Of a stretch of DNA of 64,000 nucleotides, positions 1-64,000 are shown one piece after another. Within the stretch, counting starts at the first letter, position 1, and the number at the start of each line of letters is the position of its first letter. Source of the DNA: Marinobacter maroccanus (lineage in GTDB: Bacteria > Pseudomonadota > Gammaproteobacteria > Pseudomonadales > Oleiphilaceae); NCBI RefSeq assembly GCF_002933275.1, contig NZ_PSSX01000001.1:434001-498000 (forward strand). Direction: 5' to 3'. A program made the position numbers and the translations under genes. The notes beneath the pieces were generated by a model. The model was given only the letters and a program-made list of their open reading frames with translations. It was not told the origin of the DNA and did no database searches.

Positions 1-1
1 C

Positions 2-405
2 GACATCACCGACGACGAATTCGAACAGCTTCTGGATGCCTTGCAGGACGAAAAATCTGAGGACACCTCACCGGCGACAGACACCGGATCGCCGGGCGGC
101 GACCAGGAAAGTTCTGGCGACGATGAAATTACCGACGACGAATTCGAGGCGCTGCTGGACCAGTTGCACGGAAAAGGGCAGTTTGCCGGTGCGCCTGCGG
201 GCGAGGAAGAAGCTGCCAACAAAGATGAGAGGCCGGCTGCCAAGGCAGAGGGCGGTGGCAGCGACGACCTGATCACCGACGACGAATTTGAAAAACTGCT
301 GGACGATCTTCACGGCAAAGGCGGAAGCCCGACAGCCGGGGGAGAGCCTTCAGCTTCGAAAGAGCCCTCAGCGCCGAAAGAGCCCTCAGCGCCGAAAGAG
401 CCGGC
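2..405 (+). repeat. In-frame acidic 'TDDEFE' repeats and KEPSAP tandem repeats in the CheA linker
   Basis: Three spaced copies of a motif of the form ITDDEFE-x-LLD-x-L, the last two continuing HGKG, are encoded near positions 2-46, 127-177 and 271-318. They are followed at about 355-405 by an 18-bp tandem repeat coding KEPSAP. The copies are separated by low-complexity Ala/Gly/Pro/Lys sequence. The acidic motif looks like a short linear docking segment reiterated in a disordered linker; that role is an inference. Confidence 0.85.
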
Positions 406-1675
406 CAAGCCGAAAGCAGAGGCGCCTAAGCCCGAGAAGTCGAAGCCAGCCGAAAAGCCGGAAGCCAAAGGCGCTGCGGCACCCGCTATGCCCGCCCGCG
501 AGAACGCGCCTGCTGCGGAAACGACGGTACGTGTCGACACCAAGCGCCTTGATGACATCATGAATATGGTGGGCGAACTGGTGCTGGTGCGTAATCGCCT
601 GCAGCGTCTGGGCAACGAAAGCGAAGACGAGCACATGCACAAGGCGGTGTCCAACCTGGATGTGGTCACCACCGATCTCCAGTCTGCCGTGATGCAGACC
701 CGCATGCAGCCGATCAAGAAGGTGTTTGGCCGGTTCCCAAGGGTGGTGCGTGATCTGGCCCGGAACCTCAAGAAAGAGGTCAACCTGGTGATGCACGGTG
801 AAGATACCGACCTGGACAAGAATCTGGTCGAAGCGCTGTCCGATCCGCTGGTTCACCTGGTCCGGAATTCGGTCGATCACGGCATCGAAGCCCCGGAGGT
901 GCGCGAGAAAGCCGGTAAACCTCGCCAGGGTACCGTTACCCTGTCCGCCGAGCAGGAGGGGGATCATATCCTTCTGTTCATCGAGGATGATGGCGCCGGT
1001 ATGGATCCGGAAGTGCTGCGCCGGAAGGCAGTTGAGAAGGGGATTTACGACCAGGATGCCGCTGATCGCCTGACCAATTCTGAGTGCTTCAACCTGATTT
1101 TTGCGGCCGGATTTTCCACCAAAGACCAGATTTCCGATGTCTCCGGCCGTGGTGTCGGCATGGATGTGGTTAAAACCAAGATTGGCCAGCTCAATGGCCA
1201 GTTAAGCATTGAATCGGAACTGGGCAAGGGTTCCCGGATTGTCATCAAGGTTCCGCTGACACTGGCCATCATGCCCACTCTGATGATCATGCTGGGGGAT
1301 CAGTCGTTCGCGCTGCCGCTGGTCAATGTGGTCGAGATCTTCCACCTTGACCTTACCAAGACCAATATCGTCGACGGGCGTGAGTGCATTGTGGTTCGGG
1401 AAAAGGTATTCCCGCTGTTTCATATCAAGCGATGGCTGGTTCGTGGCGGTGCTTCCCAGGACGTGCCTGAAAACGCCCATGTGGTCATCGTGGCCATGGG
1501 GACCAAACAGGTTGGTTTTGTTGTCGACCAGCTGGTCGGACAGGAAGAGGTGGTGATCAAGCCCCTCGGGCGCGCCCTTCAGGGTACGCCGGGAATGGCC
1601 GGCGCCACCATTACCGGTGATGGCCGGATTGCGCTGATTATTGATGTGCCAAGTCTGTTGCAACATTACGGCTGA
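2..1675 (+). CDS. cheA: CheA chemotaxis histidine kinase (3' part)
   Basis: Sensor histidine kinase of the polar chemotaxis array; it phosphorylates CheY and CheB. The reading frame is open to the left edge, so the N-terminal Hpt (P1) domain lies outside the window; 557 residues are visible. Order seen: acidic linker with three copies of an ITDDEFE-x-LLD motif, a Pro/Lys/Ala-rich linker, the P3 dimerisation helix (MNMVGELVLVRNRL), the ATPase domain with N-box HLVRNSVDHG, G1 DDGAGMD and G2 GRGVGMDVV, and a C-terminal CheW-like P5 domain ending in DVPSLLQHYG. It is followed by cheB after 65 bp. Family assignment is secure from the kinase boxes; the true start cannot be seen. Confidence 0.97.
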   Translation, partial: DITDDEFEQLLDALQDEKSEDTSPATDTGSPGGDQESSGDDEITDDEFEALLDQLHGKGQFAGAPAGEEEAANKDERPAAKAEGGGSDDLITDDEFEKLLDDLHGKGGSPTAGGEPSASKEPSAPKEPSAPKEPAKPKAEAPKPEKSKPAEKPEAKGAAAPAMPARENAPAAETTVRVDTKRLDDIMNMVGELVLVRNRLQRLGNESEDEHMHKAVSNLDVVTTDLQSAVMQTRMQPIKKVFGRFPRVVRDLARNLKKEVNLVMHGEDTDLDKNLVEALSDPLVHLVRNSVDHGIEAPEVREKAGKPRQGTVTLSAEQEGDHILLFIEDDGAGMDPEVLRRKAVEKGIYDQDAADRLTNSECFNLIFAAGFSTKDQISDVSGRGVGMDVVKTKIGQLNGQLSIESELGKGSRIVIKVPLTLAIMPTLMIMLGDQSFALPLVNVVEIFHLDLTKTNIVDGRECIVVREKVFPLFHIKRWLVRGGASQDVPENAHVVIVAMGTKQVGFVVDQLVGQEEVVIKPLGRALQGTPGMAGATITGDGRIALIIDVPSLLQHYG

Positions 1676-1740
1676 ACCGGGCCTTCAGGTGACTGTGGCG
1701 GTAGAAGGCCGAAGAACTATGGATTGGGTAGGAGAAGTGG

Positions 1741-2904
1741 ATGACAGTTTCTGTCCTGGTCGTTGACGATTCAGGGTTTTTTCGCAAACGGCTGACGGAA
1801 ATCCTGACCAGCTCCGGCCAGATCAAGGTGGTTGGTGCAGCTACCAATGGTCGGGAAGGCGTGGAGCTGGCTGAGAAACTGCGTCCCGACGTGATCACCA
1901 TGGACTACGAGATGCCGGTAATGGATGGGATCTCTGCCGTGCGCGAAATCATGCGCAAGCATCCGACACCGGTGCTCATGTTCTCTTCGCTTACCTATGA
2001 GGGCGCCCGGGTGACCCTCGACGCGCTTGAGGCAGGTGCCGTCGATTTCCTGCCCAAGAATTTCGAGGAAATCGCCCGGGATAACAGTCAGCTCCAGAAA
2101 ATTCTCATCGACCGGATTCTCGACGTGGCCCGCAGCCGGCCGGGAAACCGGCCTGCGGCCCCGGCCCGCACTGAACCCTCGGCGCCCGCCCCCCGGGCAC
2201 CAGGCACCTCGGCGCGTCCCCGCCCGGACAGCACGCTGCGCCAGCGCCCAGACACACCCAGCCCTGCAGCCCCGGCCGGCTCCCCGAGTGACGCCGAAGC
2301 ACCGAGGCGTCATGCCCGCCGAGGCGCTGCCAAGCATTACGCGGTGGTTGGTATTGGTACTTCGACGGGCGGACCGGTTGCCCTGCAACGGGTATTGACT
2401 GCGTTACCCGCCGCTTTTCCGGCACCCATCGTACTGGTGCAGCATATGCCGGCCAGCTTTACGCCGGCCTTCGCCGAACGCCTCAACAAGCTCTGCCGGA
2501 TTGAAGTGCGGCAGGCGCAGGATGGCGATGTGTTGCGGCCCGGGCTTGCTTTGCTGGCACCCGGCGGCAAACAGATGATGGTCGAGAATCGCGGTGGCCA
2601 GGCCAGGATCCGTATTCTGCCGGGCGACGAGCGGCTCAATTACAAGCCTTGTGTCGATGTAACTTTCGGTTCCCTGGCCAGGAGTTTTCCGGGCAAGACG
2701 CTGGGCGTCATTCTTACTGGCATGGGCTCGGATGGCAAAGAAGGTTGCCGGATGATGAAACAGAGTGGGTCCGACATCTGGTCCCAGGATGAGAAATCCT
2801 CGGTTATCTACGGTATGCCCATGGCGGTTGCGAAGGCAGGGCTGACAGATGATGTGCTGTCGCTGGACGAAATCGGGCCGCGCCTGGTCGAAGGTGTCTG
2901 CTGA
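1741..2904 (+). CDS. cheB: CheB chemotaxis response regulator, protein-glutamate methylesterase
   Basis: Removes methyl groups from glutamates of chemoreceptors for adaptation; activated by CheA phosphorylation. 387 residues: an N-terminal receiver domain with the acidic pair D9-D10 and phospho-acceptor D55 (context MDYEMPVMDG), a long Pro/Ala/Arg linker (about 125-195), then the methylesterase domain with the catalytic Ser in GIGTSTGGP, His in QHMPASF and Asp in GMGSDGKEG. The ATG at 1741 is preceded by an AGGAG-type ribosome binding site near 1730. Its stop overlaps the motC start (TGATG), indicating translational coupling. Confidence 0.97.
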   Translation: MTVSVLVVDDSGFFRKRLTEILTSSGQIKVVGAATNGREGVELAEKLRPDVITMDYEMPVMDGISAVREIMRKHPTPVLMFSSLTYEGARVTLDALEAGAVDFLPKNFEEIARDNSQLQKILIDRILDVARSRPGNRPAAPARTEPSAPAPRAPGTSARPRPDSTLRQRPDTPSPAAPAGSPSDAEAPRRHARRGAAKHYAVVGIGTSTGGPVALQRVLTALPAAFPAPIVLVQHMPASFTPAFAERLNKLCRIEVRQAQDGDVLRPGLALLAPGGKQMMVENRGGQARIRILPGDERLNYKPCVDVTFGSLARSFPGKTLGVILTGMGSDGKEGCRMMKQSGSDIWSQDEKSSVIYGMPMAVAKAGLTDDVLSLDEIGPRLVEGVC

Positions 2905-3644
2905 TGGATATCCTGAGTCTGCTCGGGGTCATACTGGCCTTTGCCGCCATACTCGGCGGTAATCTGCTCGAAGGCGGTGCGGTTAGTTCCCTGTTCAACG
3001 GGCCGGCAGCCATTATCGTCATTGGTGGTACCCTGGCGGCGACCATTCTGCAGACCTCCTGGCCCATGCTCAAACGGGCTTTTACCCAGGTGCGTTGGGT
3101 GTTCGTCCCGCCGTTCATCAACCTGGAAGACGGTATTGGTAAGGTCATTGACTGGAGTGTCAAAGCCCGGAAGCAGGGTCTGCTGGGCCTTGAAGGCCTT
3201 GCCGAAAGAGAGCCTGAACCCTTTGCCCGCAAGGGGTTGCAACTGCTGGTGGACGGGGCCGAAACCGAGACCATCCGAGGCATCATGGAGGTGGACCTGG
3301 AGTCCCGTGAGCAGCGTGATCTGGAGTCTGCCAAAGTGTTTGAGGCCATGGGCGGTTACTCGCCGACTATCGGCATCATCGGGGCTGTGATGGGTTTGAT
3401 CCAGGTGATGACGAACCTGGAGGATCCTCAGTCCCTGGGCAGCGGGATTGCGACCGCCTTTGTGGCCACCATCTACGGTGTGGCCCTGGCCAACCTGCTG
3501 TTCTTCCCGGTCGCAAACAAGATGCGCGGTATCGTGCGGGAACGTACCCGATACGAGGACATGATGATCGATGGCATTATTGCCATTGCCGAGGGTGAAA
3601 ATCCGAAATCCATCGAATTGCGGCTGCGGGGCTTCCTGCAGTAA
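2904..3644 (+). CDS. motC: MotC flagellar motor stator (MotA/TolQ/ExbB family)
   Basis: 246-residue inner-membrane stator subunit of the second, MotC/MotD-type flagellar motor set known from Pseudomonas. Four hydrophobic segments are visible: two at the N-terminus and two around residues 145-200 (GYSPTIGIIGAVMGLIQVM and the ATIYGVALANLLFFPVANKM region), separated by a cytoplasmic domain. It sits between cheB (1-bp overlap) and motD (18 bp downstream), the same order as in Pseudomonas. A role in motility under high load is known for the family and inferred here. Confidence 0.95.
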   Translation: MDILSLLGVILAFAAILGGNLLEGGAVSSLFNGPAAIIVIGGTLAATILQTSWPMLKRAFTQVRWVFVPPFINLEDGIGKVIDWSVKARKQGLLGLEGLAEREPEPFARKGLQLLVDGAETETIRGIMEVDLESREQRDLESAKVFEAMGGYSPTIGIIGAVMGLIQVMTNLEDPQSLGSGIATAFVATIYGVALANLLFFPVANKMRGIVRERTRYEDMMIDGIIAIAEGENPKSIELRLRGFLQ

Positions 3645-3662
3645 GCATGCGCAGGCCAATGT

Positions 3663-4445
3663 ATGCGGCGCCGTAGGCGACAGGACGATGATCTGCACAA
3701 CAAAGAGCGGTGGCTGATTTCCTACGCGGATTTCATCACCCTGTTGTTCGCCTTTTTTGTGGTGATGTATTCGGTATCGTCCGTCAACGAAGGCAAGTAC
3801 AAAGTCCTTTCGGAAACCCTGACCGGTGTGTTTAACGCGCCCCAGAGGTCCTTTCAGCCCATTGAGATTGGCGATCAGCCGCAAAGATCACTGAATGCGC
3901 CTGCAGAGAATGTCATTCCGCCGGCAGTGACCGAAGCCCCCCGTAATCCGGAGATGGACGCCCAGGCCCGAACGGAAGCGCTGCGGGCCATGGCCGACCA
4001 GCTGTCGATGGAATTCGATGAGCTGATCAGCCAGGGGGTGGTGTCACTGGAGACCAGCGACCAGTGGCTGGAGTTGAATCTGCCCAACAGTCTGTTGTTT
4101 GGCAGCGGCGACGCAGAGCCCCATTACGACGCGTTTGATGTTGTCGAGAAGATCGCCACCGTCCTGAATAACAGGGACAACGCGGTCAAAGTGGAAGGCT
4201 TCACCGATAACCAGCCGATCAGTACCTCCCGCTATCCCTCCAACTGGGAACTGTCTGCGGCCCGGGCGGCGTCGATGGTACGGATGTTGGTGATGGAGGG
4301 CATCGAGCCGGAGCGTCTGGCGGCCGTGGGCTATGGCCAGTATCAGCCGGTTGCCCGCAATGACACAGAAGAGGGGCGGCGCAGAAATCGCCGGGTGGTA
4401 TTGCTGATTTCCCGTGACGCCAGTATCCGCGGCGCTATGCGCTGA
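3663..4445 (+). CDS. motD: MotD flagellar motor stator (MotB/OmpA family)
   Basis: 260-residue partner of MotC. The N-terminus is basic, then a single transmembrane helix carries the ion-coupling Asp in SYADFITLLFAFFVVMYS. The C-terminal half is an OmpA-like peptidoglycan-binding domain (VEGFTDNQP, SNWELSAARA, GYGQYQPVA, RRNRRV). The ATG at 3663 fits the usual length of the family. It is the last gene of the cheA-motD block before a 196-bp gap. Confidence 0.96.
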   Translation: MRRRRRQDDDLHNKERWLISYADFITLLFAFFVVMYSVSSVNEGKYKVLSETLTGVFNAPQRSFQPIEIGDQPQRSLNAPAENVIPPAVTEAPRNPEMDAQARTEALRAMADQLSMEFDELISQGVVSLETSDQWLELNLPNSLLFGSGDAEPHYDAFDVVEKIATVLNNRDNAVKVEGFTDNQPISTSRYPSNWELSAARAASMVRMLVMEGIEPERLAAVGYGQYQPVARNDTEEGRRRNRRVVLLISRDASIRGAMR

Positions 4446-4476
4446 ACAGCTCGTCGGCAGATGCGTATAGAGCCAT

Positions 4477-4492
4477 TGGCACGGTTCCTGTA
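4477..4492 (+). promoter_or_regulatory. Degenerate sigma54-like element upstream of parC
   Basis: The sequence TGGCACGGTTCCTGTA has the -24 GG box with the right spacing to a -12 position, but reads GT instead of GC there. It closely resembles the better site found upstream of cheW. It lies in the gap between motD and parC, about 150 bp before the parC start. Weak evidence on its own. Confidence 0.25.
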
Positions 4493-4515
4493 TTAATCCC
4501 TGTTAACAAAAAGGC

Positions 4516-4535
4516 GCCGGCAAGAGCTTGCCGGC
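4516..4535 (+). other. Perfect 20-bp palindromic hairpin between motD and parC
   Basis: GCCGGCAAG and CTTGCCGGC are separated by two bases, giving an 8-9 bp GC-rich stem with a very tight loop. No T-run follows, so it is not a canonical intrinsic terminator. It could protect the motD mRNA end, or be a dispersed short repeat. Confidence 0.5.
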
Positions 4536-4641
4536 ATTCCCCAGTGCGATTTGTTCAAGTTGCCCGGGGAATGGCCGATAACCGGGACTGTGGCCACAGT
4601 GATTGCCGGCCACACCGATGTGTTCTCTGGAGAATCGAAGC

Positions 4642-5439
4642 GTGCGAATCTGGGCAGTAGCCAATCAAAAAGGTGGTGTCGGTAAAACCACGAGTGTTGT
4701 TGCGTTGGGCGGCTTGCTTGCCGAGCGTGGCAAGCGTGTTCTCGTTGTGGATCTCGACCCCCATGGCTCGCTTACCAGCTGGTTCGGATACGACCCGGAC
4801 ACCATTGCCCACAGCGTTTTCGATCTGTTCCAGCACCAGGGCAAGGTGCCCGAGGGACTTCCGGCCCAGCTGATTACCGAAACCAGTTGCAAGGGTCTGT
4901 CCCTGCTCCCGGCGAGTGCGGCCCTGGCCACCCTTGAGCGTAGGATGATCGGTGTTGAGGGCATGGGGCTTATCATATCCCGGGCCCTGACCCAGCTCTG
5001 GGACGACTTCGATTATGTCTTGCTGGACAATACCCCCTCGCTGGGGGTTCTGATGGTCAACGCGCTGGCGGCGGCCCAGCACCTGATTATTCCCGTGCAA
5101 ACCGAATTTCTGGCCATCAAGGGCCTGGAACGCATGCTGCATACCCTGAAGATGATCATGCGTTCCCAGAAAAACGAGCTGTCCTACACCATTGTGCCAA
5201 CCCTGTATGACCGGCGTACCCAGGCATCGGTGAAGAGCCTGAACCTCCTGCGAAAAACCTATCGTGAATCCCTGTGGCAGTTTGCCATTCCCGTGGACAC
5301 CAAGTTCCGGGATGCCAGCCAGGGCGGTATTACTCCCTCTGCGCTGGATGCGGAAACCCACGGTGTCCGGGCCTACAGCCATTTGCTGGACGATCTCATG
5401 TCCCGGGTGGGCACGGTGAAGGAGCGTCAGCATGGCTGA
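4642..5439 (+). CDS. parC: ParC, polar chemotaxis ParA-family ATPase
   Basis: A ParA/MinD-type ATPase that positions chemotaxis arrays at the flagellated pole; not topoisomerase IV. The deviant Walker A motif is NQKGGVGKTTS near the N-terminus, followed by VVDLDPHGSLTSWFG and VLLDNTPSLG. I chose the GTG at 4642 (VRIWAVANQKGG) because GGAG at 4629-4632 lies nine bases upstream and the start matches the family; in-frame starts further up (4603 TTG, 4618 ATG) lack this. The 265-residue length agrees with Pseudomonas homologues. Its end overlaps parP by 8 bp. Confidence 0.93.
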   Translation: MRIWAVANQKGGVGKTTSVVALGGLLAERGKRVLVVDLDPHGSLTSWFGYDPDTIAHSVFDLFQHQGKVPEGLPAQLITETSCKGLSLLPASAALATLERRMIGVEGMGLIISRALTQLWDDFDYVLLDNTPSLGVLMVNALAAAQHLIIPVQTEFLAIKGLERMLHTLKMIMRSQKNELSYTIVPTLYDRRTQASVKSLNLLRKTYRESLWQFAIPVDTKFRDASQGGITPSALDAETHGVRAYSHLLDDLMSRVGTVKERQHG

Positions 5440-6247
5440 CGATAAATTGACAAGGCTGGCAGACCCGGAAACCGCCATAGCCAGTTACCTTGACGAACTG
5501 CTGCACACGGCCACTGATACTGCGCTACGGGAGGAAGCCGCCGCGCCTGAACCGGTGAAGCAGGCACCTCAGAAGCCTCAGGTAGCAACCCGACCCAGCC
5601 CGGCCCCGGTAACGACTGTCGAAAAACCGGCGGCAAGGCCCGAAACGCCCAGACCGGCCCCGGAGAAGCCCGCAGAACCAGCGCGGCCAGTGGTGCGTCA
5701 GGCGCCCGAAGCGCCTGTGCCCAAGCCAAAAGTGGAGGCTCGGCCTGAGCCACAGCCAGAGCCAGCTGCGCCACCCTCGCGTCCGGAATGGTCAGAGCAG
5801 CCTTTCGAGTGCCTGATATTCACGGTTGCGGGTCTTCAGCTGGCGGTACCACTGATTCTGCTCGGTGCCATCCATCGGATTGAGGAAGAGATTCGGCCCA
5901 TTCCGGGCAGCCCGCGCTGGTACATGGGCATCCGCCCGGACCGGGACCATAACCTGAGGGTGGTGGATACGGCCGAATGGATCATGGCGGGGCGGGTGCC
6001 ACAGGATGCACGTGACAACTACCGGTTCGTGATCCGGCTTGATAACAGCGACTGGGGGCTGGCCTGTGATGATGTGGCCCAGTCCTTTACGCTCAGGCCG
6101 GACGAGGTTCGATGGCGGACTGCCCGCAGCAAACGGCCCTGGCTGGCTGGGACGGTGATTGACCAGATGTGCGCGCTGATAGACGTGCGTACCATGGCTG
6201 ACTTGCTGGTGCGGGCGGAAAGAGAGCACCATCTGGATCTGAGCTGA
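5432..6247 (+). CDS. parP: ParP, CheW-domain polar array protein
   Basis: 271-residue adaptor that couples the ParC ATPase to CheA-containing arrays in Vibrio and Pseudomonas. A short N-terminal segment (about 1-40) is followed by a long Pro/Ala/Glu-rich disordered linker (about 40-125), and the C-terminal half is a CheW-like domain (FECLIFTVAGLQLAVPL, RWYMGIRPDRDHNLRVVD). It overlaps parC by 8 bp, suggesting coupled translation, and precedes cheW as in other polar chemotaxis clusters. Confidence 0.9.
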   Translation: MADDKLTRLADPETAIASYLDELLHTATDTALREEAAAPEPVKQAPQKPQVATRPSPAPVTTVEKPAARPETPRPAPEKPAEPARPVVRQAPEAPVPKPKVEARPEPQPEPAAPPSRPEWSEQPFECLIFTVAGLQLAVPLILLGAIHRIEEEIRPIPGSPRWYMGIRPDRDHNLRVVDTAEWIMAGRVPQDARDNYRFVIRLDNSDWGLACDDVAQSFTLRPDEVRWRTARSKRPWLAGTVIDQMCALIDVRTMADLLVRAEREHHLDLS

Positions 6248-6283
6248 CGTAAACAACGGTTACTGAATGAAACCGAGCCGTGC

Positions 6284-6298
6284 TGGCACGGTTTGTGC
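6284..6298 (+). promoter_or_regulatory. Sigma54-type promoter (-24/-12) upstream of cheW
   Basis: TGGCACGGTTTGTGC fits the RpoN consensus TGGCACG-N4-TTGC with one mismatch; the GG and GC dinucleotides are separated by exactly ten bases. Transcription would start near 6310, about 70 bases before the cheW ATG. RpoN control through FleQ is common for polar flagellar genes, so the site is plausible in context. Confidence 0.5.
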
Positions 6299-6381
6299 CC
6301 TTAACTATAGTATTGGGCACTGATGATATTTTTTTGACGATCAGGTTGCCCGCCGGGCAGCCCAATAGGAGAAACATCGCT

Positions 6382-6870
6382 ATGGCATCCCCGAGCGGAC
6401 AAACCAATCAGGCCCAGGACGATCAGGTACTGCAGTACGTTACCTTCCGGCTGGATGATGAGACCTACGGTCTGAATGTCATGCAGATCCAGGAAGTGCT
6501 GAGATACACGGAGATTGCTCCGGTTCCGGGCGCTCCGGATTATGTGCTCGGCATCATCAACCTTCGGGGTAACGTGGTTACGGTCATCGACACCCGCCGG
6601 CGTTTTGGCCTGGCGGATGCGGAAGTAACCGATGCCACCCGGATTGTGGTAATGGAATCCGCCAACCAGGTAATGGGCATTCTGGTGGACTCCGTGGCCG
6701 AGGTGGTGTACCTGAAAGCCAGCGAAATTGAGACCGCACCGAACGTGGGTAACGAGGAAAGTGCCAAGTTTATCCAGGGCGTGTGCAACAAGGATGGCGA
6801 ACTGATCATTCTGGTCGAGTTCGACAAGATGCTGTCAGACCACGAGTGGGCTGAAATCGCGGCACTGTAA
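6382..6870 (+). CDS. cheW: CheW chemotaxis coupling protein
   Basis: 162-residue adaptor linking chemoreceptors to CheA. One CheW beta-barrel domain spans almost the whole protein: YVTFRLDDETYGLNVMQIQE, INLRGNVVTVIDTRRRFGL, and GELIILVEFDKML. The ATG at 6382 has AGGAG at 6367-6371; an upstream in-frame extension to 6280 has no family similarity and would overlap the promoter. It is separated from parP by 134 bp that contain a sigma54-type promoter and an inverted repeat (GTGCCC at 6295-6300, GGGCAC at 6315-6320). Confidence 0.97.
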   Translation: MASPSGQTNQAQDDQVLQYVTFRLDDETYGLNVMQIQEVLRYTEIAPVPGAPDYVLGIINLRGNVVTVIDTRRRFGLADAEVTDATRIVVMESANQVMGILVDSVAEVVYLKASEIETAPNVGNEESAKFIQGVCNKDGELIILVEFDKMLSDHEWAEIAAL

Positions 6871-6937
6871 TCCGGGATACCCCGTTACAGGCCTGAAGAT
6901 GGATGCCTTCCGTGGCAATTAACGGGAGACATCCGTC

Positions 6938-7330
6938 ATGTTTGCAGAAATTCCTTCGTATCTTCCCTGGGCGCTGACTGTGGCAGCCTTGTCCCTGGTT
7001 TTTGTTCAGGGCCTGGTGCTGGGGCGCCAGGTACGTAGCCTGAGAGTAACCCTGAAAGAACGCTGCGATACCCTTGGCCGGGAACTGCATGCCACAACCA
7101 GTGGCAGCATGGGGGTAGGGCAGCGGTTGGTCACCTGTGAACGCCAGTTGCACGAACTGCGGACCACGCTCGATGAGATGCGTCAGAACGATCCGCTGCG
7201 AATCTCTTATGATGAAGCCTCTCGACTGGTTGATCTCGGCGCCGATATCGACGATCTTATGAACACGTGCGGAATTTCCCGTCCCGAGGCCGAGCTGGTG
7301 TCAGCACTCAGAAAACGTCAGGCGGCCTGA
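6938..7330 (+). CDS. DUF2802 membrane-anchored protein
   Basis: 130 residues: one N-terminal hydrophobic helix (about residues 8-30), a charged and probably coiled-coil middle (residues 35-80), and a C-terminal DUF2802 helical segment (ASRLVDLGADIDDLMNTCGI...EAELVSAL). Homologues sit directly after cheW in Pseudomonas chemotaxis clusters, as here (67 bp downstream). A link to the polar flagellar or chemotaxis apparatus is inferred from that conserved position only. Confidence 0.8.
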   Translation: MFAEIPSYLPWALTVAALSLVFVQGLVLGRQVRSLRVTLKERCDTLGRELHATTSGSMGVGQRLVTCERQLHELRTTLDEMRQNDPLRISYDEASRLVDLGADIDDLMNTCGISRPEAELVSALRKRQAA

Positions 7331-7356
7331 TACCACGCCGTTACGGACGCTGCTGA

Positions 7357-9639
7357 ATGAAGAGAGTTTATCCGAGGGCCCTTGAGGCCCTCCGATCTGT
7401 ATCCCGCCATGATTTTGTTTCCGGTTCTGATCTGGTTCCCTCGATAACCGGCCACTCCATTCCCCGCGAAGAAACCGTCAGTCATATCCTGTCCCTGCTT
7501 CCGGAGATCGAACCGGATCAGGTGGTCATGCACGTGGGCGGCGGTTCCGGATATCTGGCTGCCGTGCTTTCAGGCCTGGCCCATCGGGTGGTCTACGTTG
7601 AAAGAAATGCGATTGTTGCCGAAGCGGCCAGAGAGCGGTTTTTCCGACTCGGTATGCACAATGTCGATGTAGTGGTTGCCAATGCCGAAGACGCTCCGGC
7701 GCCTGACCCGCTATGCGATTTTGTCCTTTGCACATCGTTTGTTAAAGAGCCCCGCAGCCTGGTTCATCTATTCCGCGAAGGCGGTCACCTGGTTTGCCTT
7801 GAGGGGCGCGCGGGACCGGTGCCGAGCCTCGCCATGTTTGTGCGCCATAACGATGGACTGGATCGGGTGCGAACCCTCGGCTGGGTCGACTTCAACCGTA
7901 ACGTGGAACAGATCCTGATCGACCAGGGCCTTGTGGATGAAAACATCCTCGTGGAGGCAAAGGCGGAGGCTGCAAAACAGAATTGTCGACTGCTTGATGT
8001 GCTTCGGCGCAAGCTGAATCTTGAAGAGATCGATCTCTATCGCTCTCTTGCGCGGCAGCGCGGTATGACCTTCACCGACGCGGACGAACTTCTTCCGGAT
8101 CTTCACCCGGCGCTGTTCCGGCGATTCTCACGCACATTTCTGGACCTTTCACGACTGATTCCAATTGCCGAAGAGGATGGCCGGATCACCGTTGTGACCG
8201 ATGATCCCGATGCCAGGACAGATCAGCTGGAGCGCCTGAGCCCGAATCAGGTGGTTGATTGCCTGCTGGTGACACCGACGGATTTTCGCCGCCTCTGGTC
8301 GGCGCTGGATCTGACCGCCAAGGGCCGGAGCTTTGCAGCGGATCACGGGTCCGGCCCGGAGCAGCAGGCCAGTTCGACCGGCACCACCGATCAATTGCTG
8401 GGCAACGATCCGAAAAACAAGCACGTCAGTCCCTACCTGGTGTCTGTCTACGAAGCCATCCTGCTGGATGCGGTGAGCGAGAAAGCCAGCGACATTCATA
8501 TCGAACAGTACGGTGACCGGATTCGCATCCGCCTGCGGGTGGATGGCGATCTCCATGATCTGCCCCAGTACCAGTTGTCGCCCCGGGAGATCAAAGGGGT
8601 GATCAACGTGATCAAGCTGCGGGCGGAACTGAACATCGCCGAGCATCGGTTGCCCCAGGGCGGACGATCCCGGCTTCAGCTTGGCGACATGGCTTACGAC
8701 CTGCGTATCCAGACCCAGCCCTCCCTGCATGGCGAGCATGCCATTGTCCGGCTGTTACCGCAGACCGGCCGCGCCATGACCATCGCCGAGCTTGGCATGT
8801 CACCGATGATCGGGGCCCGTTATCAGCGACTGCTGGATAACCCGGCCGGGCTGGTGCTGGTGGTGGGGCCGACCGGCTCCGGCAAGTCCACCACGCTGTA
8901 TGCCGGCCTGCAGACCCTGGCTGATGATGGTCGCCGAAAAGTGATTACGGTGGAAGATCCCATCGAGTACTCCATCGATAACATCCAGCAGACCAGGGTT
9001 CGGTCGGAGATTGGCTTTGGTTTCGCCGACGCCATGAGAGCGTTTGTCCGGGAAGATCCGGATGTGATTCTTGTGGGCGAGATTCGGGACCAGGAGACCG
9101 CGCTGGAGGCGATCAGGGCCTCCCAGACCGGGCACGTGGTTCTGTCTACGCTGCACTGCAACGACGCGGTCGATTCACTACAACGTCTCTACGATCTGGG
9201 TATCCACCCGAATTCCATCGCCGGTGAGCTGCTGGCCGTCATAGCCCAGCGTCTGGCCAAGCGCATCTGTAAGCATTGTAGTCAGCCCGCGGAGCCGGAT
9301 CCGGTGATTCTGTCTGAGGTGTTTCCCGATGGGCCGCCCGCGGATTTCCGCTGTTTTGAAGGCGCCGGCTGCGATAAATGCAACGGTCGTGGTACCCAGG
9401 GTCGAGTGGCAATTGTCGAGTACATGGAAGTTGATTCGGACATCCGGAACGCCATTTCCAGCCAACCGCCGATCGGGGAGTTGCGCTGGCGTGCTCTCGA
9501 TGCCGGCCTGGTGACCATGCGGGACAGCGCCCTGGATCATGTGATTGAAGGCATTATTCCGCTTTCCGAGCTGCCGCGAATTCTCCCGAGGGAACGCATG
9601 GCCCCGGAAGTTCGTGGCGGCCGCAGGAGTCAGGAATGA
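7357..9639 (+). CDS. Fusion: PCMT-like methyltransferase domain plus GspE/PilB-type ATPase
   Basis: 760 residues. The first ~185 resemble protein-L-isoaspartate O-methyltransferase: GHSIPREETVSHIL matches the PCMT entry segment and VGGGSGYLAAVL the SAM-binding loop. A GspE/PilB N-domain follows (about 187-300, QILIDQGLVDENIL). The secretion ATPase is at about 370-735: Walker A GPTGSGKST near 502, Walker B VILVGEIRDQET near 568, His-box GHVVLSTLHCNDA, and a zinc finger of two Cys-x2-Cys pairs between about 635 and 677. No pilus or secretion subunit genes are adjacent. The stop overlaps the next AAA+ gene (ATGA). Which machine it powers, and whether the methyltransferase half is active, cannot be told. 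Confidence 0.88.
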   Translation: MKRVYPRALEALRSVSRHDFVSGSDLVPSITGHSIPREETVSHILSLLPEIEPDQVVMHVGGGSGYLAAVLSGLAHRVVYVERNAIVAEAARERFFRLGMHNVDVVVANAEDAPAPDPLCDFVLCTSFVKEPRSLVHLFREGGHLVCLEGRAGPVPSLAMFVRHNDGLDRVRTLGWVDFNRNVEQILIDQGLVDENILVEAKAEAAKQNCRLLDVLRRKLNLEEIDLYRSLARQRGMTFTDADELLPDLHPALFRRFSRTFLDLSRLIPIAEEDGRITVVTDDPDARTDQLERLSPNQVVDCLLVTPTDFRRLWSALDLTAKGRSFAADHGSGPEQQASSTGTTDQLLGNDPKNKHVSPYLVSVYEAILLDAVSEKASDIHIEQYGDRIRIRLRVDGDLHDLPQYQLSPREIKGVINVIKLRAELNIAEHRLPQGGRSRLQLGDMAYDLRIQTQPSLHGEHAIVRLLPQTGRAMTIAELGMSPMIGARYQRLLDNPAGLVLVVGPTGSGKSTTLYAGLQTLADDGRRKVITVEDPIEYSIDNIQQTRVRSEIGFGFADAMRAFVREDPDVILVGEIRDQETALEAIRASQTGHVVLSTLHCNDAVDSLQRLYDLGIHPNSIAGELLAVIAQRLAKRICKHCSQPAEPDPVILSEVFPDGPPADFRCFEGAGCDKCNGRGTQGRVAIVEYMEVDSDIRNAISSQPPIGELRWRALDAGLVTMRDSALDHVIEGIIPLSELPRILPRERMAPEVRGGRRSQE

Positions 9640-10739
9640 GCAACAAGCAATCTGTTAACAAGGCGGCCCAGCGGGAGCCGGTGGAGGTGGTCTACTCTGT
9701 TGAGCTGGACAAGCTCAGGAGTATGGATCATGGCCCGGTGCCTCCCGGCTGGTTAATGTCACCCCGGGCGGTGGAAAAGTTCGTGCTGGGGGATGAGAAG
9801 CTCGGCATTGAACGGAAATTCGTTGCCGACCGGGCCATGGTAGTCCGGATTATCATTTCTCTGTGCACCAGCCGTGGCTGCCTGCTGGTCGGTGAGCCAG
9901 GTACGGCCAAATCCTGGTTGTCGGAATTGCTGGCGGCCGCCACTTCGGGCAGCTCCACGTTAACCTTGCAGGGTGGCGCGGTGAGCAGCGTCGGGCAATT
10001 GCTGTATAGCTGGAACGAAGCGGTTCTGCATACCGAGGGACCCTGTCTGAAGGCGTTGGTACCCAGCCCCTTGTTGAGAGGGATGATGGAGGGCCGGATG
10101 GTTCGGTTTGAAGAGATTGCCCGTTGCCCCCAGGCGCTGCAGGATGCGCTGCTCTCCGTGCTGTCCGACAGGGTGGTGGTGATTCCCGAGCTGGCGGGTG
10201 ACGATGGTGTGGTGCTCGCGCGTGAAGGCTTTAACGTCATCGCCACGTCCAACAGCATCGATGAGGGCGTTCATCGGATGAGCGCCGCCCTGAAGCGGCG
10301 GATGGACTTTGAGGAAATTCGCCCGATCCGCAATCTGGCTGACGAGATGGCTGTGGTTCTCCGGGAGGTTCGCCGGGCCAACAGTCGGGCCGGAATTGAG
10401 GTGGCGCTTGAAGAATCGGTCATCGAGATCCTGGTGACCATGTTCCACGAGCTGCGCAATGGCCAGACCCTCGATGGTCGCAGTACCGACCGCCTCGCCG
10501 GCTCGGCGCTGTCCACGGCGGAAGCTGTGTCGGTCGCGCATGCGGCCAGCCTCAACGCCTGGTATTACGGCGGGGGAAGCATCACGGTGGAGCAGTTGAT
10601 GCACCACATCATCGGCTCGGCCCTGAAGGATCAGCCCGAGGACCGGCGCCGGTTGCGCCATTACTTTGAAACCACCGTAGCGCCAAGGCGTGGTGACAAC
10701 TGGCAGCAGGCCTGGGCGCTGCGCTCACTGATTCACTGA
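9636..10739 (+). CDS. MoxR-like AAA+ ATPase
   Basis: 367 residues. Walker A is VGEPGTAKSWLSELL, Walker B VRFEEIARCPQALQDALLSV, and sensor 1 FNVIATSNS, followed by the helical lid (ALKRRMDFEEI). MoxR ATPases usually act with von Willebrand A partners to remodel complexes, but no such gene is nearby. It overlaps the PCMT-GspE fusion by 4 bp, implying one transcript and a common task. Its 3' end also overlaps the converging flhB-like gene by 15 bp. Confidence 0.85.
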   Translation: MSNKQSVNKAAQREPVEVVYSVELDKLRSMDHGPVPPGWLMSPRAVEKFVLGDEKLGIERKFVADRAMVVRIIISLCTSRGCLLVGEPGTAKSWLSELLAAATSGSSTLTLQGGAVSSVGQLLYSWNEAVLHTEGPCLKALVPSPLLRGMMEGRMVRFEEIARCPQALQDALLSVLSDRVVVIPELAGDDGVVLAREGFNVIATSNSIDEGVHRMSAALKRRMDFEEIRPIRNLADEMAVVLREVRRANSRAGIEVALEESVIEILVTMFHELRNGQTLDGRSTDRLAGSALSTAEAVSVAHAASLNAWYYGGGSITVEQLMHHIIGSALKDQPEDRRRLRHYFETTVAPRRGDNWQQAWALRSLIH

Positions 10740-11042
10740 GTCATCCGGTGGCGTGCCCGGTTTGCGGTCTTCGGGAGTCAGCCCCCGAATGTGGAAGGCA
10801 AACGCCAGGATTTCCGCAATCACCCGGTACAGCGACTCGGGAATTTCCTCGTTCAGTGACAGGCGCGCCAGAATGCTGGCCAGCTCCGCATTTTCATAGA
10901 GGGGAACATTGTTTTCCCGGGCGATGCGGATGATCTCCTCGGCCAGCTCGTGGGTGCCGGTGGCGCTGATGGTGGGCGCTTTCTCGCCATCGTACTTGAG
11001 CGCAACGGCGGCTCTGCTTTGCTGTTCGGTCTCTGATGTCAT
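10725..11042 (-). CDS. FlhB C-terminal domain paralogue (export switch-like)
   Basis: 105 residues corresponding to the cytoplasmic C-terminal domain of FlhB, without the membrane part: AAVALKYDGEKAPTISATG then ELAEEIIRIARENNVPLYEN, with IPESLYRVIAEILAF downstream. The NPTH autocleavage motif of full FlhB is absent. It follows fliK with an ATGA overlap. Since FliK contacts FlhB to switch export substrate specificity, a role in flagellar export is likely but inferred. Confidence 0.88.
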   Translation of the reverse strand: MTSETEQQSRAAVALKYDGEKAPTISATGTHELAEEIIRIARENNVPLYENAELASILARLSLNEEIPESLYRVIAEILAFAFHIRGLTPEDRKPGTPPDDSVNQ

Positions 11043-12397
11043 GCCCGGGTATCCACCAGTCTGTGTTCGAGTCGGGTAACGCTGCTCTGAGGCGTGCCGC
11101 GGCGGCAGTCCAGGTCAGTCACTTCCAGGCCCAGGTCGGTCAGGCTCTGTCGCAATGCGGGAAGCTCCTGGTTCACCTGGCGCAGGGTTGTCTGTTTCTC
11201 TGCCCAGACCCGGGCGCTCACTGCCTGTTGGCGAAGGGCGACATCGAAATGCAGGGGCCCAGCCTCATCCAGATCCATGGACAGTGAAAGCCGCCACTCG
11301 GCTGTGGCGGTTTTCGCGGATCTGGTTTCCGATTCCCTGTCTTGGGGATATTGTTCGATCCGGACCTGCGCCAGCCTCGGCTCGTTCTGCGGTGTCAGCC
11401 ATGGCAGATCGAGCACAAGGGTCGACGTGGGTGCCGGCCCTGCTGCATCACCCCCGCCACGGGCAGTGAGCACCTGGCTGTGCAATTGGTTGACGGTGAT
11501 CCGGTTGAGCATTCCGGCCAGCAGTCGGAGCATCTGCCCCACGCTGGGCGCCTCGCCACTGCCGGGGGGCTGGGGAGTGGCCAGTGGTTGCGGAAACTGA
11601 AGTGGCGCCTGCATGAGCTCTGGCGTCGAGATAGGTGTCAGCCGGTTGAAGTGTTCCGGTGTGCTGCCTTGTTGGGCAAGCAATGCGGTAATCACCCTGG
11701 CAAGCGCCAGCTTGAGATCGGGTAACTGGGCAGAGGGTGTCTGAGCCAGGCGTGACTCGGCGAACAGGCCACTTTCCGAAAGCCATTGGCGGACCTGTTG
11801 CGATGTTGTGTCCTGGCTGCCAGCACCGGGCGTCAGGCTGTTCCCAGAAGGCAGCCTCGCCACCATTTGTTCAATAGCCTGCCTGGCGGCTTCCGGAAGC
11901 GGTTGGGGGGCTCGCGATGAGGGCAGTTGGCCCGGCAGAGGGTCTTGCCGGAGGCCCTGTGTCAGCGTGCCCATCAGTCTGGCCAGGCCAGCGTCGAGGG
12001 TTTGCTGCCAGGGCAGTCGCTGGGCGAGGGCCCGGGCGATACCGGCTTCGGGCGCGGGAGCGAGTTTGCCCATCAGCTGCAGCTCATTGCCAGCCCGCAT
12101 CACTTTTACCCAGTCACCGGTCGCCAGTTCGGTCTTGCCGACGGCGGACTGGACGAGAAGAGACTTGCCCCTGATATCCAGTAACAGATCCGCACTGCTG
12201 CTGCCCTGACGGTTGATTATCTCTGCCACCCGCGCCAGGGTGGTTTCCCGGTTTGTCAGCTGTAGCTGGTCGAGCAGCTGCCGTGCTGATGCAGCCACGG
12301 GCTCGCGGGCCGCTTCGGTTGTGACTGCAGGCCGGGAAGTCTGCGTTGCAGGCTGGGCTGGAGGTGTCGGGGGCTGTTGTCCGTTGGGTAGTTTCAT
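11039..12397 (-). CDS. fliK: FliK flagellar hook-length control protein
   Basis: About 452 residues, rich in Gln, Pro, Ala and Leu as expected for the secreted molecular ruler. The C-terminal domain (about 340-450) carries the conserved hook-control fold: WRLSLSMDLDEAGPLHFDV and LRQSLTDLGLEVTDLDCRRG. The ATG at 12397 (MKLPNGQQPP) is preferred over an upstream in-frame TTG at 12421, but neither has a strong ribosome binding site. It overlaps the flhB-like gene by 4 bp and is transcribed away from ccmA. Confidence 0.88.
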   Translation of the reverse strand: MKLPNGQQPPTPPAQPATQTSRPAVTTEAAREPVAASARQLLDQLQLTNRETTLARVAEIINRQGSSSADLLLDIRGKSLLVQSAVGKTELATGDWVKVMRAGNELQLMGKLAPAPEAGIARALAQRLPWQQTLDAGLARLMGTLTQGLRQDPLPGQLPSSRAPQPLPEAARQAIEQMVARLPSGNSLTPGAGSQDTTSQQVRQWLSESGLFAESRLAQTPSAQLPDLKLALARVITALLAQQGSTPEHFNRLTPISTPELMQAPLQFPQPLATPQPPGSGEAPSVGQMLRLLAGMLNRITVNQLHSQVLTARGGGDAAGPAPTSTLVLDLPWLTPQNEPRLAQVRIEQYPQDRESETRSAKTATAEWRLSLSMDLDEAGPLHFDVALRQQAVSARVWAEKQTTLRQVNQELPALRQSLTDLGLEVTDLDCRRGTPQSSVTRLEHRLVDTRA

Positions 12398-12430
12398 CGT
12401 CACTGATTTGATGTTGGACAAGAGTAATCC

Positions 12431-12463
12431 GCCGGCGCTTTCGTTATAATACGGCGCGCCGGC
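12431..12463 (+). promoter_or_regulatory. Perfect inverted repeat bracketing a TATAAT box in the fliK-ccmA gap
   Basis: GCCGGCGC (12431-12438) and its exact complement GCGCCGGC (12456-12463) flank TATAAT at 12445-12450 on the + strand. The position, about 100 bp upstream of ccmA, suits a ccm promoter with an overlapping operator or hairpin. No convincing -35 hexamer is seen at the normal distance, so an activator may be needed. Confidence 0.45.
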
Positions 12464-12553
12464 AGGTCATGCGCGAACAATGATCATGGCCGCCGCTGTC
12501 ACGAATGCACCCGATGCCGTCTTCACGCGCATCGTCCTGGTTACGGGGCCCTG

Positions 12554-13192
12554 ATGTCTGAGCCGTTATTACAGGCTGTCGATCTGCAGTGCGAGCGGGA
12601 TGAACGGATCCTGTTCCGTGACCTGTCGTTCTCCATACTGCCCGGTACGGTCACCCGTGTCGAGGGGCCTAACGGCTCCGGCAAGACCACGCTGTTGCGA
12701 ATGCTGGCCGGCCTGAATGATGCCTGGTCCGGCAGTCTGCTCTGGTGCGGCAAGCCCAGGTCTGCCCAACGCGAAGAATTCCTCCGCAATACCCTGTATC
12801 TTGGCCACCGGCCTGGCATCAAACCATTGCTGACACCCATGGAAAATCTCCGGGCACTGACGGCAGGGCGGCGGCCGCTGCCGGAACCGGTTCTGCGCGA
12901 GGCGCTGGATGGTACCGGGCTGACCTGGTTTCAGGATGTGCCTTGCCGGAATCTTTCGGCAGGGCAGCAACGGCGAGTGGCCCTGGCGCGCCTGTTGATC
13001 GCCGATGAGCCGCTCTGGTTGCTGGATGAGGTCTTCACCGCCATTGATTCTGGTGGTGTCAGCGCTATTGAGGACCTCCTCCAACAGCGGGCCGCAGAGG
13101 GAGGCGCGGTGGTAGTGACCACCCACCACGATCTGAATTTACCCGGTATGCAGCGTATTGTTCTGGGTGGAGGGGCAGCCAATGAATGCTGA
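12554..13192 (+). CDS. ccmA: CcmA, heme exporter ATP-binding subunit
   Basis: 212-residue ABC ATPase of the CcmABCD complex, which releases holo-CcmE for cytochrome c maturation. Walker A is GPNGSGKTTLLRML, the ABC signature LSAGQQRRVALARL, Walker B LWLLDEVFTAID, and the switch His lies in TTHHDL. It is the first gene of the ccm operon, and its end overlaps ccmB by 11 bp. Confidence 0.97.
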   Translation: MSEPLLQAVDLQCERDERILFRDLSFSILPGTVTRVEGPNGSGKTTLLRMLAGLNDAWSGSLLWCGKPRSAQREEFLRNTLYLGHRPGIKPLLTPMENLRALTAGRRPLPEPVLREALDGTGLTWFQDVPCRNLSAGQQRRVALARLLIADEPLWLLDEVFTAIDSGGVSAIEDLLQQRAAEGGAVVVTTHHDLNLPGMQRIVLGGGAANEC

Positions 13193-13907
13193 TTGCCGAC
13201 CAGCGCTGACTTTGCGGCAGGATACGGTCGGCGCACTGGCGGCGATGCAGGCGGTGTTTGCCCGGGATATGAAGGTAGCCTTCCGGCAAAGGCAGGACTT
13301 GCTCAATCCGCTGTTGTTCTTTGTCATGGTCGTAACCCTCTTTCCCCTCGGGGTTAGCCCGGAAGTGTCATTTCTGCGGGAGGCCGGAGCCGGTATCCTG
13401 TGGGTAGCTGCGTTGCTATCCGTGTTGTTGTCGCTGGACCATTTGTTTCGCCATGATTTTGATGACGGCACGCTTGAGCAACTCGTGCTTCAGCCCCAGC
13501 CCCTGTTTTTACTGGTGTTGGCGAAAACCGCGGCGCACTGGGTGTTAACAGGTCTGCCGCTGGTGGTACTAACGCCGGTTTTGGGCGTAATGGTTCATCT
13601 TGACGGGAACTCCATCGGAGTTTTGTGTCTAACGCTGCTGATCGGTACACCGGTGTTGAGCCTTATCGGGTCAATCGGCGCGGCACTGACGCTTGGATTA
13701 CGGTCGGCAGGGGTACTCTTGTCCCTGCTGATCATTCCGCTGTACATTCCCGTCCTGATTTTCGGAACAGGTACGGTGGCTTCGGCCGCGGAGGGTGCTC
13801 CGGTGGGTGCCTATCTCGCTTTGATGGGTGCATTTCTGGTGCTGGCACTGACTCTGGCGCCCTTCGCATCGGCAGCGGCGCTGCGTATCAGCCTGTCTAA
13901 CGGGTAA
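13182..13907 (+). CDS. ccmB: CcmB, heme exporter permease
   Basis: 241-residue inner-membrane protein with about six hydrophobic helices (for example LLFFVMVVTLFPLG, ILWVAALLSVLLSLDHLF, AYLALMGAFLVLALTLAPFA). The ATG at 13182 is chosen because GGAGGGG lies just upstream and the sequence then matches the family (a short amphipathic start before FARDMKVAFRQRQDLLNPL). It partners CcmA and CcmC in the heme-handling complex. Confidence 0.95.
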   Translation: MNADCRPALTLRQDTVGALAAMQAVFARDMKVAFRQRQDLLNPLLFFVMVVTLFPLGVSPEVSFLREAGAGILWVAALLSVLLSLDHLFRHDFDDGTLEQLVLQPQPLFLLVLAKTAAHWVLTGLPLVVLTPVLGVMVHLDGNSIGVLCLTLLIGTPVLSLIGSIGAALTLGLRSAGVLLSLLIIPLYIPVLIFGTGTVASAAEGAPVGAYLALMGAFLVLALTLAPFASAAALRISLSNG

Positions 13908-13938
13908 AACAAGGTAACGGTAGGACGGTGACCATCTG

Positions 13939-14682
13939 ATGTGGCAATTTTTTCACAAGCTGGGTTCTCCCAAATGGTTCTTCGGGATTTCGGCCCGGCT
14001 GATGCCCTGGCTACTGGCAGGTGGCATCCTGCTGTTGATGGCGGGCATTGTCTGGGGGCTGGCCTTTGCGCCCAAGGATTACCTGCAGGGTAACAGCTAT
14101 CGGATTATTTTCATCCACGTGCCCACGGCCTTCCTTGCCCAGTCGGTCTACGTGATGATGGCGGTGGCGGCTGTCGTCACTCTGGTCTGGCGCATGAAGC
14201 TGGCCGATGTGTTTGTGAAGTCTGTCGCGCCGGTGGGTCTGGTTCTGACCTTTCTGTCACTGTTTACCGGCGCTGTCTGGGGTAAGCCTACATGGGGAAC
14301 CTGGTGGGTCTGGGATGCCCGTTTGACCTCCATGCTGATCCTGCTGTTCCTCTATGGCGGTGTCATTGCCCTGGACAGGGCCATCAATGATGAAAAATCT
14401 GCTGCCCGTGCCGTATCTGTGCTTGTGCTGGTCGGGGTGGTGAATATACCGATTATCCAGTACTCCGTTGAATGGTGGAATACGTTACACCAGCCGTCGA
14501 CATTCAAATTGACGGAAAAGCCGTCAATGCCGGCAGAAATGTGGGTGCCGTTGCTCCTGTCTGTACTTGGGCTGTACTTGCTGTTTGGCTGGCTCGCCTG
14601 TTTGCGTATGCAGACAGAGATTCTGCTACGTGAACAGAGAACGCGCTGGGTTAAAGATTACGTGTTGGCCGGGAGGGGCTAG
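13939..14682 (+). CDS. ccmC: CcmC, heme lyase/heme delivery protein
   Basis: 247-residue, six-helix membrane protein of the heme-handling family. The tryptophan-rich WWD signature is present as [15 protein letters not shown], flanked by conserved His residues in FIHVPTAF and NTLHQPS. It loads heme onto CcmE. It follows ccmB by 31 bp and precedes ccmD by two bases. Confidence 0.97.
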
Positions 14683-14684
14683 AT

Positions 14685-14924
14685 ATGGCATTTGATTCCT
14701 TTTCGGCATTTATGGTGATGGAAGGCCACGGGCCCTATGTCTGGTCCTGTTACGCTGCATTTTTTCTGCTGATGATCGGCCTGATGGTCTGGTCTCTGCG
14801 CCGCAGAAAAGCGGCCATTGAAGCCTGCCGTCGCGGCTATGAATTCCAGGCCGGGCGGAATGATCAGCAGGCGGCATCGGCCTCCGCAGCGTCCTTCAAT
14901 CGCGTCAAGGTTTCCCAAGACTGA
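14685..14924 (+). CDS. ccmD: CcmD, small heme exporter subunit
   Basis: 79 residues with one transmembrane helix (about residues 17-37, [20 protein letters not shown]) followed by the basic cytoplasmic RRRKA segment typical of CcmD. It stabilises the CcmABC complex with holo-CcmE. Slightly longer than many homologues because of a low-complexity Ala/Ser tail. Confidence 0.92.
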
Positions 14925-14938
14925 AAGGCAGATATCTG

Positions 14939-15409
14939 ATGCATCCAATCCGAAAAAAGCGGCTGACAATTGTCTTGTTCCTGTTGGTGGGACTGGCCAT
15001 TGCTGTGGGTCTGACGACTTATGCGCTGCGCCAGAACATCAACCTGTTCTACGACCCCACCCAGATTTCCGCCGGTGAAGCACCGGTGGATGTCAGAATC
15101 CGGGCCGGTGGCATGGTCGAGGAGGGCTCGGTTCTGCGTGATCCGGACAGCCTGATGGTTGAGTTCAAGGTGACTGACTTCAACGCGTCTGTGCCGGTTC
15201 AATACACCGGTATCCTTCCGGATCTGTTTGCCGAGGGGCAGGGTGTGGTCGCCATGGGCCGACTGGATGAAAACGGCCGCTTTGTGGCCGATCAGGTTCT
15301 CGCCAAGCACGATGAAAACTATATGCCGCCGGAAGTCGCGGATGCACTGGAGAAGGCCTCGAAGGGCCAGCACAAAGCCAGTGGCAGTGCGGAAACCGTG
15401 TCCTACTAA
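14939..15409 (+). CDS. ccmE: CcmE, periplasmic heme chaperone
   Basis: 156 residues: a basic N-terminus, a single membrane anchor (about 9-29), and an OB-fold domain. The heme-binding His lies in the motif [12 protein letters not shown] near the C-terminus, the H-x4-Y arrangement of the proteobacterial family. It takes heme from CcmC and hands it to CcmF/CcmH. Confidence 0.97.
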
Positions 15410-15446
15410 CCATTTTATCTAACAGCCTGGTTTCTGGAGGCCTTTG

Positions 15447-17453
15447 ATGTATCCCGAACTCGGACAGCTTGCACTGATTCTCGCGCTGTTGTTGGCAGTG
15501 CTCCTTTCCGTAGTCCCCCTGGCCGGTTCTTTGACCGGCAGGGACAATCTTCAGGCGTTCGCCAGGCCACTTGCATCCGGCATGTTTGTGTTCGTGGGGC
15601 TTGCCTTTGCCGTCCTGACCCATGCCTTTGTGACTGACGACTTTTCAGTGGCCTACGTGGCCAATAACAGCAACAGCCTGTTGCCCTGGTATTACAAGTT
15701 CAGCGCTGTATGGGGCGGTCATGAGGGCTCGTTGCTACTCTGGATACTGATGCTGGCGGGCTGGACATTGGCGGTCGCTATCTTCAGCCGTCGACTGCCG
15801 GCGGTGATGATCTCCCAGGTGCTATCGGTGCTGGGTATGGTCTGCGTCGGCTTCCTGCTGTTTATCGTTATCACCTCCAATCCGTTCGACCGTTTGCTGC
15901 CCAATGTGCCCGCCGATGGCGCGGATCTGAACCCCTTGCTCCAGGATTTCGGGCTGATCGTGCATCCGCCGATGCTCTACATGGGCTATGTTGGTTTTGC
16001 CGTGGCCTTTGCCTTTGCCATTGCCGCCCTGATCAATGGCCGCCTCGATGCCGCCTGGGCCCGCTGGTCGCGGCCCTGGACCACGGTTGCCTGGGCGTTT
16101 CTTTCCCTCGGTATCGCCCTGGGCAGCTGGTGGGCCTATTACGAGCTTGGCTGGGGTGGCTGGTGGTTCTGGGACCCGGTCGAGAATGCTTCACTGTTGC
16201 CCTGGCTTTCCGGTACCGCCCTGATGCATTCGCTGGCGGTCACCGAGAAGCGCGGTGTGTTCAAGAGCTGGACGGTACTGCTGGCCATAGTCACCTTTGC
16301 ACTCAGCCTGCTCGGCACCTTCCTGGTCCGGTCTGGCGTGCTGACATCGGTTCACGCCTTCGCTTCGGATCCGGAGCGGGGAACCTTCCTGCTGGCCCTG
16401 CTGGCAGTGACCGTAATAGCAAGTCTGGCGCTGTATGCGTTCCGGGCACCGGTGGTGCATGTCCGCTCCCGTTATGGCTCTTTGTCCCGGGAAGTGTTCC
16501 TGTTGCTCAACAACGTGCTGCTGGTATCCGCCACGCTTCTGGTAGCAGTCGGCACGCTGTATCCGCTGGTTCTTGATTATCTGGAACTGGGCAAGCTGTC
16601 GATCGGTGAACCGTTCTTCAACCTGACGTTTAGCCCCCTGGCCGTGGCGACCGGCCTGTTGCTGGGTGCCGGCATTTTCTCCCGCTGGAAGAAAACCGAT
16701 GGCGGCTGGCTGGCTCGAAAGCTTCTGTGGCCCCTGGCAATCAGTATTGTGGCTACCACGGCGGTTCTGATCGGTTACGGTGGCTTCAAGCCCTGGGCGT
16801 TCCTCGGTATTTTCTCCGCCATGTGGGTAACGGTTGCCACTTTCTGGGATCTCTGGGACAAGTCCTCTTCCCGAAAGGGCCGACTGTACGGTCTCAAGCG
16901 GCAGTCGCGCAGCTATTACGGCATGGTACTCGGGCATCTGGGTCTGGCCATTACCATGGCAGGCGCTACGGTTGTCTCCAATTACGGCATTGAGCGTGAT
17001 GTCCGTATGGTACCCGGCGATGTCGCGACCGTCGGCGATTACCAGTTTGTGTTCCGGGATATCGGCGCGCGTCAGGGACCGAACTTTACGGCTCAGTACG
17101 GCACCTTTGATGTCATGCTGGACGGCGAGCGTATTTCCGTGCTCCATCCCGAGAAACGCCAGTACTCTGTCGGCATGAGCGTCATGACTGAGGCCGATAT
17201 CGACGCCGGTCTGTTCCGGGACATCTTTGTAGCTATTGGTGAGCGCATCACCGACGAAGCCTGGGCCATCCGGCTGCAATACAAGCCGCTGATTCGCTGG
17301 CTCTGGCTGGGCTCCCTGTTTATGGCCGCCGGCGGCTTCCTGGCCATCGCTGATCGCCGCTACCGGATTCGGGAGGGAGCTGACAAGAAGGTGCAGGTCG
17401 GCACTGCCGCGCCCGAGACAGGTTCTGCGACGTCCGCTGGAGCTGCCTCATGA
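15447..17453 (+). CDS. ccmF: CcmF, cytochrome c heme lyase subunit
   Basis: 668-residue polytopic membrane protein that attaches heme to apocytochrome c with CcmH and CcmI. The WWD domain is seen as WGGWWFWDPVENASLLPW; other conserved segments are WGGHEGSLLLW and HPPMLYMGYVGF. The ATG at 15447 has CTGGAGG immediately upstream; a TTG one codon earlier is not needed. It overlaps ccmG by 4 bp (ATGA). Confidence 0.97.
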   Translation: MYPELGQLALILALLLAVLLSVVPLAGSLTGRDNLQAFARPLASGMFVFVGLAFAVLTHAFVTDDFSVAYVANNSNSLLPWYYKFSAVWGGHEGSLLLWILMLAGWTLAVAIFSRRLPAVMISQVLSVLGMVCVGFLLFIVITSNPFDRLLPNVPADGADLNPLLQDFGLIVHPPMLYMGYVGFAVAFAFAIAALINGRLDAAWARWSRPWTTVAWAFLSLGIALGSWWAYYELGWGGWWFWDPVENASLLPWLSGTALMHSLAVTEKRGVFKSWTVLLAIVTFALSLLGTFLVRSGVLTSVHAFASDPERGTFLLALLAVTVIASLALYAFRAPVVHVRSRYGSLSREVFLLLNNVLLVSATLLVAVGTLYPLVLDYLELGKLSIGEPFFNLTFSPLAVATGLLLGAGIFSRWKKTDGGWLARKLLWPLAISIVATTAVLIGYGGFKPWAFLGIFSAMWVTVATFWDLWDKSSSRKGRLYGLKRQSRSYYGMVLGHLGLAITMAGATVVSNYGIERDVRMVPGDVATVGDYQFVFRDIGARQGPNFTAQYGTFDVMLDGERISVLHPEKRQYSVGMSVMTEADIDAGLFRDIFVAIGERITDEAWAIRLQYKPLIRWLWLGSLFMAAGGFLAIADRRYRIREGADKKVQVGTAAPETGSATSAGAAS

Positions 17454-17986
17454 AGCGGTTCCTGCTGTTTCTGCCGCTGTTGATCGCCCTTGTTGTCGGC
17501 ATAGTGCTGTTTGCCGGTATCGGTAAGGATCCAACCAGGCTTGAATCGGCCCTGGTTGGCAAACCGGTTCCTGAATTCATCCTGAAAGATCTGCACAACC
17601 CGGAGACCATGCTGGATCAAAGCCTGTTTCAGGGGCAGGTTACGCTGTTGAATGTCTGGGGCACCTGGTGCCCTGCCTGCAAGGATGAGCACGACGATCT
17701 GATGTGGCTTGCCGAGGAGAAAGGCGTCAACATCATTGGTCTGAACTACAAAGACAACCGCGAAGATGCTCTGGTTTGGCTCGATCGTCTGGGTGACCCG
17801 TACCGGAAAACCATCTACGACCCACGGGGCACCCTCGGATTTGATCTGGGGGTTTATGGCGCGCCGGAAACCTTTGTGATCGATGCCAATGGCATGGTGC
17901 GCTTCCGCCACGTGGGCGTGGTCAATGAGACGGTCTGGGAACAGACATTGCTGCCTGTGATCAATGACGTTCAGGGGAATGGCTGA
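17450..17986 (+). CDS. ccmG: CcmG (DsbE), thiol:disulfide reductase
   Basis: 178 residues. An N-terminal membrane anchor (about 3-22) is followed by a thioredoxin-like domain with the CPAC active site in GTWCPACKDEH, and the cis-Pro region is VYGAPETFVID. It keeps apocytochrome c haem-binding cysteines reduced in the periplasm. Overlaps ccmF (ATGA) and ccmH (TGATG). Confidence 0.97.
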   Translation: MKRFLLFLPLLIALVVGIVLFAGIGKDPTRLESALVGKPVPEFILKDLHNPETMLDQSLFQGQVTLLNVWGTWCPACKDEHDDLMWLAEEKGVNIIGLNYKDNREDALVWLDRLGDPYRKTIYDPRGTLGFDLGVYGAPETFVIDANGMVRFRHVGVVNETVWEQTLLPVINDVQGNG

Positions 17987-18459
17987 TGGTCAGGATCATT
18001 TTTTTGGTGTTGGCGCTTTTGCTGCCCGGTGTCGCTGCAGCCGATGTGGCCGATGTGTACGATTTTTCGGATCGGGCCCAGGAGCAGCGCTACCAGAACC
18101 TGATCGCGGAATTGCGCTGCCCGAAATGCCAGAATCAGAACATTGCCGACTCTAACGCGCCTATCTCCAAGGACATGAGGGCCGTCGTCTACCGGATGAT
18201 GAAAGACGGTGCCAGTAACGAGGAGATCATCGAGTCCCTGGTTGGCAGGTTCGGAGAGTTCGTTCGCTACAAGCCCGAGTTGGACAGCCGGACTTTTCTG
18301 CTCTGGGCGACACCGGCCATTGCGGTCTTCGGCGGGCTTCTGGTGGTGGCCGGTGTGGTCATCCGCTCCCGACGGGCCGGGCCCGAAAGCCCGGCACTGA
18401 GTGCCGAGGAAAAAGCCCGGGTCGACAAAATGCTGGCAGACGAGGACAAGCCGTCCTGA
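17986..18459 (+). CDS. ccmH: CcmH, cytochrome c maturation thiol oxidoreductase
   Basis: 157 residues with a cleavable signal peptide (residues 1-17, ending near VAAAD), a periplasmic domain with the redox motif LRCPKCQNQNIADSNAP, and one C-terminal transmembrane helix (about 103-122). It works with CcmG in apocytochrome thiol chemistry and with CcmF in heme ligation. Confidence 0.96.
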   Translation: MVRIIFLVLALLLPGVAAADVADVYDFSDRAQEQRYQNLIAELRCPKCQNQNIADSNAPISKDMRAVVYRMMKDGASNEEIIESLVGRFGEFVRYKPELDSRTFLLWATPAIAVFGGLLVVAGVVIRSRRAGPESPALSAEEKARVDKMLADEDKPS

Positions 18460-18527
18460 AGCTGGCTTTGCCCGGGATATCCTGGCTGCTACCTCATTCT
18501 TAATTCTGAACCTGTGACTGATACTCC

Positions 18528-19796
18528 ATGACTGACACTTTCTGGATTGCCGCAACGGTACTGATTATTCTTGCCCTTTTGTTTGTGTTGTACCCGGTCT
18601 TCTTTCATCGGCTTGGTGCGAGGAAGCAGACGGACCTGAAAAACCAGAATCTGATGGCCTACCGCTCCCGGATGAAGGAGCTTGATAGTGAATACGAGGC
18701 CGGTATTCTGGATGATGAAAATTATCGCCAACTCAAGGAAGAGCTCGCCGGAAGCATGCTGGACGATGTTCCCGAGCAGGAACCGGTGAGGCCCATGATC
18801 AGCGGTCGCAGGAGTGCCATGGCAGTGGCGCTGGTGTCGATTCTTCTGATCCCCGCGGCTACCGTTTACCTGTATGAGCGTTGGGGAGCGATGGACCGGG
18901 TTGAGCAGTTCATCACCATGCAGGAAATGGGCGCCACCGACGGTTCCAGACAGGCCCAGATGATGGAACTTTCCGGGCAGCTGCGAGAGCGGCTGGAGGC
19001 CAGCCCGGATAATCCGGAGGGCTGGGCGATGCTGGGGCGCACCTACATGCGCCTGGAGCGCTATGACGATGCGGCCTGGGCATTCAGGCAGCTGGCCGGC
19101 AGTGTGAATGACGATGACAGGGCCGAAGCCGTTGCCTATGGCCTCTCTGCCCAGGCGCTGTTCTTCGGTAGTCAGGGTGCCATGACGCAAGAGGTTACTG
19201 CAGCCATTGAACAGGCTCGTGAGCTGAACCCGGACGAAGTTAATGCTCTTGGGTTGTTGGGCATCAATGCCTTCAGCCAGGAGAATTATCGGGAAGCCAT
19301 AGAGTACTGGGAGCGAATACAAACCGTTGCACCAGACCACCCTCAGATCGCTTCAATCCGGGAAGGGATTCGTGAAGCCTACACCCGTCTTGGCGAGGAA
19401 CCACCGGCACAGGTGGCCGAAGCGCAAGCATCCGGAGCCGGAGTGACCGTTCGGGTGACTCTTGCCGAGGACTTCCGGGATCAGGTGCCGGCCGATACCA
19501 CGCTGTTCTTGTTTGCCCGTCAGGCCAATGTTCGGCAGGGTCCACCTCTGGCCGTTGCCAGGCTGACGGCCGACCAGCTGCCGGTGGAAATCCGCCTGGA
19601 CGACCGGTATGCGATGTCACCCAAGGCTACCATTTCCAGTGTTAACGAGGTCGTCGTGACGGCCCGTCTTAGTCGTTCCGGCAATGTCAGCGCCCAGGCG
19701 GGTGACTGGCAGGGCAGTACCGACGCGCCCATAGCGGTAAACGAAAGCCAGGACGCGCCGGTAGCGGTTGTAATCGATCAGCAACTGATCGATTAA
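18528..19796 (+). CDS. ccmI: CcmI, TPR apocytochrome c chaperone
   Basis: 422 residues: an N-terminal membrane helix, a cytoplasmic segment with YRSRMKELDSEYEAG, a second helix (about 90-108), then periplasmic TPR repeats (GWAMLGRTYMRLERYDDAAWAF, LGLLGINAFSQENYREAIEYW) and a C-terminal beta domain. It binds the C-terminus of apocytochromes for the CcmFH lyase. Last gene of the operon, ending only 3 bp from the converging BatD-like gene; no terminator is seen between them. Confidence 0.94.
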   Translation: MTDTFWIAATVLIILALLFVLYPVFFHRLGARKQTDLKNQNLMAYRSRMKELDSEYEAGILDDENYRQLKEELAGSMLDDVPEQEPVRPMISGRRSAMAVALVSILLIPAATVYLYERWGAMDRVEQFITMQEMGATDGSRQAQMMELSGQLRERLEASPDNPEGWAMLGRTYMRLERYDDAAWAFRQLAGSVNDDDRAEAVAYGLSAQALFFGSQGAMTQEVTAAIEQARELNPDEVNALGLLGINAFSQENYREAIEYWERIQTVAPDHPQIASIREGIREAYTRLGEEPPAQVAEAQASGAGVTVRVTLAEDFRDQVPADTTLFLFARQANVRQGPPLAVARLTADQLPVEIRLDDRYAMSPKATISSVNEVVVTARLSRSGNVSAQAGDWQGSTDAPIAVNESQDAPVAVVIDQQLID

Positions 19797-19799
19797 TAC

Positions 19800-21536
19800 T
19801 CAGGAGAGGCCCTTCGGGTAGAGTGGCGGCAGATCGGCGCTGGTTTGGGCCTGTCTTTGTTTCCGTATCTTCTCAAGGGCCCGCGCCAATGGCCGACCAT
19901 CCCAGGTGTCGTTCTCGTGTCCGGGCGCAAAAAGCCGGGCCTGCAGCCTTCTGAGTTCCACGGCCAGTGTCTCATCGGCGAAATGATCGACAACGTCAGA
20001 TGCAGAACGGAAGCCGTGGCCGGGCGAGTGCAGATTTGCCCACTCCACCACAAGTTCCGGTGTCACTGCTGTGCCGTCCCTCGCGGCCTTGATCAGACGG
20101 TCGAACGCGGCATCTTCATCCCGGCTGTCAGTCTGTGCCGGAGTGGCTTTCCGGCCTTTGCCTGACCACCACCATGCCACTAACGTCCCGGCCCAGAGAA
20201 TTCCCAGTGCCAGGGCGAGCCACTGCCAGGGTCCGGTTTCGTCCGATGCCGGGTTAACCGGGGGTTCAGTGGTAGCGGCATCCGGTTCCGGGCCTGACTT
20301 GCCCTGGTCGCTTTGCGAAGACGTATTAGCGGCAACGGCATTCGGGTCTTTCACCGTCAGTGTTTGCTCCGGGATCACCGCAACCCGTTCCCGGTCCGCT
20401 TCCGTATCCCACCAGGCGATGCGAATGGCGGGCAGGGTCATCTGGCCAGCCTTAACAGGCACCAGAGCCACGGACTGGTTCAGTGAGGATGTGAGGCCAG
20501 CGGGCGTGGTTTCGGTCTGGCGCTCAGGCTCTTCCGGATAACTTCTTAATCCGTCCGGTACGGTATCAGGCAACGGTGGCAGGGCCTCTGCGGGCAGGCC
20601 CGCCGCCGTCAGCTTGATTTCCCGGGTAATGTTTTCACCGGTGGCGACCTCCAGAGACGGTGGAAGCCCGGACTCGTCAAGCGCTACGCCAGTTGCCGGC
20701 AGCCAGGTTTCACCAGAGAATTGTGCAGGTACATCCTTGACCGGAACTTCAAACAACTCCTTGCTGTCCCGCAGAAAGCGGAGGCTGCCGGAAGCGTCTC
20801 TGGCCTGGCCCTCGAACCGGATCGGAGGCAGTTTCAGGGTCCCCGGACGCTGGGGGAATAGCGCGTACCGGCGTTCCACAACGCGATAGCGAACACCGTC
20901 GCGATAGCGTGAAAATTCCTGCTGCCTGCCCAAAGACTCGATAATGACATGGGGATGGGTAGGCTCGGATAGCTCTCCACGAATAAGGTTGCCCCGGAAA
21001 AAAAGCCGAACGGTCAGTATCAACTGTTCCTGCACATACACTTCATCTTTGTCGGCAGACAGCTCGATAAAGCTGTCCCGGCCAGGAGCGGTCTGATCCG
21101 GTGGTGAGCCATCCACCACCTCTACGGTAACCGGCTCTGAGACTGCCCCTTTAAAGGTGAGTGCCGGGATGGTCAGCTCGCCGGTGGTTTTCGGTGCAAG
21201 CTGGTAGGTCCAGGTAATCTCGCCCATCATCTGGCTGTTAACGGTGCGGATACTGTATTGCTGGTTCTGGGCCAGAATTTCAAAATCCGGTTCCACTTTC
21301 TCGATATCCGGCTTGGGCAGGCTGGACATGTCGAAGTCAAACAGGTTGCCCAGGTTGATATCGATCTCCATGCTGCCCTTCACGGTCAGTGTGAGGACCT
21401 CACCCTCGTAGAGGCGGGTCCGGTCCGGCTCGACCGTCAGTTGCTGTGACTGTGCCTGGGCCGGCAGCCAGATTACTGTTAAGAGTACCGTCAACAGAAA
21501 CAGAGAGACGGCGGGTGTAATCAGCCGTTTTACCAT
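19800..21536 (-). CDS. BatD-family protein
   Basis: 578 residues. An N-terminal signal peptide (about 1-28, ending LPAQAQS) is followed by repeated immunoglobulin-like beta domains, a transmembrane helix near 442-460 (WLALALGILWAGTLVAWWW), and a cytoplasmic helical tail. BatD is the oxygen-tolerance protein family of moxR-bat operons. It is the last gene of the minus-strand operon and overlaps the preceding BatB/C-like gene by 7 bp. Function is inferred from family and context. Confidence 0.88.
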   Translation of the reverse strand: MVKRLITPAVSLFLLTVLLTVIWLPAQAQSQQLTVEPDRTRLYEGEVLTLTVKGSMEIDINLGNLFDFDMSSLPKPDIEKVEPDFEILAQNQQYSIRTVNSQMMGEITWTYQLAPKTTGELTIPALTFKGAVSEPVTVEVVDGSPPDQTAPGRDSFIELSADKDEVYVQEQLILTVRLFFRGNLIRGELSEPTHPHVIIESLGRQQEFSRYRDGVRYRVVERRYALFPQRPGTLKLPPIRFEGQARDASGSLRFLRDSKELFEVPVKDVPAQFSGETWLPATGVALDESGLPPSLEVATGENITREIKLTAAGLPAEALPPLPDTVPDGLRSYPEEPERQTETTPAGLTSSLNQSVALVPVKAGQMTLPAIRIAWWDTEADRERVAVIPEQTLTVKDPNAVAANTSSQSDQGKSGPEPDAATTEPPVNPASDETGPWQWLALALGILWAGTLVAWWWSGKGRKATPAQTDSRDEDAAFDRLIKAARDGTAVTPELVVEWANLHSPGHGFRSASDVVDHFADETLAVELRRLQARLFAPGHENDTWDGRPLARALEKIRKQRQAQTSADLPPLYPKGLS

Positions 21537-23341
21537 GGTGTATCGCCCTCATCGGATGGAGTCTGGCGTTGTTGATACTGCTGCAGGAACTTGCGCTGAA
21601 GTAAGCCGCCCGGGTTATCCGGGACTCGTCTGAGCCATTGTTCCTGGCTCTGGGTCAGCGGCGTTTCAGAAATAGGGGCGGGTGCCTGCGCCTGGCCTGA
21701 CGGTGAGTCCCTCTCGCCGGATGCCTGCTCGGGATTGCCTTCCTCGCCGGGCTCCTGCTGGTTCTGCTCATCGCCTTGATTGTTCTGCTGATCTTGTTTG
21801 CCGGTCGAGGACTGGCTGTTTTCAGGGTTTTGCTGTTGATTATTCCCTGAGTTGCCGGAATTCTCGCTCTCACTGTTTCCATCCTGATTCTGACGGTTTT
21901 GTTGCTGATCGCCTTCGCCTCCCTCGTTGCTGGAGGAGTCCGACGAATCCTGCTGGCTGCCTTCCTGGCTCTGGTTCTGCTGATTCAGAAGTTCCTCGAC
22001 AATCTTCCGGTTGTGTCGGGCATCCGCCATGTCAGGCGCTTTTTCCAGGGCCGCATCGTAGGCGGCCAGAGCCTCTTCCAGTTTGCCGGCACGGGCCAGT
22101 GCGTTGCCCCGGTTATAACTGGCACGCGGGCCCTGTGACCGGGCAAACGCCTGGGCCGCGCTATCGAACTGGCCGGAACGATACAGTGCGGAACCCCGCC
22201 ATTCCGGGTCGTCCAGCTGCCGGGCGGCTGTTTCCGGGCTCTTCTCAATCAGCTCAGGGGCTCTCTGATCCTGCCGTTGCCAGAGTTCATCCCAGCTTAT
22301 GGCGGCAGCCGGCTGTGGCCAGATCGGCAACAGGATCAGGGCGAAGGCACTGAAGGCACCGCGGCGCCAGCCAAGCAAAACCAGGGGAAGGGCGAGCCAG
22401 AGCAGCCAGTAGCCGTCATCCTGCCAGCGACTGACCGTTAGGCCGTCTTCTGATGCCTGCCAGTCGTCACCGTCCTTCGGGCTCAGGTTCAGGGATTGAA
22501 CATCGGTATCATCCAGGGTCAGCTCATGGCTCTGGCCGCCGGTGCTGCGAGCGAGGTCCGCCAGCGCCTCCGGGTTGGCCCGACTGATAACAATATCGCC
22601 GTTCTCGCGGATAAATCCGCGCCGGGCCAGTGGGATGGGGCCACCTCCCTCGGTCCCGACAACGAGAGTATTAAGCGCGTAACCGGTGCCAGAAAGGGTG
22701 TCCCGGATGGTCCCGGCGTAACGATCGTTGATGTCGTCAGTGATCAGCAGAATGCGGCCTTCCCCCGGGGCCCCCTGCTGAAGTAACTCCTTTGCCCGGG
22801 CAATTGCGAGATCCGCCCGGTTCCCTGTGGCTGGCATGATGACCGGATCCAGTACATTGAGCATACCTTCAATGGTGCGGCCATCATCCGTTAATGGTGT
22901 CACCACGTGGGCGTCGCCGGAAAAGACAAGCAGGCCGGTCAGGCTGCCTTCCCGAAGCTCAAGAATGTCCCGGATTTTCCGTTTGGCCCGGGTCAGGCGA
23001 TCCGGCTCTACGTCTGTGGCCAACATGGACAGGGAGAGATCCAGTGCAATCACAAGACTGTCGCCCGGTTGTTTCAGGGGGGTGGGTGCTTCCCGCCAGG
23101 CAGGGCCGGCCAGCGCCAGGGACAGAATGATCAGGGCAGCGGAGGCCGTGGCCAGAGGCGAGTTTGTCGCTTTTCCCGAGCGGCCGTCATGACGAATCAG
23201 CGGCGCCAGCAAACGGGCCGGAATAAGCCGGGACCAGCCGCTGTCGCCCAGACGCATTTGCCGGAATGCCAGATACAGGATCGGTAACAGCAGGAGCAGC
23301 AAGAGCCAGAACGGCCGCAAAAAATGAAAGTCAGCCCACAT
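21530..23341 (-). CDS. BatB/BatC-like protein: VWA domain plus TPR
   Basis: 603 residues combining what are two genes in other species. Two N-terminal helices flank a von Willebrand A domain with MIDAS motif ALDLSLSMLATD; further helices lie near 300-330, then TPR repeats (YNRGNALARAGKLEEALAAY) and a long Gln/Asn/Ser/Gly-rich low-complexity tail. The ATG at 23341 is chosen over an upstream in-frame start because of a very strong GGAGGAGG-type site immediately before it. It overlaps the batA-like gene by 11 bp. Confidence 0.88.
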   Translation of the reverse strand: MWADFHFLRPFWLLLLLLLPILYLAFRQMRLGDSGWSRLIPARLLAPLIRHDGRSGKATNSPLATASAALIILSLALAGPAWREAPTPLKQPGDSLVIALDLSLSMLATDVEPDRLTRAKRKIRDILELREGSLTGLLVFSGDAHVVTPLTDDGRTIEGMLNVLDPVIMPATGNRADLAIARAKELLQQGAPGEGRILLITDDINDRYAGTIRDTLSGTGYALNTLVVGTEGGGPIPLARRGFIRENGDIVISRANPEALADLARSTGGQSHELTLDDTDVQSLNLSPKDGDDWQASEDGLTVSRWQDDGYWLLWLALPLVLLGWRRGAFSAFALILLPIWPQPAAAISWDELWQRQDQRAPELIEKSPETAARQLDDPEWRGSALYRSGQFDSAAQAFARSQGPRASYNRGNALARAGKLEEALAAYDAALEKAPDMADARHNRKIVEELLNQQNQSQEGSQQDSSDSSSNEGGEGDQQQNRQNQDGNSESENSGNSGNNQQQNPENSQSSTGKQDQQNNQGDEQNQQEPGEEGNPEQASGERDSPSGQAQAPAPISETPLTQSQEQWLRRVPDNPGGLLQRKFLQQYQQRQTPSDEGDTPW

Positions 23342-24362
23342 TTGGTTCCTCCTCCTTCCTGCCCCGCCGGGAGTCAGCAACAAGCTCCCGGCCGTGGCGA
23401 ACCAGGAACAAAGTCAGCCACAGGAGCACTGCCAGGCCGGCGGGCCAGACATAGAGTTCGGTCACTGGCCGATAGAACTTGCCCTCCAGCTCGATAGGTT
23501 CGAGTTGATCAATGCTCTCATAGATGAGCTCCAGCTCTGGCAGGCTGCGTGCGCGGAAATACTCTCCGCCGGTTTGCTGGGCCATCCGGGTCAGCAGGCT
23601 CTCGTCCAGATCTCTGGAGGGGTTAACCCGGCGCGAGCCCAGCAGACCGCGCTGAACCATGGATTCGGCGCCAATGCCGATGGTGTACAGTCGAATGCTG
23701 GCGGCGGCGGCGATTTCGGTGGCCTTGTCGGGGGTAATTTCGCCGGCGGTATTGGCGCCATCGGTCAGCAGGACCACAACGCGCTGGTCCTGGGGCCGGT
23801 TTCTCAGCCGCTTGGTTGCCAGACCCACCGCGTCGCCAATGGCGGTGGCGCGCCCGGCCATTCCCAGACCTGCCTCCCGCATCAGGGTTCTGACGGTTTC
23901 AAGATCAAAGGTGAGGGGAGCCTGAACGTAGGGCTCGGTACCGAACAGGATCAGACCGAGCCGGTCACCCTGGCGGCGAGAGATGAAGTCATCAAGCACC
24001 CGTTTGACCGCCTGCAGGCGATTAATGCTCCGGCCCTGAAGGACCATGTCCTGCTCATCCATGCTGGGAGAAATGTCGACAACCAGCATCAGATCGCGGC
24101 CGGAAACCGGCATCTGTACCTGCTCGCCGACATGCTGTGGCCGTGCCAATGCAATCACCAGAAGCGTCCACATGACAAACAGCAACAGTTGTTGCCAGAG
24201 TGGAACAGCATTGCCCCGACGACTCACGCCGGGCAGGTCCGACAGCCAGTGGCCAACCGGCAGCACCGGCGCGTCGACCGGTTGCCCTCCGGGCTTGCGC
24301 CATTTCAGGATCAGCGGTAACAGCACCAGAACCAGTACCCAGGGCCAGGCAAGATTCAGCAT
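23331..24362 (-). CDS. BatA-like VWA domain membrane protein
   Basis: About 343 residues: an N-terminal hydrophobic helix, a second near residue 55, a von Willebrand A domain with MIDAS motif VVDISPSMDEQD and conserved VVLLTDGANT, and a C-terminal helix (WPAGLAVLLWLTLFLV). The ATG at 24362 follows GGGAGGG and starts MLNLAWPW as in homologues. Probable client or partner of the MoxR ATPase encoded upstream. Confidence 0.9.
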   Translation of the reverse strand: MLNLAWPWVLVLVLLPLILKWRKPGGQPVDAPVLPVGHWLSDLPGVSRRGNAVPLWQQLLLFVMWTLLVIALARPQHVGEQVQMPVSGRDLMLVVDISPSMDEQDMVLQGRSINRLQAVKRVLDDFISRRQGDRLGLILFGTEPYVQAPLTFDLETVRTLMREAGLGMAGRATAIGDAVGLATKRLRNRPQDQRVVVLLTDGANTAGEITPDKATEIAAAASIRLYTIGIGAESMVQRGLLGSRRVNPSRDLDESLLTRMAQQTGGEYFRARSLPELELIYESIDQLEPIELEGKFYRPVTELYVWPAGLAVLLWLTLFLVRHGRELVADSRRGRKEEEPNVG

Positions 24363-24826
24363 TTCTGCCCTCCCAGCCACAACCGGGCGAACGCCAGTGC
24401 CTCGGTGGGCTCAGCGGAAACTTTGGGACGCCAGGCACTGGAGACCAGTGCCTCGGCAACCGGTCGGGAGGCAATCCGGTCCCTGGGGGCGGTGGCCAGC
24501 AGAAATTCCACCCAGGCATCGCCAGACAGTGCTTCCGGGTGTTGGTCCGGGTAGCGCTCACGGGCGGCCTGCTTGAGCAGCATGTTCAGTTGTACGAACC
24601 ACCAGGGCTCGGACGCCGCAATTCGCTCCAGCCTGGCAAGTTCGGTCCGTGCGGTCCGGAACCAGCGATTCCTTCTCCGTCGCCTGATCAGCAGGCAGAT
24701 GAGCGCCGCGAGGCCGGTGACGATCAGGATCGCCAGAACCCACCAACCCGGCGCCGGCGGCCAGAAACCACCGGTTTCGGGCAGGTGAATATCCCTGAGC
24801 TGGCTGAGCGGATCCTGCGGGTTCAT
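24356..24826 (-). CDS. DUF4381 membrane protein
   Basis: 156 residues. The start MNPQDPLSQLRDIHLPE is typical of DUF4381; one transmembrane helix follows (about 25-47, WWVLAILIVTGLAALICLL), then a helical cytoplasmic domain. The ATG at 24826 overlaps the stop of the DUF58 gene (ATGA), which supports this start over a longer frame. Conserved member of moxR-bat operons; molecular role unknown. Confidence 0.85.
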   Translation of the reverse strand: MNPQDPLSQLRDIHLPETGGFWPPAPGWWVLAILIVTGLAALICLLIRRRRRNRWFRTARTELARLERIAASEPWWFVQLNMLLKQAARERYPDQHPEALSGDAWVEFLLATAPRDRIASRPVAEALVSSAWRPKVSAEPTEALAFARLWLGGQKC

Positions 24827-25764
24827 CCGATCCGCCCTCCCGGCCCCAGCAGTGACTTCAGCGTCACCGCGGGATCTTCCGCAGTGGATACCTCTGCCAT
24901 GGTAACCCCGGAGGTACGAAAACATTCCTCCAATCGATGTTCATGGTTGGCGACTTTCTCATGCCAGGCCCTCTGGAAACGGGGGTTTCCGGCGTCAAAC
25001 CACACAGGGCCGTCCGGACCGGCCACCGCGAAGCGTCCGCTTTTCGGCAGCTGTTTTTCTAATGGGTCCACGATTCTCAAGGCGCTGACGGCATTATGGC
25101 GGGCCAGGGCACCGAGCAGGGTGCCCGTCTCCGGCGAGATATCCAGAAAATCGCTGATTACGAAAATTCGGCTGCCGGTATGGGCGACCCGGCGGGCCTC
25201 GGTGAGGGCCGTGTCCAGCCGGCACTGGCGGGGCTGTTCGTCCTGTGCCAGCGTGGGGTTATCCCTACGTTGCTGCACGCCCAGAGTGTCCAGGAACCGC
25301 AGCACCGACTTCTTGCGACGGGCAGGGCGGAGGACGCTCAGGGCCTCGCCATTGAAAACAATGCCGCCCACCTGGTCCCCGGACCATAACGCCAGCCAGG
25401 CCAGAATGGCGGCGATCTGGGCACAGCGAACCTGTTTGAAGGCACCGGTGCTGGCAAAGAACAGGCTGGGGCCAAGATCGCACAGGAGCAGCACGGGCCG
25501 CTCGCGCTCTTCCTCGTAGAGCTTGGTGTGTGGCGCCTGGCGCCTGGCCGTTACCCGCCAGTCGATGCTGCGAATGTCATCTCCGGGCTGGTACAGCCGG
25601 ACTTCGGCAAACGCCATACCTCGGCCGCGCTGGGGCGAGCGCTGCAAGCCCGCCTGCCGCGAACGCACCGGGCGGGCAGAGGGCAGTTTTAGTGCCCGGG
25701 CGTCTGCCTGCAGGCGGATCAGATCCGGTAGGCCGATGTGGGTTAATGCTTCGGTGTTGCCCAT
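24823..25764 (-). CDS. DUF58 domain protein
   Basis: 313 residues. The DUF58 signature is clear: YQPGDDIRSIDWRVTARRQ followed by LYEEERERPVLLLCDLGPS, with a VWA-like fold in the second half (RIFVISDFLDISPETG). DUF58 proteins are almost always encoded after moxR, as here (37 bp downstream), and are thought to act with it. No membrane segment. Confidence 0.9.
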   Translation of the reverse strand: MGNTEALTHIGLPDLIRLQADARALKLPSARPVRSRQAGLQRSPQRGRGMAFAEVRLYQPGDDIRSIDWRVTARRQAPHTKLYEEERERPVLLLCDLGPSLFFASTGAFKQVRCAQIAAILAWLALWSGDQVGGIVFNGEALSVLRPARRKKSVLRFLDTLGVQQRRDNPTLAQDEQPRQCRLDTALTEARRVAHTGSRIFVISDFLDISPETGTLLGALARHNAVSALRIVDPLEKQLPKSGRFAVAGPDGPVWFDAGNPRFQRAWHEKVANHEHRLEECFRTSGVTMAEVSTAEDPAVTLKSLLGPGGRIG

Positions 25765-25801
25765 GCCTGACGGCTCCCGTGTCTTGCTTCCGTCGATGGC
25801 T

Positions 25802-26764
25802 TCAGGCGCTCACCGGCACACGTTCGATCAGCCGCTCGATGACGGTATCGGCGGTCATGCCTTCGGCTTCTGCTTCAAACGTGAGCAGGATACGGTGGCG
25901 GAGCACGTCGAAGGCCATGGCGCGTACATCGTCCGGCGTTACGTAGTCACGGCCGTCGAGCCAGGCCAGTGCCCGTGCACAGCGGTCCAGGGCGATGGTG
26001 CCACGGGGGCTGGCGCCGAAGGCGGTCCAGCGGGCGAGTTCCGGATCCAGTGCCGCCGGATCCCGGGTTGCCAGTACCAGGGCCAGCAGGTATTGCTCAA
26101 CCGGTTCTGCCATATAGATGTTCGCGACTTCCGCCCGGGCGTCGAACACCTGGTCTGCGGTCAGGCGAAGGTCTGTTTTCGGCAGGCCATGGCGATAATC
26201 GTTCCTGGCCAGTTGCAAGATGGCCTTCTCCGCCTCCGCCGATGGGTAGTGGATGACCACGTGCATCAGAAAGCGGTCCAGCTGGGCTTCAGGTAATGGG
26301 TAGGTGCCTTCCTGCTCGATCGGGTTCTGGGTCGCCATAACCAGGAACAGCCGGTCCAGGGGGAAGGTGCGCATACCTACGCTGATCTGTCGTTCGCCCA
26401 TGGCTTCCAGAAGGGCGGACTGTACCTTGGCGGGTGCGCGGTTGATCTCATCCGCAAGCACAAGATTATGGAAGATCGGGCCGCGCTGGAACTCGAACTG
26501 CCCCGTTTCCGGCCGGTAGATTTCACTGCCGGTAACGTCGGAAGGCAGCAGGTCCGGGGTGAACTGGATTCTGTGAAAATCACCTTCGAGATGGTCGGCA
26601 AGCGCTTTTATGGCGGTGGTTTTTGCCAGTCCCGGCGCACCTTCCACCAGAAGGTGGCCGTCGGCAAGTAGCGCGATCAGCAGACGATCCACCAGCTTTT
26701 CCTGCCCGATTATCCGTTTGGCTAACTGTTCCCGTAACTCACCGAACGTATGCTGTAGCGACAT
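25802..26764 (-). CDS. MoxR-family AAA+ ATPase
   Basis: 320 residues. Walker A is the MoxR variant GAPGLAKTTAIKAL, Walker B LVLADEINRAPAKVQSALLEAM, sensor 1 FLVMATQNPIEQEG, and the lid contains ASPRGTIALDRCARALAW. First gene of the minus-strand moxR-DUF58-DUF4381-batA-batB/C-batD operon; MoxR proteins act as chaperones for VWA-containing partners. The 163-bp gap to gdhB must carry divergent promoters, but I could not assign hexamers with confidence. Confidence 0.94.
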   Translation of the reverse strand: MSLQHTFGELREQLAKRIIGQEKLVDRLLIALLADGHLLVEGAPGLAKTTAIKALADHLEGDFHRIQFTPDLLPSDVTGSEIYRPETGQFEFQRGPIFHNLVLADEINRAPAKVQSALLEAMGERQISVGMRTFPLDRLFLVMATQNPIEQEGTYPLPEAQLDRFLMHVVIHYPSAEAEKAILQLARNDYRHGLPKTDLRLTADQVFDARAEVANIYMAEPVEQYLLALVLATRDPAALDPELARWTAFGASPRGTIALDRCARALAWLDGRDYVTPDDVRAMAFDVLRHRILLTFEAEAEGMTADTVIERLIERVPVSA

Positions 26765-26927
26765 TGGAAATGACTGCTCTCTGTATCTGAGGATTTTCCG
26801 GAGAAACCCGTATCGTGCGTAGGTAGTTGCCGAAGTTTTGGCGTCTGGCCGGCAAAAATCAAGGGTTTGACTATGCTTATGTGACGATACGCCGATTACG
26901 TTTATTTCACACTAACTGAGGTCGACC

Positions 26928-29900
26928 ATGAATGCGCTGACAGTGGCCAGCAAGGATCAATTCTTTGAACAGTTGGCTGACGCTTTCGCAAAGAAGATTT
27001 CTAAAACCGAAGCCAAGAAAATCAGCGAATTTGCCAAGCAGCATTATGCCCATATTCCTCTTGAGGAGCTGGTCAGTCGACGATTTGCAGATACCTACGG
27101 TGCCGTCCTTGCGGCGTGGCAGTTTCTGCAGAAGCGGTCTGCCGAAGAAACGCCCGTTGCCGTATTCAATCCTGACCTGGAGAGCGACGGCTGGCAGTCG
27201 ACCCACACCGTGGTGTTTATCCTGCACCCGAATATTCCGTTTCTGATCGATTCCCTGCGCATTGCCATTAACCAGCGCGAGATCGGGACCCATTCCATCC
27301 AGCACTCGATCCTGCAGGTGGAGCGGGCCGAGGACGGCAAGCTCAAGAAACTGCACACCACGAAAAAGAAAGCCTCTGGCTCGGCCTACGAGGCCTTCAT
27401 TGTCCTCGAGATTGATCGACACAGTAATCCCGAGGATCTCCGGGATCTGGAAGATGCGCTCCAGAATGTGCTGCATGAGGTGCGGATCGCAGTCAGCGAT
27501 TTCCCGATCGTCACCGAGAAGGTGAATGAGATTCTGGGCGAGCTCGACAGCACCACCGCGGGCATCAGTGAGGAGCAGAAAGAAGAGGCGCGGGAATTTC
27601 TTGAATGGCTGGCCCGGGATCATTTCACCTTTCTTGGCTATGACGAGTACGACTTTGCCAAGGATAAAAGCGGCATGGTGGTCCGACGGGTTGAGAACTC
27701 GGAACTGGGTATCCTCCGGGTCAATAACGAACGCCCGGACCGGGTTCGCCTGAATGAACTGCCGCAACGTACCCGCCATGAAATGACCCGGAGCGATGAT
27801 ATTTTTATCTTCGCCAAGTCGGCCCAGCGTTCGCGGGTACACCGCCCTGCATACCCGGACTACATTGCCGTCAAGAAATTCAACAGCAAGGGTGAGGTGG
27901 TCGGTGAACGCCGTTTTCTCGGCCTTTACACTGCCCGGGTCTACAACGAGCGGCCCGACGAGATTCCCCTGCTGCGTCGCAAGTTCCAGAGCGTAATGAA
28001 GCGGTCCGGGTTTCTCCGTGATGATTACGCCGGCAAGGAACTGGAGCAGATCCTGACGGTGTATCCGAGGGACGAGCTGTTCCAGATTGAGCCGGACGAA
28101 TTGCTCAAGGTGGCGAAAAGCATCCTGTATATCCAGGAGCGCCGCCGCATCGAGTTGTTCATGCGGGAAGATGTCTACGGCCAGTTCGTTACCTGCCTGG
28201 CGTTCTTCCCGAGGGACATCTACAACACCGAATTGCGGCTGAAGGTAGAGCAGGTGTTGGTAGACCGGCTGGAAGCCGAGGACGTTGAGTTCGTAACGCA
28301 CTTTTCCGAGTCGGTGCTGGCGCGGGTTCAGTTCACCATCCGGGTACCCCAGGTTGAAAACCGCCAACTGCCCACGGCGGAGATCCGTGAAAAAGTCATT
28401 GAGCTTGCCCAGTCCTGGCGTGACGGTCTTTCCGAAGCCCTGAGCGAGGCTTATGGTGAAGAGCAGGGCAATGAACTTTACCGGCTGTGGGCGGGCGGTT
28501 TTCCGGCCAGTTATACCGACATGTTCTCGCCCAGGCGGGCGGCCATTGATCTGGAGCACATCGCGGCATCGGCTAACAACCATGATCTCGCCATGAGCTT
28601 CTACCGGGCTCTGGAAGAGGACGAGAGCACGCTGCATTTCAAACTCTTCTATCCGGACGAGCCGTTGCCCCTGTCGGATGTTATGCCAATCTTCGATAAT
28701 CTTGGCTTCCGGGTTATTGGTGAGCACCCCTTCGAGGTGACCGACCGCCACAACAAGACGGTCTGGATCCACGATTTTACCCTCCAGGCCCACACCGGTA
28801 ATGTCGTGGACATTCACCGCATCCGGCCAATCTTCGAGGAGCTGTTCCGCCGGGTATGGTACGGTGAGGCGGAAAACGATGCCTTCAACCGGATGCTCCT
28901 GTCGTCTTACATGAGCTGGCGGGAAATCGCGCTGCTTCGGACCTATGCCCGTTACATGCGTCAGATCCGGTTCTCCAACAGTCAGACTTTTATTTCCAAC
29001 ACTCTGGTCAATCATGTTGAGCTGACACGGCTGCTGCTGGAGTTTTTCGAGATTCGCTTTAACCCGGAGCGCTATCAGAGCCCGGGTAAAAGCCAGGCGG
29101 CCCAGCAGAAACTGGAAATCGAATTCAATGCCGGTCTTGAGGATGTTGAGAATCTCAGTGAGGACCGGGTACTTCGGCTGTATCTTGAGCTGATCCAGGC
29201 AACCTTGCGCACCAACTACTACCAGCTCGACGAGGCTGGTGGTCCCAAGCCCTATATCAGTGTCAAGTTCGATCCATCCCGGATTCCGGACGTCCCTCTG
29301 CCTCTTCCGATGTTCGAGATTTTCGTGTATTCACCCCGCGTTGAGGGCGTGCATCTCCGGGGTGGCAAGGTCGCCCGCGGTGGCTTGCGCTGGTCTGACC
29401 GGTTCGAAGATTACCGCACGGAGATTCTGGGTCTGGTCAAGGCCCAACAGGTCAAGAACGCGGTCATCGTGCCGGTGGGCGCGAAAGGTGGTTTTGTGGC
29501 CAAGCGCCTCCCGGATCCGTCAGACCGGGAGGCTTTTCAGGCCGAAGGCATAGCAGCCTACAAGACGTTCATCCGGGGGTTGCTGGATATTACCGACAAC
29601 CTGGTGGATTCGGGAATTGCGCCGCCTGAACGGGTTATTCGCCACGACGAAGATGACCATTACCTGGTGGTCGCAGCTGACAAAGGTACGGCAACCTTCT
29701 CGGATATTGCCAACGGACTGGCCGCGGAATACGGCTTCTGGATGGGAGATGCCTTCGCCTCTGGTGGCAGTAATGGTTATGACCACAAGAAAATGGGCAT
29801 TACTGCGCGGGGCGCCTGGGTATCGGTAGAGCGTCACTTTCGGGAGATGGGCATCAACCCGGCACTGGATGAATTCACCGCCATCGGCATTGGTGACATG

Positions 29901-31814
29901 GGAGGCGACGTCTTCGGCAACGGCATGCTGTGCTCGGAGAAGACCAAACTGGTTGCGGCCTTCAACCACGTGCATATCTTTATTGACCCCTCGCCGGATC
30001 CGGAGAAAAGCTACAAGGAGCGCAAGCGCCTGTTTGGTCTTGCCCGCTCCGCCTGGACCGATTACGACAGCAAACTCATTTCTAAAGGGGGCGGCGTATT
30101 CAGCCGGAATGCCAAGTCTATCCCGGTCAGCCCGGAAATGAAGAAGCTGTTGGGTATCAAATCGGACCGGGTACCGCCAAACATGCTGATTTCCCATATC
30201 CTCAAGGCCCAGGTAGATCTGCTCTGGGTCGGCGGTATTGGCACCTATGTGAAAGGTGCCAGCGAATCCCATAGCGACGTGGGTGACAAGGCCAATGACG
30301 GTTTGCGGATCAATGGTTCGGAACTGCGCTGCAAGGTGGTCGGTGAGGGCGGCAACCTTGGCCTGACGCAGCTCGGTCGGATTGAATTCGCCCTCCGTGG
30401 CGGCCGTCTGAATACCGATTTCATCGATAATTCCGGTGGCGTGGACTGTTCCGACCATGAGGTCAACATGAAGATCCTGCTCAACCGGGCTGTGGCCATG
30501 GGCGACCTCACCAACAAGCAGCGGAACATCATGCTTGAGGAGATGACTGACGACGTTGCCGATCTGGTGCTCAAAAACAACTACCGCCAGACCCAGGCTA
30601 TCAGCATCGCCAGCGAGGATGCGGCCACCCGGCTGGAGGAATACCGCCGGCTGATGAATACCTTTGAGAGCGAGGGCAAGTTGAACCGGGCCCTGGAGTT
30701 CCTGCCGGATGATGAAACCCTGTCCGAGCGCAAGCTCGACAAGAAGGGGCTGACCCGGCCGGAATTGTCGGTTCTGATTTCCTACGTGAAGGGCGATCTG
30801 AAGCAGACGCTGAACAACAGCACTCTGCCTGACGATCCCATGCTGGCCGGTGAGATGTACAAGGTCTTTCCAAGGGACCTGACCCAGAAATTCTCGAAGG
30901 AGTTGGGCGAACACCAGCTGCGTCGTGAAATCATCGCGACTCAGATTGCCAATGACATGGTCAACCACATGGGGATTACCTTTGTGGAGCGCCTGAATCA
31001 GTCTACCGGCGCCGATGCGGCCTCTATTGCACTGGCCTGGATCATTGCCCGGGATGTGTTCCGCATTGATAACTGGTGGGACAGGATTGAGGCCCTTGAT
31101 TTCCATGTGCCAGCCCAACTACAGATGGAACTGATGCAGGACCTCATGCGCCTCATGCGCCGGTCGGTGCGCTGGTTGTTGCGTAACCGCCGTGCAGAGC
31201 TCAGCATTCAACACCATATGGAGCGCTTTGCCGACAGCGTCTGGGCGATTACTGCCGGCTTGCCCGAGTATCTTGGTGACCAGGCCAAAACTACCTGGGA
31301 AAAACGACATCAGGCCCTGGTGGATGCAGGCCTGCCTTCAGAGTTGGCATCCGTGGTGTCGGGCACAGGCCACCTGTATTCGTCGCTCGGCATAATAGAA
31401 GCCCATGAAGCCTCAGGCATGCCACTGAAAACGGTTGCCAATCTGTATTATGAGCTGGGTGATCGTCTGGATCTGAACTGGTTTGCCAGCGCCATTGCCG
31501 CTCTCACACCCGCGTCCCATTGGCAGGCACTGGCCAGGGAGAGTTTCCGTGAGGACCTGGACTGGCAGCAGCGGGCGCTGACCACCGGCGTTCTGAAGCT
31601 GGCGGAAAAACCGGAAGACGTTCCTGCCTGCGTGGAGAGCTGGCTGTCGCGCCATCAGCAGATGATTGATCGCTGGAAATCCATGCTGTCGGAGCTCAAG
31701 GGTGTACGGGAGCCGGAATACGCCATGTTCTCGGTGGCCCTGCGCGAACTGCTGGATCTGGCCCAGAGCACAATGCATCAGCCGCATGCTGAGGCAGAGG
31801 TTGAGACCAACTGA
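26928..31814 (+). CDS. gdhB: NAD-specific glutamate dehydrogenase, large (180-kDa) type
   Basis: 1628 residues, the size of the giant NAD-dependent enzymes that deaminate glutamate to 2-oxoglutarate for catabolism. An N-terminal regulatory half precedes the catalytic core, where GGKVARGGLRWSDRFEDYR and VGAKGGFVAK (about residues 805-860) form the substrate site. The Rossmann region includes GIGDMGGDVFGNGML. A long helical C-terminal region follows. The frame is intact. It has its own leader with GAGG before the ATG. Large frames on the opposite strand here are shadows of this gene. Confidence 0.95.
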   Translation: MNALTVASKDQFFEQLADAFAKKISKTEAKKISEFAKQHYAHIPLEELVSRRFADTYGAVLAAWQFLQKRSAEETPVAVFNPDLESDGWQSTHTVVFILHPNIPFLIDSLRIAINQREIGTHSIQHSILQVERAEDGKLKKLHTTKKKASGSAYEAFIVLEIDRHSNPEDLRDLEDALQNVLHEVRIAVSDFPIVTEKVNEILGELDSTTAGISEEQKEEAREFLEWLARDHFTFLGYDEYDFAKDKSGMVVRRVENSELGILRVNNERPDRVRLNELPQRTRHEMTRSDDIFIFAKSAQRSRVHRPAYPDYIAVKKFNSKGEVVGERRFLGLYTARVYNERPDEIPLLRRKFQSVMKRSGFLRDDYAGKELEQILTVYPRDELFQIEPDELLKVAKSILYIQERRRIELFMREDVYGQFVTCLAFFPRDIYNTELRLKVEQVLVDRLEAEDVEFVTHFSESVLARVQFTIRVPQVENRQLPTAEIREKVIELAQSWRDGLSEALSEAYGEEQGNELYRLWAGGFPASYTDMFSPRRAAIDLEHIAASANNHDLAMSFYRALEEDESTLHFKLFYPDEPLPLSDVMPIFDNLGFRVIGEHPFEVTDRHNKTVWIHDFTLQAHTGNVVDIHRIRPIFEELFRRVWYGEAENDAFNRMLLSSYMSWREIALLRTYARYMRQIRFSNSQTFISNTLVNHVELTRLLLEFFEIRFNPERYQSPGKSQAAQQKLEIEFNAGLEDVENLSEDRVLRLYLELIQATLRTNYYQLDEAGGPKPYISVKFDPSRIPDVPLPLPMFEIFVYSPRVEGVHLRGGKVARGGLRWSDRFEDYRTEILGLVKAQQVKNAVIVPVGAKGGFVAKRLPDPSDREAFQAEGIAAYKTFIRGLLDITDNLVDSGIAPPERVIRHDEDDHYLVVAADKGTATFSDIANGLAAEYGFWMGDAFASGGSNGYDHKKMGITARGAWVSVERHFREMGINPALDEFTAIGIGDMGGDVFGNGMLCSEKTKLVAAFNHVHIFIDPSPDPEKSYKERKRLFGLARSAWTDYDSKLISKGGGVFSRNAKSIPVSPEMKKLLGIKSDRVPPNMLISHILKAQVDLLWVGGIGTYVKGASESHSDVGDKANDGLRINGSELRCKVVGEGGNLGLTQLGRIEFALRGGRLNTDFIDNSGGVDCSDHEVNMKILLNRAVAMGDLTNKQRNIMLEEMTDDVADLVLKNNYRQTQAISIASEDAATRLEEYRRLMNTFESEGKLNRALEFLPDDETLSERKLDKKGLTRPELSVLISYVKGDLKQTLNNSTLPDDPMLAGEMYKVFPRDLTQKFSKELGEHQLRREIIATQIANDMVNHMGITFVERLNQSTGADAASIALAWIIARDVFRIDNWWDRIEALDFHVPAQLQMELMQDLMRLMRRSVRWLLRNRRAELSIQHHMERFADSVWAITAGLPEYLGDQAKTTWEKRHQALVDAGLPSELASVVSGTGHLYSSLGIIEAHEASGMPLKTVANLYYELGDRLDLNWFASAIAALTPASHWQALARESFREDLDWQQRALTTGVLKLAEKPEDVPACVESWLSRHQQMIDRWKSMLSELKGVREPEYAMFSVALRELLDLAQSTMHQPHAEAEVETN

Positions 31815-31879
31815 GTATTGCTTTGAAGTCCGCATTCCCGTTCAATCGATGATCGGGAATCATCAAACGGAGTGGGATA

Positions 31880-32563
31880 ATGGGTCAGCTTGACCATCTT
31901 CTGGAAAAAAACCGGGCCTGGGCGGATGGCATCAAGGCCCAGGATCCGCAGTTTTTTCACCGCCTGTCGAATCAGCAGGCACCGGAATACCTGTGGATCG
32001 GCTGTGCGGACAGTCGTGTACCGGCTAACCAGATTGTTGATCTTCTGCCAGGGGAACTGTTTGTTCACCGGAACGTGGCCAACGTGGTCGTCCACACGGA
32101 TTTCAACTGTCTGTCGGTACTGCAGTTCGCCATTGAAGTGCTGAAGGTGAAGCACGTCCTGGTGGTTGGTCACTATGGCTGTGGTGGTGTGAGAGCAGCA
32201 TTGCTCAATGAGGGATTTGGACTGATCAGTAACTGGCTCCGCCATGTTCAGGATGTCCGTGATCGGCACCAGCGGGTGCTGGATGACCTGCCAAACGTCC
32301 AGGACCGGGTCGATCGTCTGTGTGAGCTCAATGTCGTTGAGCAGGTAGGGCATGTCTGCCAGAACAACATTGTTCAGGAAGCCTGGAAGCGGGGCCAGCC
32401 ACTCACGGTGCATGGTTTTGTCTACGATGTGGCTGACGGGGTTCTCCGGGATATGGGGCTGTCGGTCGCCAGCGAAGAAGATCGTGAGCAGGTCAGGCAG
32501 AACAGTATCGACGAGTTGGTACAAAGGCCGGTACGCTCGGGGCGTCAGAAAAGCGTCCAGTGA
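31880..32563 (+). CDS. can: Beta-class carbonic anhydrase
   Basis: 227 residues. The zinc ligands of the beta class are C42, D44 (CADSRVPANQ), H98 and C101 (GHYGCGGVRAA). It interconverts CO2 and bicarbonate in the cytoplasm. HRNVANVV and a C-terminal region with HGFVYDVADG match the E. coli Can type. It lies 65 bp after gdhB; a shared transcript is possible. Confidence 0.95.
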   Translation: MGQLDHLLEKNRAWADGIKAQDPQFFHRLSNQQAPEYLWIGCADSRVPANQIVDLLPGELFVHRNVANVVVHTDFNCLSVLQFAIEVLKVKHVLVVGHYGCGGVRAALLNEGFGLISNWLRHVQDVRDRHQRVLDDLPNVQDRVDRLCELNVVEQVGHVCQNNIVQEAWKRGQPLTVHGFVYDVADGVLRDMGLSVASEEDREQVRQNSIDELVQRPVRSGRQKSVQ

Positions 32564-32683
32564 AGAATGTAAAATTGCGTCAAAAAATCGTGATGGGCGT
32601 CACTTCCTGACCCTCGGCGTCATCACAGTTGGTCACCTCCTGCTTTGCTAGAGTAGATCCTGCAGTAAGCGAGGAGGTAGACC

Positions 32684-32857
32684 ATGAAAGAACTGATGCA
32701 AAAAGCCCTGACAGCCCTGAACCAGCGTAAAGACGTTACTGCCGGCCCGGAGCATCGTAGTCGGGGGCGGAAACCCTCTGACGCCAGTCAGCCGGAAGAT
32801 TGGGGTATGTCCCCCGAGGATGCCTTGCGGGTTGGTACGGTTGCCCGCTACAAGTGA
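32684..32857 (+). CDS. Small protein of 57 residues, unknown
   Basis: A short gene starting MKELMQKALTALN with an excellent ribosome binding site (GAGGAGG at 32671-32677). The product is an amphipathic N-terminal helix, a basic middle (HRSRGRKPSD) and an acidic-aromatic motif QPEDWGMSPEDALRVG, ending VARYK. The codon pattern looks coding and a strong hairpin follows. I do not recognise a family. The basic middle could bind nucleic acid, but this is speculation. Confidence 0.65.
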   Translation: MKELMQKALTALNQRKDVTAGPEHRSRGRKPSDASQPEDWGMSPEDALRVGTVARYK

Positions 32858-32887
32858 CTGAGTTTGTCATGGTATTTACCCTCTGAA

Positions 32888-32927
32888 AGCCCTCCGGTCT
32901 CCGCCTGGCAGGGGAGACGCGAGGGCT
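32888..32927 (+). other. Two-part hairpin downstream of the small gene
   Basis: Outer stem AGCCCTC/GAGGGCT (7 bp) and inner stem GTCTCC/GGAGAC (6 bp) are separated by a CG/GC internal loop; the apical loop is ten bases. No T-run follows, so it may be a Rho-type or mRNA-stabilising structure, or part of a structured RNA. Confidence 0.5.
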
Positions 32928-32981
32928 CATTCCGGTTAGAGTATCCCGTTTCCAGACCATCCACGCGGGATCAGCCAATCA

Positions 32982-34028
32982 ATGTCATTGCCCAACTCCC
33001 ATGAAGTCCTGTTGCGAAACCGCCACCTTTTGCAGGGCCGGGTGGCTTTGTTGGGCGTAGCCGCCAGCGGGCTGCTTGCTGATCTGCCTGCCGGCGGTAT
33101 GGCCATGAGTGAGCATGTCGGTGTCTGTGCCGCGCTTGCCGGGAACGAGGGTTGGCAGATCTGTTTCGGCTACGACGATCCGGCACTGGCAGCCGGCACC
33201 TTTGACACCCTGGTTGTGTTTCTGCCCAAGGCCCGGGCGGAGCTGGATCTGCGCCTCGCCCTGGCGCGCTGGCTGGCAATGCGGGGCGCCCGGCTGGTGC
33301 TTGTCGGAGAGAAAAAAGAAGGCATTGCCGGAGCCGTCAAACAGCTAAAGGCCGTGGCGCCGCAAGCGACCAAGATCGACAGTGCCAGGCATTGCCAGGT
33401 CTGGTGTGCCGAGCCTATCGAGCCGCTGCCCGAATTTTCGCTTCAGCAATGGATGACCTGGACAGGCATTGACTGCAAGACAGTGCATCTGGAGGTCGCC
33501 GGGTTGCCGGGCATTTTCAGCCTCGGCGAGCTGGATGAGGGCACTCGCATGCTGCTGGAGACGCTGGACGAGAATCCATTGCGTTCCGGCTCTGTTCTGG
33601 ATTTCGCCTGTGGCGCCGGTGTCCTTGGTACCTGGCTGCATCATTGGCATGAGCAGCATAATCAACCTCGGGTAACGGTTGACGGAATCGACGTTCAGTC
33701 CCAGGCGGTTGTTTGTGCCCGGTCCAGCTATGAGCGTAACGGCGTTTCCGGGCGCATCCTGGCCTCGGACGGCCTTTCCGGGGTTGAGGGCACCTGGCCC
33801 GTTATTCTCAGCAATCCCCCCTTCCACAGTGGCGTTAGAACCGACCTGTCAATGACCGAGCGCTTTCTGCGGGAAGTGGTGCGTCATCTTGAGCCGGGTG
33901 GAGAAGTGCGCCTGGTCGCAAACAGCTTTTTGCCATACGAGCCCATAATGAAGCGCTGTATCGGCCCGGTTGAGCGTCTGCGGGAAGATCGGCGGTTTAC
34001 GGTCTATCGCGCTTTTCGCCGTCCCTGA
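32982..34028 (+). CDS. rsmC: RsmC-type 16S rRNA guanine-N2 methyltransferase
   Basis: 348 residues, the two-domain architecture of RsmC (m2G1207 of 16S rRNA): a degenerate N-terminal methyltransferase-like domain and a catalytic C-terminal half with the SAM loop [12 protein letters not shown] and the base-amine motif NPPFHSG. E. coli RsmC is nearly the same length. A paralogous gene (rlmG) follows. The start at 32982 has a poor ribosome binding site. Confidence 0.88.
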
Positions 34029-34031
34029 ACG

Positions 34032-34055
34032 AAAAAAGCCCCTGGGGTGAGGGGC
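34032..34055 (-). terminator. Hairpin with A-run: possible minus-strand terminator between two + strand genes
   Basis: Six A residues precede GCCCC (34038-34042), an eight-base loop and GGGGC (34051-34055). Read on the minus strand this is a short GC stem followed by six T, the layout of an intrinsic terminator. Both neighbours run on the + strand, so it would only stop antisense transcription heading into rsmC. Confidence 0.3.
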
Positions 34056-34184
34056 AAGAGGTTCGCGTCCAGAACAACGGAGCCAACCGGAAAAGGGATG
34101 TTCAGCGTGAACACTCTCCACGTTAGGGTTAATTTCTAGAATAAACAGCCTAGAATGGCGCTTCTGTGACAAAAAGCCTCCAGG

Positions 34185-35342
34185 ATGCCCGAAATGACAA
34201 CTGCCGAACTGGTTTTCTCTCAGGGCAGGCTGACCCTCAGCCGCCCGGGTACCGCTGATCCGACTCTGAGGGCGTGGGATGCAGCGGACGAGCTTCTGCT
34301 GGAGGCTGCTCTTGATGCCGCGGCCGGCTTTGATGAACCCCGGGTCCTGATCGTGGATGACCAGTTCGGGGCACTTGCGTTGGGGCTTTCGCGGTTTTCT
34401 CCCACCATCGTTGCCGACAGCGCTGTGTTGCCCGTCGCGTTGGCAAAAAATGTTTCATTCAATCCCGCTTTTCCTGTCGCAGAGCCGGTTTATAGCTGGA
34501 TCAATCCGCCAGCGGGCCTATTCGATCTGGTGGTGTTGAGAATACCGCGCCAGGCTGACTATCTGGCCTGGTTGCTACGTTGGCTCAACGGCGTAATATC
34601 TGATTCCGGTGTGTTGCTGGCAGGGGGAATGATCAAGCATCTGCCGGCGAAAAGTGTCGAGGTTTTTGCCGAGGCGGTGCAGACGGAGCAGGTTTTGCCC
34701 GCGAGAAAAAAGGCGCGGGCAATTCGTTGCCGGAAAGGTGCTGCGAGTCTGGCGGGCTGGCCAGGTGCCTGGAAGGGGTATGCAGTAACCGGACGGAACG
34801 GCGACGTGGAAGTGGAGGCATTGCCCGCGGTATTCGCCAGGGAAAAGCTGGATATCGGCAGCCGCTTGCTTGTGCCTCATGTGGCGAAAGTGGCGTCGAC
34901 TTTAAAGGCCGGCGACTCGGTGCTGGATCTGGCCTGTGGCAACGGTGTGCTGGGTCTGACGGCGCTGGCGGAAAGAGACGACTTACAGTTGGGTTTCAGC
35001 GACGTTTCAAGCCAGGCTGTGCTCAGCGCCCGCCATAATGTTGAACAGGCTTTCCCGGGGGCAAACGCTATTTTCTCGCACTGCGACGGCATTGATGCCG
35101 GCACGAACGCTTGCGACCTGATCCTTCTGAACCCACCTTTTCACGAGGGCGGTGTGGTCGGTGACCATATTGCCCTGCGGTTGTTTGAGCAGGCTTCGCA
35201 ACACCTCAGGCCAGGTGGTCGTTTGCTCATGGTGGGAAATCGCCACCTGGGCTATCACCGAAGCCTGCGGCGCTATTTTTCTTCAGTGGAACAGCTGGAT
35301 GCCAGCCCCAAGTTCGTGGTGTTCCGGGCTGGCAACCGCTGA
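34185..35342 (+). CDS. rlmG: RlmG-type 23S rRNA guanine-N2 methyltransferase
   Basis: 385 residues with the same duplicated fold as RsmC. The catalytic half has VLDLACGNGVLGL and NPPFHEGG, followed by RPGGRLLMVGNRHLGYH, which matches RlmG (m2G1835 of 23S rRNA). Starts at 34185 and 34194 are both possible; AGGA at 34182 sits too near the first, so 34194 may be used. The ancestral duplication with rsmC is visible from order and motifs. Confidence 0.87.
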   Translation: MPEMTTAELVFSQGRLTLSRPGTADPTLRAWDAADELLLEAALDAAAGFDEPRVLIVDDQFGALALGLSRFSPTIVADSAVLPVALAKNVSFNPAFPVAEPVYSWINPPAGLFDLVVLRIPRQADYLAWLLRWLNGVISDSGVLLAGGMIKHLPAKSVEVFAEAVQTEQVLPARKKARAIRCRKGAASLAGWPGAWKGYAVTGRNGDVEVEALPAVFAREKLDIGSRLLVPHVAKVASTLKAGDSVLDLACGNGVLGLTALAERDDLQLGFSDVSSQAVLSARHNVEQAFPGANAIFSHCDGIDAGTNACDLILLNPPFHEGGVVGDHIALRLFEQASQHLRPGGRLLMVGNRHLGYHRSLRRYFSSVEQLDASPKFVVFRAGNR

Positions 35343-35355
35343 AAGGTCCCATAAG

Positions 35356-35976
35356 TTAAAGCGTCGGTGCCGGGCGGTCGTAACCCATACGGGCCAGCGT
35401 GTCCACGATGGTCTGGGTCTGGCTGTCTATTTCGATGTTCACCCTTTGACCTTCTTCACAGGTGCCAAAGGTTGTCGCCCTCAGGGTCTCCGGAATCAGA
35501 TGGATATTGAACCGATTGCCTCGAACTTCGCCGATGGTCAGGCTGGCGCCGTTGATGGCGATGTAGCCTTTGGGAAAAATGTAGCGTGTCCATTCGTCGG
35601 GCACTTCAAACCACAGGGTGACGTTGTTCTCTGGTCTTAGGATTTCGACAATCCGGGCAGTCGTATGAATATGCCCTGACAGCAGATGGCCGCCAATTTC
35701 ATCTCCGATCCGGGCGGCCCGTTCGAAATTGACCTGGTCTCCGGTTTTCAGATCCCCCAGCGTGGTCAGTCTCAGGGTTTCCTGCATGGCATCGAAATAA
35801 AGCACGCTGTCTTCCTGGCGGGTAACGGTCAGGCAGGTGCCGTTAATTGCCACCGATGCGCCAATGGACACGCCGCCTGCTTTATCTGATGGCAGCCGGA
35901 TAGCAAAAGTGCTCAGTCCGGGCTCGGCAGTGATGTCTTCGATGGCTGCAATGCCCTGGACAATGCCTGTGAACAT
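35356..35976 (-). CDS. ribE: Riboflavin synthase, alpha subunit
   Basis: 206 residues, two lumazine-binding repeats: MFTGIVQG...GTCLTVT and DEIGGHLLSGHIHTTA...GASLTIGEV, ending with NIEIDSQTQTIVDTL. It dismutates two lumazines to riboflavin. The sequence follows the E. coli RibC variant (SGHI-x-TTA rather than SGHVD). The ATG at 35976 is chosen by the universal MFTG start. The gene stands alone, away from other rib genes; no FMN riboswitch is seen in its leader. Confidence 0.93.
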   Translation of the reverse strand: MFTGIVQGIAAIEDITAEPGLSTFAIRLPSDKAGGVSIGASVAINGTCLTVTRQEDSVLYFDAMQETLRLTTLGDLKTGDQVNFERAARIGDEIGGHLLSGHIHTTARIVEILRPENNVTLWFEVPDEWTRYIFPKGYIAINGASLTIGEVRGNRFNIHLIPETLRATTFGTCEEGQRVNIEIDSQTQTIVDTLARMGYDRPAPTL

Positions 35977-36135
35977 AATCCTGACCTCGTTTGATGTGGT
36001 ATGCGGTTGCCTTTCCGGCAGGACCGCCAAGGATAGCGAGCGGACTCATCAATGCCAAGGTGGAGGAGGGGAGAATTCAAGTATCCGATGAGACGGTCGA
36101 TACCTGTTTAAACCCCTGATTCCGGACAATCTGCC

Positions 36136-37029
36136 ATGGCTGAAAATCAGAGTAAGGCTGCTACCCAGGAGAATGCGCCGACGCAGGCCCCGGTACTGAG
36201 GCCGGGCCGGGCGGCCGATCCTGTGCCAGCGCCCGTTATGACGGATGCCCAGGCTCCTGCACCGGTATCAACCAGCCAGGCTACAGAAACTGCACCATCC
36301 GGTCAGGCGCCAGGCACCGGTCAAGAGCCTGATAAATCGTCGGACGGTGATGAGTCCCGAAATGCAGGTAGTCGCGGTACCGAGAGGGTGTTGGCCGAGT
36401 CCCGGCAACGCAAACTCCGGTTGATGCTGCGACAGTGCGACCGGGTGCTGTTGATGGACTTCGACCTGTTGGCCATGAACGGTTGGCCGGACAACTTTAC
36501 AATGGCCGAGGCGCGTCGGGGGCGGGACCTCTGGTTGTTCAGTGCCTTGATTGCCGCAGTCATCTTTCTGAGCGGTCTGACCGGATTTGTGCCGGCATGG
36601 ATTGCAGGCGGCGGCTTTGGTGCCTTCGTGATCATTCTGTTACTCGGGGTACCGGCGGTACGCAGAATCTACACCAGCAAGCCCTCGTATCTTGATCTGA
36701 TCATGACCCGCCAGCGGATGCTCCGGGAGGCAAGGCAGCACGTTGCCCATCTGGAGGGCTCGGATGGCCTGATCTGGCAATGTGTCAGGATGGCCGATTT
36801 CAACCCTGCGCTGAAAAATACCCGGTTCAGTCACCTTCTGAGGTTGTCAGAGAACCGCAGCCTGTCCCGGCAGTTGACGCGTCGGGAGCATGTGCGTCTT
36901 TACCTGATCTATCTGCTGGAAGCAGAGAAAGCGTACAGCCGAGTTCAGAAAGCCTTTTTCGAGGGCAATCAGGAAGCGATTGATCAGGGATGGGAAGAGG
37001 TGGCTGCAGAGCCTGAGCCCAGAACTTGA
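36136..37029 (+). CDS. Hypothetical protein with two central membrane helices
   Basis: 297 residues, not recognised. Residues 1-85 are low-complexity Pro/Ala/Gln/Thr. A conserved-looking cytoplasmic segment (RKLRLMLRQCDRVLLMDFDLLA) precedes two adjacent transmembrane helices (about 133-153 and 156-176), and a charged helical domain follows. The two-helix hairpin suggests both ends face the cytoplasm. Its stop codon lies inside the -35 box of the psrA promoter. Confidence 0.75.
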   Translation: MAENQSKAATQENAPTQAPVLRPGRAADPVPAPVMTDAQAPAPVSTSQATETAPSGQAPGTGQEPDKSSDGDESRNAGSRGTERVLAESRQRKLRLMLRQCDRVLLMDFDLLAMNGWPDNFTMAEARRGRDLWLFSALIAAVIFLSGLTGFVPAWIAGGGFGAFVIILLLGVPAVRRIYTSKPSYLDLIMTRQRMLREARQHVAHLEGSDGLIWQCVRMADFNPALKNTRFSHLLRLSENRSLSRQLTRREHVRLYLIYLLEAEKAYSRVQKAFFEGNQEAIDQGWEEVAAEPEPRT

Positions 37030-37069
37030 CACGGATGCGCTTCAAACGTATGTTTCAAACAGACGTTTG
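37026..37069 (+). promoter_or_regulatory. psrA promoter with two tandem PsrA operators
   Basis: -35 TTGACA (37026-37031), 17-bp spacer, -10 TATGTT (37049-37054). The PsrA consensus CAAAC-N4-GTTTG occurs perfectly at 37056-37069 and with one mismatch at 37043-37056, the two sharing one base. The first box overlaps the -10 and the second covers the expected transcription start. This is the layout of direct autorepression relieved by fatty acyl ligands, as known for PsrA. Confidence 0.85.
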
Positions 37070-37089
37070 CTAGAGGCATTGATAACAAA

Positions 37090-37767
37090 ATGGCGCAGTC
37101 TGATACCGTTGACAGGATTCTCGATGCAGCCGAAGAGCTGTTCGCCGACCGGGGTTTTTCGGAAACCTCGCTCCGAATGATTACCAGTAAGGCTAAAGTA
37201 AATCTGGCCGCTGTCAATTACCACTTTGGTTCAAAGAACGCCCTGATTCACGCCGTTTTCGCGCGCTTTCTGACGCCGTTTTCAGCAACGCTGGAGAACG
37301 CCTTTGATGAGCTTGAAGAGCGGTGTGATGGTAAACCGCCGACACTGAACCAGACACTCTGGGCGCTGACGGAAAGTGCGGTACGAATGCCCCAACGCAA
37401 CGAGAAGGGGATCTCCATCTTCATGCGCCTGCTCGGGCTTGCCTACACCCAGTCCCAGGGGCATTTGCGCAAGTTTCTGGAACAGGAATACAGCGAGCCC
37501 TTCAGCCGTTTCATGCGGCTACTCAAGGAAGCGACCCCTCAACTGTCCTCTGTGGATCGATACTGGCGCATTCAGTTCATGTTGGGGGCAACGGCGTTTA
37601 CCATGTCGAGCAGTGATGCGTTAAGGGATATCCTTCAGAACAAGTTGGGTGTGGAAACCACCGTCCAGGAAATTGCTGCCCGACTGGTCCCCTTCCTGGC
37701 CGCCGGCATGCAGGCAGAAGACGCCATGCTGATTCCGCCGGCCGGCAGCAAGGTCTCGGTTGCCTGA
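37090..37767 (+). CDS. psrA: PsrA, TetR-family regulator of fatty acid metabolism
   Basis: 225 residues. The N-terminal helix-turn-helix (MAQSDTVDRILDAAEELFAD through LAAVNYHFGSKNALIHAVF) is nearly identical to Pseudomonas PsrA, and similarity continues into the ligand domain (IFMRLLGLAYTQSQGHLRKF, FMLGATAFTMS). In pseudomonads it represses beta-oxidation genes and itself and activates rpoS; long-chain fatty acids release it. The tandem operators upstream support the assignment. Confidence 0.92.
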   Translation: MAQSDTVDRILDAAEELFADRGFSETSLRMITSKAKVNLAAVNYHFGSKNALIHAVFARFLTPFSATLENAFDELEERCDGKPPTLNQTLWALTESAVRMPQRNEKGISIFMRLLGLAYTQSQGHLRKFLEQEYSEPFSRFMRLLKEATPQLSSVDRYWRIQFMLGATAFTMSSSDALRDILQNKLGVETTVQEIAARLVPFLAAGMQAEDAMLIPPAGSKVSVA

Positions 37768-37821
37768 GTTCCTCTCTCTCGGTTAGGCTTTCTCTTTAAC
37801 TCCAAGGGAGCCTGGCCGGTT

Positions 37822-38316
37822 TTGACGCATCCTGCATCACTCCGCATTGACATCGATCTGGACCTCCAGCGCCTGAGGCTTGAAGCCGAAGGCGGAGAGC
37901 TTGTTGCCTCCTATCCGGTTTCCACCGGGCTCAACGGGCCGGGTGAGAATGATGGCAGTGGCTGCACCCCTCGAGGCGAGCACTATATTCGCGCGAGTAT
38001 TGGCGCCGGACTTCCAGTGGGAACGGTATTTCGTGCCCGGCGCCCGACAGGCGAAACCTATAGCTCCGAACTTGCCCGGCAACATCCTGAGCGTGACTGG
38101 ATCCTGAGCCGGATTCTCTGGTTATGCGGCCGCGAGTGGGGCAAAAACAGGGGCCCGGGTGTCGATACTTTCCGCCGCTTCATATACATTCACGGCACAC
38201 CGGACAGCGAGCCTATGGGAATGCCTCTGTCCCACGGCTGTGTGCGAATGCGTAATGAAGACATTATTGATCTGTTTGATCGCGTTGGTCCGGGAACCGC
38301 CGTTTCCATTCGATAA
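37822..38316 (+). CDS. L,D-transpeptidase (YkuD family) without signal peptide
   Basis: 164 residues. The catalytic motif is complete: H124 in IHGTPDSEP and H138-G-C140 in MPLSHGCVRM. These enzymes cross-link peptidoglycan or attach proteins to it. The frame begins at a TTG with GGAG 11 bases upstream, and no in-frame upstream start would add a signal peptide or membrane segment. Export by an unusual route, or a cytoplasmic function, must be considered. Similar short family members occur in pseudomonads. Confidence 0.85.
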   Translation: MTHPASLRIDIDLDLQRLRLEAEGGELVASYPVSTGLNGPGENDGSGCTPRGEHYIRASIGAGLPVGTVFRARRPTGETYSSELARQHPERDWILSRILWLCGREWGKNRGPGVDTFRRFIYIHGTPDSEPMGMPLSHGCVRMRNEDIIDLFDRVGPGTAVSIR

Positions 38317-38340
38317 ACCTACAAATACCAGAGGGATCCG

Positions 38341-41148
<2,808 letters not shown>

Positions 41149-41177
41149 GGGTCGTACTCCACATGTTGGTCGGCCGT

Positions 41178-44100
41178 TCAAGAGCCGGATGCGTGACTCT
41201 TGGCAGGCTCCAACTCGCCAAGCATCCGGGAAATGCCGTCGAGTTTACCACCGGTTGTGGCATCCTTCAGCCGAAAACGGAAGCTGTTGGCACCTTCGAG
41301 CCGGTACTGGTCCGGTGCGGATTGCACTTTTTTAACCAGAACCAGCGGATCCACCGGAGTCGAGCTGCCAAACTCGAGCCTCGCCCATTCCTTGCCAGCA
41401 TCCACTTTCACGATGCCCAGGGCGTCCGCCCGGAGCCGAAGTTCGGTCTGGCGGATCAGATTTTTGGCCGGATCCGGTAACAATCCGAACCGATCAATCA
41501 TTTCAACCTGAAGTTCTTTTAATGCTTCCGGGCTGTCCACGCTGGCGATGCGCTTGTAAAGCATCAGGCGGTTATGGACATCCGGCAGGTAATCCTCAGG
41601 AATCAGTGCAGGAATTCTCAGGTTCATTTCCGTGCCGTGGCTCAGAGGCAGGTCGGCATTGGGTGTTCGGCCTTCCCGGATAGCCTTGACGGCTTCGTCC
41701 AGCAGCTGCATGTAGAGGGTGAAGCCGATGCTCTCGATCTGGCCGCTCTGTTCTTCACCCAGCAACTCGCCTGCGCCCCGGATTTCCAGATCGTGGGTAG
41801 CCAGCATGAAGCCGGCACCAAGGTCCTGCGCCTCCGAGATGGCGTCCAGCCGCTTTTTGGCGTCCGCCGTAATCGATTTAGGCGGCGGCGTCAGCAGATA
41901 CGCATAGGCCTGGTGGTGAGACCGGCCCACCCGGCCGCGGAGTTGATGCAGCTGCGCCAGGCCGAATTTGTCCGCCCGCTCGATAATGATGGTATTGGCG
42001 CTGGGAACGTCGATACCGGTTTCGATGATGGTTGAGCACACCAGCACGTTGAAACGCTTGTGGTAGAAGTCCGACATGATCTTTTCCAGATCCCGCTCCC
42101 GCATCTGGCCGTGGGCTACGCCCACCCGGGCTTCGGGAATCAGCGTCCGGAGATCCTCGGCGGCTTTTTCAATGGTCGCCACATCGTTATGGAGGAAGTA
42201 GACCTGACCGCCACGGAGAATTTCCCGCAAAATGGCTTCCTTGACCATGGCGTTGTCTTTCTGGCGCACGAAAGTTTTCACGGAGAGTCGGCGTGCCGGG
42301 GGCGTTGCGATAATCGAGAGATCCCTCAGGTGCCCCATGGCCATGTTCAGGGTGCGCGGAATCGGAGTTGCGGTCAGATTGAGCATGTCCACTTCTGCCC
42401 GAAGCGCTTTCAGCCTTTCCTTCTGCTGAACGCCAAAGCGGTGCTCTTCATCGATGATGACCAGGCCAAGATTCTTGAACTTGATGTCGCCCTGCAGCAG
42501 TTTGTGGGTGCCGATGACGATGTCCGCCTTGCCATTCTCCACCGCCTCCAGAGCTTTGCTGGTCTGGCCAGCGGTGCGGAACCGGCTGAGTAGCTCGACC
42601 TGAACCGCGGTGTCCGAGAAACGGTCCCGGAAGGATTCGTAATGCTGTTGGGCAAGCAGGGTAGTAGGAACCAGAACCGCCACCTGTTTGCCAGACCATG
42701 TCGCCAGGAACGCCGCACGCATGGCGACCTCGGTTTTTCCGAAACCGACATCACCACACACCAGGCGGTCCATCGGTCGCTCACTGGTCATGTCCTCGAA
42801 CACTGACTGGATGGCGACCTGCTGGTCCGGCGTTTCTTCGAACGGGAAGCCGGCGGCAAAAGCACGGTAGGCCTCCTTCGGATCCTCGAAGCTGAACCCC
42901 TTGCGCGCTTCCCGGCGGGCGTAGACGTCCAGCAGTTCGGCAGCGGTATCGCGGATTTTCTCAAGGGCCTTCTGCTTGGCTGTGCTCCAGCGATCCGTTC
43001 CCAGTTTGTGCAGCGGCGCATGCTCGGTGTCATTGCCTGCATAGCGGGAAATCAAATGCAGGCTGGATACCGGCACGTAGAGCTTGGAGCCGCCGGCGTA
43101 CTCAAGCATCAGAAATTCGCTGGCTTCACCTTCAACAGTAATGGTCTCCAGGCCCCGATAGCGGCCCACGCCGTGGTCGATGTGAACCACCGGCGCACCA
43201 ATCCGCAATTCCGACAGATCCCGGAAACCGGCATCGTCGGTTTCAGTGGGTTTTTCACGGCGGCGGCGCTGCAGTACCCGCTCTCCGAACAGGGCCGTTT
43301 CGGTAATCAGGGCGACGGAATGCTCGGGTAGCACCAGGCCTTGCTCCATTGGAGCAATGGTGATGGCCAGCGGGCTCTCTTTATCTTCAAGGAAGGCCTG
43401 CCAGCCAGAGAGGGTTTTCATCTCAACGCCCTGCTCGCTGAGGTTCTCCATCAGGGCTTCTCGCCGACCGGATGACTCGGCGCAGATCAGTACGTGGCCG
43501 TCGAACTCGCCGAGAAACCGCTTGAGACGGCCGGCAGGGTCTGCGGCTCGACCATCCATTGCGATATCCGGCAGGTTTCTGGTCGGGCAATTCACCGACC
43601 CGGCCGATTCGTGGATCTCTGAGGAGACCGTCACTCTCGGGAAGGCTTTCAGGTGTCTGAACAGCTCTTCCTGCTGCAGAAACAGGCGGGTGGGCGGAAG
43701 AATAGGCCGCAGGCGATCGTGGCGCCGGTCTTCGTACCGATTGCGGGTTTCGCTGTCAAAATGGCTGACCGCATCGTTCAGTCCGTCGGCGGTGAACACA
43801 TGGGTCGCCCCGGGCAGGTAGTCAAACAGGGTTGCCGTCTCGTCGAAAAACAGTGGCAGGTAGTACTCGATGCCAGGCGGCGTGATGCCATGTGTGACGT
43901 CCTGGTAAATGGGGGTGTCCTTGTCGGCATCCGGGAACTGTTCGAACCAGCGGCTGCGGAAGCCGGAACGCGCCTCTTTATGCCAGGGGAATTCGAAAGC
44001 GGGCAGCAGCTCGATACGGTCAATGCGGTCGATCGAACGCTGGGTTTCGGGATCAAAGGTCCGGAGCGTTTCGATCTCATCATCGAACAGGTCAATCCGG

Positions 44101-44711
44101 TAGGGCTGGCTTGCGCCCATGGGAAAGATGTCCAGAATGGCGCCGCGGACCGCATATTCGCCGTGCTCGTAGACATTCTCGGCGTGCCGGTAACCCGCGG
44201 CCTCCAGCTGCATGCGCCAGTTCTCTATATCCAGGGACTGTCCCACTTCCAGGAGCAGAGTGTTGCCCTGCAGATAGTTAACCGGCGGCAGCCTGTGCAT
44301 CAGCGTCCTTGCCGGAACCACCAATACGCCGTGGCTGGTTGACGGCAACCGGTGGAGTGTCCGGATTCGACGGGAAATAATGTCCTGATGGGGCGAAAAC
44401 AGATCGTAGGGCAGGGTTTCCCAGTCGGGCAGTGAGAGCAGCTCCAATCCGTCATCGCTGACGGCCGGGCCATCCTCTTCCGGCGGCAGCCCGAGGAAGA
44501 AGCGCATGGCCTGTTCAAGGCGGATGGCATCGGCAGTGCTGCGGGTAATCACCAGAGTAAGGCCCTTGTGGGCGCGCGCACTTTCACAGATTGCCAGCGC
44601 GTCACTGCTGCCGTGCAATTGGCCCCATGTCCTGTGATCGGCCGGCCGTGACGGGAATTCCGGGGCAATCATAGATCGGGATGACGGGCGTGTGCTGGCA
44701 CCTTGGCTCAT
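41178..44711 (-). CDS. mfd: Mfd, transcription-repair coupling factor
   Basis: 1177 residues, full length. UvrB-like N-terminal domains, the RNA polymerase interaction domain (about 475-560, IGAPVVHIDHGVGRYRGLE), then RecG-like helicase lobes with Walker A CGDVGFGKTEVAMR near 650 and the DEEH box IIDEEHRFGVQQKE near 750, and a C-terminal TRCF domain. It removes stalled RNA polymerase and recruits UvrA. ATG at 44711. Confidence 0.97.
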   Translation of the reverse strand: MSQGASTRPSSRSMIAPEFPSRPADHRTWGQLHGSSDALAICESARAHKGLTLVITRSTADAIRLEQAMRFFLGLPPEEDGPAVSDDGLELLSLPDWETLPYDLFSPHQDIISRRIRTLHRLPSTSHGVLVVPARTLMHRLPPVNYLQGNTLLLEVGQSLDIENWRMQLEAAGYRHAENVYEHGEYAVRGAILDIFPMGASQPYRIDLFDDEIETLRTFDPETQRSIDRIDRIELLPAFEFPWHKEARSGFRSRWFEQFPDADKDTPIYQDVTHGITPPGIEYYLPLFFDETATLFDYLPGATHVFTADGLNDAVSHFDSETRNRYEDRRHDRLRPILPPTRLFLQQEELFRHLKAFPRVTVSSEIHESAGSVNCPTRNLPDIAMDGRAADPAGRLKRFLGEFDGHVLICAESSGRREALMENLSEQGVEMKTLSGWQAFLEDKESPLAITIAPMEQGLVLPEHSVALITETALFGERVLQRRRREKPTETDDAGFRDLSELRIGAPVVHIDHGVGRYRGLETITVEGEASEFLMLEYAGGSKLYVPVSSLHLISRYAGNDTEHAPLHKLGTDRWSTAKQKALEKIRDTAAELLDVYARREARKGFSFEDPKEAYRAFAAGFPFEETPDQQVAIQSVFEDMTSERPMDRLVCGDVGFGKTEVAMRAAFLATWSGKQVAVLVPTTLLAQQHYESFRDRFSDTAVQVELLSRFRTAGQTSKALEAVENGKADIVIGTHKLLQGDIKFKNLGLVIIDEEHRFGVQQKERLKALRAEVDMLNLTATPIPRTLNMAMGHLRDLSIIATPPARRLSVKTFVRQKDNAMVKEAILREILRGGQVYFLHNDVATIEKAAEDLRTLIPEARVGVAHGQMRERDLEKIMSDFYHKRFNVLVCSTIIETGIDVPSANTIIIERADKFGLAQLHQLRGRVGRSHHQAYAYLLTPPPKSITADAKKRLDAISEAQDLGAGFMLATHDLEIRGAGELLGEEQSGQIESIGFTLYMQLLDEAVKAIREGRTPNADLPLSHGTEMNLRIPALIPEDYLPDVHNRLMLYKRIASVDSPEALKELQVEMIDRFGLLPDPAKNLIRQTELRLRADALGIVKVDAGKEWARLEFGSSTPVDPLVLVKKVQSAPDQYRLEGANSFRFRLKDATTGGKLDGISRMLGELEPAKSHASGS

Positions 44712-44864
44712 GGGCGGTCGGGTTCTCCTGCTGTGGGTGTCCGGGCGGCGGTGTGGCGCGTATTCTAACGCTCGCGCTTGACACTGTCATGGCGCCGATG
44801 TTCGGGGCGACGTTTGCGTTACATTCAGAGGCGGGAGCTATACGAAGGTCATGGGCTGGCGTAT

Positions 44865-44893
44865 TTGCGGTCGGCCGGATTAAATTGGATAAT
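44865..44893 (+). promoter_or_regulatory. Probable sigma70 promoter of the GAPDH gene
   Basis: -35 TTGCGG (44865-44870) and -10 GATAAT (44888-44893) are 17 bp apart and place the start near 44900, 35 bases before the GTG start. The 223-bp gap to mfd must also hold the mfd promoter. Confidence 0.5.
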
Positions 44894-44934
44894 GTGCGCC
44901 CCAATTTCCAAGTGCCAACTGCAGAGGTCAAAGC

Positions 44935-46404
44935 GTGAGTCACGAACAGATCAATCAGCACCTGTCCAACTGGACAGAAAGAGAATCCACCGCGGAAGCC
45001 ATGATTCCGCTGATCGGCCGCCTCTACCGCAAGAACAATGTGGTTACTTCTGTATACGGCCGCGCCATCATCAACCAGTCGGTTATCGATATTATCCGTG
45101 CCCACCGTTTTGTGCGCCAGGTTGAAGACAGCGAGCTCTCTGTTCACGACACCCTGCCGATTCTCCAGGCCATGGACAAGCTTGACCTGGGCCGCGCCCA
45201 TGTGGATATCGGCAAGCTGGCGGTCAAGTTCAAAGAGGAAGGCGGCGATCTGACCGAATTCCTGAAGCGTGAAATTGGCCCGGTTGTGGGGCAGTACGCT
45301 GCCCAGTCCGAGGAGGATGCTAACAACGACACCAAAGACGTGGTTCTGTACGGCTTTGGCCGTATTGGTCGTCTGCTGGCGCGTATTCTGATCGAGAAGG
45401 CCGGTGGTGGTAACAACCTTCGCCTGCGCGCGATTGTGGTTCGCCAGGGCGGCGCGGAAAACGACCTTGAGAAGCGTGCCAGCCTGCTGCGCCGTGACTC
45501 CGTGCACGGACCGTTCGATGGCACCATCACCGTTGATGAGAAAGAATCCGCCCTGATTGCCAACGGCAACTACATCAAGGTGATCTATTCCGATGGTCCG
45601 GACAAGGTGGATTACACCGACTACGGCATCAATAATGCCATCGTTATCGACAACACCGGTAAGTGGCGCGATGAGGCAGGTCTTGGTCTGCACCTGAAAT
45701 CCAAGGGTGTCAGCCGCGTTATCCTGACCGCGCCGGGCAAGGGCGATATCAAGAATATCGTTTATGGCATCAACAACGACTGGATCACCGACGAAGACAA
45801 GATCCTGTCAGCAGCCTCCTGTACCACCAATGCCATCACGCCGGTACTGAAGGCGATCGAAGACGAGTATGGCATCGAAGATGGTCATGTTGAGACTGTC
45901 CACTCCTACACCAACGACCAGAACCTTATCGACAATTACCACAAGGGAAGTCGTCGCGGACGCAGTGCCGCCCTGAACATGGTAATTACCGAGACAGGTG
46001 CCGCCAAGGCCGTTGCCAAGGCGCTGCCGGTTCTGAAAGGCAAGCTGACAGGCAATGCGATTCGGGTGCCGACGCCGAACGTCTCCATGGCGATTCTGAA
46101 CCTCAACCTCAAGAAAGACGTTGATGTGGAAGGCGTGAACGACTATCTGCGGGATATGGCGCTGCATTCCGAGCTGCAGAAGCAGATCGACTTCGTGAAT
46201 TCCCCGGAAGTGGTTTCCACCGACTTTGTCGGTTCCCGCCATGCCGGCATCGTTGATGCCCAGGCCACCATCGCCAGCGGCAAGCGCCTGATCCTGTACG
46301 TATGGTATGACAATGAGTTTGGCTACAGCGCTCAAGTAATCCGCGTGGTCAATCAGATGGCCGGCGTAAGTTACCCGATCTTCCCCAAACGTGCGAGAGA
46401 CTGA
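44935..46404 (+). CDS. Glyceraldehyde-3-phosphate dehydrogenase, long form
   Basis: 489 residues. The catalytic GAPDH core begins near residue 130 (VVLYGFGRIGRLLARIL) and carries the active-site Cys in SAASCTTNAITPVL, then HSYTNDQNLIDNYHKGSRRGRSAALN and WYDNEFGYSAQVIR. About 125 extra N-terminal residues precede the Rossmann fold, as in the Pseudomonas homologue at the same locus. The GTG at 44935 has AGAGG seven bases upstream. Followed by a strong terminator. Confidence 0.93.
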   Translation: MSHEQINQHLSNWTERESTAEAMIPLIGRLYRKNNVVTSVYGRAIINQSVIDIIRAHRFVRQVEDSELSVHDTLPILQAMDKLDLGRAHVDIGKLAVKFKEEGGDLTEFLKREIGPVVGQYAAQSEEDANNDTKDVVLYGFGRIGRLLARILIEKAGGGNNLRLRAIVVRQGGAENDLEKRASLLRRDSVHGPFDGTITVDEKESALIANGNYIKVIYSDGPDKVDYTDYGINNAIVIDNTGKWRDEAGLGLHLKSKGVSRVILTAPGKGDIKNIVYGINNDWITDEDKILSAASCTTNAITPVLKAIEDEYGIEDGHVETVHSYTNDQNLIDNYHKGSRRGRSAALNMVITETGAAKAVAKALPVLKGKLTGNAIRVPTPNVSMAILNLNLKKDVDVEGVNDYLRDMALHSELQKQIDFVNSPEVVSTDFVGSRHAGIVDAQATIASGKRLILYVWYDNEFGYSAQVIRVVNQMAGVSYPIFPKRARD

Positions 46405-46440
46405 GCAGATCGTACCGATCCGGTGAAGTAACGGTTCTCA

Positions 46441-46477
46441 AAACCCCGACAGCGATTGCTGTCGGGGTTTTTGTTTT
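46441..46477 (+). terminator. Intrinsic terminator after the GAPDH gene
   Basis: Perfect 13-bp stem AAACCCCGACAGC / GCTGTCGGGGTTT with GATT loop, followed by a T-rich tract. It separates the GAPDH transcript from the nqr operon. Confidence 0.93.
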
Positions 46478-46534
46478 TACGGCCAGCAAGCCGGGTCGTT
46501 TGGTTGTCGACGCGTAACCGGTTCTGGTTTCTGG

Positions 46535-46563
46535 TGGAAATAGGATTCCTTAATCTCTATAAT
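46535..46563 (+). promoter_or_regulatory. Probable promoter of the nqr operon
   Basis: Perfect -10 TATAAT (46558-46563) with TGGAAA as -35 (46535-46540) at 17-bp spacing. The start would be about 100 bases before nqrA, giving a long leader. Confidence 0.5.
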
Positions 46564-46645
46564 TGGCGCGATTTTGGGTACGTCTGGCACTCCGTTTCTC
46601 ATGGTTTTTCTGGGCCGCAGGTGTCGGACGTTACGAATCCATTGA

Positions 46646-48019
<1,374 letters not shown>

Positions 48020-48023
48020 AACG

Positions 48024-49232
48024 ATGGCTATCAGACAGTTTCTCGATGGAATCGAGCATCACTTTGAAAAGGGTGGCAAGTACGAGCGCTGGTATGCGCT
48101 GTATGAGGCCGTGGATACCATTTTCTACACTCCCGGCAAGGTAACCTCAACCACTGCCCATGTGCGTGACGGCGTTGACCTCAAGCGCATCATGATCACG
48201 GTGTGGCTATGTACTTTCCCGGCGATGTTCTTCGGTATGTGGAACATCGGCTACCAGGCCAACAGTTTCCTGGCTTCCAATCCGGATGCCATGGTCGCTG
48301 ACGGCGGCCTGCGGACTGCCTTTATTCAGGCACTTGCCATCACTGGTGCCGGTGCTGGTGTATGGGATAATTTCGTTTACGGTATGGCCTACTTCGTGCC
48401 CATTTACTTCGTGACCTTCGTGGTCGGTGGTTTCTGGGAAGTGCTGTTTGCCACCGTGCGTCGTCACGAAGTGAACGAAGGCTTCTTCGTTACCTCGGTG
48501 CTCTTTGCGCTGATCTGCCCGCCCACCATCCCGCTCTGGCAGGTGGCCCTGGGTATCACCTTCGGTGTCGTAATCGGCAAGGAAGTGTTTGGAGGTACCG
48601 GCAAGAACTTCCTGAACCCGGCCCTGACCGGTCGTGCGTTCCTCTACTTTGCCTATCCGGCGCAGATTTCCGGTGACACAGTGTGGACCGCGGTTGATGG
48701 TTTCAGTGGCGCCACGGCGCTGAGCTGGGCTGCAAGCGGTGGTCTGGAGGCCCTGGAAGCCCAGATTGGCTGGATGAGCGCTTTTATGGGCACCATTCAG
48801 GGTTCCATGGGTGAAACCTCAACCCTGGCGGTGCTGATCGGCGGTCTGATCCTGCTGGTCATGAAGATTGCCAGCTACCGGATTGTCGGTGGTGTACTGA
48901 TCGGCATGATCGGCATGTCCCTGCTGCTGAACATTATCGGGTCAGAAACCAATCCGATGTTTGCCATTCCGGCGCACTGGCACCTGGTCATGGGCGGGTT
49001 CGCCTTCGGTATGATGTTCATGGCAACCGATCCTGTCTCCGCGGCGATGACCAATACCGGTCGCTGGTGCTTCGGCATACTGGTGGGCGTGATGACAATC
49101 CTGATCCGCGTGATCAACCCGGCCTTCCCGGAAGGCATCATGCTGGCCATCCTGTTCGCTAACCTGTTCGCGCCGCTGATGGACCATTACGTGGTTCAGG
49201 CCAACATCAAACGGAGGCTTGCACGTGGCTAA
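48024..49232 (+). CDS. nqrB: NqrB, membrane subunit with covalent FMN
   Basis: 402 residues with about ten transmembrane helices. The FMN attachment motif is [10 protein letters not shown], the acceptor being Thr231. It contributes to the sodium channel and quinone site. Also seen: [20 protein letters not shown], conserved in NqrB/RnfD. Overlaps nqrC by 8 bp. Confidence 0.97.
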
Positions 49233-50028
49233 AGCTAAAGAAACTGTCTCCCGCACGCTGGTCGTTGCGCTGGTGCTGAGTATCGTGTTCTCTGTCGTGG
49301 TATCCACGGCAGCAGTTCTGCTTCGCCCGGCCCAGATCCAGAACCAGAACCTGGACATCAAGACCAATATTCTGTCTGCGGCCGGCATGCTGGAGTCTGG
49401 CTCCAGCGCCGAGCAGATCGAAGAGGCGTTCGCGCGCTTTGATGTCCGGCTGGTCGATCTGGACACCGGTGAATTCGTCGAGCCTTCCGCTGTGGGTGTC
49501 CAGGACCCCATGAAGTACGACATGTACAGGGCTGCTTCGGACCCCCAGATGTCCACCAACATTCCGTCTTCTGAAGACAAGGCCGGTATCAAGCGCCGAC
49601 CGAATGTTGCCAAGGTCTACACCATGAGTGAGGGCGACCAGCTTACCCGCGTGGTTCTTCCGATCCACGGTTATGGACTCTGGTCCACGCTTTATGGCTT
49701 CATTTCCCTCGAGGGGGATCTGAACACCATTGAAGGTCTCGGCTTCTATGCGCATGCAGAAACTCCGGGTCTTGGTGGTGAAGTGGATAACCCGCGCTGG
49801 AAGCGCCAGTGGGTTGGCAAGGAGGTCTACAATGAAGACCGTTCCGAGCCTCAGGTGCGACTGGTCAAGGGCGGCGTCAGTGCCGATGCGCAGGGCAAGG
49901 AGCATAAGGTTGATGCTCTCTCCGGCGCGACACTGACAAGCCGCGGCGTTGAGCAACTGGTCAACTACTGGATGGGCGACCGCGGGTACGCGCCGTTCCT
50001 GCAAAAACTTCGTGAAGGGGAGGTCTGA
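49225..50028 (+). CDS. nqrC: NqrC, periplasmic-facing subunit with covalent FMN
   Basis: 267 residues. One N-terminal transmembrane helix (about 11-31), then a periplasmic domain. FMN attaches at Thr236 in [10 protein letters not shown]. The GTG at 49225 is preferred, with CGGAGG seven bases upstream; it overlaps the nqrB stop. A TTG two codons earlier is less likely. Flavinylation needs the ApbE encoded downstream. Confidence 0.96.
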
Positions 50029-50030
50029 TC

Positions 50031-50696
50031 ATGGCAGATGCATCAGCCAAACAGGTTCTCTTCGAACCGATCTTCAGCAATAACCCGATTGCCCTGCAGA
50101 TCCTGGGCATTTGTTCAGCGCTGGCGGTTACCACCAGCATGAACGTAACACTTGTTATGTGTGCGGCGGTTATTGCCGTTACCGCATTTTCCAACCTGGC
50201 GGTATCCCTGGTGCGCACCCAGATTCCGGGCAGCATCCGGATCATCGTGCAGATGACCATTATCGCCTCTCTGGTAATCGTGGTTGACCAGGTGCTCAAG
50301 GCTTATGCTTACGAGATTTCCAAGCAGCTCTCGGTGTTCGTTGGTCTGATTATCACCAACTGCATCGTTATGGGTCGCGCGGAAGGCTTCGCCATGAAGA
50401 ACGGCCCCTGGCTGAGCTTCCTGGACGGCGTTGGTAACGGTCTGGGCTACTCCGTACTCCTGATCTTCGTTGCCTTCTTCCGCGAGCTTCTGGGTGCCGG
50501 CTCCCTGTTCGGTGTTTCCCTGATGCCGGTGGTCAACGAAGGTGGCTGGTACATTCCGAACGGTCTGTTGCTGCTGCCGCCGAGTGCGTTCTTCATTATC
50601 GGCCTGGCAATCTGGGGTCTGCGGACCTGGAAGCCGGAGCAGGTTGAAGAGCCGGACTATAAAATGTCCCGCCATGTTGCCAAGGAGGCCTTCTGA
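50031..50696 (+). CDS. nqrD: NqrD, membrane subunit
   Basis: 221 residues, six hydrophobic helices. Conserved half-motif [19 protein letters not shown], shared with NqrE/RnfA/RnfE, contributes to a buried iron-sulfur site between NqrD and NqrE. ATG at 50031, two bases after the nqrC stop; overlaps nqrE (TGATG). Confidence 0.97.
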
Positions 50697-51304
50697 TGGA
50701 ACATTATATCAGCCTGATTCTGAAGGCTATTTTCGTTGAAAACATGGCGCTGGCCTTCTTCCTGGGGATGTGTACTTTCCTGGCAATCTCCAAGAAGATC
50801 GAAGCCGCAACCGGTCTTGGCATCGCCGTCGTGGTCGTGCTGACTGTCACCGTTCCGGTGAACAACCTTCTGTATAACAGCATTCTGCGGGAGGGTGCCC
50901 TGGACTGGGCTGGCCTGCCGAATGTAGACCTGAGCTTTCTTGGATTGCTGACGTATATCGGTGTAATCGCGGCGATTGTCCAGATTATGGAAATGGTACT
51001 GGACAAGTATATCCCAGCGCTCTACGCCGCTCTGGGTGTGTTCCTGCCACTGATCACGGTGAACTGCGCCATTCTGGGTGCCTCGCTGTTCATGGTGGAG
51101 CGTGACTACACCTTTGGCGAGAGTGTGGTGTATGGCTTCGGCGCCGGCCTCGGCTGGGCCCTGGCAATCATTGCCCTGGCGGGTATCCGTGAGAAGCTGA
51201 AGTACAGTGACGTTCCGGAAGGCCTCCGCGGCCTGGGTATCACCTTCATTACTGTTGGTCTGATGTCCCTGGGCTTCATGTCCTTCTCCGGCATCTCACT
51301 GTAA
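50696..51304 (+). CDS. nqrE: NqrE, membrane subunit
   Basis: 202 residues, six transmembrane helices in inverted arrangement relative to NqrD. Contains [16 protein letters not shown]-type start ([14 protein letters not shown]) and [20 protein letters not shown] with the cysteines of the intramembrane iron centre. Overlaps nqrD by one base. Confidence 0.97.
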
Positions 51305-51341
51305 TTCACCCGGTGATTCGGTTTAACGAAAAGGCGAGACC

Positions 51342-52568
51342 ATGAATACAGAAATTATTCTCGGCGTGGTCATGTTCACCGTTATCGTACTGGCCCTGGT
51401 CGCAGTGATTCTTGCGGCCCGATCCAGGCTGGTAAGCACCGGTGATGTGACCATTGAGATCAACGATGATCCCGAACATACGCTGAAGACCGAAGCCGGC
51501 GGAAAGCTGCTCGGTACTCTGGCGAACAGTGGTATTTTCCTGTCCTCTGCCTGTGGCGGCGGCGGTACCTGTGCGCAGTGCAAGTGCAAGGTTCTGGAAG
51601 GCGGCGGTGCCATGCTGCCAACGGAAAAGACCCACTTCACCAACCGTGAAGAGAAAGAAGGCTGGCGCCTGTCCTGTCAGGTTCCTGTAAAACAGGACAT
51701 GAAGGTGGAAGTGCCGGAAGAGTTCTTCGGCGTCAAGAAGTGGGAGTGCGAGGTTGTCTCCAACCACAACGTGGCCACCTTCATCAAAGAGCTGGTGCTC
51801 AAGCTGCCGGAAGGCGAGGAAGTTGACTTCCGGGCCGGCGGTTACGTTCAGCTCGAGTGTCCTCCCTACGAGATCGACTTCAAGGATTTCGATATTGAGG
51901 AAGAGTTCCACGAAGACTGGGACAAGCACAACATCTGGCGCTACAAGGCGGTAAACAAGGAGGAGACCATCCGGGCCTATTCCATGGCGAACTACCCGGA
52001 AGAGAAAGGTGTTCTCAAGTTCAACATCCGTATCGCCACGCCGCCTCCAGGCACTGACCACAATCCGGGCATCATGTCGAGCTATGTGTTCAACCTGAAG
52101 CCGGGCGATAAGGTCACCGTTATGGGGCCGTTCGGTGAGTTCTTCGCTAAGAAGACCGACGCCGAAATGGTCTTCATCGGTGGTGGTGCCGGTATGGCGC
52201 CCATGCGTTCCCACATCTTCGATCAGCTCAAGCGTTTGAACTCCAAGCGCAAGATCAGCTTCTGGTATGGCGCGCGAAGTGTTCGCGAGATGTTTTACGT
52301 GGAAGATTTCGACGGGCTGCAGGAAGAGAACGACAACTTCGAGTGGCACGTTGCGCTTTCCGACGCGCTGCCCGAGGATAACTGGGAAGGACCTACCGGC
52401 TTTATCCACAATGTGTTGTACGAAAACTATCTGAAGGACCACCCGGCTCCGGAAGACTGTGAATACTATATGTGTGGGCCCCCCATCATGAACGCGTCCT
52501 GCATCAAGATGCTCAAGGATCTGGGTGTTGAGGACGAAAACATCATGCTGGATGACTTTGGAGGCTAA
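51342..52568 (+). CDS. nqrF: NqrF, NADH-oxidising subunit
   Basis: 408 residues. An N-terminal membrane helix, a 2Fe-2S ferredoxin domain with cysteines in [20 protein letters not shown] and later SCQVPV, an FAD domain ([11 protein letters not shown]), and an NADH-binding domain ([14 protein letters not shown], ending MLDDFGG). Entry point for electrons. A large frame on the opposite strand is a shadow. Confidence 0.98.
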
Positions 52569-52577
52569 GCAGTCCTG

Positions 52578-53627
52578 ATGACATTCCGCATGGTACGACC
52601 CGCCAGGGTGGCCCTGGCCAGCGCTTTTATAGCGCTGGCCTTTGCCGTTCTGGCGGGTTGTTCGTTTCAGCCAGAAGAAAAAATCTGGGAAATCTCCGGC
52701 CCTGTTTTCGGAACCAGTTACCACATTAATGTCGTATTGACCGGGGATCAGGAGAAGCTTGAAACTCTGGCCAGTGGCATTGACGAGGTGTTAGAAAGCG
52801 TTGACGCGTCTATGTCGACCTGGCGTGAGGATTCAGAGCTGTCCGTTTTCAATCAGCGAACCGACCAATCCGAATGGATTTCGGTCTCAGCCGGCTTGTT
52901 TGAGGTTCTCAAAAAAGCCAATGAGATTTCCAGGCTGACCGATGGCGCCTTCGATGTAACGATCGGGCCGGTTGTGAATCTATGGGGGTTCGGGCCCCAG
53001 GCGCGGCCGGAGCAGATTCCGTCGGAAGAATCGCTCGCCAGGGCGCTTGCCGCCACTGGCTTCGAAAAGCTCGAACTGCGGGCAGATCCGCCCGCCGTGC
53101 GTGCGACACCACCGCAATATGTGGATCTGTCGGCCATTGCCAAAGGCTATGGTGTGGACGCGGTGGCCCGCTTCCTGGAAAGTGAAGGCGTAGAGGCTTA
53201 CCTGGTGGAGATCGGTGGAGAGGTTCGGGTCAATGGCCGTAAACCGGACGGCAGCACCTGGCGCCTGGCAATTGAACAGCCGGTGTCCGAGAGGCGCGAG
53301 GTAAACCGGGTGGTGGCACTGGATTCACGCGCTATGGCGACATCCGGCGATTATCGTAACTATTACGAATCGGAAGGGCGTCGCTATTCCCATACAATAG
53401 ACCCTGCCACTGGTGAGCCAATTGCACACAAGCTGGCATCGGTCACCGTTATCGCCGACGACTGCATGACAGCAGACGCCCTGGCGACCGGCTTTAATGT
53501 GATGGGCTACGAGCGAGCCAATGAGGTCGCGGTGAGGGAAAATATCCCGGCCTATTTTATTGTCAGGACGGAAGAAGGCTTCGAGACGCACCAGACGCCG
53601 GCTTTTTCGTCCTACGTGACTCAATGA
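52578..53627 (+). CDS. apbE: ApbE, FMN transferase lipoprotein
   Basis: 349 residues. The signal peptide ends in a lipobox (VLAGC), so the protein is membrane-anchored in the periplasm. Core motifs: GPVFGTSYHI, SMSTWREDSELSVFN, FDVTIGPVVNLWGFG, GGEVRVNGRKPDG and the threonine-rich TATSGDYRNYYE-type segment (MATSGDYRNYY). It attaches FMN to NqrB and NqrC. It lies 9 bp after nqrF. Confidence 0.96.
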   Translation: MTFRMVRPARVALASAFIALAFAVLAGCSFQPEEKIWEISGPVFGTSYHINVVLTGDQEKLETLASGIDEVLESVDASMSTWREDSELSVFNQRTDQSEWISVSAGLFEVLKKANEISRLTDGAFDVTIGPVVNLWGFGPQARPEQIPSEESLARALAATGFEKLELRADPPAVRATPPQYVDLSAIAKGYGVDAVARFLESEGVEAYLVEIGGEVRVNGRKPDGSTWRLAIEQPVSERREVNRVVALDSRAMATSGDYRNYYESEGRRYSHTIDPATGEPIAHKLASVTVIADDCMTADALATGFNVMGYERANEVAVRENIPAYFIVRTEEGFETHQTPAFSSYVTQ

Positions 53628-53639
53628 GGGGAGGGCAAC

Positions 53640-53888
53640 ATGGGTACCTTTCTTTTGGTTTTGTTTATTGTAGTGCTGCTGGTTGCAGCCATGTCCATCG
53701 GCGTAATTCTGGGGCGCAAGCCCATTAGTGGAACCTGCGGCGGGATTGGCGCGCTCGGTATCAGCCAGTCCTGTGATATCTGCGGTGGTAATACCCAGAA
53801 GTGCGAAGAGGAAAATGAGCGGTTGGCCAGCGAAGGTAAAGAGCCCGACGCTCTGGCTTACGACGCGAGCAAGACCAGCAAGCACTGA
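53640..53888 (+). CDS. nqrM: NqrM, Na+-NQR assembly factor
   Basis: 82 residues (DUF539): one N-terminal membrane helix (about 3-24) then the Cys-rich segment GTCGGIGALG and CDICGGNTQKCEEE. It delivers iron for the NqrD/NqrE centre. A GAGGGGAG ribosome binding site precedes the ATG, 12 bp after apbE. Confidence 0.95.
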   Translation: MGTFLLVLFIVVLLVAAMSIGVILGRKPISGTCGGIGALGISQSCDICGGNTQKCEEENERLASEGKEPDALAYDASKTSKH

Positions 53889-53946
53889 TCTGTTTCTGAC
53901 AATTACAATCATCTTTTCACGACGTAGATAAGGAGTCACTGCGCGC

Positions 53947-55338
53947 ATGGCAGAACATCATTACGACGTCGTCGTTATCGGCGCCGGTCCGTCTGGCGAA
54001 GGCGCGGCGATGAATGCGACGAAACACGGCAAGCGTGTCGCGATCATCGAGGATAAGCCTACCGTTGGCGGGAACTGCACTCACTGGGGCACCATCCCGT
54101 CCAAGGCACTGCGTCATTCTGTCAAACAGATCATTACCTTCAACACCAACCAGATGTTCCGGGATATCGGCGAGCCTCGCTGGTTTTCGTTCCCCCGTGT
54201 GCTTCAGAACGCCCAGAAGGTCATTGGCAAACAGGTCAAGCTCCGGACCCAGTTCTATTCGCGAAACCGGGTTGATCTGATCAACGGTCGGGCCTTTTTT
54301 ATCGATCAGAACCGCATAGAGGTCCGTGGTAGCAAGTCCTCGGAGACCCTGCATTTCAAACAGGCGATCATTGCCACCGGTTCCAGGCCCTATCTGCCGC
54401 CGGACGTGGATTTCCGTCACCACCGAATTTACAACTCAGACACCATTCTGAACCTGTCCCATACCCCCAGAACCCTGATTATCTATGGCGCTGGCGTTAT
54501 CGGTTCAGAATATGCCTCGATTTTTGCCGGGTTGGGCGTGAAGGTAGATTTGATCAACCCGGGTAGCCGTCTGTTGTCCTTCCTGGATGACGAGATCTCC
54601 GATGCCCTGAGTTATCACTTGCGCAATAACGGTGTTCTCGTGCGTCACAATGAGCAGTATGAGACGGTTGTGGGCGATGACCATGGTGTGGTGCTGTCGC
54701 TGCAGTCCGGCAAGAAAATCCGCGCAGATGCATTCCTGTGGTGCAACGGGCGCAGTGGCAACACCGAGAAACTGGGTCTGGAGAACATTGGCCTGGTGCC
54801 CAACGGCCGCGGCCAACTGGCCGTCGACGAGCATTACCGCACTGAGGTGGAAAACATCTACGCCGCGGGCGATGTGATCGGCTGGCCGAGTCTGGCAAGC
54901 GCTGCCTACGACCAGGGCCGCTCGGCGTCGTCGGATATTGTTGACGATGAGTACTTCCGCTTCGTTTCAGATGTGCCTACCGGGATCTACACCATTCCGG
55001 AAATCAGTTCCGTTGGCAAAACCGAGCGTGAATTGACTGAAGCCAAAGTGCCCTATGAGGTTGGACAGGCGTTCTTCAAGGATCTCGCCCGGGCCCAGAT
55101 CACCGGAGAAGCCGTGGGCATGCTGAAAATCCTGTTCCACCGGGAGACCCGCGAGATTCTGGGTATCCACTGTTTTGGTGACCAGGCAGCAGAAATCGTC
55201 CACATCGGTCAGGCGATCATGAATCAGGAAGGGGAGGCCAACTCTCTGAACTACTTCATCAATACCACGTTCAACTACCCGACCATGGCCGAAGCCTACC
55301 GGGTTGCGGCATTGAATGGCCTGAACAGAATTTTCTGA
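53947..55338 (+). CDS. sthA: SthA, soluble pyridine nucleotide transhydrogenase
   Basis: 463 residues, flavoprotein disulfide reductase fold: [16 protein letters not shown] for FAD, and [15 protein letters not shown] where the second redox cysteine is Thr, the diagnostic change in Sth. NAD-binding [19 protein letters not shown] and the dimer interface at the C-terminus are present. It balances NADPH and NADH. AAGGAG at 53929 precedes the ATG at 53947. Position after nqrM is shared with Pseudomonas. Confidence 0.97.
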
Positions 55339-55352
55339 TAGATACTGAAGAC

Positions 55353-55399
55353 GGGGTCAGATGAAAGCTCTCATCTGACCCCAAATTCAAAAACGCTCA
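55353..55399 (+). repeat. REP-like palindrome (GGGGTCAGATGA / TCATCTGACCCC) with a degenerate half copy
   Basis: A 12-bp perfect stem with a six-base loop at 55353-55382, just after sthA, followed by a half copy CTCATCTGAC about 13 bases later. GGGGTCAGA-type palindromes are typical of REP elements mobilised by Y1 transposases in proteobacteria. No transposase is nearby. It lies between convergent genes and could also act as a bidirectional terminator. Confidence 0.7.
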
Positions 55400-55435
55400 T
55401 CTGACTTCGGCTTCTTCTTTTCTAATCTCTCGATT

Positions 55436-56230
55436 TCAACCCGCTGACACGGCCTCTTGATTGGCCGATACACCTTCGTGACTGTGCGGTAACGACAGCG
55501 CCGATCTGGCCCGATTATCAAAAAACATGCGGGTGCTTGTGGGGTAATCGGTGATGATGCTGTCCACCCCCATCTCTTCCAGTTGCAGCATGTCGTGAAT
55601 CCGGTTCACCGTCCAGGTAGACACATGCATTCCCCGGTGATGGGCCTGTTCAACCAGCGTTTTCGTGCACAGCTTCCAGTTGATGCAGAGGTACTCGCAG
55701 CCGAGTCGGTTTGCCATGCTCAGCGGTCGGGGAAACTTCCGCTCGGTGACCAGGCCAATGCGGATGTTCTTGTTCCGCCTGCGGATCTGTTTCAGAAACC
55801 AGGTGTCGGAAGAGGTTATGGCCACCGTCTGATACAGGTTGCGGCGCTGTATGACCTCCGTCAGGCGATTGCTGAGAATATTCAGCCGCTGGCGCGTGTC
55901 CTTTTTGACTTCCAGTTGCAGGTGTTCGATATCGTCGAACTGGTCCAACAGGTCCTCCAGCGAGGGAATTCCGGTGGGTGTCGGCCAGGAACTGGTGTTT
56001 CTGCGCGCATCCATGGCTGCCAGCTCGGCAGCGGTGTACTGGCTGATGCTGCCTTTCTGGCTGGTGGTACGGTCTACTGAAAGGTCATGCACCAGAACGG
56101 GCTTGCCGTCCTTCGAAAGCACCAGATCCAGCTCGAAATTCCGGATGCCATGCCGATAAGCATGAATAAAACCGGGAAGAGTGTTTTCCGGTGCCTCTCC
56201 CTTTGCGCCTCTGTGTCCGTAGACAATCAT
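55436..56230 (-). CDS. Glycerophosphodiester phosphodiesterase
   Basis: 264 residues, GDPD TIM barrel: IVYGHRGAKGEAPENT with the first catalytic His, FELDLVLSKDGKPVLVHDL with metal-binding Glu/Asp and second His, and STWTVN near the end. Releases glycerol-3-phosphate from deacylated phospholipids. No signal peptide, so cytosolic. Overlaps the DAHP synthase gene by 4 bp (ATGA). The Pseudomonas sth locus also has such a gene next to it. Confidence 0.92.
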   Translation of the reverse strand: MIVYGHRGAKGEAPENTLPGFIHAYRHGIRNFELDLVLSKDGKPVLVHDLSVDRTTSQKGSISQYTAAELAAMDARRNTSSWPTPTGIPSLEDLLDQFDDIEHLQLEVKKDTRQRLNILSNRLTEVIQRRNLYQTVAITSSDTWFLKQIRRRNKNIRIGLVTERKFPRPLSMANRLGCEYLCINWKLCTKTLVEQAHHRGMHVSTWTVNRIHDMLQLEEMGVDSIITDYPTSTRMFFDNRARSALSLPHSHEGVSANQEAVSAG

Positions 56231-57354
56231 TCCGCTGTGTCATCCTTCAGCCGTTGGTAAATGGCCTGGCGCTTCTTCCAGGTGTCGTGGCAAAGGCGAA
56301 TGTCTTCCAGATACGCCGGCAGTTCGTGCATGAGCAGGGCCTGGGGCCCATCCACAAGCGCTTTTTCCGGTTTGGGGTGGAAATCCACCAGCACCATGTT
56401 GGCACCGGCTATCACGCCCTGTGCCGTTGCGTGCATCACATCCAGAATGCCATCGGGAGACTGTTCGCGGCTGCCAACGGAGTGGGAAGGGTCTACACAC
56501 ACGGGCATACGGGTGAGGCGTTTGACTGCCGGCACATGGGCGAAATCCACCATGTTCCGGTGGGGTTGGCCGGCCTCGGTTTTCATGCCCCTCAGGCAGA
56601 AGATCACGTTGGCGTTGCCTTCGCTGGCCAGATACTCGGCAGCGTTGAGGGATTCATTCAGGGTAATCCCGAACCCACGCTTGAGCAGTACCGGGTAGGT
56701 GCTCTGGCGGCCTATGGCCTTCAGCAGTTCAAAGTTCTGGGTGTTACGGGTGCCGACCTGCAGCATCACACCGGTAGGCCGGCCGAGCTTTTCGAGGCAG
56801 GTGTCGATTTCCTCGATATGGCTCTCGTGGGTGATTTCCATGGCGATCACCTTGATGCCATGCTTGCCCGCCTTCTCGAACACCCAAGGCAGGCAGCCCT
56901 TGCCGTGGCCCTGGAATGAGTAGGGATTGGTGCGGGGCTTGTAAGCGCCCATTCGGGTGCAGACTTCGCCGTTGTCCTCAAGAGCCTGCATCATCATGTC
57001 AACATGCTCGGGCACGTCGACGGCGCACAGGCCGGCAAATATGTTCAGATTGGACTGATTGAACTCCACACCGTTGTAGTTGAAGCCACTTTGCCGGCGA
57101 TCATCCCGGTGGCGACCGAGAATGCGGTAGTCGTCCGAGATGCGAATGGCCCGTTCAACCGCAGGCAAGGCCTCGATTTCTTCCTTGTTCAGGGGCTTGG
57201 TGTCCCCGAGAAGATAAATTTCGGTGAGCCTCTGGGTAGCACCCTGAACCTCATGAACCCGAACCGAGACGTTCGGAAGATTCTCGAGGTAGTGCATGGT
57301 CTGTCGGTATTCTTCGCTGTCCAGAGCGGTATTCGGATGAAGAATGGCTAACAT
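56227..57354 (-). CDS. 3-deoxy-7-phosphoheptulonate synthase family (type I beta-like)
   Basis: 375 residues. An N-terminal ferredoxin/ACT-like segment (about 1-65) precedes a barrel with MGAYKPRTNPYSFQGHG, ANVIFCLRGMKT and PVCVDPSHSVGSRE, the signature of type I beta DAHP synthases that condense PEP and erythrose-4-phosphate. Its neighbour transaldolase handles erythrose-4-phosphate, which may be meaningful. KDO8P synthase activity is less likely because of the N-terminal domain. AGGAGA precedes the ATG. Confidence 0.8.
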   Translation of the reverse strand: MLAILHPNTALDSEEYRQTMHYLENLPNVSVRVHEVQGATQRLTEIYLLGDTKPLNKEEIEALPAVERAIRISDDYRILGRHRDDRRQSGFNYNGVEFNQSNLNIFAGLCAVDVPEHVDMMMQALEDNGEVCTRMGAYKPRTNPYSFQGHGKGCLPWVFEKAGKHGIKVIAMEITHESHIEEIDTCLEKLGRPTGVMLQVGTRNTQNFELLKAIGRQSTYPVLLKRGFGITLNESLNAAEYLASEGNANVIFCLRGMKTEAGQPHRNMVDFAHVPAVKRLTRMPVCVDPSHSVGSREQSPDGILDVMHATAQGVIAGANMVLVDFHPKPEKALVDGPQALLMHELPAYLEDIRLCHDTWKKRQAIYQRLKDDTAE

Positions 57355-57365
57355 ACGGTCTCCTT

Positions 57366-57815
57366 TTAAGAACCGGCGTCCTCTGCCCGGTGCCGCGCCT
57401 GCATGAACTCCCGGTGATTAAGGTGCAGCAGGTCTGCCATGCGGCGAATAAGGTGTTCTTCGTACTTGTCGATCCGACCGTCTGCAAAGGCCACCCGCCA
57501 AATACTCTCAAGCAGTGCCTGTTTGCCTTCCTGATCCAGATGGTCGTTGATCTGGCCGGTAAATTCGTAGAGCGATGTGGCGTCGTCTGCGTGGCTCAGG
57601 GCATCCTGAAGAATCTCTTCTGCTTCGGCACGGGTAACCTGGTGCGCTTTCACCGCGCCATCGACAATGGCCTGCAGCTCGCGCTCATCTTCATGCTGGT
57701 CGATCCGTGAAACCTGAACCATCAAGGCAGTTGCAGCCACGGCCAATTGATGAGAATCCGGTTTCTCGCTCTCAGCTTCCGGTGCCGCAAACAGTTTTTT
57801 CAGGCTTTCGATCAT
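57366..57815 (-). CDS. TerB-like protein
   Basis: 149 residues, all helical. Two acidic metal-binding repeats characteristic of the TerB fold: ALMVQVSRIDQHEDERE and IWRVAFADGRIDKYEEHLI. Often annotated as tellurite resistance, but isolated TerB proteins have no proven role. Lies 11 bp upstream of the DAHP synthase and likely co-transcribed. Confidence 0.85.
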   Translation of the reverse strand: MIESLKKLFAAPEAESEKPDSHQLAVAATALMVQVSRIDQHEDERELQAIVDGAVKAHQVTRAEAEEILQDALSHADDATSLYEFTGQINDHLDQEGKQALLESIWRVAFADGRIDKYEEHLIRRMADLLHLNHREFMQARHRAEDAGS

Positions 57816-57857
57816 GATCGGACAGTCCTACTTCTGTATTTGGTTTGAAGCGTGGTG

Positions 57858-58823
57858 TCAGGCGGCCTTGGCCAGCTGCCGGACCCGGTTTTCCAGTTCT
57901 ATCTGGTCGGCTGTGAACCGGCGAATGCCATCGGCCAGCTTTTCTGTGGCCATGGCGTCTTCATTGGATTCCCAGCGGAACAGCTTCTCGTCGATGGTGC
58001 CAAACTGATCCGTTGAGCTAGCATTATGTGCGTCCAGTCGACGGGGCAGCTCGCCCTGGTCGTCCTGCAACTCCTGCAGCAGGGCAGGGCTGATGGTCAG
58101 GCGGTCGCAGCCTGCCAGCATTTCGATTTCGCCGGTATTCCTGAAGCTGGCTCCCATTACCACCGTGTTAAAGCCGTTGGCCTTGTAGTAATTGTAGATG
58201 CGGGAGACCGAAATCACCCCGGGATCTTCTGCCGCCGGGTAGCTGTCGCGGCCAGTGCTGGCCAGATGCCAGTCCAGAATCCGCCCCACAAAGGGCGAAA
58301 TCAGGAAGGCGCCGGCCTGGGCGCAGGCGGCAGCCTGGATGAAAGAAAACAGCAGCGTAAGGTTGCAGCGAATCCCTTCCTTCTCCAGTTGCTCGGCGGC
58401 ACGGATGCCCTCCCAGGTGGAAGCAATCTTGATCAGCACCCGGCTTGTGTCGACACCTTGCTTGTCATACAGCTCAACCAGACGGCGGGCGCGCTCAAGC
58501 GTACCTGCGGTATCAAAGGACAACCGGGCATCCACCTCGGTGGAAACCACCCCGGGAATCAGGTTCAGGATTTCACGGCCGGCAAGCACGGCCAGCATAT
58601 CGGTGGCCATGGTCAGCTGCTCGGCGTCTGAGCCGCCATGCCTGTGTGCCTCGGCCACAGCCTTGTCCAGCATGGGTCGATACGCGTCAGAGGCGGCAGC
58701 CTTGAGCAGCAGGGATGGATTGGTGGTGGCATCTTCCGGCCGCCACTTCCCAATGGCTTCGATATCGCCGGTATCGGCCACTACTGTGGTCATGGTCTTC
58801 AGTTGGTCGAGCTTGCTGGTCAT
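57858..58823 (-). CDS. tal: Transaldolase
   Basis: 321 residues of the classical TalB type. The Schiff-base Lys lies in [31 protein letters not shown] near the N-terminus and [11 protein letters not shown] are conserved. It transfers dihydroxyacetone units between sedoheptulose-7-P and glyceraldehyde-3-P in the non-oxidative pentose phosphate pathway. First of four minus-strand genes in a row after dusA. Confidence 0.96.
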
Positions 58824-58856
58824 TCGTCCTGTCGTCCCGGTTGATCTGTTATTGGT

Positions 58857-58875
58857 GCGCCCGAATCCCGGGCGC
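58857..58875 (-). other. Hairpin in the tal leader
   Basis: GCGCCCG and CGGGCGC with a five-base loop form a strong stem between dusA and tal, about 35 bp upstream of the tal start. No T-run on either strand. Possibly an mRNA leader structure. Confidence 0.4.
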
Positions 58876-58950
58876 TGGCTATATGCCTACAATAACGGGC
58901 CGCTCTGACAGGAACAAGACAACAAAAGGTATGGTAGCCATTGCCTGCGA

Positions 58951-60009
58951 TTAAGCTTCGGCAATCTCCGGCGCCGCCGGTTCACGCACCTTTTCCAGAG
59001 CCGTCTCGATAACTTCCAGACCAGCGCCGGATTTATGGGCGTTTTCGCTGATATAGCGGCGGAACTGGCGACCGCCAGGCTGGCCATGGAACAGGCCCAG
59101 AAGGTGTCTGGACATGTGGGTCAGGAATACGCCCCGCTCAAGTTCGCTCTGGATAAACGGAAGCATGGCCCGAAGCGCCTGATGCCGGCTCTGCACCGGC
59201 GCAGCCTGCCCGAAAAACTCCGGGTCAACGCCCGCCAGCAGCCAGGGGTTGTGGTACGCCTCCCGGCCCAGCATCACGCCGTCGGTGTGCCTGAGGTGCT
59301 CGTGACACTCCTCGAAGGTCTTGATTCCGCCGTTGATGATGATCTCCAGGTGCGGGTATTTCGCTTTCAGCCGGTAAACCCAGTCGTATTTCAACGGTGG
59401 GACCTCCCGGTTTTCCTTGGGGCTCAGGCCCTCAAGAATCGCGATCCGGGCGTGCACGATAAATGTCCGGCAGCCAGCTTCCGACACTTTTTCAACGAAT
59501 TCGCAGAGATCGTCCCAGGACTCACGCCCATCAATGCCGATCCGGTGCTTCACCGTGACCGGTAGATCGGTTGCCTCAATCATGGCGTGTACGCCCTCCG
59601 CCACCTTGTCCGGGTGGCCCATCAGGCAAGCGCCAATCATGTTGTTCTGAACCCGATCGCTCGGGCAACCGACATTCAGGTTGACCTCGTCGAAACCGAA
59701 CTTCTCAGCCAGCTTCGCACAGTGGGCAAGTTCGGCGGGGTCGCTGCCGCCAAGCTGAAGGGACAGGGGATACTCGGCCTCGTCATGGCGCAGAAAACGT
59801 GCGGTATCGCCATGAATCAACGCGCCAGTGGTAACCATCTCGGTGTAGAGCAGGGTATGCCTGCTGAGCTGGCGCGCCAGATAACGGTAATGACTGGTGG
59901 TCCAATCCATCATTGGTGCAACGCAAAACCTCCGAGACGGCCCACCGCTAGTGTTACCGCTGCTTGCCACTGAATTGCCTGCCTTTTCTGCGTCACTAAT
60001 ATAGACCAT
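58951..60009 (-). CDS. dusA: DusA, tRNA-dihydrouridine synthase A
   Basis: 352 residues. The core begins FCVAPMMDWTTSHYR near residue 28; the catalytic Cys is in NVGCPSDRVQNNMIGACLM, and HARIAILEGLSPKENREVPPL with INGGIKTFEEC is typical of DusA. It reduces uridines 20/20a of tRNA with FMN. The N-terminal ~27 residues before the core are poor in conserved positions and could have been supplied by the integrated element, since elements of this kind insert at the 5' end of dusA and rebuild the start. Confidence 0.94.
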   Translation of the reverse strand: MVYISDAEKAGNSVASSGNTSGGPSRRFCVAPMMDWTTSHYRYLARQLSRHTLLYTEMVTTGALIHGDTARFLRHDEAEYPLSLQLGGSDPAELAHCAKLAEKFGFDEVNLNVGCPSDRVQNNMIGACLMGHPDKVAEGVHAMIEATDLPVTVKHRIGIDGRESWDDLCEFVEKVSEAGCRTFIVHARIAILEGLSPKENREVPPLKYDWVYRLKAKYPHLEIIINGGIKTFEECHEHLRHTDGVMLGREAYHNPWLLAGVDPEFFGQAAPVQSRHQALRAMLPFIQSELERGVFLTHMSRHLLGLFHGQPGGRQFRRYISENAHKSGAGLEVIETALEKVREPAAPEIAEA

Positions 60010-60041
60010 TTATTGCCCGTTTTTCACCATTTTTGTAGTAT

Positions 60042-60104
60042 CGGTGCTCCAGAAGTGCTCCAGAAATCTGTTTGGAGCACCGCAACAAGGAGCGTGGAGC
60101 ACCG
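60042..60104 (+). promoter_or_regulatory. Repeat cluster at the element end, upstream of the integrase
   Basis: Two adjacent copies of the 11-mer GTGCTCCAGAA (60044-60054 and 60055-60065) and two inverted copies of the core, GGAGCACCG at 60074-60082 and 60096-60104. CGGTGCTCC (60042-60050) is an exact inverted repeat of both. The cluster lies between dusA and the integrase start, where recombinase arm sites or an integrase operator would be expected. Confidence 0.6.
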
Positions 60105-61183
60105 TGCCTACCATTACTGTCAGAACTCGTGCCGATGGTACCAAATCATACCGGGCGGCAATCCGCTTGAAGCGAAAAGGAAAGGTAGTATATCGCGAAA
60201 GCCGCACCTTTGACCGTAAGGCTTTGGCGAAAGATTGGGCAACCCGCCGTGAGTTGGAGCTTCAGGAGCCAGGTGCCATTGATAAGGTTCGTCATCGTGG
60301 TGTCACCATCGGCGATCTGATCGTGCGGTACCAGAAAGAGTTTGGCGCGGGTTTTGGGCGTAGCAAGGCCATGGATATGGAACGACTCCAGACCTATGAC
60401 CTGGCAAAGCTGGATGCCCTGGAGATCCGAAGTCAGGATTTTGTTGCGCATGTTGCGGAACGGGTGAAGACAGTGAAGCCGCAGACGGCTGCGAATGATC
60501 TGATCTGGCTGCGGGGAGTATTCAAGACTGCCCGGAGTGCATGGGGTATACCTGTTGCACTGGACGCGCTGAATGACGCGGCTGAAACCTGCCGGCGTGA
60601 GCGGCTGGTGGCAAAGCCCGCAAAACGGGATCGAAGGCCTACGCTCGGCGAGCTGGAAAAAATACTCGAGTACGGAAAGAGCACGGAGTCCCGGCGTACC
60701 GTTCGCACCGGTGATGTCATTCTATTCGCTCTATTCTCAGCTCGCCGCCAGGAGGAGATCACTCGGATCCGATGGGTTGATCTGGATAAGCGGACTCAGA
60801 GCGTTATTGTCCCCGACATGAAACACCCCAATCAGAAGAGCGGCAATCATCGCAGGGTCTACCTCACCGACGAGGCCTGGTCCATCATTCACCAGCAACC
60901 AGAAATCGATGAACGGATCTTCCCCTTCAACTCAAAATCCATCAGCGCCCGTTTCACCGAGTGGTGCAAGCTCCTTGGCATTTCTGACCTGCACTTCCAT
61001 GACCTTCGGCACGAGTGCATCAGCTGGCTGTTTGAGCGTGGGTGGGATATTCCGCGCGTGGCTGGCGTTAGCGGTCACACTACTTGGTCGTCTTTGCAGA
61101 GGTACACGCACCTGAGCCAACACGAGCCTCACGACAAATATCTCAATTGGCATTGGAGGCCGCTAGTTGGTACTTTCTCGTGA
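60104..61183 (+). CDS. Tyrosine recombinase, dusA-associated integrase type
   Basis: 359 residues from the GTG at 60104 (VPTITVRTRADGTKSYRA), which has AAGGAG 11 bases upstream; a longer frame from 60044 would run through the repeat cluster. An N-terminal SAM-like arm and core-binding region precedes the catalytic domain with Arg in FSARRQEEITRIRW, HDLRHECISW, GHTTW and Tyr in LQRYTHLS. Placed head-to-head with dusA, 95 bp away, it marks one end of an integrated element that extends to the right. Confidence 0.92.
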   Translation: MPTITVRTRADGTKSYRAAIRLKRKGKVVYRESRTFDRKALAKDWATRRELELQEPGAIDKVRHRGVTIGDLIVRYQKEFGAGFGRSKAMDMERLQTYDLAKLDALEIRSQDFVAHVAERVKTVKPQTAANDLIWLRGVFKTARSAWGIPVALDALNDAAETCRRERLVAKPAKRDRRPTLGELEKILEYGKSTESRRTVRTGDVILFALFSARRQEEITRIRWVDLDKRTQSVIVPDMKHPNQKSGNHRRVYLTDEAWSIIHQQPEIDERIFPFNSKSISARFTEWCKLLGISDLHFHDLRHECISWLFERGWDIPRVAGVSGHTTWSSLQRYTHLSQHEPHDKYLNWHWRPLVGTFS

Positions 61184-61228
61184 CAGTTCTCGAATTTGTT
61201 CGGTAGCTATCGGGTTTTACTCATGTCT

Positions 61229-61247
61229 GCGACTAAAATTTAGTTGC
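61229..61247 (+). promoter_or_regulatory. Palindromic operator candidate of the hic operon
   Basis: GCGACTAAAATTTAGTTGC is a 19-bp palindrome with a single G/T mismatch pair, centred 35 bp upstream of the hicA start. It includes TAAAAT, which could be the -10 box. HicB antitoxins of this type bind such palindromes through their ribbon-helix-helix domain to repress the operon. Confidence 0.6.
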
Positions 61248-61272
61248 ATATTTGCTGTCAGGAACTAGAATT

Positions 61273-61539
61273 GTGAGCGCAAAGGATAAGCTGAAATCAA
61301 AGTTGCGTAGCAAGCCGACTCCCAAGGATGTGAAATGGTCGGAGCTAAGAAACTTGCTGGTTTCTCTGGGTTTCGAAGAAAAGCAATGCTCAGGATCTAG
61401 GGTGCGCTTTTATAAGCCTGAGACTGACGGCGCTCCTCGGAGAATTATACGTCTCCATCGACCCCACCCTGAGCCGATCTGTGGGCCTAAATTGGTCCAA
61501 AGCGTTGCAAACTCTCTTATTGAATGGGATCTGATATGA
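61273..61539 (+). CDS. hicA: HicA-family toxin (mRNA interferase)
   Basis: 88 residues from a GTG at 61273 with AGGA nine bases upstream. HicA fold: KWSELRNLLVSLGFEEKQ, then GSRVRFYKP and RLHRPHPEPICG with the catalytic His, ending with a helix to the antitoxin. HicA cleaves mRNA when unbound. The Lys/Arg-rich N-terminal leader of ~15 residues is longer than in short HicA proteins. Overlaps hicB (ATGA). Confidence 0.88.
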   Translation: MSAKDKLKSKLRSKPTPKDVKWSELRNLLVSLGFEEKQCSGSRVRFYKPETDGAPRRIIRLHRPHPEPICGPKLVQSVANSLIEWDLI

Positions 61540-62027
61540 CTATGAGCCTTTTAAAGCATCGAGGGCAACTAGGGTCAGTTGATTTTGATTTAGATACCAA
61601 GCGCCTGTTCGGTAAGTTGATGTTTATTGACGACCTGGTCACGTATGAGGCTTCAGATCTTGAAGGCTTGGAACGCGAGTTTAGAATTTCTGTCGATGAG
61701 TATCTTGCTGATTGTGAGGAGCTCGGGGTCGCCCCGAATAAGCCCTTCAAGGGCAGCTTTAACGTCAGAGTCGGAAGTGAGCTGCATAAAAAAGTGGCTC
61801 ATCGGGCAGCTGAAACCGGCGTAGGCCTAAACGATTACGTTATCAAAGCTCTTGAGGATTCGCTTAATGGCGGATCTGTCGTTCATCATGAGCACAAGCA
61901 TACTCATGTGATTAAAGGAAGCGCTATTGTAGATTACGACTCTCCTCAACCATCTACTGGAGAATGGAAGATCTCGTCTGGAAGTGATTGGTCTTCGCGG
62001 AAAAGAGAGATTGGCTCATGTCATTGA
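61536..62027 (+). CDS. hicB: HicB-family antitoxin with C-terminal extension
   Basis: 163 residues. The HicB core (residues 1-70, FGKLMFIDDLVTYEASDLEG, then EEL-x-PNKPF) is followed by a ribbon-helix-helix DNA-binding domain (about 73-110, FNVRVGSELHKKVAHRAAE). Residues 111-163 are an extra tail, rich in His at first (VVHHEHKHTH) and ending with two Trp. Antitoxins of this class usually stop after the helix-helix, so the tail is unusual. It may be the docking segment for the chaperone encoded next. ATG at 61536 chosen for the 4-bp overlap. Confidence 0.86.
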   Translation: MTMSLLKHRGQLGSVDFDLDTKRLFGKLMFIDDLVTYEASDLEGLEREFRISVDEYLADCEELGVAPNKPFKGSFNVRVGSELHKKVAHRAAETGVGLNDYVIKALEDSLNGGSVVHHEHKHTHVIKGSAIVDYDSPQPSTGEWKISSGSDWSSRKREIGSCH

Positions 62028-62458
62028 AACTCTTTGAGAAAGCTTATCTTTACCACATAACTTACTCAAAGTTGTATGCCGAGATTCACGATCCGAATGA
62101 GGCTGACCGTGGAGGTAGAGTTTTAGTTGAGGGAGACGCTACGCCTTCTATTGAAGATAATAAACTAGTATTTGATGTCGTCCTGTCGGCAGCTTTCTAT
62201 CCCAAAGATGCCGATGTTGAGGATGAGGATTCAGTGGTAGCTGAGGCAGAGATCTGCGCCAAAGCAATTTTTCATGCTGACCGCGAATTTGGAGACGAGG
62301 AATCAGCTGCAATAGATGGCTTTAGCGCTCAGCAACGGCATAAGTTTTCGGATCGTCACTTTGCGGTCGTAGAAACAGTTCTGATGAGCAAGCTAAAGGC
62401 GCTTATGTCGGATCTGCAAATGCCTCTCGGAATACCTTTTCAGCTTACAAGATCGTGA
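62018..62458 (+). CDS. SecB-like chaperone, third gene of the hic operon
   Basis: 146 residues from ATG 62018, overlapping hicB by 10 bp. The order of segments matches SecB: an early beta strand region (YHITYSKLYAEI), NKLVFDVVLSAAF like SecB's VYEVVLRVTVTA, VVAEAEICAKAIFHAD like the strand before GIF, and a long helix ending in a P-x3-P-x-x-x-L run (MPLGIPFQL) like SecB's PQLNLAPVNF. Overall identity looks low, so this rests on pattern recognition. In TAC systems such a protein protects the antitoxin. Ends before a terminator. Confidence 0.6.
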   Translation: MSLKLFEKAYLYHITYSKLYAEIHDPNEADRGGRVLVEGDATPSIEDNKLVFDVVLSAAFYPKDADVEDEDSVVAEAEICAKAIFHADREFGDEESAAIDGFSAQQRHKFSDRHFAVVETVLMSKLKALMSDLQMPLGIPFQLTRS

Positions 62459-62499
62459 CCTCACGTTGACACTGCTGAGCAGGCACTTTGAAGTGTAAA

Positions 62500-62525
62500 A
62501 AAGGCGGCTTTTGCCGTCTTTTTTT
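62500..62525 (+). terminator. Intrinsic terminator of the hic operon
   Basis: AAAGGCGGC, TTTT loop, GCCGTCTTT with one G-T wobble, then a run of T. Placed 40 bp after the third gene. Confidence 0.92.
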
Positions 62526-62830
62526 GTGCCATTACCATCCCAGAGTGTAAAAGATTGCAAAATATAAAGTTGTCAAATTGACAATATTGATTTATTTAAA
62601 TGCTTATTATGTTGTTAATGTCATTTTAACTATTTTTACAGATCTTTGTATTTTCTGACTTTTGTTCTGACAGCCCATTCTTGACTGTTTAATAAAGTAA
62701 TTGTCTTTTCGTGCTCACACATAATATGTCAAAAAAATAACTGTCAAAACAGCGTGTTGCGTTTGCATTTGGTTCGTGTAGATTTCTCTCCAGTGGCCAC
62801 GCAAACGAATATCAACACAAGGAGTAAGTC
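62526..62830. other. AT-rich intergenic regulatory region of the element
   Basis: About 300 bp without a gene and strikingly AT-rich against the rest of the window. It holds a perfect 15-bp palindrome TTGTCAAATTGACAA (62570-62584), two direct TGTCAAAA copies 15 bp apart (62727 and 62742), other TGTCA/TGACA words, and CGTTTGC...GCAAACG inverted copies near 62760 and 62800. A possible promoter for the next gene is TTGCGT (62757) with TAGATT (62779). It looks like a repressor-controlled divergent control region, by inference. Confidence 0.5.
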
Positions 62831-63013
62831 ATGAGTAAAGAGGATTACCTGGCAGTTATCGGAGACATTGCTGATGGGGGAGCAATGCTTCAAAAGCCTG
62901 CAAGCTCCGGCATTGTTTCCGAGCGGATGGTCAACATTGCTGATTTGCTGTTTCAAGAGATTGGCGAGCTCGCCGATGCTGCCGTCCGACCCAAGCCTGA
63001 TAATGACGAGTGA
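62831..63013 (+). CDS. Small protein of 60 residues, unknown
   Basis: Starts MSKEDYLAVIGDIADGGAML after a strong AAGGAG site. Acidic, mostly helical product (VNIADLLFQEIGELADAAV). No family recognised. Its 3' third overlaps the end of the converging minus-strand gene by 83 bp, so one of the two may be shorter or not expressed; the ribosome binding site favours this one being real. Confidence 0.6.
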   Translation: MSKEDYLAVIGDIADGGAMLQKPASSGIVSERMVNIADLLFQEIGELADAAVRPKPDNDE

Positions 63014-63248
63014 TATATCGAAACATGGTGGCGGCCTCCGGGTTGTGATCTAGCTCCGCCCTGGACTCGATAGCGCACGCTGCTAATACAAAATCCCTGG
63101 CGTCATCCTCCGTGTGGGTGCCGTCAGGGACTTCCAGGCTAAACTTCGCTGACCTACGCCTATCCAGATAAAGCCGGAACTGGGCATCTTGGCAGAGCAT
63201 TGCAGCCTTCCTGGCCAGATATCCGCCTTTGGGTTTCTCGTCGCTCAT
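62931..63248 (-). CDS. Hypothetical protein of the element, 105 residues
   Basis: Begins MSDEKPKGGYLARKAAMLCQ and contains FRLYLDRRRS, PDGTHTEDDARDFVLAACAI and SRAELDHNPEAA. The style resembles small prophage early-region proteins, but I cannot name a family. It starts by ATGA overlap with the preceding gene. Last gene of the minus-strand set, converging on the small + strand gene. Confidence 0.65.
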   Translation of the reverse strand: MSDEKPKGGYLARKAAMLCQDAQFRLYLDRRRSAKFSLEVPDGTHTEDDARDFVLAACAIESRAELDHNPEAATMFRYITRHYQAWVGRQHRRARQSLETANQQC

Positions 63249-63442
63249 ATCCGTTTCTGCTTCTGGTGATACTGAATGACCAGGGACAGCTCCCGCAGGC
63301 TGATGGTGTCAATGGACTTTCCGCGCTCATCGAGTAATTCCAGAACCTCGCCCTGTTCCTCAAGGTCCATATGTTTCAGTTCCAGTGCCGGTTCCAGCAT
63401 GTCCATCGCTTGGAGCGTTTGTCGGATTTGAGAAGCTTTCAC
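63245..63442 (-). CDS. Hypothetical protein of the element, 65 residues
   Basis: Starts at a GTG (63442) preceded by AAGGAGG at eight bases and overlapping the previous stop (GTGA); a longer frame from 63496 lacks such a site. Helical and acidic: QIRQTLQAMDMLEPALELKH, then ISLRELSLVIQYHQKQ. Not recognised. Confidence 0.62.
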   Translation of the reverse strand: MKASQIRQTLQAMDMLEPALELKHMDLEEQGEVLELLDERGKSIDTISLRELSLVIQYHQKQKRI

Positions 63443-63696
63443 GGTGTGGCCTCCTTGGTCAGGTGTTCTCGGCGGGGTGTTTGCCTCTTTGAGCAATGCC
63501 CGGATGCGGGCTGTAAAAGCCGGTAGGGCCGAATCACCGCCTCAACCACCAGCATCTCCGCCTTGATCGCCTGCCGGATCCGGTGGCACCAGCGCAGTGC
63601 TACTCCGGTTATTGCCTGGCCACGGTTGGCATCGCCTACCAGTTTCTTTGCCTGGCGGTATGCCGCCCGAAGCCTGTTTAACCTCGCGGTGATCAT
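63439..63696 (-). CDS. Hypothetical basic protein of the element, 85 residues
   Basis: Strongly basic helical product (MITARLNRLRAAYRQAKKLV, then LRWCHRIRQAIKAEMLVVEA) with a charged tail. Overlaps its upstream neighbour by ATGA. May bind nucleic acid, by composition only. Confidence 0.6.
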   Translation of the reverse strand: MITARLNRLRAAYRQAKKLVGDANRGQAITGVALRWCHRIRQAIKAEMLVVEAVIRPYRLLQPASGHCSKRQTPRREHLTKEATP

Positions 63697-64000
63697 GCTG
63701 CTAACTCACTAGACTGAGTTACTGGTTGCCCGGCTCTGATTATCCTGTTCAGAGTTCGTGTATACCGGCCGATCTCGACCATCCGACTATCGAAAGCCTT
63801 TCGCGCATCGAGCTGGTTCATGTGCTCGAAAAAGTCGAGCCTCACCTCAAGCCGTGCGACGGGAATCGTCGGATCATGGGCGCCGGTGTAAGTAGCGTCT
63901 ATAGGGTTGATAACGCAATCGATAGTCTTCACGTGGCCTGACAAACGACAGAACGCATGGGCTAGATCCAGCGTGCAGATCTTGCTAGATAGGCTGAAAA
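63693..64000 (-). CDS. Hypothetical protein, 5' end beyond the window
   Basis: The frame is open to the right edge with no stop, so the gene probably starts outside; in-frame TTG (63944) and GTG (63932) starts are possible but have no clear ribosome binding site. Visible: KICTLDLAHAFCRLSGHV, CVINPIDATYTGAHDP, VARLEVRLDFFEHMNQLDA. First visible gene of the minus-strand set. Not recognised. Confidence 0.55.
   Translation of the reverse strand, partial: FSLSSKICTLDLAHAFCRLSGHVKTIDCVINPIDATYTGAHDPTIPVARLEVRLDFFEHMNQLDARKAFDSRMVEIGRYTRTLNRIIRAGQPVTQSSELAA

Follow-up and report, generated by a model that had tools for sequence, protein, structure and literature searches.

Two overlapping genes on the forward strand were examined within the window, i.e. 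the whole analysed stretch of 64,000 nucleotides from Marinobacter maroccanus. The upstream gene (7357..9639, +; ATG start) encodes a protein of 760 aa in which a PIMT-derived methyltransferase domain is fused to an MshEN/N1 domain and a GspE/PilB-type ATPase. The downstream gene (9636..10739, +; ATG start, 367 aa) encodes a YehL-type MoxR AAA+ ATPase, the co-inherited partner of the fusion. Pfam searches located PCMT (43.8 bits) at residues 7-166, MshEN (44.2 bits) at residues 248-318 and T2SSE (361.9 bits) at residues 362-739 of the fusion. Positions 2-560 of the 564 in the NCBIfam PilB model were covered by fusion residues 183-741, indicating that a complete motor lies downstream of the methyltransferase domain. 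An initial annotation, which had proposed a 760-residue PCMT-like/GspE-PilB fusion overlapping an AAA+ gene by 4 bp, is confirmed by these Pfam and NCBIfam matches and by the ATGA (9636-9639) common to both ORFs. An open frame of 756-801 aa holds the domain in 64 of the 67 domain-bearing Marinobacter genomes (one of the 64, G019, has an internal TAG), which, together with the strict co-inheritance of the gene pair, indicates that the fusion is not due to chance. A promoter/terminator scan gave no signal above that of shuffled sequences.

The motor part begins with the MshEN/N1 domain (residues 183-320; 7903..8316, +), from whose first residue the PilB model aligns. A variable linker at approximately residues 321-360 (8317..8436, +) follows, with 10-19% identity to the window in fusions L110-L124 and pLDDT values of <50 at residues 322-360. 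The ATPase core (residues 361-742; 8437..9582, +), for which the T2SSE cut-off is 24.9 bits (PF00437), is the best conserved part of the fusion, with 68-78% identity to the window in L110-L124. Within this core, the Walker A motif (GPTGSGKST, residues 504-512; 8866..8892, +) has K510 invariant in 27/27 fusions and S511 in 26/27. Four cysteines of a zinc-type tetracysteine motif (CxxC...CxxC, residues 638-675; 9268..9381, +) are invariant in 27/27, as are E533, E575, H593 and H600. The protein ends in a conserved tail (LPRILPxERMAPExRG region; 9583..9636, +), in which P744, R747, M748, P750, E751 and R753 are invariant in a 26-row alignment. Comparison of nine fusion tails with the genome's five other assembly ATPases found this tail in none of the five, and the tail is a candidate docking site for MoxR.

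GspE/PilB-type assembly ATPases are hexameric, and MshE-like motors are under c-di-GMP control. The RLG-type c-di-GMP-binding motif, which the genome's own MshE carries, was missing in all nine fusions aligned with that MshE, although c-di-GMP may conceivably bind in another way. The fusion resembles PilB, GspE and MshE in having N1, the T2SSE core, Walker A, the acidic and histidine residues and the tetracysteine motif, but differs in adding an N-terminal methyltransferase and a C-terminal tail, in lacking a platform operon, in grouping apart and in scoring below the equivalog cut-offs. Scores were 412.9 bits for PilB (TIGR02538; cut-off 675.65), 402.2 bits for GspE (TIGR02533; cut-off 630.25) and 347.6 bits for TfpB (NF053534; cut-off 850). 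Fifteen fusions formed one group among assembly ATPases (97/98 support) in a tree that carried long-branch warnings and is evidence solely for the mutual grouping of the fusions. A full-length fold of the fusion had a mean pLDDT of 61 in the ATPase, and the structural matches described below are those of the methyltransferase domain alone.

The methyltransferase domain (residues 1-180; 7357..7896, +; Pfam PCMT cut-off 20.3 bits) was well folded when predicted alone (pLDDT 87). Its top structural match was E. coli PIMT (3lbf; Z 20.7, rmsd 2.6, 173 aligned), tied with CI-PIMT (8qby; Z 20.4) in second place. SAM-binding motif I (GGGSGY, residues 61-66; 7537..7554, +) is present in 27/27 fusions with G61, G63, G65 and Y66 invariant, and loss of the SAM pocket in all homologues, an outcome envisaged in the initial annotation, did not occur. 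Residues R17 and F20 are also invariant (27/27), and residue 82 is acidic in all (21 E, 6 D). The second SAM contact is Asp-Gly in nine fusions, Glu-Gly in six and neither in 12; the 15/27 retaining it comprise all of L110-L124, and 0/12 in the window's own cluster do so. The domain is fast-evolving, with 26-34% identity to the window in L110-L124.

A G-x-S-I-P loop (residues 32-36; 7450..7464, +) was aligned to the canonical G-Q-T-I-S (hhalign, E 1e-43) using a reference of 26 single-domain PCMs, 14 of 40 rows (i.e. fusion L147 and other long PCM rows) having been dropped. Pro stands in place of the catalytic Ser of PIMTs in 27/27 aligned fusion-family members, whereas 39 non-fusion PCM rows have Ser (37) or Thr (2) there. 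G32, S34 and P36 are each invariant (27/27) and the loop is otherwise constant save for one I35V. The x position, which by our own alignment matches Arg59 of CI-PIMT, is Arg in 11/27 fusions and His in the window. The upstream substrate segment is shortened by 8-9 residues relative to PIMT. Hence the domain shares the PIMT fold and motif I but differs from PIMT at the catalytic Ser and in the substrate segment, and these two changes make isoaspartate repair by this domain unlikely, as judged from sequence. Protein repair, which the initial annotation had attached to the motor, was rejected on these grounds. An ordinary stand-alone PCM (L166, 218 aa) is encoded in the same genome. PMC11522691 describes CI-PIMT, a supernumerary subunit of Paracoccus complex I, as having lost both catalysis and cofactor binding, with Arg59 obstructing the cofactor site. 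By that account, CI-PIMT and the fusion are alike in reusing a PIMT fold within a larger machine with the repair residue gone, and in the Arg at the equivalent loop position in 11/27 fusions, but the domain described here is covalently fused and keeps both SAM motif I and S34, where CI-PIMT has Val (PMC11522691).

In the MoxR partner, Walker A (GEPGTAKS, residues 86-93; 9891..9914, +) has G86 and P88-S93 invariant and E87 nearly so in 24 rows, and Pfam identified AAA_5 (95.9 bits). The protein shares 48% identity with E. coli YehL across 357 aa, i.e. nearly its full length, but differs from YehL of yehLMPQ in having the fusion as partner and no YehM, VWA (YehP) or SWIM (YehQ) neighbour. YehM and YehP adjoin 11/11 other YehL-like loci (blastp of ORFs); in one search, intact pair-type MoxR copies scored 629-673 bits versus 249-411 bits for the YehM/YehP-linked proteins. 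A YehM search that had no positive control gave no match in any of 22 genomes, including 20 carriers. A score of 19.2 bits against the bpMoxR model (PF20030; cut-off 27) separates the pair's MoxR from the MoxR-vWA-beta-propeller ternary systems. An association of archaeal T4P loci with GvpN-like MoxR genes is described in PMC4858521.

Distribution of the two genes was examined in 124 Marinobacter genomes, of which 65 contained both genes, two the fusion alone, none MoxR alone and 57 neither (Fisher p 2e-33, relatedness ignored). One of the two fusion-alone cases is truncated by a contig end and the other is a deletion remnant. Outside Marinobacter, the identical 15 genomes of an order-wide sample were positive for the fusion domain (>110 bits) and MoxR (>600 bits), four genomes with 75-80 bits (G041, G197, G207 and G253) being left out of the fusion count. 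Fusion and MoxR were adjacent in 17/17 loci checked and in G841, decay had affected both genes of the pair in L199 and L200, and the mirror-tree correlation between the two, shared ancestry included, was 0.94 (r). The fusion and MoxR are a co-inherited module found in several families of related bacteria; carriers include M. nauticus DSM 50418 (locus L058). The orphan motor first proposed, together with its coupled MoxR-like ATPase, is thus conserved and co-inherited, and its conservation across Marinobacter holds in 65/124 genomes; neither of two outcomes raised against it, a fusion found only here or a pair not co-inherited, was observed.

Searches with the methyltransferase alignment gave >200 bits, besides the window's genome, only for G841 in a class sample (369 genomes) and only for G097, a Marinobacter, in a phylum sample (349 genomes); the matches listed, which reach down to approximately 98 bits, were mostly ordinary PCMs. 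A plasmid search extending to 5000 records detected no fusion among the ten matches listed, all of which begin at residue 136 at least. Another set of PCMT fusions (approximately 650-735 aa), from Marinobacter and others, initially resembled further motors, but the four scanned with Pfam (L039, L041, L042 and L045) are PCMT-erythromycin esterase proteins. Other PCMT ORFs of approximately 650-735 aa, and a longer ORF in G1106, have an ordinary PCM match at one end.

In 32/38 named loci the pair is flanked by chemotaxis genes on one side and flagellar genes on the other, and the initial annotation had suggested a possible link to the polar apparatus. The locus was intact without the pair in 24/24 pair-less Marinobacter examined (of 57), and four loci contained the pair but no neighbouring chemotaxis, FlhB-type or FliK-like genes; in two of these four, a gene for a FleQ-type regulator lies several kb upstream. 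In other genera the pair sits in different neighbourhoods, with a syntenic position within genus g81, and most of 20 ORFs scanned near pairs resemble ordinary metabolic or regulatory genes. Intact pair-less loci, pairs without these neighbours and unrelated settings elsewhere indicate that the pair is independent of the flagellar locus; its flagellar setting looks incidental, a role as a flagellar or chemotaxis component was rejected and a link to that apparatus is not supported. The claimed absence of an adjacent pilin, platform or VWA partner stood up in an ORF screen of the window. Besides the pair, none of the 64 ORFs of a crude caller, which missed some real genes (e.g. the MotA gene at 2904-3644), matched the genome's own GspF, PilC, MshG or PilD or E. 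coli YehM, YehP or YehQ at E 1e-5, and none of the 64 fitted a prepilin-like pattern. Approximately 9 kb downstream of the pair (19.8-26.8 kb) there is a separate canonical MoxR/DUF58/VWA/BatD operon that includes a MoxR of its own, so that VWA proteins are nearby, though not adjacent.

Screening of 18 loci detected no platform, motor or prepilin-like gene beside the pair except the fusion; GspF, PilC and MshG of the window's genome served as blastp queries for platforms, both in these loci and in the window. PilC was found in 18/18 pair carriers tested and likewise in 7/7 pair-less controls, indicating that its presence is permissive and not specific. In the carrier genomes G357 and G412, the sole PF00482 protein found was PilC of a pilB-pilC-pilD cluster. 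The window's genome already encodes PilB, TfpB (928 bits, cut-off 850; separate from the fusion) and a REC-PilB protein. TfpB, described in PMC8213720 as an orphan T4P extension ATPase of Acinetobacter baylyi, resembles the fusion in being PilB-class without pilB-pilC synteny; the fusion differs in its score (348 bits against the cut-off of 850), its PIMT-derived domain and its pairing with MoxR. REC-PilB (C23, 748 aa) likewise belongs to the PilB class and carries a signalling domain where the fusion has the methyltransferase, and no PF00482 platform was found on its contig, but its domain is of the receiver type, its neighbours are histidine kinases and no MoxR was seen adjoining it. According to a review (PMC11656802), some bacteria have several PilB-class ATPases, the role of the extra ones being under study, and the extension ATPase of one machine cannot in general substitute for that of another.

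Our preferred reading, at a probability of roughly 0.37, is that the pair supplies type IV pili with an accessory motor that is gated by a ligand and has a remodelling ATPase dedicated to it. The PIMT-derived N-terminus, having kept SAM motif I and lost the repair site, would bind SAM/SAH or a related ligand and thereby set the activity or assembly state of the motor, a gating that would replace the c-di-GMP control of MshE-like motors. The YehL-type MoxR would be the dedicated remodelling or activating AAA+ partner of the motor, with the fusion taking the place of the VWA/YehM partners usual beside YehL relatives. Since no platform protein belongs to the module, the motor most likely uses an existing machine; by analogy with TfpB, it would most plausibly plug into PilC, the platform of type IVa pili. 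Co-inheritance, the conserved motor core, the PIMT fold with motif I and a lost repair Ser, the exchanged YehL partner, PilC in the carriers and the TfpB and archaeal precedents favour this reading. The lack of platform or prepilin-like neighbours, the equal occurrence of PilC in pair-less controls, the limited interchangeability of extension ATPases and the PilB, TfpB and REC-PilB already encoded weigh against it. Predicted binding of SAM by the window's cluster is spoken against by the lost Asp/Glu-Gly contact and the loop Arg counts.

That the GspE fold drives no filament, the fusion and MoxR instead forming a soluble two-ATPase machine outside pili and secretion (e.g. in complex assembly or stress response), is unlikely but deserves weight. 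Across the 18 loci, no further pilus or secretion gene was detected adjoining the pair, YehL-type relatives are located in YehM/YehP operons, and MoxR proteins are described in PMC3893208 as maturing diverse complexes; retention of N1, the tetracysteine motif and other assembly-motor hallmarks argues against this reading, as does the very strong conservation of the core, which suggests continued work on a conserved large partner. Two further readings concern the methyltransferase domain. It is rather improbable that this domain is catalytically active and methylates a new protein target, at a carboxyl group or another side chain of the motor itself, a pilin, the platform or MoxR. The invariant motif I, R17 and F20, the acidic residue 82 and a G-x-S-I-P loop as near-invariant as expected of an active site favour such activity, but Pro occupies the position of the Ser that PIMTs need (PMC11522691), the Asp/Glu-Gly contact is gone in 12/27 fusions including the window, and the domain evolves fast. 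Equally improbable is a ligand-free structural domain, serving in docking or oligomerisation on the motor as in Paracoccus complex I. The tied CI-PIMT match, the loop Arg in 11/27 fusions and the loss of Asp/Glu-Gly in 12/12 of the window's cluster point this way, against which stand the invariance of motif I, the Asp/Glu-Gly of 15/27 fusions and S34 in place of the CI-PIMT Val (PMC11522691).

An anti-phage defence module is very unlikely. The patchy distribution of the pair, its cassette-like insertion into intact loci, the pairing of AAA+ proteins, a PADLOC mad2 match in the methyltransferase region (51.4 bits) and a neighbouring ORF (L120, 12961-13422) with a PLD/NgoFVII restriction-endonuclease-type domain would suit defence. 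PADLOC scanning of the pair proteins gave, beyond mad2, weak mad8 and mad3 matches at the P-loop region of the fusion and nothing for MoxR, i.e. no clear further MADS component, and the mostly ordinary neighbours and the synteny within genus g81 also count against it. Least credible of all is the view of the initial annotation, a protein-repair enzyme on a polar motor; the PCMT fold, the SAM motif and the position between chemotaxis and flagellar genes in 32/38 loci agree with it, but the repair Ser is replaced, the substrate segment is missing, a stand-alone PCM is already present and the flagellar position is incidental.

The pair may even represent, though this is doubtful, a new class of type IV filament motor that responds to the SAM/SAH state of the cell through its repurposed repair-enzyme domain. 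A dedicated MoxR, having exchanged its VWA partner for a motor, would then load, activate or disassemble this motor. Neither such a class nor the methyltransferase-motor-MoxR combination was found among the matches listed in the literature searched. A motor of this kind would represent a MoxR-controlled bacterial pilus motor and would provide a direct metabolic input to pilus extension. As the pair is cleanly present or absent at one locus among species of one genus, natural knock-outs are available. The pair also joins YehL-type MoxR ATPases and non-repair PIMT relatives, both poorly understood, to one defined partner, making the substrate of the MoxR protein directly testable.

The fusion gene (7357-9639, forward strand) and the MoxR-like AAA+ gene (9636-10739, forward strand) were re-derived as open reading frames with Pfam-type domain matches, and the coordinates and domain calls of the initial annotation were found to be correct. 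The fusion (760 residues) comprises PCMT (residues 7-166), MshEN (248-318) and T2SSE (362-739) domains. A PilB model aligned over residues 183-741, indicating that a whole PilB-class protein lies behind a whole methyltransferase domain. The gene for the 367-residue MoxR-like protein starts in a 4-bp overlap with the stop of the fusion. Every component of the pair is from a known family; no description of the fusion, the fusion-MoxR pairing or the partner swap (see below) was found in the literature searched. One M. flavimaris genome (loci L051 and L015) has an in-frame TAG at codon 115, within the methyltransferase domain, representing either a pseudogene or a sequencing error.

Conservation across Marinobacter, a check proposed in the initial annotation, was examined in 124 genomes. 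A methyltransferase-domain query scored >100 bits in 67 genomes and <65 bits in the remainder, and a MoxR alignment search at E 1e-40 matched 65 of the 124, all within the 67 fusion-positive genomes. Of the two exceptions, one (G082) has a contig end inside the fusion; the other (G099, locus L200) has lost the whole MoxR gene and retains only an N-terminal fusion remnant beside the FlhB-type gene. Both pair genes are partially deleted in G084 (L199), and the deletions in L199 and L200, hitting both genes, suggest joint decay. In an order sample of 390 genomes, the fusion domain exceeded 110 bits in 12 Marinobacter and 15 other genomes, and the same 15 carry the MoxR at >600 bits; four further genomes, at 75-80 bits to the fusion domain, were left out of the count. 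In 17/17 loci compared, and in a class-sample genome (G841), fusion and MoxR lie side by side in the same orientation; locus counts are not independent events, as L086 and L029 are the same genome and several loci are closely related. Protein distances of fusion and MoxR were correlated over 27 loci (r 0.94, shared ancestry included; 0/2000 permutations as high). The pair is a unit. Beyond Marinobacter it occurs in four genera in four families (order sample) and one named Pseudomonas, with one further fusion-bearing family among the class-sample matches listed.

The initial annotation had noted the pair's position between chemotaxis and flagellar genes and suggested a possible link to the polar apparatus. 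In the window, a DUF2802 gene, itself after chemotaxis and motor genes, lies 26 bp upstream of the fusion; a short, convergent FlhB-type gene overlaps the MoxR gene by 15 bp and is followed by a FliK-like gene. DUF2802 and FlhB-type genes directly flank the pair in 32/38 named loci (L049-L086). Four loci (L056, L057, L073 and L084) have the pair before cytochrome-c maturation (ccm) genes, as in the window, with no DUF2802, adjacent chemotaxis, FlhB-type or FliK-like gene at the locus. These four have a divergent ParA/MinD-type gene upstream (25-31% to the window's ParA), and a FleQ-type regulator gene lies ~3.3 kb (L073) or 5.5 kb (L057) upstream of the pair, so flagellar regulation is not wholly absent. 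In M. segnicrescens (L086/L029) and Pseudomonas sp. TTU2014-080ASC (L080), whose fusions share 60% and 71% identity with that of the window, the pair occupies unrelated places, and horizontal transfer is possible. Within other genera synteny is kept, with neighbours unrelated to the flagellar locus (amidase, YaeQ, acyltransferase etc.). In all 24 pair-less Marinobacter genomes examined (57 in total), DUF2802 adjoins the FlhB-type gene and no pair remnant was detected. The pair therefore acts like a cassette, either inserted into an intact locus or removed from one. These observations do not support a link to the flagellar or chemotaxis apparatus; the flagellar setting looks incidental.

The pair's MoxR shares 48% identity with E. 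coli YehL and is the sole match of its kind in its own genome at E 0.001. YehL-like proteins were found at 249-411 bits in 11 further order-sample genomes, and YehM and YehP homologues adjoin all 11 loci (in one, L198, the ORF caller had missed the MoxR ORF). A search for YehM in 22 genomes, including 20 pair carriers, gave no match (no positive control was included). This MoxR lineage thus has the motor in place of the neighbours usual for its relatives. A canonical MoxR/DUF58/DUF4381/VWA/VWA-TPR/BatD operon at 19800-26764 (reverse strand) has its own MoxR, with 23% identity to the pair's over 175 columns; a VWA protein from elsewhere, such as this Bat operon, may act with the pair's MoxR.

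The Walker A Lys and the acidic, His and four Cys residues of the motor are invariant in 27/27 fusions. Relative to the window, the 15 fusions outside the window's Marinobacter/Pseudomonas cluster (L110-L124) keep 68-78% identity in the ATPase core, 33-44% in the N1 domain and 26-34% in the methyltransferase domain. The fusion scored far below the equivalog cut-offs of the PilB, GspE and TfpB models; its own genome also encodes GspE, PilB and TfpB that each exceed their cut-offs, together with an MshE-like protein, a REC-PilB protein and two members of the PilT family. Fifteen fusions formed one group in a 26-row tree (support 97/98, with long-branch warnings). A tail beyond residue 742 is strongly conserved across fusions and was not seen in five other motors of the genome compared. 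Nine fusions aligned with the genome's MshE lack the RLG motif that MshE carries. The REC-PilB protein (748 aa; G000:C23, L047/L170 5809-8055) is a further example of a PilB-class ATPase carrying a signalling domain, here of receiver type, and is flanked on both sides by histidine-kinase genes (L047 4630-5808 and 8048-11689).

A pilus role has points on both sides. PilC was found in 18/18 carriers tested (52-100% identity) and equally in 7/7 pair-less controls, so its presence is permissive only. More telling are two genomes (G357 and G412; 99 and 98% complete) with a single GspF-family protein each, namely PilC, encoded within a pilB-pilC-pilD cluster; in these two, a motor dependent on a platform would have to use that of the type IVa pilus and not that of type II secretion or MSHA. 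Passages of two papers offer precedents: TfpB as an orphan extension motor (PMC8213720), and, for the motor-MoxR pairing, the linkage of GvpN-like MoxR genes to pilus loci in archaea (PMC4858521). Counting against the role, no other pilus gene was detected next to the pair in 18 loci screened, and extension motors are usually machine-specific, according to section 11 of PMC11656802.

The predicted structure of residues 1-208 (pLDDT 87) best matched PIMTs (3lbf, Z 20.7), with CI-PIMT (8qby chain t, Z 20.4) tied. Separately, PCMT-erythromycin-esterase fusions of ~660-700 aa occur patchily in Marinobacter (L039 4521-6611, L041, L042, L045), and ORFs of that size with a PCM-like end are present in other genomes. 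In a profile alignment with 26 single-domain PCMs (E 1e-43), the fusion G-x-S-I-P falls on G-Q-T-I-S, with a nine-residue gap before the loop (eight in an earlier alignment version). As described in PMC11522691, isoaspartate is bound by Thr60 and Ser62 of this loop, and the S62A change abolishes activity of the Drosophila enzyme. Both residues are lost in CI-PIMT and RPA2580, and in CI-PIMT Arg59 obstructs the cofactor site, according to the same paper. In all 27 family members Thr is replaced by Ser and Ser by Pro. SAM motif I is invariant in 27/27, so loss of the SAM pocket in all homologues, named in the initial annotation as part of a refuting outcome, did not occur. The second SAM contact, Asp/Glu-Gly (residues 109-110), is kept in 15/27 (all L110-L124) and in 0/12 of the window's Marinobacter/Pseudomonas cluster. 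Loop position x (residue 33), which by alignment would correspond to CI-PIMT Arg59, is Arg in 11/27 fusions and His in the window. Both features count against SAM binding, and clades may differ in their ligand site. The invariant loss of the catalytic Ser, with the gap before the loop, makes the protein repair suggested in the initial annotation unlikely. The domain is probably a ligand-binding relic or sensor, for which SAM or SAH would be the first candidate ligand.
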